DNA of 37,275 nt from the NCBI GenBank assembly GCA_009927815.1, contig RFMI01000068.1:1-37275 (forward strand), read 5' to 3'. Both the position numbers and the translations under genes were made by a program. This document shows positions 1 through 37,275 of the stretch, piece after piece. Under the pieces are notes generated by a model. The model searched no databases and was not told where the DNA came from. It saw nothing but the letters and a program-made list of their open reading frames with translations. The DNA is from Betaproteobacteria bacterium (lineage in GTDB: Bacteria > Pseudomonadota > Gammaproteobacteria > Burkholderiales > UBA3065). The stretch's first letter is position 1. The number at the start of each line of letters is the position of its first letter.

Positions 1-1483
1 TCCCGCAGAACGTGCGGTACGGCGCGACGTCGTTCGGCGCCGGCCGCGCGAGGTCGTCCATCCCCGGCTGCTCGTCATACGGCGTCGCGAGCACACGTTG
101 AAGCCGCTCAAAAGGCGCGAAGTCGCCCTCGATTGCGGCGGCGATCATCGCCTCCACCGCCTGATTGCGCGGGATATAGGCCGGGTTGAGGCGGCGCATG
201 GCTGCGGCGATGGCAAGGCCGCTGCCTTCGACGGGCCGCACCCGCCCCCGCCACCGCGCCAGCCACGCTGACGGCGCCTCGCGGTCGACGAACACATCAC
301 GCAACGGCACCTCGTCACCCTCAGCTGCCGCACACAGGCTGCGATGCGCCTGCGTCCAGTCAATGCGGTGGGTTTGCAGCAGCCCCAGCCAGTCGACCAT
401 CAGGCCGGCATCGGCCTCATCGGCCGCGCTCGCTGGGGGCGCGTCCAGCGTCCACAATCCGAGCTTGGCCCCCAACCGCATCTGCCACTCCCGGCCAAAT
501 GCACCTTGAAACTGGTTGACCACCGCCGTGGCTTGCTCGACCGCACGTGGCTGGTCCGCGCCAATCAGCGGCAGTAGCGCCTCAGCCAGCCGCGCCAGGT
601 TCCACTGCGCAATCGGTGCCTGGTTGGCGTAGGCGTAACGGCCCCGTCGGTCGATGCTGCTGAACACGGTGGCCGGGTCGTAGCCCTCCATGAAGGCGCA
701 AGGACCGTAGTCGATGGTCTCGCCGGCGATGCTGCAGTTGTCGGTGTTCATCACGCCGTGCACAAAGCCGACCGCCATCCACTGCGCCACCAGCGCCGCC
801 TGCCGCTCGCCGACCGCCTGCAGTAGCGCCAGCGCCGGCGTGTCGGACTCGGCCAGATGTGGGTAGTGACGCTCGATGACGTACGCCAGCAGTGTGCGCA
901 GCGACGCCTCGTCCTCGCGCGCGGCAAAGAACTCGAAGGTGCCGACGCGGATGTGGCTGCTCGCCACCCGCGTGATCACCGCGCCGGGCAGCACCTCCTC
1001 GCGGAACACCGGCTCGCCGGTGAGCACCGCCGCCAGCGCGCGGGTGGTCGGGATGCCGAGCGTGTGCATCGCCTCGCTGACCAGATACTCGCGCAGCACC
1101 GGCCCGAGCGCGGCGCGGCCGTCGCCGCCGCGCGAGAACGGCGTGCGCCCGGCGCCCTTGAGCTGCACGTCACGCCGCTCGCCGTCGCTGCCGATCACCT
1201 CACCAAGCAGCACCGCGCGGCCATCGCCCAGCTGCGGCACGAAGTTGCCGAACTGGTGGCCGGCGTAAGCAGTCGCCACCGGCAAGGCTCCGGGGATGCT
1301 GCGGTTGCCACTGAACCAGTCGGCGGCATGGGCGCGCAACAGGGGCGGGTCGCCGCCGAGCAGCACTGCGAGGTCGTCATTGAACGCCAGCAGGCGCGGT
1401 TCGCGAACCGGTGTCGGGTGCTGGCGCGCAACAAAGGGCTCGCCGAGCGAAGCGTAGCTGTTGTCGAAACGCAGACCGCTCAA
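1..1483 (-). CDS. selO: Protein adenylyltransferase SelO (YdiU/UPF0061), C-terminal end truncated by window edge
   Basis: Manual minus-strand translation from a TTG start (1483) is open to base 1: MSGLRFDNSYASLGEPFVARQHPTP...YAGHQFGNFVPQLGDGRAVLLGE...ETIDYGPCAFMEGYDPATVFSSID...NPAYIPRNQAVE...YRTFCG. These are SelO hallmark motifs. Not in the ORF track because the stop lies outside the window. Confidence 0.93.
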   Translation of the reverse strand, partial: MSGLRFDNSYASLGEPFVARQHPTPVREPRLLAFNDDLAVLLGGDPPLLRAHAADWFSGNRSIPGALPVATAYAGHQFGNFVPQLGDGRAVLLGEVIGSDGERRDVQLKGAGRTPFSRGGDGRAALGPVLREYLVSEAMHTLGIPTTRALAAVLTGEPVFREEVLPGAVITRVASSHIRVGTFEFFAAREDEASLRTLLAYVIERHYPHLAESDTPALALLQAVGERQAALVAQWMAVGFVHGVMNTDNCSIAGETIDYGPCAFMEGYDPATVFSSIDRRGRYAYANQAPIAQWNLARLAEALLPLIGADQPRAVEQATAVVNQFQGAFGREWQMRLGAKLGLWTLDAPPASAADEADAGLMVDWLGLLQTHRIDWTQAHRSLCAAAEGDEVPLRDVFVDREAPSAWLARWRGRVRPVEGSGLAIAAAMRRLNPAYIPRNQAVEAMIAAAIEGDFAPFERLQRVLATPYDEQPGMDDLARPAPNDVAPYRTFCG

Positions 1484-1821
1484 TCAGCCCGGCCGACGGT
1501 CTTGTTGAAGAACACCGCCCGCTCGACCGCCGTCACCCAGACCATGCCCAGCCCCGGAGAGCCAGACGTCGCCTCGGCGACGATGCGGTCGACGATGGCG
1601 TCGGCGAGATCGTCATCGCAGACAATCTGAATCAGCACCTTATCGCTGTAGTCCTTGAGCACCTGACGGATGCTACCGGAGCCGCCCGGGCCATAGCGCT
1701 CCACCTTCGATACGACCATTCCGGGGAAGTCAGGTATCTCACGCAAGGCTTCGTTGATGCGGTCAAGCTTGTTGGGCCGCACCACGGCCTTGATCTCTTT
1801 TAGGGCTTTCATCTCGTGCAT
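1480..1821 (-). CDS. PII-superfamily regulator (GlnB/GlnK-like, of the divergent type found beside metal-efflux RND operons)
   Basis: 113 aa: MKALKEIKAVVRPNKLDRINEALREIPDFPGMVVSKVERYG...VLIQIVCDDDLADAIVDRIVAEATSGSPGLGMVWVTAVERAVFFN. PII-like ferredoxin fold pattern without the canonical T-loop/PROSITE region. Start may be ATG 1821 or 1812. Confidence 0.85.
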   Translation of the reverse strand: MHEMKALKEIKAVVRPNKLDRINEALREIPDFPGMVVSKVERYGPGGSGSIRQVLKDYSDKVLIQIVCDDDLADAIVDRIVAEATSGSPGLGMVWVTAVERAVFFNKTVGRAD

Positions 1822-1924
1822 TGCAAACTCCCGTTCGGCCAGAACGCAGTCCTGCAGATGTGGGGATTGACCTCGGCCCAGCGGACCACGGTTTTGCCTC
1901 GCTCACTCGCTCGCCTCGTACGCA

Positions 1925-4900
1925 TCAGGCCCTCGACTCGGACTCATCGAACCAGCGGTAAATTGCCGGCACCACCACGAGCGTTAGCAAGGTGGAGGTG
2001 ATCAGCCCGCCAATCACCACGACCGCCAAGGGCCGCTGGACCTCAGAGCCGGGACCCGTAGCGAAGAGGAACGGCAAAAGGCCCAACAAGGCGACAGTGG
2101 CGGTCATCATCACCGGGCGGAAGCGCATCTTGGCGCCCTCCACCACCGCCTGCTCGACCGGCATGCCATCTTGACGCAAACCGCGAATGTAGCTCACCAG
2201 CACCACGCCATTGAGCACGGCGATGCCCCACAGCGCAATGAATCCGACCGACGCCGGCACCGAAAGATACTCGCCGGACAGCGCCAATCCCAGCACTCCG
2301 CCAATCGAAGCGAATGGCAGCACCAGAATGATCAACGTGGCGTAGCGTACTGAGCCGAATAGCAGGAACAGCAGGAAGAAGATTGCGGCGATGGTGATCG
2401 GCACGATGACCGCCAAATGGCCCAGAGCGCGCTGCATATTCTGGAACTGGCCGCCCCATTCGAGGTAAGAACCCTCGGGCAGGATCACCTCGGCATCCAC
2501 CTTGCGCTGCAGCTCTGCAACAAAGCCACCAAGGTCGCGGCCGGAAACATTCACCCCGACAACCACACGGCGCTTCGCCAGTTCGCGACTGATTTGCGCT
2601 GGACCTTCACGCACCTCGATCTTGGCCACCGAGCCCAAAGGCACCAGGGCACCGCCCGGGGTGTTGATCAATATGTCGCCGATGACATTAGCGTCGTCGC
2701 GAAACGCCTCGGGGAGACGAACCGTCGCGTCAAAGCGGCGCTGGCCTTCGTAGACCTGCGTCGCGACTTTGCCACCCAGCGCGATTTCGACCAGCTGATT
2801 GACATCCGCCACATTCAAGCCGTACCGAGCGATTGCAGCACGGTCAATCTCGATGTTGAGGTACTGCTGGCCACTCACGCGCTCGATGCGCAAATCCCGG
2901 GCACCGGCAGTGCCCGCGGCGATCCTGCCGATCTCGTTGGCCGTGTGCAAAAGCTTGTCCAGGTCGTCCCCGAACACTTTGATCGCAACGTCAGAACGCA
3001 CACCGGTCACCAGTTCGGCCACGCGCGCGGCGATTGGCTGCGCCATGGCGATACCCACACCCGGCAGTTGCGCAAGCTTGTCGCGAATCGCATTCGAGAT
3101 GGTCTCCTGTGTCCAGCCGTCCGGCCACTGGTCGCGCGGCAGCAGGCTGACAATGGGCGCCCCCTCATTTTGCGACTGCGGATCCGCCGGCGACTCGCCG
3201 CGGCCAACGGCCGAAACGACGCCTTTAACGCCCGGCACTTCGCGCACCAGTTTGAGCGCCTCTCGCTCCATTTTCATCGATTCGTCCAAAGAGATATTGG
3301 GGACGCGGGTCACCCCTGGGACAATCGACCCCTCCTTCATCTCTGGAATGAACGCGGTACCCAGCAGTGGCAGTATCGCCAGTGAGGTGGCAAACGCCAG
3401 CAAGGCCATGAGAAATGTCTTGCGGCTGTTGAGACGGCCCAATTCAACATCGGCAGCCAGGGCGTCTTGAGCCATCGGATCAGACGGGTGTCTTCCTCGC
3501 TGCCGCCTTTGAGCAAGTAGGACGACAACACCGGCGTCAGCGTCAGCGACAACAGCAGCGAAACGCCTAGCGCTATGGCAATCGTGTAGGCCAGCGGGGC
3601 AAACATCTTGCCTTCCATGCCGTGCAGAGTCATCAGCGGCAGAAACACCAGAATGATGATGCCGACGCCGAAAATGACAGGCGTAGCAACCTCCTTGACC
3701 GCATCAAAGATCACCCGGATTTTTCGTTCGCCCTCTACGGCATGGTGCGAGAGCCGGGCGAACGCGTTCTCCACCACCACCACCGAGCCATCCACCATCA
3801 GGCCGATTGCGATGGCCAGCCCACCAAGACTCATCAGATTCGCCGAAATGCCCAGTTGATTCATCGCCATAAAGGTCAGCAGCGGCGTCAACACCAGGGT
3901 AGCGATCACCACCAGACTGGAGCGCACATCACCCAGGAACAGAAACAGCACCACCACCACGAACAACACGCCCTCAGCCAGCACCTTGACGACCGTCGCC
4001 AAGGCGGCGTCGACCAATTCCGAGCGGTCGTAATAGGGCACGATTTGGAGACCACCGGGCAGCATGCCCTTGGCGTTGATCTCGTCGACCCGCGCCTTGA
4101 TGCGCCCCACAATCTGCTTGGCATTGCCACCCGCCAACATCATCACCACGCCACCCACCGATTCGGTGACGCCGTCTTTCAGGAGCCCGCCAACACGCAC
4201 GGCAGCGCCCTCTTCCACCACCGCAACGTCGCGTAAGTAAACCGGCGTGCCGCCTTCGGTCTTGACCACGATGTTGCGGAAATCGTCGATGGAGCGCACC
4301 AGGCCGATGCTGCGGATGAGGTATTGCTCTGCGTGCTGGTTAAGCACCCCGCCACCAGCGTTGGCGTTGTTATCGGCGACTGACTGAAATACCTGGTTCA
4401 GGCTGAGGTTGTAGTGACGCAAGCGGTCGGGATTGACCCGGACCTGGTATTGCTTAACGAAGCCACCCTGCGAGTTGATCTCGGCCACGCCAGGGATCGA
4501 ACGCAACAAGGGGCGCACCACCCAATCCTGCGCGATCCGCCGCTGCACCAGCTCCTCACGGGTCAACTCGCGGGTGCCATCGCCGGGTTTGTCGAGCGTG
4601 TACTGAAAGACCTCGCCCAAGCCCGTCGACACCGGCCCCAACACAGGGACTACGCCCTCGGGCATGCGACCGCGCACCTCGATCAGACGTTCCATCACCA
4701 GCTGGCGGGCAAAGTACACGTCTGTGGCGTCGCTAAAAACCAAGGTAATCAGCGACAGGCCCGGCTTATTGAGCGAACGCATCTCGGTCATCGCCGGCAG
4801 GCCCGTCATCGCGATCTCGAGCGGAACCGTGATCAGGCGTTCGATTTCTTCAGGCGAGCGCCCGGGTGCCTCGGTCGCAATCTGCACCTGCACATTGGTG

Positions 4901-5025
4901 ACGTCGGGAAAGGCATCGACCGACAATTTGCGCGCGGCATCTACGCCGAACGCGAGCAGGATCACGCTGATAACCACCAAGACCAAGCGCTGTTCCAGCG
5001 CCGCACGGATCAGGGATTGGATCAT
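1925..5025 (-). CDS. czcA: HME-RND family heavy-metal efflux pump, CzcA/CusA type; split into two overlapping ORFs by a one-base frameshift
   Basis: ORF 3337..5025 (N-term: MIQSLIRAALEQRLVLVVISVILLAFGVDAARKLSVDAFPDVTNVQVQI..., AIGLMVDGSVVVVENAF) plus ORF 1925..3475 (C-term: NSRKTFLMALLAFATSLAILPLLGTAFIPEMKEGSI...). Combined 3101 nt; adding 1 nt gives 1034 codons. Confidence 0.92.
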
Positions 5026-5029
5026 GCTG

Positions 5030-6229
5030 CTATTGCGCCACGCGCTTGCGTTCGTTGTTCAGATGAAACGCGCCATCCATGACCACGCGGGCCCCTGCCT
5101 CCAAGCCCTCCACCACCGGGCGCAACTCATCGCCGCGCGCGGTACGCCCCGGGTGCCCCAGCACCACCGGAGTCAGCCTGTAGGTCCCCGCGGTGGTCTC
5201 GACAAACACGTGATCAAGGTTGTTTTCACGCACCACGGCAGAAGCCGGCAGTGCCAGGCGTGGGATGGCCTCGCCAGCAATTTCCACCGTCGCCAACATC
5301 GCGGGTTTCAGCAGACGCTTCGCGTTCTCCAATTCAGTCCGCACCAAGATGGTCCGTGTCTCGGGGTTCACCGTCGGCGACACATAGGTGATGCGGGCGT
5401 CGCGCCGTTCACCCAATGCCGGGATATCGATGTTGATCTGCTGACCGAGGGCTAGGCCTCGGGCCTCCTGCTCTGGCACCTCAGCCACCACCCGCACCTG
5501 CGACAGGTCGGCAATCACGTACAGAATGTCGGCCGGCTGAACCACTTGGCCCACCGAGACTTTGCGCTCAACCACCGTTCCGTTCTGGGTGGACAGAAGC
5601 GGCTTTACCGAACTGATCGCACCAGACGACTCGATCTTGCTCAGCGACGCATCAGCCATGCCGAGCATCCGCAACTGGTCGGCAGCGGCGCGTTTCTCGG
5701 CCTCAGCAACCTCCAACTCGTTCTGACGCCGCTGCAGTTCTGCGCTGCCAATCACGTCGGCAGCCAGTAGTGCGCGTGCACGCTCGACGCTGCGGGTAAG
5801 CAACTGCGTCTGCGCATGGGCTTTCAGATAGGTCAGCTGGACGGCGCTGAGGTCGGCGCTGCTGAGGCTCGCCAATTTCGCCCCTGTCTTGACGTCTTGG
5901 CCAAGCCAGGCGTTGAGCTCGGTGACGCGGCCGGGCACTGTGGTGCCAATCCGACTGACCCGCTTCTCGTCAAAATCGACGCGCCCAGCGACGCGGAACA
6001 CCTGCTGAACCGGTTCCGGCTTCACCACCTGGACGCTTAGCAAACCCGACACCGCCGAGCTGGCCGTGACCATCATCGGGTCGGGCTTGGCTGCAACCGG
6101 CGGCGCGGTTTCCGGCGATGGTCCGCAGGCGGCCAGTGCCGCAGCAAAGCCGATCGCGACAACACGAAGGCCGGCCCACCTCAACACAACAGACGAAATC
6201 ATGGGCATGTGAACAATCCGAACAGACAA
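5030..6229 (-). CDS. czcB: Efflux RND transporter periplasmic adaptor (CzcB-like, lipoprotein-type signal)
   Basis: 399 aa with LAAC lipobox-like signal, RIGTTVPGRVTELNAWLGQDVKTGAKLASLSS barrel-sandwich and GLEAGARVVMDGAFHLNNE C-term. Confidence 0.88.
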   Translation of the reverse strand: MSVRIVHMPMISSVVLRWAGLRVVAIGFAAALAACGPSPETAPPVAAKPDPMMVTASSAVSGLLSVQVVKPEPVQQVFRVAGRVDFDEKRVSRIGTTVPGRVTELNAWLGQDVKTGAKLASLSSADLSAVQLTYLKAHAQTQLLTRSVERARALLAADVIGSAELQRRQNELEVAEAEKRAAADQLRMLGMADASLSKIESSGAISSVKPLLSTQNGTVVERKVSVGQVVQPADILYVIADLSQVRVVAEVPEQEARGLALGQQINIDIPALGERRDARITYVSPTVNPETRTILVRTELENAKRLLKPAMLATVEIAGEAIPRLALPASAVVRENNLDHVFVETTAGTYRLTPVVLGHPGRTARGDELRPVVEGLEAGARVVMDGAFHLNNERKRVAQ

Positions 6230-6243
6230 GGGCTGAAAAGCAT

Positions 6244-7497
6244 TTAGGGCGCGTCCGAGCGCAGCAAATCGCCCTGCAAGCGCTCAACCTCAATGCGCGC
6301 CGCTTCGAGCTCGAAGCGGGCCGCGATGAGGTCGTTTCGCGCCGCGCGGAACACCCGTCGCGCATCGAGAAAATCGAGGATGCCGCGTTCGCCGAAGCGG
6401 TAGGCGGCTTCAGCCACTTTCAGCGCGGCCTCCGCTTCACGCAGAATGCCGTTTTCAAGCGAAGCCACCAGATTTCGCGCAATGCCATACTGGCCCCACG
6501 CTGACTCGATGGATTGCGCCAGAACGAACTGGCTGTGCTCCAATTGGCTGCGGCCGCGGGTCACTTGCGCTTCAGCTTCCGCGACGGGCCCCGCGCGACG
6601 GTCCCAGAGCGGGATTGTCAGCACCACCCCAACACGATTGTTTTCGAGATCGGGGTCGCGCTCCTGAACAGCGCGTACCGCCACCTCCGGCATCCGCCGC
6701 GCCTTTTCCAGCTCCACCAAACGTTGGGCGCGCGCGACGTCCGCACGCAGAACCGCCAACTCGCTACTGCGATCGAGCAAGCGCTGGCGCAGGCTCTCAA
6801 CCGGCGGCAAAGCCACCGGTTCCGACCAGTCGCCGACCACCTCGAACTGGGCTGGCAGCTCTGCGGAGACCAGCGAGCGTATCGCCACCTTGGCCTGCTC
6901 GACCCGCAATTCGGCGCTGCGAGCGGCCGTCTGCGCCGACAGCCGTTCAGCCTCAGCCTTGATCAGCTCATAGCGCGGTGCCTCGCCAACCTCGACCCGC
7001 ACCCGAACCTTGTCACCGATCGACTCGGCCAGAGCGAGATCTTCGCGGGCAGCTGCCACTTCTTCCTGACGCCGCAAGAGGTCGTAGAACGCGGTCGCCA
7101 AGCGCGCCAGCACAGTGTTCTGCGACACCCGCAGCCCAGACTCGGCGCTGCTCACGGCCGATTGCGCGGCGGCGATGCGAGCCTCGCGTTGCCAAGGGTT
7201 GTCGATGCGCTGGGTGAGCGTATAGGTGTGAGACGCGCCGGCGGCGCCCCCAGCGAGCCTGGGTGCCGCATGACCGAAACCGAACTCGGTTTCGGGGTTT
7301 GGGTACGCGCTGGCCGTCAACACACCCGCACGGGAGGCATCGACACCGCTCAGGGCCGCCGTCAACGAGCGATTGGAGGCCAAGGCCAGGCGCTTGAGTT
7401 CATCAAGCGAAAACTTATCTTGCGCAGACCACCCGATAGCTGACCAAAGCGCCAGAACAAAGCCTAGTCCAACGCTCACCTGCGCGGCTCTGCGCAT
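6244..7497 (-). CDS. czcC: TolC-family outer membrane efflux protein (CzcC-like)
   Basis: 417 aa, signal peptide, two TolC-like repeats (ALASNRSLTAALSGVDASRAGVLTASAYPNPE; GERGILDFLDARRVFRAARNDLIAARFELEAARIEVERL). Confidence 0.87.
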   Translation of the reverse strand: MRRAAQVSVGLGFVLALWSAIGWSAQDKFSLDELKRLALASNRSLTAALSGVDASRAGVLTASAYPNPETEFGFGHAAPRLAGGAAGASHTYTLTQRIDNPWQREARIAAAQSAVSSAESGLRVSQNTVLARLATAFYDLLRRQEEVAAAREDLALAESIGDKVRVRVEVGEAPRYELIKAEAERLSAQTAARSAELRVEQAKVAIRSLVSAELPAQFEVVGDWSEPVALPPVESLRQRLLDRSSELAVLRADVARAQRLVELEKARRMPEVAVRAVQERDPDLENNRVGVVLTIPLWDRRAGPVAEAEAQVTRGRSQLEHSQFVLAQSIESAWGQYGIARNLVASLENGILREAEAALKVAEAAYRFGERGILDFLDARRVFRAARNDLIAARFELEAARIEVERLQGDLLRSDAP

Positions 7498-7570
7498 CGG
7501 AATACCTCAAGTAACTATCTGTGTTTGTTTGGTCGGCCGGAAGTCAGACAAGTTCCAAACCGAGACTTAT

Positions 7571-8920
7571 TTAATTGCTAGGCTGACGCCGCACCGGTCG
7601 CTGGCGGCGGGCCTCAAAGTACTTAAGCGCGACAAATGTGCCCCAGCCGATAGCACCTGTGGCCAAGAAAAATGCTCCGTAAGACACCGGCCAGGGAATG
7701 CCTTCGGTCATCATCGAATACTCGGACATGCCGCCGATGCCAGCGAGCATATTGAGCGGCATAAACACCACGCTAAACACGGTGAGCTGGTTGACTCGCT
7801 TATTCTGGTTGATGTTGATGAAACCGATGGTCGCATCCATCAGGAAGTTGATCTTGTCGAACAAAAACGCGGTGTGACTGTTGAGAGACTCGATGTTGCG
7901 CACCGTCTGGTTGCACGACTGCACCTGATCGGTCTTGAGCAGGCGAGCGCGCATCAGGAAGTTCAGCGCCCGCTGGGTGTCGAGGATGTTGCCGCGGATG
8001 CGGCCGTTCTGGTCTTCCTCCTCGGCGATGCTGGCGAGAATACTGGCCGCTTGGCTGTCAGTCATCGCCTCGCTCAGCACAGTATGGCCGACATCGCCCA
8101 GCGTCGTGTAGATGCCCTCCAGCGAATCGGCCGAATACTCCACGTCCGCCGCGTACAGGTCGAGCAACACGTCGATGCTGTCCGTCACATACCCCGGCTG
8201 CGTCAACGCGCGCCGGCGCTGCAAACGGAACACCGGCAGCTCTTCGTCACGCACTGAGAACAGGATGCCACCATGCAGAATGAATGACACCGGCACGCTG
8301 CGCGAGTCACCTGCGCGCTCACGCAGGAAATTCGAGTGCAGGTGGATGTCTTCGTTGTCGCCGATGTAAAACCGCGAACTCAGCTCGAGATCAGTGGCCT
8401 CCAGAGGATCGGGCAGCTCGACGTCGAAGTGCGAGCCAATGAATGCGCGCTCTGAACGACTGGTGTTGATCAAGTCGACCCACACCGGTTTGACGCCGTC
8501 GAGGTCCTTGCGACCCGTCACCGGGACCTGCCGCAAACGCCCACCATCCACCAATTCGAACACGCTGACCTTGGCGCCCTCGAATTGCGGCTCGCGGCCG
8601 GCTGCCAAGGCCTCGCGGCGCTCGCCCGAGATCTCCCACAACACGTCGTTCTCGCGTTCACGCGGAATGGTCCGCCACAGCTGCATCGCCTGCTCCAGCG
8701 GCAACTCGTCCAGCACCTCGCCCAGATCGGCCGCGCTGTGGCGCGCGATGAGGTTGGCCAGCTCCGCCGCGTGCTGTTTTTGCAACAGAATCTCCACCAC
8801 CTCGCGACGGCTCATCTGCTGGTTGTGCACGACACCGTCCTGCAATTTGTGCTTTTCGAGGATGTCCATGAATTGCTCGGTCGACATTGGAGGCTGTGTG
8901 CGTGTGGAGGCCAGCACCAC
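7571..8920 (-). CDS. CorA-family Mg2+/Co2+ transporter with MgtE_N-like N-terminal domain
   Basis: 449 aa; N-term ...HAAELANLIARHSAADLGEVLDELPLEQAMQLWRTIPRERENDVLWEI resembles MgtE_N repeats; C-term FINQNKRVNQLTVFSVVFMPLNMLAGIGGMSEYS...two TM helices, CorA type. Alternative start at 8887. Confidence 0.85.
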   Translation of the reverse strand: MVLASTRTQPPMSTEQFMDILEKHKLQDGVVHNQQMSRREVVEILLQKQHAAELANLIARHSAADLGEVLDELPLEQAMQLWRTIPRERENDVLWEISGERREALAAGREPQFEGAKVSVFELVDGGRLRQVPVTGRKDLDGVKPVWVDLINTSRSERAFIGSHFDVELPDPLEATDLELSSRFYIGDNEDIHLHSNFLRERAGDSRSVPVSFILHGGILFSVRDEELPVFRLQRRRALTQPGYVTDSIDVLLDLYAADVEYSADSLEGIYTTLGDVGHTVLSEAMTDSQAASILASIAEEEDQNGRIRGNILDTQRALNFLMRARLLKTDQVQSCNQTVRNIESLNSHTAFLFDKINFLMDATIGFININQNKRVNQLTVFSVVFMPLNMLAGIGGMSEYSMMTEGIPWPVSYGAFFLATGAIGWGTFVALKYFEARRQRPVRRQPSN

Positions 8921-9098
8921 CGGGAGCGGCAGCTGAGTTTAAAACATGTAGCGGGCCAAAGGCGGGAGCCGGACCGCCTGCGCCCGCGTCATGAGGCCGT
9001 CATGTTTCAGTCATTAAGATGCGATGTGCAGTGCTTAGTGTGTTTCGGCTAATCACGTGCACACACCGCCCCGCCCATATTTCAAGGGAAATTGAAGC

Positions 9099-9707
9099 AT
9101 GAATCTTCCTGTGCCAACCCTCAACATCGCCGAGGACGCTTATCGCTTCCGCGGCGAACTCGACCGACGCGACATCATCTCGTCGTACAGCGGTCCGCTG
9201 ACTGACGACATTCTGTCGAGTCTTGGCAATTCGCTGCGCACCAAGATGGAATTCGACGAGACCGACCGCAAGATCAGCCGCGGTGTTTTCTCGGCACTGG
9301 TCGAGCAAGCGCAAAACATCATGCGCTACTCGGCCGAAACTCAGGCCCCGCCGTCCGGCCGCGACCTCGAAGGCAAATCGCTTGAAGACGCCTCGCTGCG
9401 CTTCGGCATGGTCCTGATCGGTCGCACGGAAAACGGCACCTGGTACGTCAGCTGCTCCAACGTCATCAACAACGACGTCGTAGCTAGGCTTAGCCAGTCG
9501 ATCTCATCGCTGCAGGGTCTGGACCGCAAGGAACTCGGCGCGATGATGAAAGAACAGCTGCGTGACGGCCCGCCGGAAGGCTCAAAAGGCGCCGGCGTCG
9601 GCTGGATCACAATTGCCCGCGAGGCAACAGGCGGTTTCGAGTTCGACTTCTTCCCGATTATGGGAACGGACAAAAGCTACTTCACGTTCAAAGCCTATTT
9701 CGAGTGA
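9099..9707 (+). CDS. siaB: SiaB-like protein kinase (HATPase-like; DUF6272 type)
   Basis: 202 aa: N-box-like SALVEQAQNIMRYS and GSKGAGVGWITIAREA; directly followed by a SiaC-like gene and a PP2C gene. Confidence 0.85.
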   Translation: MNLPVPTLNIAEDAYRFRGELDRRDIISSYSGPLTDDILSSLGNSLRTKMEFDETDRKISRGVFSALVEQAQNIMRYSAETQAPPSGRDLEGKSLEDASLRFGMVLIGRTENGTWYVSCSNVINNDVVARLSQSISSLQGLDRKELGAMMKEQLRDGPPEGSKGAGVGWITIAREATGGFEFDFFPIMGTDKSYFTFKAYFE

Positions 9708-9712
9708 CGACC

Positions 9713-10093
9713 ATGAGCAAACTTTTCATTGGCGCCGGCGTGCGCACCCCGCAGATCACCTTCTCGTTCGAAGACGGCGTGTTCTCGCTCGAAGGCGAGT
9801 CCTACCCGGAAGATGTTCGTGCCTTTTATGACGATCCCATGGCGCAGTTCTACACTTGGCTCGAAAGCACCTCGGCACCGCTCCGGTTCGAGTTCAAGCT
9901 GGTGTATTTCAACAGCTCGACCGCCAAGGTCATCATGGACTTGATGGAGCGTCTTGAAGAAGCCGCTGGCAATGGCCGTGAGTGTCTGATCCAGTGGCAC
10001 TACGCCGAGGACGACGACAACATCAAGGAACTCGGCGAAGAATTTGCTGAAGACCTGGTCTCGGCGAAGTTCGAACTGGTCGAAGTGAACTAA
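9713..10093 (+). CDS. siaC: SiaC-like partner-switch protein (DUF1987)
   Basis: MSKLFIGAGVRTPQITFSFEDGVFSLEGESYPEDVRAFYDDPMAQFYTWLE...LVYFNSSTAKVIMDLMERLEEAA; DUF1987-like with Ser/Thr-rich segment at the phospho-acceptor region. ORF track starts at an upstream GTG (9704). Confidence 0.87.
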   Translation: MSKLFIGAGVRTPQITFSFEDGVFSLEGESYPEDVRAFYDDPMAQFYTWLESTSAPLRFEFKLVYFNSSTAKVIMDLMERLEEAAGNGRECLIQWHYAEDDDNIKELGEEFAEDLVSAKFELVEVN

Positions 10094-10097
10094 GACC

Positions 10098-11309
10098 ATG
10101 AGCCTTCATATCCCTGCTCGCTCGTTGATGTCGCCGACCGAAACCGTCAAGGTCACCGCTCGTTGCGACACCATCATCCCTCGCATCCGTGAAGACAGCA
10201 GCCTCAAGCTGGTCGTAGTGGTCGACGAAAACAACCTGCCGGTAGGGATTCTTGAGCGCATCGAGATCCTGACGGCGATGGCCAACCCGCTGGCTTACGC
10301 GGTGTTCCAGAACCGGCCGGTCTCGAGCCTGATGGACGAGGAATTCTTCACCTTCCCGGCCGACGGCGACATGGCCGACCTCAGCGCTGTTATCAACGAG
10401 AGTGCCGAGAGTATCCACACCGGCGGTCTGGTGTTGCTGGACGACAACCGCTGTGCAGGCGTGCTGCTTTACTCCGACTTCCTCGGCTACATGGTGCGCC
10501 AAGATGCCGAACGCGCCGCGGAACTCGCCGAGGCGCACGAGGTGGTGATGGATTCGGTGAATTACGCCAGCCGCATCCAACAAGGCTTGCTGGGTAATCG
10601 CGATAAGATGCGTGCCTCGTTCACCGACGTCGGCATCGTCTGGGAACCGCGAGATGTGGTGGGCGGCGACATCTTCTGGCAGTCGCCCAAGCGCGCCGAC
10701 GGGATGTTCTGGGTGGCGTTGGTCGACTGCACCGGCCACGGCGTGCCCGGCGCGATGGTGTCGATGCTGGTCGCATCTGCACTCAATCGCTTGTGGGAGA
10801 CCCACAACGACCTGAATCCGGGCGAGGTGCTGGGCAAGTTGGGCGACTTGGTGCGCCAAGCCCTCAACCAAGACTCGGAAGACGCAAAATCGAATGACGG
10901 CTTCGATTCGGCGATCGTGCGCATCGAACCGGCGTCCGGAGTGGTCAACTACGCCGGCGCGCGCATCGGCTTGTTCGTGGTCCCGCGTGAACATGAACCG
11001 GTGCTCCGCATCAACGGCTTCAAGATGGCGCTGGGTTACAAGGGCACTGAGCCGCACGCCCCGCTGCCCAACACCGAACTGAAGATTCACGACGTGGCCG
11101 CCATGGTCATGGCCACTGATGGGGTGTTCGACCAACCGGGCGGTGCCAACGGTCGGGCCTTCGGACCGACTCGACTGGCCGATTTCTTGGCCGCGCATCG
11201 GAATGACTCGGCCAGCGAACTGGCTCGCAAGCTGCAATCGGAAATGACCCATTGGCGTGGCGATCAATCCCGCCGCGACGACCTGAGCGCCCTGGTGCTC
11301 GGCTTCTGA
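10098..11309 (+). CDS. PP2C/SpoIIE-type serine phosphatase with N-terminal CBS-like pair (SiaA functional counterpart)
   Basis: 403 aa: CBS-like N-term (ARSLMSPTETVKVTARCDTIIPRIREDSSLKLVVVVDENNLPVGILERIEI; VSSLMDEEFFTF...GGLVLLDDNRCAGVLLYSDFLGYM), then VNYASRIQQGLL linker and PP2C motifs (WEPRDVVGGDIFW, DCTGHGVPGAMVSM, MATDGVFDQ, RRDDLSALVLGF). Confidence 0.88.
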   Translation: MSLHIPARSLMSPTETVKVTARCDTIIPRIREDSSLKLVVVVDENNLPVGILERIEILTAMANPLAYAVFQNRPVSSLMDEEFFTFPADGDMADLSAVINESAESIHTGGLVLLDDNRCAGVLLYSDFLGYMVRQDAERAAELAEAHEVVMDSVNYASRIQQGLLGNRDKMRASFTDVGIVWEPRDVVGGDIFWQSPKRADGMFWVALVDCTGHGVPGAMVSMLVASALNRLWETHNDLNPGEVLGKLGDLVRQALNQDSEDAKSNDGFDSAIVRIEPASGVVNYAGARIGLFVVPREHEPVLRINGFKMALGYKGTEPHAPLPNTELKIHDVAAMVMATDGVFDQPGGANGRAFGPTRLADFLAAHRNDSASELARKLQSEMTHWRGDQSRRDDLSALVLGF

Positions 11310-11489
11310 ACTCGGAGGACACTCGCTGGTAAGGCTTATCGGCGAGACTGATACGGCAATCCGAAAATCCAATCGCTGCGGAGCGCTTGCAAACCTTCTC
11401 CCAGTAGCTCGATTGAACTAATTTGGAACCGTTGCTTGATTCCTCCTCCTTCAGCAACTTTGCGCGGCCCCTCGGGGCCGCTTTTTTTT
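11310..11489 (+). ncRNA. Candidate structured 3'UTR / sRNA between siaA stop and terminator
   Basis: Hairpin CTCGCTGGTAA-GGC-TTATCGGCGAG (11322-11346), small hairpin CGCT-GCGG-AGCG (11374-11385), hairpin GTTGCT...AGCAAC (11431-11458) displaying TCCTCCTCCTT (anti-SD-like), then terminator. No clear promoter seen. Confidence 0.4.
11464..11489 (+). terminator. Rho-independent terminator
   Basis: GCGGCCCC-TC-GGGGCCGC perfect 8-bp stem followed by T8. Confidence 0.93.
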
Positions 11490-11506
11490 GCACTCTCACC
11501 CAGCGC

Positions 11507-12679
11507 TCACATGAGCGGCCGCCGATAACCGCCACCCACTCCAACGGGCGACAGCACCACTTGCCACAACTGGTTGCTGCGGGCGCGAAAACTACCGGCA
11601 CAGGCCAGCAGGTAATAGCGCCAAATGCGATGGAAGCGGTCGCCGTAGCGCTCGCGAAACTGCGGCCAGGTGGCCTCGAACCGCTGGTGCCAGGCCATCA
11701 GCGTGCGGTCGTAATCGGCGCCAAAGTTGTGCACATCCTCGACCACGAACAGGCCCTCGCAGGCATCGGTGATCTCGCTGAGCGCCGGCAACTCGCCGTT
11801 CGGGAAAATGTTGCGTTCCATCCAAGGGTCGATGCTGCGGCCACGATCGTTTTTCCCGATGGTGTGCAACAGCAATAGACCGTCGTCGTGCAGCAGCGCC
11901 CGCATGGTCTCGAAAAAACGTCGGTAATTGGCGTGCCCGACGTGCTCAAACATCCCGACCGAGGCGATGCGGTCGAACCGACGCTCAGGCTGGTCTTCGA
12001 AGCAGCGATAGTCGGACAGCACGAACTCCACCGGCAGGCCCTTGCACCGCTGCTCCCCCCACGCCGCTTGTTGCCGCGAATTGGTGAGCCCAGTGCACTC
12101 GACACCATGGTGCTCGGCGGCCCAGCGCATCAGCCCGCCCCAGCCGCACCCAACGTCGAGCAGACGCATGCCGGGCTTGAGACCGAGCTTGGCGCAGACC
12201 AACTCGAGCTTGGCCTCTTGCGCAGCCTCAAGAGTGCTGGCTTGCGCCCAGTACCCGCAGCTGTAGACCATATAGGGATCAAGCATCGCGGAAAAGAACT
12301 CGTTGCCAAGATCGTAGTGTTGACGAGCCACCGTCCACGCGCGCGCCAAAGACTGGCGGTTGAACAGACGCGACTCGATGGCCAGCAGCAAGGCTTCCGG
12401 GTTCTTGACCTGGCGCTGCAGATCGGCGCGCAAGACGCGGTCGACGAACGCGTCCACCGCTGCGCAGTCCCACCAGCCATCGGCATAGGACTCGCCCAGA
12501 CCCAAGCTGCCATGCCCGAGAATCCGCTGAGCGGTTTCCGGATCGTGGATCTGGATGTCCCACGGTCGATTCCCACCGACCTCAACATCGGCCGCAGCCA
12601 ACAACTGGCGCAGGCGCTCAAGGCGGCTGTCGCCGCCATTGACCGGTTTTAGCGTTTCGGGTCTGACACGAACTTCCAT
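11507..12679 (-). CDS. cfa: Cyclopropane-fatty-acyl-phospholipid synthase
   Basis: 390 aa with HYDLGNEFFSAMLDPYMVYSCGYW, LLDVGCGWGGLMRWAAEHHGVECTGLTNS, GMFEHVGHANY, HTIGKN; Cfa hallmarks. Confidence 0.95.
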   Translation of the reverse strand: MEVRVRPETLKPVNGGDSRLERLRQLLAAADVEVGGNRPWDIQIHDPETAQRILGHGSLGLGESYADGWWDCAAVDAFVDRVLRADLQRQVKNPEALLLAIESRLFNRQSLARAWTVARQHYDLGNEFFSAMLDPYMVYSCGYWAQASTLEAAQEAKLELVCAKLGLKPGMRLLDVGCGWGGLMRWAAEHHGVECTGLTNSRQQAAWGEQRCKGLPVEFVLSDYRCFEDQPERRFDRIASVGMFEHVGHANYRRFFETMRALLHDDGLLLLHTIGKNDRGRSIDPWMERNIFPNGELPALSEITDACEGLFVVEDVHNFGADYDRTLMAWHQRFEATWPQFRERYGDRFHRIWRYYLLACAGSFRARSNQLWQVVLSPVGVGGGYRRPLM

Positions 12680-12719
12680 GATCCTCTCCGTCGAAGCGGG
12701 CCATCGGCCCGGAGAGAAT
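12680..12719 (-). promoter_or_regulatory. Candidate SD-sequestering hairpin in cfa 5'UTR
   Basis: Minus strand 5'-TTCTCTCC GGGCC GAT GGCCC GCTTCGAC GGAGAGGA TC ATG-3': UUCUCUCC pairs GGAGAGGA (one G.U) across the SD, with an inner GGGCC/GGCCC stem. Confidence 0.45.
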
Positions 12720-12764
12720 CACTCTACTCAGCGCGGCGGCGTCCGCTTTGACGCCGGACAAGGG

Positions 12765-14126
12765 CTACTCGATGCGCACAGCAAGCGCACGGCTCAAGGC
12801 CACCAGCGCCGAGAAGCGCCCGAGACGCGCGATGTCGATGGCAGTTTCGGCGGTGTAGACGGTGCGTTGGGCATCCAGCACCGTCGAATAGTCCTCAGCG
12901 CCGGCCGCGAAGCGCAACTCGGCAAGTGCAAGGGCCTCGGCGGCTGCGGCGGCGGCTTCGCGCTGCGCCTGCTCCTGCTGGCTGGCGCTGTCGAGGTTGG
13001 CCAGCGCATCAGCGACCTCCTTCTGCGCTTGCAGCACAACCTGCAGATAGCGCACCAAGCGCTCACGCTGAATGCCCGCGCTCAATTGGGCCTGTCCCTC
13101 CAGACGCCCGCCGTCGAACACAGTTTGGGTCAGGCTCGCAGCCAAGGCATAGAGACCGCTGGACGCCTGCAGCAAATCGCCAGCCACCGCCGACTGCAGG
13201 GCGCCACGCACGCTCAGGTCGAGTCGCGGCAAGATTGCTGCGCGGGCAGCGGCCAGATTGGCCTTGGCCGCCACCAGGTCCAGCTCGGCTTGACGGATGT
13301 CGGGCCGACGCGCCAAGAGTTCGGCTGGCTCACCCGTGGTCGGCTGTGGCACGTTCAGTTGGCGCAGTCCGCCATCCTGATCCGGCGCGGCATCCGGCGG
13401 CTGCCCGGTCAGGATCGCCAGCGCGTTGCGAACCAGCGGACGCTGGCCGACCAGCGCCGCCAGCGCCGCACGGTTGACCGCCACCTGATTGCGCTGGCGC
13501 GCCACCTCGAGGGCCGACACCCGGCCAGCAGTCTTTTGCGCAACGATCAAGCCCAGCAAGCGCTCGCTGGTGGCGACATTGCGCTGCGCGGTGGCGATGC
13601 GATCGTTGATCGACAACAGCTGGAACCACGCCGTCGCCGTGTCCCCCTGCACCGAGAGGCGCACCGCATCGCGAAACGCCTCGCTCGACGCTAGAGCCGC
13701 ACGCCCACCCTCGGCCAGCGAGCGGTTGCGGCCCCACAGATCGACCTCGTAAGCCAAGGTGCCGCCCGCGCCAAACAGGTCGGAGGGGTCGGCGCCGGGT
13801 TGCCGGTTGCGCTGCGTCGAAGCATTGCCGGTGAGACTGGGGAACACACCCGCCGCACTCACGCGGGCAGTCGCTCGCGCTTGCTCGATGCGCGCCAGCG
13901 CCGTACGCATGTCGAGGTTCTCAGCCTGTGCGCGTGTGAGCACGGCGTCGAGTTCGGGCAGGCCGAAGCCAATCGCAGCCGCACTGCCCTCGCCGTAGAC
14001 CGCAGGCCAGCGCGCCGCAAGGCGAGGCGCCTCGTCGGCGACCAGGGGCACCTGACTGGCGCACGCCGTCAGCGTCAAGGCGATTGCGGGGAGCCAGCGG
14101 CGGACATGGAATTTAACAAGAATCAT
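12765..14126 (-). CDS. NodT/OprM-family outer membrane efflux lipoprotein
   Basis: From ATG 14126: MILVKFHVRRWLPAIALTLTACASQVPL (lipobox LTAC); TolC-like repeats; start overlaps macB stop (ATGA). The ORF track extends it to 14327 but that overlaps macB. Confidence 0.88.
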   Translation of the reverse strand: MILVKFHVRRWLPAIALTLTACASQVPLVADEAPRLAARWPAVYGEGSAAAIGFGLPELDAVLTRAQAENLDMRTALARIEQARATARVSAAGVFPSLTGNASTQRNRQPGADPSDLFGAGGTLAYEVDLWGRNRSLAEGGRAALASSEAFRDAVRLSVQGDTATAWFQLLSINDRIATAQRNVATSERLLGLIVAQKTAGRVSALEVARQRNQVAVNRAALAALVGQRPLVRNALAILTGQPPDAAPDQDGGLRQLNVPQPTTGEPAELLARRPDIRQAELDLVAAKANLAAARAAILPRLDLSVRGALQSAVAGDLLQASSGLYALAASLTQTVFDGGRLEGQAQLSAGIQRERLVRYLQVVLQAQKEVADALANLDSASQQEQAQREAAAAAAEALALAELRFAAGAEDYSTVLDAQRTVYTAETAIDIARLGRFSALVALSRALAVRIE

Positions 14127-16069
14127 TCGGACGCCAATGCCATCACCGGGTCGAGTCGCGCCGCCCGTCGCGCCGGCAGGTAGCCAAACACCATGCCGAT
14201 GATAAAGGCGCTGCCGAAGGCCATAAGCACTGGCGGCGCCGAAAAAATCACCGGCGAACCGAAGGCTCGCGCGGCGTACCCAGCGGCAAAACCCAAGCCA
14301 ACGCCAATCAGGCCGCCAATCGCACACACGAGCAAGGCCTCAATCGAGAACTGCAACTGGATCTGCGCCCGCCGCGCTCCACAGGCCATGCGGATGCCAA
14401 TCTCGCGGATGCGTTCGGTGACCGACACCAGCATGATGTTCATCACACCGATGCCCCCCACCAAGAGAGAGATTGCGGCAATAGAGCCCAACAAGAGGGC
14501 CAGGGTGTCCTGCGTCTCGGTGGCAGTCTCAATCAGTGAGGCCATGTTGCGCACCTTGAAGTCGACGGTCTGATGACGCCGTTTGAGAATCGCCTCGACC
14601 GCCTCCACCGTAGCCTCCGACTGGTTCATATCAGCCAGCTGCAGGGCAATCGCCTTAACGTGACTCTGACCGAACAAGCGCATTCGACCGGTGGTCAAGG
14701 GCACGAATAGGTTGTCGTCAAGGTCGCTGCCGAAGGCCGATTCGCCCTTGCTCGACATCACACCGACCACCTCGAAGGGAACGTTCTCAATGAGGATGCT
14801 CTGGCCGATCGGGTTTTCACCCTCGGTGAACAAAGCGTCGCGCACCGTTGTGCCAATCACGGCAACCGGTGAATAACTGCTGACATCGGCGTCCGAGAAA
14901 AAATCGCCCTGCAGCAAATCCCAGCTTCGCGAGGCCGGGTAATTGGCGGTGGTGCCAGTGCCGTTGGTGGCGTAATCGTTGCGGCCGAAGCGCACCGTAA
15001 TGCCACCGCCATTCTCCGGAACCACACGCTTGACGTTAGGCAGACCGTCCAGCGCCTTGGCGTCGTCGGCCGTGAGCGTCTTGATGCCGCCCGAGCCGCG
15101 CACATTGCGGGCACCGGGGCGCACCACCAGGAGGTCGGGCCCCATCGCCTCGATGCGCTCCAGCACCTGCCGCTTGCTGCCGTCACCCAGCGCCAGCATG
15201 GCGATCACCGCCGCCACCCCGATGATGATGCCGAGCAGGGTCAGCACCGTGCGAAACAGGTTGTTGCGCAGGGAGCGCAAAGCCATACCGATGGCAGCGG
15301 CCAGATCGCCGACAGGATGCGCGTCGGGTGGCGTCTGATCCAGCTCCAAGGACGACGCCGCGGCAAGAGCCGGCACCGCATCGTCGCGACGCGTGTCCGA
15401 CACCACGCGCCCGTCGACCAGCTCGATCACGCGCTGCGCCTGCGCGGCCACTGCAGCGTCGTGGGTGATGAGGATGATGGTGTGGCCCTCGGCGTGGAGC
15501 TCGTGCAGCAGCGCCAGCACCTCGCCGCCCGAACCGGTGTCGAGAGCGCCGGTAGGCTCGTCGGCCAAGATGACGCTGCCGCCATTCATCAGCGCACGCG
15601 CAATCGACACGCGCTGCTGCTGCCCCCCGGAGAGCTCATTGGGCCGATGGTGGCCGCGGTCGGCCAGGCCCAATCGGCTGAGCAGACGCGCTGCCCGCTG
15701 ATGACGGTCGCCACTGCCGATTCCGCGGTAGATGGCTGGCATTGCCACATTCTGCAGCGCAGTCTCGGTGCCAATCAGGTGATAGCGCTGGAACACGAAT
15801 CCGAACACTTCGCTGCGCAGAGCCGCCAATTCGTCCGGCGTACAGTGCGCCACATCGCGGCCGTCGAACAGGTATTGACCGGTGCTGGGCGTATCCAGAC
15901 AGCCCAGCAGATTCATCAGGGTGGTCTTGCCTGAACCCGACTGGCCGCGAATCGCAACGAACTCGCCGCGACCGATGGCGAGATCGATGCCATGCAGCAC
16001 CCGCACCGCCAACTCGCCCTGGCCGTACGTCTTGCTGATGCCGCGCAGTTCGATCAAAGGCTGCGTCAT
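14123..16069 (-). CDS. macB: MacB-type ABC transporter ATPase/permease
   Basis: 648 aa: Walker A GQSGSGKTTLMNLLGCLD, LSGGQQQRVSIARAL, DEPTGALD, C-terminal VGGIGVMNIMLVSVTERIREIGIRMA typical of MacB/FtsX. Confidence 0.95.
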   Translation of the reverse strand: MTQPLIELRGISKTYGQGELAVRVLHGIDLAIGRGEFVAIRGQSGSGKTTLMNLLGCLDTPSTGQYLFDGRDVAHCTPDELAALRSEVFGFVFQRYHLIGTETALQNVAMPAIYRGIGSGDRHQRAARLLSRLGLADRGHHRPNELSGGQQQRVSIARALMNGGSVILADEPTGALDTGSGGEVLALLHELHAEGHTIILITHDAAVAAQAQRVIELVDGRVVSDTRRDDAVPALAAASSLELDQTPPDAHPVGDLAAAIGMALRSLRNNLFRTVLTLLGIIIGVAAVIAMLALGDGSKRQVLERIEAMGPDLLVVRPGARNVRGSGGIKTLTADDAKALDGLPNVKRVVPENGGGITVRFGRNDYATNGTGTTANYPASRSWDLLQGDFFSDADVSSYSPVAVIGTTVRDALFTEGENPIGQSILIENVPFEVVGVMSSKGESAFGSDLDDNLFVPLTTGRMRLFGQSHVKAIALQLADMNQSEATVEAVEAILKRRHQTVDFKVRNMASLIETATETQDTLALLLGSIAAISLLVGGIGVMNIMLVSVTERIREIGIRMACGARRAQIQLQFSIEALLVCAIGGLIGVGLGFAAGYAARAFGSPVIFSAPPVLMAFGSAFIIGMVFGYLPARRAARLDPVMALASE

Positions 16070-16083
16070 GGTCAGTGGTGGGA

Positions 16084-17415
16084 TCAGTACATCGGCAGCT
16101 TAGGCTTGCCGCCCGAACCACCGCCCTTGTCACCCTTGCCACGCCCCTTGTCCGCGCCGTCGCCCGACTTCGGGCGTGGCAGTACGACCTCCTCGCCCTC
16201 GGCCAGCCCCGCGATGACTTGCACCTGATTGCGGGACTCCAGCCCCAGCGTCACCTCGCGCTCACTGATCACGCCGTCCTTGACCACTTTCACTTTGCCG
16301 GGACGCGGCGCGCCATCCGCACCAGCCCGCTTGGCATCGCCGCCCCCCCCTTGCTTGCCCTTACCGTTGCCGTTGCCCTTGCCCTTGCCCGAACGCTCCG
16401 GCTTGATCACGGCACGTGCCGGGATGGTCAACGCATCGTCCACCTGCTTGAGCTTGAAGGTCACTTGCGCGCTCATCTGTGGCAACAAGACGCCATCCGG
16501 GTTCTCAACGTCGAACAACACGTTGTACAGGACGACGTTGTTGACCACCTCGGGCGTCGGCAGGATCTGCCTAACCTTCCCGGTCCAGCGCCGGTCGGGC
16601 AGTCCCAGGGTGTTGAAGAACGCCGACGTGCCGACGCGAATCTTGCTGATGTCGGCCTCTGACACCTGCGCCTGCACCGACATCACCGACAAATCGGCCA
16701 CCCGCAGGATCACAGGCGCTTGCTGAGCAGCCACCAGCGTCTGGCCCTGCCGCGCGGTGACCGACACCACGGTGCCGGTCATCGGCGCAAAGATCTGCGT
16801 GTAGCGCAAATTGGCGCGATCGGCGACCAGCAGCGAGCTCTGCTGACGGATTTGCGCCTCAATCGAAGCAACGCCGGCTTCGGCTTGCTGCAAGGTGGCT
16901 TCGGAGGCCTCTAGATCCTCGCGACTGACGGCGTCGCTGCGCATCAAGCTGCGGTTGCGCTCAACCCGCTGCCGGGCCAAGGTCAGCTGGGCGGTGCGGT
17001 CAGACGATTGCGCTCGCAGGTTGTTGATCGCGGCACTGGTCTGGTTGACGCGGGATTCAAACAGCGTGGGGTCGATCTCGGCAATCAACTGACCCTTTTT
17101 GACGGTTTGGCCGATCTCGACACCCAGTCGGCGCAACTGCCCGGTGACTTGCGTGCCGACGTCAACGAACTGCAACGGCAGGAGGGTTCCCAGCGCGTTG
17201 ACGGTCAGCTGCACAGTGCCGCGCTCGACACGAGCGGTCTCGTAGGCTGGCGCCTCGTCGGCACGCCACGGCTGCCACCACGCCAAACCACCGGCCAAAG
17301 CCAACGCACCCACCACCAACAACAGTTTTCCGCGCTTCAAACCTGTCTCCACTGTCTTCCGACCGGCGGGCGAAGCCAGCCGCGACAGAAACCTTGATAC
17401 AACGCAAACCCTCAC
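16084..17415 (-). CDS. macA: MacA-type periplasmic adaptor
   Basis: 443 aa; N-terminal TM, VNALGTLLPLQFVDVGTQVTGQLRRLGVEIGQTVKKGQLIAEIDPTLFE; coupled to macB. Gly/Lys-rich tracts in the C-terminal part. Start may be downstream (e.g. GTG 17352). Confidence 0.88.
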   Translation of the reverse strand: MRVCVVSRFLSRLASPAGRKTVETGLKRGKLLLVVGALALAGGLAWWQPWRADEAPAYETARVERGTVQLTVNALGTLLPLQFVDVGTQVTGQLRRLGVEIGQTVKKGQLIAEIDPTLFESRVNQTSAAINNLRAQSSDRTAQLTLARQRVERNRSLMRSDAVSREDLEASEATLQQAEAGVASIEAQIRQQSSLLVADRANLRYTQIFAPMTGTVVSVTARQGQTLVAAQQAPVILRVADLSVMSVQAQVSEADISKIRVGTSAFFNTLGLPDRRWTGKVRQILPTPEVVNNVVLYNVLFDVENPDGVLLPQMSAQVTFKLKQVDDALTIPARAVIKPERSGKGKGNGNGKGKQGGGGDAKRAGADGAPRPGKVKVVKDGVISEREVTLGLESRNQVQVIAGLAEGEEVVLPRPKSGDGADKGRGKGDKGGGSGGKPKLPMY

Positions 17416-17581
17416 AAGCGATTACCGGCGATGGTTGACGCCATTAGCCCATGCGAAGCCGGCCTTGGTTCAGTCGCCACAACCGCTCCCGCTCGAGCGC
17501 GGAGAATCATGTCACAGGAAGCTCGCCAACTGCTGCAGCCCCGCGACCTGCATTCAGAGTCCATAGGCCGGGAATCGTTCG

Positions 17582-18808
17582 ATGCTCGATGAGGTTCGTA
17601 CTCAGCGCTCCTTTTGGATCGCATTGACCGCTGGCGCGGCGGGAATGCTCGTCGTGATCCTGCTGAGCCAGTCGTGGCGCGCGCATCTCGATGCGACCCG
17701 GCGTGATTTGCAATTGCAATCGGCGTTCGTGCTGAACGTGGTCGAGGCCGTGATCCTTGAGGAGCAGCAATCAGAGCGTCCGGAGCCAGCGGCTCCGGTG
17801 TTCAGCTTTAAGCCGGCAACCCGCGTCGATGAAGTGATCTTTGAGGTGAGCCGGCAGCCGGGCATCGCCGGCCCTGCCTTGACCACCCGCAAGACCCTCT
17901 CAATCCCACGCTTGCAGCAGGCCATCCGCATGCGTGTGCCAGATTTGATCGGTACCAGCGAGGTTCACTTGCCCAGCGGGAAGATCCTGTTCGCGCTGGA
18001 CCAGCATCAGTGGTCGCTCAGCTGGTCAGCGGAGGCCGAAGACCTGTCGATCCTCCCCGTCACGCTGCGAGCCTTGGTCGAAACGCGAAGCAACTCCCCG
18101 ATTACAGGACTGAGCGTGGTCAGCACGGTCAGCGCCCCGACCGTGATCACCACGTTCGCGCGTCACACAGCTGCGCCAGCCGGACTGGCCTTGGCGATCG
18201 CTGGACTGCTGGTGCTGCTCTTACACCGCCTCAACATCATCACTATCGAACTACGCCGAGCAAATCGCCACGCACTCGAGGACACCCTGTCCGGCCTGCC
18301 AAACCGAAGGGCCTTTGAGGACGCCTTCAAGACCGCTTGCCGCAGTTGCCAGCGTGACAGGCGGCCGCTCAGCATGTTGTTCATCGACATCGACCGTTTC
18401 AAGACCTTCAACGACGAGCATGGCCACGACACCGGCGACCGCGCCCTGCATGCGGTGGCGCAAGCGATCCGCCACAGCGTGTTGCGCCCGGCCGACTTCT
18501 GTTGCCGCTGGGGCGGTGAGGAGTTTGTTGTGTTGCTCCCCGACACCGACCCTGTTGGCGCACTCGAGACCGCCGAACGACTGATCGAGCGCGTGCGCGG
18601 CTTGCGGCTACGCCTAGAAGGCGGCGGCGAGGTGAACATCACGGTAAGCGTCGGCATCGCCACAGCGAGTCCGGAACGAGCGGTCAACCGCAAAGAACTG
18701 CTGGCGAGAGCTGATGCAGCCATGCTGGACGCGAAACGCAGTGGCCGCAACCGCTGGTCAGTGTGCCCCGCCGACGATGCGATTACGCCGACGGGTGCGA
18801 CGCCGTGA
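17582..18808 (+). CDS. Membrane diguanylate cyclase (GGDEF domain, GGEEF signature)
   Basis: 408 aa: two TM segments flanking a periplasmic region; DTLSGLPNRRAFEDAF, DIDRFKTFNDEHGHDTGDRAL, RPADFCCRWGGEEF (RxxD I-site plus GGEEF). Confidence 0.93.
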   Translation: MLDEVRTQRSFWIALTAGAAGMLVVILLSQSWRAHLDATRRDLQLQSAFVLNVVEAVILEEQQSERPEPAAPVFSFKPATRVDEVIFEVSRQPGIAGPALTTRKTLSIPRLQQAIRMRVPDLIGTSEVHLPSGKILFALDQHQWSLSWSAEAEDLSILPVTLRALVETRSNSPITGLSVVSTVSAPTVITTFARHTAAPAGLALAIAGLLVLLLHRLNIITIELRRANRHALEDTLSGLPNRRAFEDAFKTACRSCQRDRRPLSMLFIDIDRFKTFNDEHGHDTGDRALHAVAQAIRHSVLRPADFCCRWGGEEFVVLLPDTDPVGALETAERLIERVRGLRLRLEGGGEVNITVSVGIATASPERAVNRKELLARADAAMLDAKRSGRNRWSVCPADDAITPTGATP

Positions 18809-20009
18809 GCGCCTGAGCCTCGACGGGCGGATAGATGATCCAACGGTTCCGGCCGAGGGTCTTGGCCTGGTACATCGCCTCGTCGGCGTGCGCCAGCAAA
18901 TCCCTTGGCAAACCGGGATCGAGCGGATACACGGTGCAACCGACGCTCACGCCCACTCGCACCTCGCTCTCGCCGATCATCACCGGATGCCCGACCGCAT
19001 GGATCAACCCAGTTAGCAATTCGCGGCAGTCGTCCAAACTGCGGATGCCGCCTGCCAGCAGCACGAACTCGTCGCCCCCCAGACGCGCCACCGTGTCCGA
19101 GCCGCGCACGTGGTGCACCAGACGGTGCGCCACCACCCGCAGCAATTCGTCACCCACGGCGTGGCCGTACCGGTCGTTGACCGGCTTGAAACCGTCCAGG
19201 TCGAGGAAACACACCAACAACCAGTCTCCGTCGCGCTGGCTTGCCGTGACCGACGCATCAAGCTGCGTCATCAGGGACTTGCGATTGGCAAGCCCGGTGA
19301 GCGGGTCGCGGCCAGCCTGCGCCTCGGTCGTGATCGACGACACCAGCAGCGACCACTCGCGCTGCTCCATCTCGTTCTGCAGGTTGCGCATCAGCGCGCC
19401 GAGCACTCCTAGAAGCGTCACCAAGCCGAGGACCACGGTCAGGATTAAATCGTGCCGAAACTCGTCGAGAATCGCTGAGTCGGTGTCCGCCCCATACACG
19501 GTGAATCGCAACCAACCCAGCTTCAGGTCGGCGTCGACGCTGTTCCAGACCACCAGTTCGTCGCCGATCCATTCGATGCTGTCCGCCCGAGCTGGCGGAT
19601 TCACCCGCGAGGGTTCAAAGCGCTCCCCTACCGGTCCCCGCGGGCGAGTCCGCTCGAGGTGCGCCAGAATCTCGCCAGTGGCATCGACCAGCAAAATGTC
19701 GCGGATCTGCGAATTGGCCATGATGCCTCGCAGCGTGACGTTGAGCCCGGCGTAGTCGGTGGTGATCACTTGCGAGGCCACCGCGTGGGCGACGCCCGCA
19801 GCAAGCTCCCGGGCGTTCTCCTTCAAACTGTCACGGCTTAGCTTGCGAGCCTCGACGTCAAAACGCACCGTGGCATACACGATGAGCGCGCCCACCCCGA
19901 CGGCGGCCCAGACCAGCATCCACAGAAACTTGAGGCGGCGGCGACGAACCGACGCAAGGTGGTCACTCGCCGTTGATGGCGTAGAAGCGTTCAAGTCCCA
20001 TCCGTTCAA
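18783..20009 (-). CDS. Membrane diguanylate cyclase (GGDEF)
   Basis: 408 aa: DPLTGLANRKSLMTQLDA, DLDGFKPVNDRYGHAVGDELL, RGSDTVARLGGDEF (I-site plus GGDEF); N-terminal TM and extracytoplasmic sensor region. True start may be downstream of 20009. Confidence 0.92.
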   Translation of the reverse strand: MNGWDLNASTPSTASDHLASVRRRRLKFLWMLVWAAVGVGALIVYATVRFDVEARKLSRDSLKENARELAAGVAHAVASQVITTDYAGLNVTLRGIMANSQIRDILLVDATGEILAHLERTRPRGPVGERFEPSRVNPPARADSIEWIGDELVVWNSVDADLKLGWLRFTVYGADTDSAILDEFRHDLILTVVLGLVTLLGVLGALMRNLQNEMEQREWSLLVSSITTEAQAGRDPLTGLANRKSLMTQLDASVTASQRDGDWLLVCFLDLDGFKPVNDRYGHAVGDELLRVVAHRLVHHVRGSDTVARLGGDEFVLLAGGIRSLDDCRELLTGLIHAVGHPVMIGESEVRVGVSVGCTVYPLDPGLPRDLLAHADEAMYQAKTLGRNRWIIYPPVEAQALTASHPSA

Positions 20010-20871
20010 GCGGCGCGTATTGCCGTTCGTAGTCGACTCTGACCGGCCGCGCCAATTGCACCCCTTGGATCAGTCTCTGGTCGAGAGGGTCGTCCGCCAT
20101 TTTGATGAGTTCGGCGAGGATGCGCTCGCGATCCTCCCTCTGCACCCGCGGGTGGACGATCAAGGGATGCGGTGGGTAGCCGCGCGTCTCGTAGAGCACC
20201 CGCAAGCGCTGCCGCACTTCGGGCGTCTCCTGCTGCAATGAAAGGTTGATACCGCCACCGGCATCAGCCCGCCCGAGGGCGACGCTGCGATAGACGTTGT
20301 CGTGATTGCCCATGTACACCGGCGTGAACTGGACCCCACGGGCATCCAGTTCGGCCCTGAGCAACAGCGACGCGGCAAACGCGTTGGGTGCCGGGAAGGC
20401 GATGGTTCGCCCGTTCAGCGCTTTGATCGAATCCACACCGGAGTCGGCCCTGACCACCAAAACCCCGGACAGGGTGCGCGAACTGTCTGTAGCCAAAAAC
20501 CAATAACCCACCTTTTTTCGGGCTTTTACGGCGACATAGGGATTCGCCGAAGCCATGTCGGGTTCGCCACGGTAAAGATGCCGCTCAAACTCGGGGATCG
20601 AGCCGACCACGCGCAGGTTGAAGCAATTGCCAGTGCGCTCGCCCAAGCGCTCGAGAAATGGCGCCCATCGCTCATAGAGCACCTCGGCTGTGTTCTGGGG
20701 CACAACCTGGACCTTCAACTCGCGGGGCGCAGACGTGTCACCGAGGCACTGTGCCGCGGCCAGAGTCGGCGTCAGAAGCAGCCACGCCAGCACTAGCAGG
20801 CACGAATCCAGCAGCGGTGCCCGACGCTTTGGCGCACCGTGTCGATTCGATCCGCGCAAGCAAACAACCAT
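19963..20871 (-). CDS. PhnD-like phosphate/phosphonate-type periplasmic substrate-binding protein
   Basis: 302 aa with signal peptide; ELKVQVVPQNTAEVLYERWAPFLERLGERTGNCFNLRVVGSIPEFERHLYRGEPDMASANPYV...; 3' end overlaps the GGDEF ORF by 47 bp; no ABC permease or ATPase nearby. Confidence 0.82.
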   Translation of the reverse strand: MVVCLRGSNRHGAPKRRAPLLDSCLLVLAWLLLTPTLAAAQCLGDTSAPRELKVQVVPQNTAEVLYERWAPFLERLGERTGNCFNLRVVGSIPEFERHLYRGEPDMASANPYVAVKARKKVGYWFLATDSSRTLSGVLVVRADSGVDSIKALNGRTIAFPAPNAFAASLLLRAELDARGVQFTPVYMGNHDNVYRSVALGRADAGGGINLSLQQETPEVRQRLRVLYETRGYPPHPLIVHPRVQREDRERILAELIKMADDPLDQRLIQGVQLARPVRVDYERQYAPLERMGLERFYAINGE

Positions 20872-20880
20872 AAGGGGCCT

Positions 20881-20926
20881 CGATGTCGATGTCGATGTCG
20901 ATGTCGATGTCGATGTCGATGTCGAT
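20881..20926. repeat. Hexanucleotide tandem repeat (CGATGT)x7.7
   Basis: Seven exact CGATGT copies followed by CGAT, read directly; 9 bp from the PhnD-like start codon. Confidence 0.99.
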
Positions 20927-21049
20927 TATGAGTATCACACGGTTTCCAGCTGGACCCGGTCTTAATGCTGGGCGAGTTCGGCCGCCGCAAGACGCCCCAC
21001 AACCCAATGGGACGTCACCTGCGCGGGGGACGTCGATGGCGCGCTCGCC

Positions 21050-21055
21050 TATAAT
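21050..21055 (+). promoter_or_regulatory. Candidate -10 box (TATAAT) upstream of cytochrome c5 gene
   Basis: Exact TATAAT 33 bp before the ATG; no good -35 recognised. Confidence 0.4.
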
Positions 21056-21088
21056 CCGGCCTGATCCCGGTCCCTATGGAACAGCGCC

Positions 21089-21559
21089 ATGTCCAACACC
21101 CAGACGCCCGTCGTTAACCGCACCCTGCTGATCATCGCTACGGTTGTCGGCGCGCCCTTGTGCGCCGCCTTGCTTGGCGGCTTCTCCACCATCGATCGCG
21201 TCGCCAAGCCCAACGCGGCAACCGAAGCCCCTGATGCCGTGATCGCGCGCCTGAAGCCGGTCGGCGAGTACGTACTGGCGGCAGCCGACGCCAACGCCGG
21301 CGGCGCTGTCGATGGCGCCAAGGTCTACAACGGCTTGTGCGCCGGTTGCCACGCAATCGGCGCGGCCAATGCGCCGAAGGCTGGTGACAAATCGGCGTGG
21401 GGCCCGCGCATCGCCAAAGGCAAGGACACGCTCTACAGCCATGCGCTCAACGGCTTTCAGGGCACTGCCGGGGTGATGCCGGCGCGTGGCGGCAATCCCA
21501 AGTTGACCGACGACGAGGTCAAGGCGGCCGTCGACCACTTGGTCAAACTGGCCGGCTAA
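21089..21559 (+). CDS. Cytochrome c5-family protein
   Basis: 156 aa with N-terminal TM/signal, CAGCH heme motif (GLCAGCHAIGAANAPKAGDKSAWGPRIAKGKDTLYSHALNG) and MPARGGNPKLTDDEVKAAVDHLV. Confidence 0.92.
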   Translation: MSNTQTPVVNRTLLIIATVVGAPLCAALLGGFSTIDRVAKPNAATEAPDAVIARLKPVGEYVLAAADANAGGAVDGAKVYNGLCAGCHAIGAANAPKAGDKSAWGPRIAKGKDTLYSHALNGFQGTAGVMPARGGNPKLTDDEVKAAVDHLVKLAG

Positions 21560-23537
21560 GCGCCGTTCCCGGCTAGACGCGCACGCATCGCGGCTAGGCG
21601 CGCGCTGCCCTCGGCGCGCGTGACCGGACCCTGCTCTGACGGTCGACGCACCTCACCGCCCATTTCCGCAACAAAGCGCGACGGCTCGCATCCGCTCCAT
21701 TCCCCGGCGCGTTTGCGCCGCTCGCAGTAGCTCACCCACAAGCTGCGGCGGGCACGGGTGATGCCCACGTACATCAAGCGCCGCTCTTCCTCGAGGCGGC
21801 CGTCGTCGACAGCGTCGCGATGCGGCAGGATGCCCTCCTCCACGCCCGCCAAAAACACATGGTCGAATTCCAGCCCCTTGGCGGCGTGCAAAGTGGACAA
21901 GCGCACCACATCCGGCGTCTCGTTCTCGCGCCCCTCCAGCAGGGTGATCAGCGCGATGGTCTGGGCCAGATCGATCAGGCTACGGCCATCCGCCTCGCCC
22001 TTGCGAGCGATCCAGTCGATGAGATCACACACATTGCCCCAGCGCCGCTCGCCAGGTTTGCCGGGATCGGTCTCCTGCAAATACAGCTCGTAGTCGATGG
22101 CGCGAACCAGGTCACGCATCACCTCACCTGCGGGTTCGCGCTCAGCGCGGTCGGTGATGCGGTTGACGAAATCGCGAAACTCCAACAACAAGTCGAGCTG
22201 CCGCGCCGGAATAATGTCGTGGCAGTCGGGACGGTCGAGCGCCATGAACAGGCTGCAGCGGCCGCGCGCTGACAAGCCACCCAGTTTCTCCAGGGTGGCC
22301 GCACCGACGCCGCGTTTTGGCGTGGTCACCGCACGGATAAAGGCCGGGTCGTCGTCGACATTGCACAGCAGTCGCAAGTACGCGGTCAGATCCTTGATCT
22401 CGGTGCGGTCAAAGAAGGACTGCCCCCCCGACACTTGGTACGGGATCTTCTGTTCGCGCAGGGCTTCCTCCAGCACGCGTGCCTGATAGTTGCCGCGGTA
22501 GAGGATGGCGTAGTCCGACCAGCGCCCGCCGCTGCGCAGCCGATGCGCCTGCAGCTTCATCACCAGCGCTTCAGCCTCGGCCGCATCGTCCTTGTGGGCC
22601 AGAACCTCGACGGGGTCGCCCGGCCCGTATTCCGACCACAGGGCTTTCTCGAACAGCTTGGGATTGTTGCCGATCAGGGCGTTAGCGGCGGCCAGGATGC
22701 GCCCCGACGACCGGTAGTTCTGCTCGAGCTTAATGACCCTGAGTTGCGGGTAGTCCCGCGCCAGCTGCGCCAGATTGTCGGCCGAAGCGCCCCGCCAACC
22801 GTAGATCGCCTGATCATCGTCGCCCACCGCGGTGAACGACTGGCGCAGACCGGTAAGCGCCTGCAACAGTCGGTATTGCGCGGGGTTGGTGTCCTGGTAT
22901 TCGTCGATCAGCACGTGGCGCAGCCGCGCCTGCCAACGCGCTGCCAAATCAGGGTCGCGCTCGAGCAGGCGCAGCGGCATGGCGATGAGGTCGTCGAAGT
23001 CGACCGCCTGCCACGCGAACAAGGTCTGCTGATACCGGGCGTAAAGCTCGACGTCGCGCGCTTCGCTGGGGTCCTCGCTGGCAGCCGCCGCCTGCTCAGG
23101 CGTCAGCGCCGCATTCTTCCAGCGACCGATTGCGGCTGCCGTGTGCCGGACCAGGCTTTTGTCTGTGGTGCCTAGCAGCTCGGCGATCAGGCCGTGCGCG
23201 TCGGCCGCGTCGAGAATCGAGAACCGCGGCTTGAGCGACGCCGCCGCGTGTTCCTCGCGCAACAGGCGCAGGCCCAGCGAGTGGAAGGTGCTGACCCAAG
23301 GCCCTTGGCGCGTCCGGCCATCGCCTCGTCGACCCGCTCGCGCATCTCGCGCGCGGCCTTGTTGGTGAAGGTGATGGCGGCGATGCTGTCGGGCCGGTAG
23401 TCACAGCCGTCGATCAGGTGGACGATCTTCTGCGTGATGACGCGGGTCTTGCCCGAACCCGCGCCAGCCAGCACCAACAGGGGCGTTCCAAGATGCCGAA
23501 CGGCGTCGGATTGTGCTGGATTGAGCTTGATCACCAC
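21556..23537 (-). CDS. rep: ATP-dependent DNA helicase Rep/UvrD family; split by a one-base frameshift
   Basis: N-term in ORF 23187..23645 ([38 protein letters not shown]...[15 protein letters not shown]) and C-term in ORF 21556..23262 ([61 protein letters not shown]). 1982 nt; +1 gives 661 codons. Confidence 0.9.
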
Positions 23538-23637
23538 GTTGGGAACTTGCCGACACCTGCAGCAGCGAGCGGGTGCGGAGCGGCTAAAATGAGGCTTGAA
23601 TCTACCATGCGGGTGTAACCGCCCGCGCAGCGCAACC

Positions 23638-24465
23638 ATGGCCACTTACGCGATCGGCGACCTGCAAGGCTGTCTCGATCCGCTGCACCAGCTGCTCGAC
23701 CGCGTCGGCTTCGCACCCGGCCGCGACGAGCTGTGGCTGGCCGGCGACTTGGTCAACCGGGGCGCGCAGTCCCTGGAGACGCTGCGCTTCATCCGCAGTC
23801 TCGGCGACTCGGCGCGTTGTGTACTCGGCAATCACGACATCCATCTGCTGATGCTGGCTGGCCAGCACACCCGACCGCACCGCAGCGACACCCTCGATGC
23901 CATTCTCGCCGCGCCCGATCGCGATGAGCTGCTCGACTGGCTGCTGTCGATACCGCTGCTGCAACGGCGTGGGCGGCACGTGATGGTCCACGCCGGCCTG
24001 CTGCCCGAGTGGACGTTGGCGCAGGCCGAGGCCTTGGCCGCCGAGGCTCACGATGTTCTTCGCCGTGAGTTCAACAACCTGGCGAGCTCGCTCTACGGCA
24101 ACCTCCCCGATCGCTGGAACGATGGCTTGCGCGGCCGGGATCGTCTGCGTGTCATCGTCAACGCGTTCACTCGCATGCGCGTGTGCGATGCCGACGGCCG
24201 CATGGACCTCACCCATAAGGGACTGGTCGAGCGCCGACCAGCCGGCACCGTGCCTTGGTTCGATCTGCCGCACCGGCATGGCGCCGACACCGTGGTGGTG
24301 TGCGGTCATTGGTCAGCGGTGGGGCTGATGCTGCGCCCAGGTCTGGCGGCCCTGGACACCGGATGCCTCTGGGGCGGTTGGCTCACCGCGCTGCGATTAG
24401 AGGACAGCGCGGTGTTTCAGGTGCGTGGCGATCCGTCGCGCAGTCTCGTGCCCGACATGGGCTAG
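23638..24465 (+). CDS. apaH: Symmetrical bis(5'-nucleosyl)-tetraphosphatase
   Basis: [25 protein letters not shown]...[19 protein letters not shown]...[10 protein letters not shown]...VHAGLLPEW...GHWSAVGLM...[16 protein letters not shown]. Confidence 0.95.
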
Positions 24466-24486
24466 GCGCAAGGGCCCGCAGGCTGC

Positions 24487-25251
24487 TCAAGCGGCGATGC
24501 GCGCTGCCACGGCTTGAGCGACCACGGCTTCGCTGAGCGCTGCAAGCTCATTGCGCTCCATGCCCACCGAGTCGATGGGTGGGTGGAAACACACCTCGGC
24601 TGTCAGTCCACGCACCGCGACAATGTTGCGCAGAGTGTCCACGAAGGTCATTTCGCCGATAAACGCGGTGGCTGTGGTCACCGCGGCAGTATGGTCGCTG
24701 TAGTGCAAGCTCAAGGGCACCACGCAGCCGCCGGCGTCGATCACCGACTGCAGAAGCATCGGCTTGAACGGCAACACGTTGCGGCCATCGGTGGTGGTGC
24801 CTTCGGGGAAGATGACGATGCGGTCACCGCCACGCAACACCTCACCGAGCGTTGCCGCCATGCGATGCGCCGCCCGGCCATTGCTACGATTCAAAAACAG
24901 GGTGCCGACTCGGGCGGCCAACCAGCCCATCACCGGCCAGTCCCGCACATCGTCTTTGGAGACGAAACGCATCGGCCGCACCGAAGCGATCACCGGAATA
25001 TCGAGCCACGAAATGTGATTGCAGACGAACAGCACCGGACGGTCCGGCAGATTGGTCTGCCCGCTAACCGCCAATCGCACGCCGAGGCCGCGGACCACCA
25101 GACGATTCCAGCGCATCGATACCGCCGAACGAGCACCTTGCGACAGCCAGCCAAGCAAGGACACCGCGATCAGCAGGCCGACCAGCAGCATCACCACCAC
25201 AACGAGGTTGCGCCATACCTTAAGCAGGTATGGCGCGGGGGACTCAGGCAT
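24487..25251 (-). CDS. olsA: 1-acyl-sn-glycerol-3-phosphate acyltransferase family protein, probably lyso-ornithine lipid acyltransferase
   Basis: 254 aa PlsC family: VCNHISWLDIPVIASVRPMRFVSKDDVRDWPVMGWLA, FPEGTTTDG; overlaps an OlsB-like gene. Confidence 0.82.
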   Translation of the reverse strand: MPESPAPYLLKVWRNLVVVVMLLVGLLIAVSLLGWLSQGARSAVSMRWNRLVVRGLGVRLAVSGQTNLPDRPVLFVCNHISWLDIPVIASVRPMRFVSKDDVRDWPVMGWLAARVGTLFLNRSNGRAAHRMAATLGEVLRGGDRIVIFPEGTTTDGRNVLPFKPMLLQSVIDAGGCVVPLSLHYSDHTAAVTTATAFIGEMTFVDTLRNIVAVRGLTAEVCFHPPIDSVGMERNELAALSEAVVAQAVAARIAA

Positions 25252-26041
25252 TCGATAGCAGTCGACGGGCGTAACGTTGTGACATGCGCGCCATCGGCAT
25301 CAACACCAGTACGTCGGCGGTGTTGAAGTCGGGATCCCAAGCCGGCTCGCCACAGATATAGGCGCCCAAACGGATGTAGCCCTTGAGCAGCGGCGGGATT
25401 TCTGCCTCGAGGTTCCAGTCGAGGTGTTCCATCGGCAGGCCAAAGCGCGGAAACACGCGGTATTCCAGCGGCGACAGATGTTTTTCGCGCAGTGTGCGAT
25501 AGATGCTGGCAGCCACGTGGCCGCCATCGGCCATGCTGATGCTGGCGCAGCCCATGGCGTAGTCATAGCCATTATTGGCAGCGAACCGGGCCAGCCCACC
25601 CCACAACATGGCGATGGTGCCGCCATGGCGGTAGTCGGGGTGCACGCACGAACGACCCACTTCAACCAAGCGGTCACGCAGGTTGTCGAGGCGCGAGATG
25701 TCGAACTCGGACTCGGAGTAGAAGCCGCCGACGCGCTTGGCCACGTCGGGCGTGATCACGCGATAGGTGCCGACCACTTCGCCGGTGTTGTCATCACGCA
25801 CCAGCAAGTGCTGGCAATGCTCGTCGAAGCGGTCCTCGTCGATACCGGGCTCAGAGCCTTCGAGGCGGGCACCCATTTCTTCGGCAAACACACGATAACG
25901 AAGACGCTGCGCCTCACGCACTTCCGACTGGTGCTGCGCAAAACTCACGGTCAAACTGGGCTGGCTGCCGACGTCGGCTTGCTGCCTAAGATTCAGCATG
26001 GGACTCCCCAAAACTCGCACTAGCTGGACAGTACCGAGCAA
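25244..26041 (-). CDS. olsB: L-ornithine N-alpha-acyltransferase (OlsB/hemolysin-like GNAT)
   Basis: 265 aa: EVREAQRLRYRVFAEEMGARLEG...DEHCQHLLVRDDNTGEVVGTYRVI...VEVGRSCVHPDYRHGGTIAMLWGGLARF. Start may be ATG 25999. Confidence 0.85.
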   Translation of the reverse strand: MLGTVQLVRVLGSPMLNLRQQADVGSQPSLTVSFAQHQSEVREAQRLRYRVFAEEMGARLEGSEPGIDEDRFDEHCQHLLVRDDNTGEVVGTYRVITPDVAKRVGGFYSESEFDISRLDNLRDRLVEVGRSCVHPDYRHGGTIAMLWGGLARFAANNGYDYAMGCASISMADGGHVAASIYRTLREKHLSPLEYRVFPRFGLPMEHLDWNLEAEIPPLLKGYIRLGAYICGEPAWDPDFNTADVLVLMPMARMSQRYARRLLSNA

Positions 26042-26130
26042 GCGTGACTGTCATGTTACACAATCAAGTCATCCAGATGATTTGAAATTGTTGCGCTGAC
26101 GCATTTCAGTCACAGGGCTGTCAAACGGCG

Positions 26131-26613
26131 TCAGTGCGTGACCCGGGTCACCCCACCGCTGGACAAGAGTCGAACAGGGTCGCCGGCCCGAAACACCTCG
26201 CGCGGGTCCGCGGCTTGGGTGACCGCAACCAAGTCACCGTTGCGCAACTTGACCGTAATCTCAACGCCACGCGTGCCGCGCAGATTCTTCTCGGCGAGAT
26301 TGCCGGCCACCCCGCCTGCCACCGCGCCGATGACCCCAGTGATCAGCGATCCACGCCCCTGCCCGACCGCACTGCCAGCGGCGCCGCCGATCACTGCACC
26401 CGCAACCGTGCCGACCCCAGCCTCGCCGGCCTCGATCTCGACTTCACGCACGCTCTCGACCGTGCCCAGACGCACCGTCTGCTCGCTGCGCACCTGGCGT
26501 CGCTCGTAGCTGGAGCCCGACAGGCTGCTGGTGGTGTCACAGGCCGTCAGACCGACGGACAGGGCAACAGCGCCCACAATGGCGGCTGTGGCAGAACGTT
26601 GGGGGTGGCGCAT
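26131..26613 (-). CDS. Glycine-zipper outer membrane lipoprotein (SlyB/Pcp-like)
   Basis: MRHPQRSATAAIVGAVALSVGLTACDTT (lipobox) with GTVAGAVIGGAAGSAVGQGRGSLITGVIGAVAGGVAGNLAEK. Confidence 0.85.
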   Translation of the reverse strand: MRHPQRSATAAIVGAVALSVGLTACDTTSSLSGSSYERRQVRSEQTVRLGTVESVREVEIEAGEAGVGTVAGAVIGGAAGSAVGQGRGSLITGVIGAVAGGVAGNLAEKNLRGTRGVEITVKLRNGDLVAVTQAADPREVFRAGDPVRLLSSGGVTRVTH

Positions 26614-26641
26614 GGTGATCTCCTTGAAGAGTGAAGCGTGC

Positions 26642-27579
26642 TTATCCGGCGAGCGAGCGGCCGAACGCGGCCGCAAACCGGTCCTCGATGTCTGAACGCA
26701 CGACCGGGTGATTCTGTGCACCGCGTTCGGCAATTTTTAGTGCGCCAAGCAGCGACGCCAAGCGACCCGTGGTGTCCCAGTCGAGGCCGTTGACCATGCC
26801 GTACAACAGGCCAGCGCGGTAGGCATCGCCACAGCCCGTTGGGTCAACCACTGCCGTCGGTGCCACCGCCGGAATCTCGTACACCCGACCCTCAGCCCAG
26901 ATCTGCGAACCGCTGCCGCCACGCGTCACCACCAGGGCCGCACTTCACGCGCCAGACTGTCGATGCTCTGACCGGTTTTCTGCTGCAGGAGTTGCGCCTC
27001 GTAGTCATTCACAGCCAGGTAATGCGCGTCACGAATGAACTGCATCAACTCGTCGCCATTGAACATCGGCAAGCCCTGACCCGGATCGAACAAGAACGGA
27101 ATGCCACGCTCTGCAAACTCGCGCGCATGCCGAAACATGCCGTCGCGGCCGTCGGGCGCAATCACGCCCAACTTGAGGTCGCCGGCGTCGAACACGCTGT
27201 TGTCATGCGAGAAGTTCATCGCGCCAGGGTGGAATGCGGTGATCTGGTTGTCGTCCAGGTCGGTGGTGATAAACGCTTGTGCGGTGTAGCTCCCCGGCAC
27301 GTGGCGCACATGGTCGGTGCGCAGGCCGAGAGTCTGCAGGCGCTCGCGGTAAGGGCCGAAGTCGTCACCGACGGTGGCCATGATGCGAGCGTCTCCGCCC
27401 AAGCCATGGAGGTTGTAGGCGATGTTGCCGGCGGTGCCACCGTACTCCCGACGCATCTCAGGTACCAGAAACGCCACGTTGAGCATGTGCAGCTTGTCGG
27501 GAAGGATGTGTTCACGGAAGCGGTCAGGGAAAACCATGATGGTGTCGAAGGCGAGCGAACCACAAATCAGAACGGACAT
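26642..27579 (-). CDS. PfkB-family carbohydrate/nucleoside kinase; split by a one-base frameshift
   Basis: N-term ORF 26926..27579 (MSVLICGSLAFDTI...GGTAGNIAYNLHGLGGDARIMATVGDD) and C-term ORF 26642..26932 (VVTRGGSGS...DPTGCGDAYRAGLLYGM). 938 nt; +1 gives 313 codons. Confidence 0.88.
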
Positions 27580-27686
27580 TGCAACTCCCGGGCATCCATG
27601 CCCTGTAGACAGTTTCGGGGACAGTGCGTGCGGCCGGCTTGACCGGCGTCAGGCGAACTGCGGATGGCGAAGGATACCGGAGGCGC

Positions 27687-28433
27687 TCAGGACGAGCCGT
27701 CGACCACGGCGCTGAGATCAGGGCGCAGAGCTTGGCGATCGTCGAAGACCACGCAATCGCCGCGCCAATGAGCGCCGCCACACACCTCGAAGTAGCGCAG
27801 GATGCCGCCTTCGAGCTGGTAGACGGTGTCGAATCCGGCTGCCTTCATCAGGGGCGCGGCTTTTTCGCAGCGGATACCACCCGTGCAAAACGTCACGACC
27901 GTGCGGTCGCGCAGGTCGGCGTAGTCGTCGAGCCGGCTGGCGAACTGGCTGAAGCGGCTGATGCCCGGGTCGATGGCGCCGGCGAAGCTGCCGACTGCCA
28001 CCTCCCAGGCGTTGCGCGTGTCGAGCAGCACCACCTCGCGGCCGTCGTCGTCGTGACCAGCGTCCAACCAGCGGCGCAAGGTTTCGGGCGGCAGCTGCGG
28101 CGCCGGCGAAGCGCGGCGGTCGAAGCCAGGTCGGCGCAGGGTGACAATCTCGGGCTTGACGCGCACCCACAGCCGCTTGAACGGCAGCGTCGCCGACCAG
28201 CTCCACTTGGCCTTCAGCGCCGTCAGTCGCGGGTCGCTGCGCAACTGCTCGAGCACCGTGGCGACAGCGCTTTCGGGCCCAGCGAGAAACGCGTTGATAC
28301 CCTCGTGCGCGAGCAACACCGTGCCTTTGAGCCCAGCCGCCGCGCACCATCCGCGCACCTGCTCGCGCAAGGCATCCGGATCGTCGATGTCGACAAAATG
28401 GTAGGCAGCGATATTCGCTATGGGCAGCGTCAT
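27687..28433 (-). CDS. trhO: Rhodanese-domain protein, TrhO/YceA-like (tRNA U34 hydroxylase family)
   Basis: 248 aa: GTVLLAHEGINAFLAG, LDTRNAWEVAVGSFAGAIDPGISRFSQF, VVTFCTGGIRCEKAAPLMKAAGFDTVYQLEGGILRYFE. Confidence 0.87.
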   Translation of the reverse strand: MTLPIANIAAYHFVDIDDPDALREQVRGWCAAAGLKGTVLLAHEGINAFLAGPESAVATVLEQLRSDPRLTALKAKWSWSATLPFKRLWVRVKPEIVTLRRPGFDRRASPAPQLPPETLRRWLDAGHDDDGREVVLLDTRNAWEVAVGSFAGAIDPGISRFSQFASRLDDYADLRDRTVVTFCTGGIRCEKAAPLMKAAGFDTVYQLEGGILRYFEVCGGAHWRGDCVVFDDRQALRPDLSAVVDGSS

Positions 28434-28996
28434 GGCGGCGGATTGTCCGCAGATGCGGTCGGCTCGGCAAGCCGCTGACGCCGCGCCACATCGCTGAATA
28501 GGGGCAGGCTACCCAGCACCAGCCCTCGCGCCCGGAAAGTCTCGAGCAGCTGCAGCAGCCCGCGCTGCAGACCCTGCTCGTTGCTGGAGATCATGGCATC
28601 TGAGACTGAGCGGGAGTCGTGCAGGCTGCAGGCGAGTTCGGCCACCTGGCGCCGTCCGCACACCCGCCGTCGGGCGAGACTGTCGACCAGTGCCACGCTG
28701 GCGTCGCATCCCGGCAGGGTGTCAACACCGCCAACTACGGTGCGGAACACGAGCAATCGAACCGGCAGTCCGTCGGGTTGCTTACGCCGGAACCGCGGAC
28801 CGATGCGCTGCACTGGCCATTCGAACTCGGCGATGACGTGTCGCGGGTTCAGCCACGGGCGCCCGCTCAGCAGACAGCCCCCGGTCTCCAGTGCCGCCGG
28901 CGGCCGGGGAGCCGGCCCCGCCTGCAAGTGCTCGCAGATCGTCCGGTAGCGGTCGAGGTCGGCCTGCCAAAGCGGCGGCGTTCGCGGTGCGGCCAT
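28430..28996 (-). CDS. Hypothetical protein, 188 aa, between LysR and trhO
   Basis: Starts directly after the lysR stop and overlaps the trhO start by 4 bp (ATGA); no family recognised. Confidence 0.65.
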   Translation of the reverse strand: MAAPRTPPLWQADLDRYRTICEHLQAGPAPRPPAALETGGCLLSGRPWLNPRHVIAEFEWPVQRIGPRFRRKQPDGLPVRLLVFRTVVGGVDTLPGCDASVALVDSLARRRVCGRRQVAELACSLHDSRSVSDAMISSNEQGLQRGLLQLLETFRARGLVLGSLPLFSDVARRQRLAEPTASADNPPP

Positions 28997-29938
28997 CTAC
29001 TCCAGCAGGCCGCCCAGCACATCACGCTGCCGCGGCAACGGCACCAGTCGGCTCGCCTCCTGCAGCACGAATGCGCGAAATTTTTCGGCAACAACGGGCA
29101 AGCGCTTACCCGTGCGGTGGGCGATGTGCCACTGCCGCACCACTGGGAACCCTTCGACCGGCAGCACCTCAAGCCGGCGAGTCTCCAGTTCCAGCGCGAT
29201 GGTGTGCAGGGCGATGATGCCGAGGCCCATGCCCGCCTGCACCGATTGCTTGATCGACTCGTTGGAACTCATCTCCATGCCGCTGGCGAAACTCATGCCG
29301 TGGCTGACAAAGATGTCTTCCATGGCGGCACGACTGCTCGATCCCGGCTCGCGAATCAGAAACACCTCCTGTTTCAGGCGCTCCAGCGGGATGCGCCCGC
29401 GTCCGGCCAAACCGTGGTGCGGCGGCGCGATCACCACCAGGTGGTTCTCCATGAACGGCTGCGCCTCCAAGTCCGCACCCGTGGGCAGGTCGCCGACGAT
29501 CGCAAGATCCCGTTCGTTGAAAGCTAGGGTATTGACCACCGACGCTCGGTTGTTGACTGTCAGGCTCACCGTCACGTCCGGATTGGCCTCGCGAAACGCG
29601 GCGACCAGTTGCGGCACGAAATAGTTGGCTGTACCAACCACCGCCAGCCGCAAGCGGCCACCCGTGTCGCCACGCAGTTGCAGCAGGGCCTCCTCAGTTT
29701 GTTCGATCTGGTCGGACACGCGCCGAGCCAGATCGTAGACCTGGCGCCCGGCTTCGGTCAGCGAGAAACGCTTGCCAAGTTGCTCAAGCAACGGCATGCC
29801 GACATTCTCTTCAAGCTGTTTGACTTGCATCGACACCGCGGGCTGGCTCAGATGCAACTCTTCGGCCGCGCGCGAAAAAGACGCGTGGCGGGCGACGGCT
29901 TCAAAGACTTTGAGTTGTCGGAGAGTGAGGTGGAGCAC
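28997..29938 (-). CDS. LysR-family transcriptional regulator (CbbR-like)
   Basis: LTLRQLKVFEAVARHASFSRAAEELHLSQPAVSMQVKQLEENVGMPLLEQLGKRFSLTEAGR... and MSSNESIKQSVQAGMGLGIIALH. Confidence 0.92.
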   Translation of the reverse strand: MLHLTLRQLKVFEAVARHASFSRAAEELHLSQPAVSMQVKQLEENVGMPLLEQLGKRFSLTEAGRQVYDLARRVSDQIEQTEEALLQLRGDTGGRLRLAVVGTANYFVPQLVAAFREANPDVTVSLTVNNRASVVNTLAFNERDLAIVGDLPTGADLEAQPFMENHLVVIAPPHHGLAGRGRIPLERLKQEVFLIREPGSSSRAAMEDIFVSHGMSFASGMEMSSNESIKQSVQAGMGLGIIALHTIALELETRRLEVLPVEGFPVVRQWHIAHRTGKRLPVVAEKFRAFVLQEASRLVPLPRQRDVLGGLLE

Positions 29939-30003
29939 GCAGCAAGCTTATGACAGAACCATCAGCGGTACAGTATAAGCAAAACTGATAGAAGCGAAAG
30001 ACT

Positions 30004-30600
30004 TTACCGCGCGTTGCGACGTTCGATCTCGACCACCACCGCCCGCAGCTGACCCTCGATCTGTCGGCGCGCCAAAAATCCGCCAAATACCGGCACCACG
30101 AACTCCGGCTCGATCTCAGCCTGGTAATCGATTCTGCAGCCCTCACCCGTCTCGGTCAGCAGCCAATGGCCCTGCATGCGCCGCAGATTGCCGCCGAATT
30201 GGCCGAAATCGATGCGCGCCGACGAGCCGCCCTGAGGCGGGCTCAGGGTCAGTCCGAGCGTAGTGTCGACGGTCACGCCGAGCAGGCCGAATCCGGCGCG
30301 ACTGAGCTGTCGAACGCGCAGGGACTCACCCGGCTCGCTCACCACCGCACTGGAACGCATGCCGGGTATGAAATCAGCCAGATGATCAAAGTCGGTGAGC
30401 ACGGCGTAACACTGGTCCAGCGGCGCCAGCGCCGACAGCGTCGCATTCACTTGCAAGGTCTGCACTTCGCGCTCGACGCTGACCCGGACAGTGCCAGCTT
30501 CAGCCAGCGCAAAGGGCCACGACACCAACAGCGCTAAAAGCCCCGACCGGCACCAGCCCAAGGCGCGGCGACAGACCACGCTGGCCGGCACCGCGACCAC
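30004..30600 (-). CDS. SRPBCC/START-like (polyketide cyclase/coenzyme Q-binding fold) exported protein
   Basis: 198 aa with N-terminal signal; LDQCYAVLTDFDHLADFIPGMRSSAVV...GHWLLTETGEGCRIDYQAEIEPEFVVPVFGGFLARRQIEGQL. Confidence 0.78.
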   Translation of the reverse strand: MVAVPASVVCRRALGWCRSGLLALLVSWPFALAEAGTVRVSVEREVQTLQVNATLSALAPLDQCYAVLTDFDHLADFIPGMRSSAVVSEPGESLRVRQLSRAGFGLLGVTVDTTLGLTLSPPQGGSSARIDFGQFGGNLRRMQGHWLLTETGEGCRIDYQAEIEPEFVVPVFGGFLARRQIEGQLRAVVVEIERRNAR

Positions 30601-30602
30601 GC

Positions 30603-31706
30603 TCAGGACACCGCCAGCATGCGGTCCAGCGCCAGACGTGCCAGCTTGGCCTCAGACTCTGGCACAACAATCTGGTTGACGATGTGGCCATCAGCCAGCT
30701 GCTCCAGACACCAGGCGAGGTGCTGCGGGTCAATGCGCGCCATCGTCGAGCACATGCAGACCATCGGTGACATGAACTGCACGGTCACCCCTTGGGGCTT
30801 CATCTCCTCGGCCAGGCGGTTGACCAGATTCAGCTCGGTGCCGACCAGCCAGTGCGACCCGGGTTCGGCAGCGTGGATGGCGTTGAGGATGAATTCGGTC
30901 GAGCCGACCAGGTCGGAGGCTGCGCACACTTCGAAACTGCACTCCGGGTGCGAGATGACAGTGCCACCGGGATGCTTAGCGCGAAACTGCTCGATGTGGC
31001 TGCCCTGGAACATCTGGTGCACCGAACAGTGCCCCTTCCACAGCAGCACGCGGGCCTTGCGGATCTGCTCAGGGCTCAGGCCACCCATCGGCTCGTCGAA
31101 ATCCCACACCGCACACGCCTCGGCCGGCACACCCATCTGGTGCGCAGTCCAACGGCCAAGGTGCTGGTCCGGGAAGAACAGCACTTTCTCGCGGCGACCG
31201 AAGGCCCACTGCAAGATGTTGGTGGCATTGCTACTGGTGCACACGATGCCGCCGTGTTCGCCGCAAAAGGCTTTCAGGTCAGCTGCAGAGTTGATGTAGG
31301 TGACGGGCGTGATGGTCTCGTCGGGGTCGAGCACTTCAGCCAGTTCGCGCCAAGCCCGCTCGACCGCGCGCAGATTGGCCATGTCGGCCATCGAGCAGCC
31401 GGCCGACAAGTCCGGCAGGATCGCTTTCTGATGCGGCTTGCTGAGGACATCGGCCACCTCGGCCATGAAATGCACGCCGCAGAACACGATGAACTCAGCC
31501 TCGGTCTGCGCCGCCAGCCGAGAGAGCTTGAGCGAGTCGCCAGTCAGCTCCGCATGTTTGTAGACCTCGGCGCGCTGGTAGTGATGACCGAGGATGACCG
31601 CGCGATCACCCAAGCGCTTGCGGGCGGCGACGATGCGCGCCTCGCACTCGGCATCGCTGCCGGCGCGGGCGGAGTCGAATCGGATGGGCGTGGCGACGGC
31701 TGTCAT
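30603..31706 (-). CDS. nadA: Quinolinate synthase
   Basis: 367 aa: ILGHHYQRAEVYKHAELTGDSLKLSRLA, VFCGVHFMAEVADVLS, LPDLSAGCSMADM, SHPECSFEV, EFILNAIHAAEPGSHWLVGTE. Confidence 0.96.
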   Translation of the reverse strand: MTAVATPIRFDSARAGSDAECEARIVAARKRLGDRAVILGHHYQRAEVYKHAELTGDSLKLSRLAAQTEAEFIVFCGVHFMAEVADVLSKPHQKAILPDLSAGCSMADMANLRAVERAWRELAEVLDPDETITPVTYINSAADLKAFCGEHGGIVCTSSNATNILQWAFGRREKVLFFPDQHLGRWTAHQMGVPAEACAVWDFDEPMGGLSPEQIRKARVLLWKGHCSVHQMFQGSHIEQFRAKHPGGTVISHPECSFEVCAASDLVGSTEFILNAIHAAEPGSHWLVGTELNLVNRLAEEMKPQGVTVQFMSPMVCMCSTMARIDPQHLAWCLEQLADGHIVNQIVVPESEAKLARLALDRMLAVS

Positions 31707-31720
31707 GGCGGCGGCTCAGA

Positions 31721-32203
31721 TCAAGACGGCAGGATCATCATTGCGGGGAGGCGAAGAATAGCCTCGCGATTGCTCGGGGAAAAGCATTTTTCGGCGGCCT
31801 CAGCATATGGGAGCCACAGATGCGCCAGATGTTCCCGCGCGGCAAGGATCGGAGCCATGCCAGCCGGCACGCTCAGGCTAAAGGTGTGCTCGGTGTTGTG
31901 CGTCACGCCGGGGCCGTAGCGGTGCCGCCAGTGCGCAAAGATCTCGTAGACGGTGTGGTGACGCCAGTCACGCAATGCCTCGGGCGCCGCCACAATGCCG
32001 GTCTCCTCGGCGACCTCGCGCAGCGCTGCCGCGCGCAGGTCCTCGTCGGGGGCGTCCAAGCTGCCCGTCACCGACTGCCAGAAGCCCGGCCGATCGGCGC
32101 GTTCAAGCAGCAACACGTTCAGCGCCTGATCGTGGATCACAACCAGCACCGAGACCGGGATCTTGTACTGCGGCTGTGTCGGCAATCGATCCCCCGATGT
32201 CAC
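31721..32203 (-). CDS. nudB: Dihydroneopterin triphosphate diphosphatase (Nudix)
   Basis: 160 aa: VSVLVVIHDQALNVLLLERADRPGFWQSVTGSLDAPDEDLRAAALREVAEETGI; next to aspS. Confidence 0.9.
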   Translation of the reverse strand: MTSGDRLPTQPQYKIPVSVLVVIHDQALNVLLLERADRPGFWQSVTGSLDAPDEDLRAAALREVAEETGIVAAPEALRDWRHHTVYEIFAHWRHRYGPGVTHNTEHTFSLSVPAGMAPILAAREHLAHLWLPYAEAAEKCFSPSNREAILRLPAMMILPS

Positions 32204-32303
32204 GGGTCCGACCTGCAGACCCCTTATCTTGCTCTATGCGCTCCGCTCACCAGGTTGCTGCGACCAGGGTCCTACCGGCCGGCCCCTGGAGGGTCGGTGC
32301 GAA

Positions 32304-34090
32304 TCAGCCGGCTGCGACGCCCGGATTCCTGAGTTTGATGTGCAATTCCCGCAGCTGCCGCTCGTCGACCGGGCTCGGTGCCTGCGTCAACAGGCACTGC
32401 GCGCGCTGCGTCTTGGGGAAGGCGATGACGTCGCGGATCGACTCTGTGCCGGCCAGCAGCATGACGATGCGATCCAGACCGAAGGCCAGACCGCCGTGCG
32501 GCGGCGCACCGTACTTGAGCGCGTCGAGCAGGAAGCCGAACTTGAGCTGCTGCTCATCGGGGCCGATCGCGAGCGCCTCGAACACGGTGGCCTGCACGTC
32601 GGCGCGGTGGATCCGCACCGAGCCGCCGCCGACCTCGTAACCGTTAACAGCGAGGTCATACGCCTTGGCCAGACACTTGCCGGGGTCGCTCTGCAGCAAC
32701 GCCGCGTGCTCGTCCTTGGGCGCGGTGAACGGATGATGGCAGGCGTTCCAGCGCTTCTCATCTTCGTCGTACTCGAACATCGGGAAGTCGACGATCCAGC
32801 AAGGCGCCCAGGCGCGGCCGTCCAGATGGCCCTTCTCGTGGCCGACCTTGCTGCGCAGCGCGCCGAGCGCATCGTTGACCACCTTGGCCGAGTCAGCACC
32901 GAAAAAGATCAGATCGCCATTCTGCGCGCCAGTGCGGCGCATGATCTCGCCCAGCGAGGCGGCGTCGAGATTCTTGACGATGGGCGACTGCAAGCCGGTC
33001 TCGTTGAGTTGCGTGACGTCGTTGACCTTGATGTACGCGAGACCCTTGGCGCCATAGATCTTGACGAACTCGGTGTAGCCATCGATCTCGCCGCGCGAGA
33101 ACGCCGCGCCGCCAGGCACGCGGATCGCCGCGACACGGCCCTTGGGGTCGTTCGCCGGGCCGCTGAAGACCTTGAAGGCGACGTCCTTAACCGCATCCGT
33201 GATCTCGGTGAGCTCGAGCGTCACGCGCAGGTCCGGCTTGTCCGAGCCGAAGCGCGACATCGCCTCGGCGTAGCTCATCTTCGGGAAGGGATTGGGCAGA
33301 TCGATGCCGGCCGCGTCCTTGAACACGTAGCGGAACAGGTCTTCCATGATCTGAACAATTTCATGTTCATTGAGGAAGCTGGTCTCGATATCAACCTGGG
33401 TGAATTCGGGCTGGCGATCGGCGCGCAGGTCCTCGTCGCGGAAGCATTTGGTGAGCTGGTAGTAGCGGTCGTAGCCGGCGACCATGAGCATCTGTTTGAA
33501 GAGCTGCGGCGACTGCGGCAGCGCAAAGAACTGGCCATCATGGACCCGGCTGGGCACCAGATAATCCCGGGCGCCCTCAGGCGTCGATTTGGTCAGCATC
33601 GGCGTCTCGACGTCGATGAAGCCGGCGTCGTCGAGGAAGCGGCGGAAGGCCCGCGCGGTCTTGTAGCGCAGCTGCATGATGCGCTGCATGTAGGGGCGGC
33701 GCAGGTCGATGACGCGGTGGGTGAGTCGCACCGTCTCGCTCAAATTGTCGTCATCGATCTGGAACGGCGGCGTGGCGGAGGGGTTGAGCACTTCCAGCTC
33801 GTGCGCCAGCACTTCGATCTCGCCGGAGACGAGGTTGGCGTTCTCGGTGCCGGCCGGACGGCGGCGCACCTTGCCGGTGATGCGCAGGCAGAACTCGTTG
33901 CGCACGCTCTCGGCGGTGGCAAAGGTCTCGGCGCGGTCGGGATCGCAGACCACCTGCACCAGCCTTCCCTGTCGCGCAGGTCGATGAAGATAACCCCGCC
34001 GTGATCGCGGCGGCGGTGGGCCCAGCCGAACAGGGTCACGGTCTGGTCAAGATGGGCGGCGTCGATCCGCCCGCAATAATCGGTGCGCAT
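32304..34090 (-). CDS. aspS: Aspartyl-tRNA synthetase; split by a one-base frameshift
   Basis: N-term ORF 33740..34090 ([43 protein letters not shown]) and ORF 32304..33959 ([13 protein letters not shown]...[23 protein letters not shown]...[30 protein letters not shown]). 1787 nt; +1 gives 596 codons. Confidence 0.95.
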
Positions 34091-34101
34091 GGAAAAGGTC
34101 T

Positions 34102-34710
34102 TTACAGCGGGTTGGCGGGTTTTTCAGCAGGCGTGACGACGCCCATCGAAATGACGTAGGTGAGCGCCTCATCGACACTCATCTCGAGTTCAATAGTGTC
34201 TTTTTTCGGCAACATCAAAAAGAAGCCCGAGGTGGGGTTGGGCGTGGTCGGCACGTAGACGCTGACGTGCTCCTCCGCCAGATGTTTCGCAACGGCAGGC
34301 CCTGGCGCGCCAGTCAGAAAAGCGATGGTCCAGCAGTCCTGGTGCGGGTAACGGACCAGCAGCGGCTTGCGAAACGCCTGTCCACCCGGCGCCAGCAGCG
34401 TGTCCGACACCTGCTTGACGCTGGAGTAGATGTTTTTGACCACCGGGATGCGCGCCAGCACGCTTTCTGCCCAACGCACCAGTTTTTGCCCGAGCAGGTT
34501 GGCCGCCAGAGCCCCCGTCGACAGCACCACCACCACCGTCAGAATCACGCCGAGACCGGGAATGTGGACGCCGAACAGGTTGACCGGCTGCCATTCCGGC
34601 GGCAACAGCGTCAACGTGCGGTCCATGGTGGTGATCAGAGCGTTCAGCACCCAGGCGGTGATGCCCACCGGCACCCAGACCAAGAGACCCGCCAAAAGGT
34701 AACGTTTCAT
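34102..34710 (-). CDS. DUF502 membrane protein
   Basis: [26 protein letters not shown]...[51 protein letters not shown]; coupled to fmdB (TGATG). Confidence 0.9.
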
Positions 34711-35009
34711 CAGGCTGCGCTCGATTCGCTGGAGGACGTGGCGCAAGCGGGTGCGCCACACGATGCAGTGCCGCCCGCGCAAGCCGGGGCGTCGGCTGCG
34801 GGAGTTTCGGGCTTAGCCGCTGCCGGGCTGCTTTTGAAGTCAGTGGCGTACCAGCCGCTGCCTTTGAGCTGGAAGCCAGCAGCGGTTAGCACTTTGCTCA
34901 GCGCAACCTCGCCGCACGCCGGACAGTCCGTGAGCGGAGCGTCGCTAATCTTTTGCAGGGCGTCGTGACGCTGACCACATGCGGTGCATTGGTATTCGTA
35001 GATGGGCAT
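34710..35009 (-). CDS. FmdB-family zinc ribbon protein
   Basis: MPIYEYQCTACGQRHDALQKISDAPLTDCPACGEVALSKVLTAAGFQLKGSGWYATDFK. Confidence 0.93.
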   Translation of the reverse strand: MPIYEYQCTACGQRHDALQKISDAPLTDCPACGEVALSKVLTAAGFQLKGSGWYATDFKSSPAAAKPETPAADAPACAGGTASCGAPACATSSSESSAA

Positions 35010-35052
35010 GAAACCTCCGAACAGAACCGCGAAGTATAACGGCGCGCCTGTC

Positions 35053-35481
35053 TCAGGCGTCTTGCTCGTCGCCAAGTTCCATCCGCAAACCCTCGATCAG
35101 GGCCGCGCGGTCGAACGCGACCGGCGCCGGGTCACGGCGCGGAGCAGCCCAGACTGGATCCGGATAGTGGCGGTCGTCGAGGAAGCGCGGGATGACGTGC
35201 CAATGCACATGCGGCACCACATTGCCCAAGCTGGCCAGATTGACTTTGTGCGGCATCAAGCACCGCCGGACCGCCCGTTCGACCGCCAGCACCGTCGTCA
35301 TAAGGCGCAGGGCGTCGTCAGCGGACAGGTCGCTCATCTCACGCACGTGTGCGTCCCAAATCACCCGGCAGAAGCCCGGGTAATCAGGCTCGTCGGCCAA
35401 AATTACACGGTGATCGGGGCCCTGCCACACCAATTCGCCCGCCACCGACTCGCACAGCGGGCAGCCCGCCTCGCGGCTCAC
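35053..35481 (-). CDS. HIT-family hydrolase
   Basis: 142 aa: CPLCE..., HIT motif HVHWHVIPRF. Confidence 0.92.
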   Translation of the reverse strand: MSREAGCPLCESVAGELVWQGPDHRVILADEPDYPGFCRVIWDAHVREMSDLSADDALRLMTTVLAVERAVRRCLMPHKVNLASLGNVVPHVHWHVIPRFLDDRHYPDPVWAAPRRDPAPVAFDRAALIEGLRMELGDEQDA

Positions 35482-36776
35482 AAGGACCCGACGGAGCGCA
35501 CGGCCGGTGTTGCGCTGACCACCTTGGCCGGCCGCGCCAGCGCCGGATTTTCGGACAGATAGCGCTTGAGCCCTGCCAGGATCGCGCGCGCGACTTGCTC
35601 CTGATGGGCCGGGTCGGCGAGCTTGCGCTCTTCCACAGGATTTGTAATGAACGCGGTCTCGACCAGAATCGACGGAATATCCGGTGACTTCAGCACAGCA
35701 AAGCCGGCCTGTTCAACGGCTGGCTTGTGCAGCCGGTTGAGTTGCGACAGTTCACCCAGAACATGGCCCGCCAGCTTCACGCTGTCGTTGATGGTGGCCG
35801 TCTGCGAGAGGTCAAGCAGCGTGCGCGCCAAGTGCGCGTCGCGGTTGTCAATCCGCACTCCGCCGACCAAGTCAGCGTCGTTTTCACGCTTGGCCAGCCA
35901 GCGCGCCGCCGCGGACGAAGCACCGTTCTCCGACAGCACAAACACGGAGGAGCCCGCCGCATCCGGCTTGATGAACGCGTCGGCATGAATCGACACGAAC
36001 AGATCGGCGCGCGCACGGCGGGCCTTGGCAGTGCGTTCCTGAAGCGGAATGAAGTAATCATCGTCGCGCACCAGATAGGCACGGACTCCCGGCTCCGACT
36101 CGATCAAAGCCTTCAAGCGGCGGGCGATGGCAAGGGTCACATCCTTTTCGATCAGCCCGCTTGGACCGCGTGCGCCGGGGTCTTCCCCGCCATGACCCGC
36201 GTCGATGGCGATAGTCACGAGGCGATCGAAGCCGCCGTCGTTCCGAGCCGGGTTGCGGGCAGGCGACCGCGGCGGCGGCGTTGCTGGCGTCTCCATCAGC
36301 GCTTGCGAATCTCCCGCAGGGGCGGCTTCGGCGGCAGATTCTGGCATCAGGTCGAGCACCATGCGGTGACCGTACTCACCCGCCGGCGGCACCACAAAGA
36401 GCTTGCTCGCGACGGGCTGCCGCAAATCAAGCACGACCCGCGCAACATCGGGCTTGAACTGGGCCACACGCACCCGGCTGATCAGCGGGTTGTCCGCACC
36501 GACGCGGGCTGCCAGTTGGTCCAAAGCGCCACCAGTGGCGAAACCCTGCAGATCGATGACCAGGCGCATCGGGTCTTTGAGCGTCATCGATTGGAAGGTC
36601 ACCGGGATGTCGGTCTCGAGGGTGAGACGCGTGCTTTCGGCCGCTGGCCAGAAACGCACTGCCTTGACTTGCCCGAGCGCCAACGCCAGTGGAGAGACCA
36701 GCAACAAGGCGCAAGCCAACAGCGCGCTCAACCAGCGCGAGCTTGAAACTCCAAGTTTTGTTCGACTGTCCGCCAT
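35478..36776 (-). CDS. amiC: N-acetylmuramoyl-L-alanine amidase with AMIN domain (AmiB/AmiC type)
   Basis: From ATG 36776: signal peptide, AMIN region (VKAVRFWPAAESTRLTLETDIPVTFQSM), VTIAIDAGHGGEDPGARGPSGLIEKDVTLAIARRLK, VSIHADAF, LVETAFITNPVEE. Confidence 0.93.
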   Translation of the reverse strand: MADSRTKLGVSSSRWLSALLACALLLVSPLALALGQVKAVRFWPAAESTRLTLETDIPVTFQSMTLKDPMRLVIDLQGFATGGALDQLAARVGADNPLISRVRVAQFKPDVARVVLDLRQPVASKLFVVPPAGEYGHRMVLDLMPESAAEAAPAGDSQALMETPATPPPRSPARNPARNDGGFDRLVTIAIDAGHGGEDPGARGPSGLIEKDVTLAIARRLKALIESEPGVRAYLVRDDDYFIPLQERTAKARRARADLFVSIHADAFIKPDAAGSSVFVLSENGASSAAARWLAKRENDADLVGGVRIDNRDAHLARTLLDLSQTATINDSVKLAGHVLGELSQLNRLHKPAVEQAGFAVLKSPDIPSILVETAFITNPVEERKLADPAHQEQVARAILAGLKRYLSENPALARPAKVVSATPAVRSVGSL

Positions 36777-37275
36777 GCTGACTCCCCTTCTGCCGTGCAG
36801 GTCTCGACGCTGGCCTCCCGCCCCTCCCCAACCGTCACCAGCCTGAGCCGCCAATCCGGGCGGGTGCAGGCGCCCGCGGCACGCTCCGGCCACTCGATCA
36901 ACCGCAGCGCTGGCGAGGGAAGGTCATCGAAACCCGCGTCAACCCATTCCTCAGGGCTAATCATACGATACAAATCAAAATGATAGACACACAAACTCGG
37001 CGCTGACTCAAGTTTTTTTTCTGGCTCAAGTTGTGTCGACGAACTGCCGTTATTGCGGTTGATATGGGTTGACCCCAAGCCGGGGGTTAACAAGGTGTAG
37101 GGCTCCAGCAGCGTGTATGTCGGGCTTTTGACCGAACCCTGCCAGCCCAGCGCCCGCAAGAAGCCCCTGGCGAACGTGGTTTTTCCGGCACCGAGTTCAC
37201 CCTCGAGCCAGATGCAGAAGTTTTGAGGCAGCGCAGATGCACACGCGGCGGCCAAGCGTTCGGTCGCAGCGGTAT
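36728..37275 (-). CDS. tsaE: tRNA t6A biosynthesis ATPase TsaE (YjeE), 5' end truncated by window edge, with internal insertion
   Basis: [39 protein letters not shown]...[23 protein letters not shown]...LIEWPERA; the frame stays open to the window end ([13 protein letters not shown]...). Confidence 0.93.
   Translation of the reverse strand, partial: [181 protein letters not shown]

Follow-up and report, generated by a model that had tools for sequence, protein, structure and literature searches.

The stretch between siaA and cfa in a betaproteobacterial genome carries a C/T-rich hairpin before an intrinsic terminator, which raises the question of whether a small RNA (sRNA) is encoded there, how far it extends, and whether it is cut from the siaA mRNA or made from a gene of its own. 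The original prediction placed a structured sRNA with an anti-Shine-Dalgarno (aSD) loop at 11310-11489 and proposed its release from the siaBCA transcript. The window (the whole 37,275-nt stretch of DNA that was analysed) belongs to a 1.76-Mb draft genome (94% complete; G000) of a genus within a large betaproteobacterial order. As set out below, the sRNA is right in kind, its earlier extent and origin are wrong, and the noteworthy part is a proposed connection of its family with the regulator PhaR.

Extent and fold of the element

All motif positions of the original prediction were exact when re-checked against the window sequence. The main features of the locus are the following:

Local genes: a siaB-like gene (PF19788), siaC (PF09345) and siaA (CBS plus SpoIIE phosphatase, PF07228)
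Convergent to siaA: the cyclopropane synthase gene cfa (PF02353)
11396-11401, plus strand: weak candidate -35, TTCTCC, chosen by spacing only (17 nt before the -10)
11419-11424, plus strand: candidate -10 box, TAATTT, which aligns with TACTTT in the A copy of a related genome (G001) and with TAnnnT in the B copies
11430-11489, plus strand: predicted gene for sibling copy A of the sRNA, with two hairpins in about 60 nt, based on homologues in five of five genus genomes and on the fold; its 5' end was placed from the -10-like box and conservation
11431-11458, plus strand: hairpin 1, a stem (GTTGCT/AGCAAC, 11431-11436 with 11453-11458) with a one-base 5' bulge and an 11-nt loop, based on the fold and on compensatory stem changes
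11440-11451, plus strand: aSD loop TTCCTCCTCCTT, invariant together with its closing TGA/TCA pairs in seven copies plus L087 (the Sterolibacterium element described below)
11464-11489, plus strand: hairpin 2, the intrinsic terminator GCGGCCC-CTCG-GGGCCGC (stem 11464-11481) followed by T8 (11482-11489), based on a terminator scan and the fold, and present in all copies

The loop of hairpin 1 includes TCCTCCTCCTT at 11441-11451, and the CCTCCTT contained in TTCCTCCTCCTT is also part of the 3' tail of 16S rRNA. Folding confirmed stability beyond chance for the core at 11428-11489 (62 nt; -25.4 kcal/mol, z = -5.5, with none of 200 shuffles as good), while the aSD hairpin on its own had z = -4.3 and the whole 186-nt stretch z = -3.8; nearly all meaningful fold signal is confined to 11428-11489. 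Two structures that had been counted as parts of the element, the hairpin CTCGCTGGTAA-GGC-TTATCGGCGAG at 11322-11346 and the small stem CGCT-GCGG-AGCG at 11374-11385, do exist in the sequence but fall outside the conserved part and have neither conservation nor counterparts in relatives. The extent of 11310-11489 was not borne out, the real element being about 60 nt on the plus strand (11430-11489).

Sibling copies and the origin of the window copy

A second copy, 84% identical and covering positions 128-182 of the query only, was found in the same genome (G000:C126:2114-2168), and all four other genus genomes examined have a copy, with two copies each in G000 and G001 and one clear copy in each of the remaining three. 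Sibling B is present in five of five genus genomes upstream of yggX (L032:2107-2167, L034:6947-7005, L035:1191-1249, L036:6924-6983 on the minus strand, and L037:6448-6507), in the constant order trypsin-like protease gene, sRNA, yggX and ppk1, and is better conserved than sibling A. The A type was detected, among the five genomes, in the window and as one G001 copy at an unrelated place, and the homology between these two begins at the -10-like box.

All seven copies from the five genomes, and a Sterolibacterium MAG, have the same 17-nt UGAUUCCUCCUCCUUCA, whereas the stem below the loop varies with compensation (GUUG/CAAC, GUCG/CGAC, GUCA/UGAC, and GGUGG/CCACC). Both sides have changed in two of eight pairs, and 96% of cells are paired compared with 27-52% when slid, which is modest evidence taken alone because the set holds seven sequences only. 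A conserved loop on a stem that is only a holder is expected of an RNA acting through its loop. Fold z-scores ranged from -3.5 to -5.5 across all sibling copies. Conservation of the CCUCC loop and of stem pairing in relatives, which had been named as a check, is present with compensatory changes, and the copies in relatives together with the stem covariation argue for an sRNA of the CCUCC type (aSD loop plus terminator), as originally suggested.

Outside the genus, a scan of 84,980 species for TGATTCCTCCTCCTTCAGNNAC returned six stretches, five in genus records and one in the Sterolibacterium MAG, whose element has a fully paired 9-bp stem that differs in sequence (GGUGGCUGA/UCAGCCACC). This element (L087:4640-4720, minus strand) ends some 20 nt upstream of a start codon and could be a leader or an sRNA. 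DNA similarity searches with the full 186-nt region found only terminator-like matches outside the genus. CM R1, a covariance model built from the genus copies, detected no strong member beyond the genus in 399 genomes of the order and 274 of the class; its weak matches were mostly terminators, together with two Rfam-confirmed RF02278 elements in other families of the order.

A -10-like TAnnnT lies just upstream of every copy, and TTGC occurs at the -35 position, with 16-17 nt spacing, in all copies but that of the window, for which a promoter scan found no consensus sigma-70 site or -35. The promoter, with its poor -35, is judged to be the least certain part of the window copy.

Copy A is on the same strand as siaA and 120 nt downstream of it, the terminator scan found no further terminator in the interval, and a good -35 is lacking. 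All this would suit an sRNA derived from the siaA 3'UTR, in which transcription of siaBCA continues into the terminator and RNase E then frees a short RNA. However, the siblings lie elsewhere than behind siaA, the similarity of the A copies starts at the -10-like box, and no such sRNA is present downstream of the siaA orthologues (81-82% identical) of G002 and G001; G001 retains the siaA-cfa order, with the two stop codons just about a dozen bp apart. In addition, GGAGGA immediately downstream of the siaA stop codon (11314-11319) is base-paired to the CCUCC loop in the MFE fold of a long transcript, so that a read-through RNA would hide the CCUCC motif. As relatives lack an sRNA downstream of siaA, an origin from the siaA 3'UTR is quite unlikely, and the proposed release from the siaBCA transcript is contradicted by the siblings, by the G001 and G002 siaA loci and by the start of the A homology. 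Through the same GGAGGA, siaA read-through could also act as a decoy or mask the motif. Downstream of siaA in G002 (L178) lies another hairpin at the 3' end, CCACCCC...GGGGTGG, and this comparison suggests that only some hairpin, not that of copy A, is kept behind siaA. The simplest reading of these loci is that the sRNA-bearing segment is an addition in the window's lineage.

It might also be argued that siaA has just a plain terminator, insulating it from the convergent cfa, preceded by a chance C/T-rich hairpin. The convergent arrangement and the good terminator would agree with this, but the loop is identical in all copies, including those located elsewhere than siaA, and the stem covaries, which makes coincidence extremely improbable; the sibling copies already refute this reading. 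That copy A is a degenerate or recent duplicate of B, with the structure kept and little or no transcription, seems rather unlikely. It is found at the same place in no relative, and with its weak -35 and no PhaR box (see below) it could be decaying or transcribed by read-through; against this, its stem still pairs with different bases (GUUG/CAAC), its loop and T8 are perfect, and an A-like copy with its own -35/-10 is also present in G001. The segment at 11430-11489 is probably a short, independently transcribed, trans-acting aSD sRNA and a sibling of B, belonging to a class wired to carbon storage via PhaR. The copies, their conservation, their structure and the promoter boxes are observed directly, and from them we infer transcription.

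Relationship to known anti-Shine-Dalgarno sRNAs

The Rfam scan advised in the original prediction found no family at the gathering threshold over the whole window, and the best sub-threshold match was RF00519. By architecture, the closest family is RF02278 ("Betaproteobacteria toxic small RNA"), which comprises the Burkholderia double-hairpin sRNAs ncS03, ncS05, ncS27, and ncS62 (PMC5688073). These are 57-67 nt long after processing and place CU-rich unpaired stretches over ribosome-binding sites (RBSs), and over-expression of ncS27 slows growth while its silencing speeds growth (PMC5688073). RF02278 and the window element have in common a length of about 60 nt, two hairpins of which the second is a terminator, and a CCUCC aSD loop in hairpin 1; the RF02278 and genus families both occur as dispersed copies (three to five in Burkholderia, two each in G000 and G001) and belong to the same bacterial order. 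On the other hand, stem, bulge and loop size differ, and the 5' single-stranded UGUCUCCUCC of RF02278 is absent from the genus copies, which start directly with the stem (UGUCGA or CGUUGC).

The RF02278 model (cut-off 50 bits) found no element above cut-off in any of the five genus genomes and did not list the window element even at E = 10, while 47 of 120 relatives, none of them of the genus, have RF02278 above cut-off. When CM R1 was run on 30 RF02278 loci (91 kb), 29 of the 30 elements outranked all other sequence, in register at CCUCC. The window RNA is therefore regarded as a divergent counterpart of RF02278; descent from a shared ancestor is plausible though unproven, because a CCUCC loop with a terminator behind it can arise independently.

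Other aSD families are more distant. The Neisseria sibling sRNAs NmsRa/NmsRb (NgncR_162/163) likewise use CU-rich loops over RBSs of metabolic genes, but are arranged in tandem with three stem-loops, whereas the window family has dispersed copies and two hairpins; the NmsR model gave the window element 18.1 bits against a cut-off of 52. Cuckoo RNAs/alpha-r14 (NfeR1) and CcsR carry, as the genus family does, an ultra-conserved aSD loop on variable stems, although CCUCCUCCC is present in every one of the three alpha-r14 hairpins (PMC10746234) and the window element has one aSD hairpin, scoring 13.8 bits with the ar14 model (cut-off 58.8). The best sub-threshold match, RF00519 (suhB/MmgR, alphaproteobacterial alpha-r8), reached 22.3 bits against a cut-off of 41 (E = 0.019 in a 401-base search), with 18-23 bits for the other copies. 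Both RNAs have a CCUCC stretch followed by a U-tailed terminator, the stretch lying in the linker of the RF00519 family model but in the loop of the window RNA.

PhaR-like boxes, candidate targets and the parallel with MmgR

A palindrome near -35, GTTGCGnYGCnnCAA, is common to all five B promoters. Boxes were called against the PhaR consensus published for Cupriavidus, YTKNTGCRNYGCANMAR (PMC12849132), with at most two mismatches allowed, and a PhaR-like box was found at -35 to -38 in all five B promoters (1-2 mismatches), with a second, often weaker site near -122 to -127 in four of the five. Both phaR and phasins are present in all five genomes, and, against 74,609 background positions, a PWM built solely from the phaR-phaP intergenic sites of these genomes puts the B -35 sites in the top 3e-4 or better. 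Neither the consensus nor the PWM revealed a PhaR box in the promoter of window copy A, and the G001 A copy has a 3-mismatch box remnant at -34, suggesting that A has probably left PhaR control or is decaying.

A PhaR-like box upstream is common to sibling B and RF02278. The 150 nt upstream of the sRNA were examined in two sets of RF02278 loci (L092-L121 and L183-L222). In a set of 30 loci, boxes were detected at 18, versus 18 of 477 flanks, compared with a mean of 0.96 (maximum 5 in 200 runs) for dinucleotide shuffles and 0.39 for a scrambled motif. Another 39 copies, retrieved separately, were divided according to whether the genome has phaR (PF07879); boxes occurred in 14 of 27 copies from genomes with phaR and in none of 12 from genomes without it. 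For both sets together the counts were 31/49 versus 1/20 (Fisher p = 5e-6), or 26/34 versus 1/13 by genome; the genomes are phylogenetically related, so that p-values overstate independence and represent strong support rather than exact values. Box density was 2-6 per kb in the 150 nt upstream of RF02278, where boxes cluster at -37/-38 and -80 to -99, and roughly 0.4 per kb elsewhere. In genomes where the two genes are on the same closed contig, phaR and the sRNA are far apart, indicating that the boxes are not phaR's own sites. One sub-threshold RF02278-like match (G042:C44:66111-66185, minus strand) lies about 400 nt from phaR and is possibly a PhaR-linked copy.

The assignment to PhaR is by sequence similarity only, and related motifs may exist, so another transcription factor with a TGCRNYGCA palindrome might own the boxes; this is improbable, however, given that the boxes track phaR across genomes (31/49 versus 1/20) and match the phaR-phaP intergenic boxes of the respective genomes. 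The co-occurrence of boxes and phaR is observed directly, whereas PhaR binding, targets and mechanism are inferred.

With regard to targets, strong pairing of the loop with a phasin leader (180-aa protein) is predicted in five of five genus genomes, at -13.9 to -19.3 kcal/mol, against a background of 211 ORF starts (5th percentile -12.4, 1st percentile -15.9). This leader (L134, L135, L136, L138, and L139) carries GGGAGGAG or GGGGGA opposite the sRNA loop. The main phaP leader pairs modestly (-8.4 to -11.2), and phaR has no complementarity to the loop. A target scan for AGGAGGAG-ATG found few sites, with hpf recurrent in four of five genus genomes; this ribosome hibernation factor gene (PF02482; L158, L164, L165, and L166) has an unusually strong AGGAGGAG Shine-Dalgarno and is a possible target. 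The phasin and hpf matches are leads and weak evidence, as a CCUCC loop pairs with any strong Shine-Dalgarno.

In the proposed mechanism, hairpin 1 would display UUCCUCCUCCUU as a mimic of the 16S anti-SD, pair with the purine-rich Shine-Dalgarno sequences in a group of mRNAs and block ribosome binding, while hairpin 2 would end transcription and supply a U-tail for Hfq. Copies A and B (upstream of yggX) would form a two-member family, the local, sequence-divergent counterpart of RF02278, made or withheld according to polyhydroxybutyrate (PHB) status through the PhaR sites in B and in many RF02278 promoters. Likely targets would be phasin and other carbon-metabolism mRNAs, and copy A, with no PhaR box, probably responds to another signal.

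Across the Burkholderiales, RF02278 RNAs are both widespread and abundant, and their control is described as unknown in the literature searched. The promoter analysis offers a concrete regulator (PhaR) and a physiological signal (PHB status) for them, and yields a prediction checkable in strains such as Cupriavidus necator. No statement of PhaR control of RF02278 RNAs was found in the open-access literature searched, priority being uncertain. If the link is true, a regulatory circuit persists while the sRNA sequence is replaced or diverges past family models, as in this genus. The nearest parallel is found in Sinorhizobium meliloti, where PhaR/AniA binds the mmgR promoter and represses mmgR, and MmgR lowers the phasins PhaP1 and PhaP2 (PMC12542648, PMC8401924). 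MmgR is PhaR-controlled according to the literature, and the same is predicted for sibling B. On balance, we lean slightly towards the view that RF02278 and the genus family are betaproteobacterial equivalents of MmgR, that is, a PhaR-controlled brake coupling PHB granule status to the translation of phasin and carbon-uptake mRNAs, in which case the circuit would span Alpha- and Betaproteobacteria and the window copy would have escaped PhaR control.
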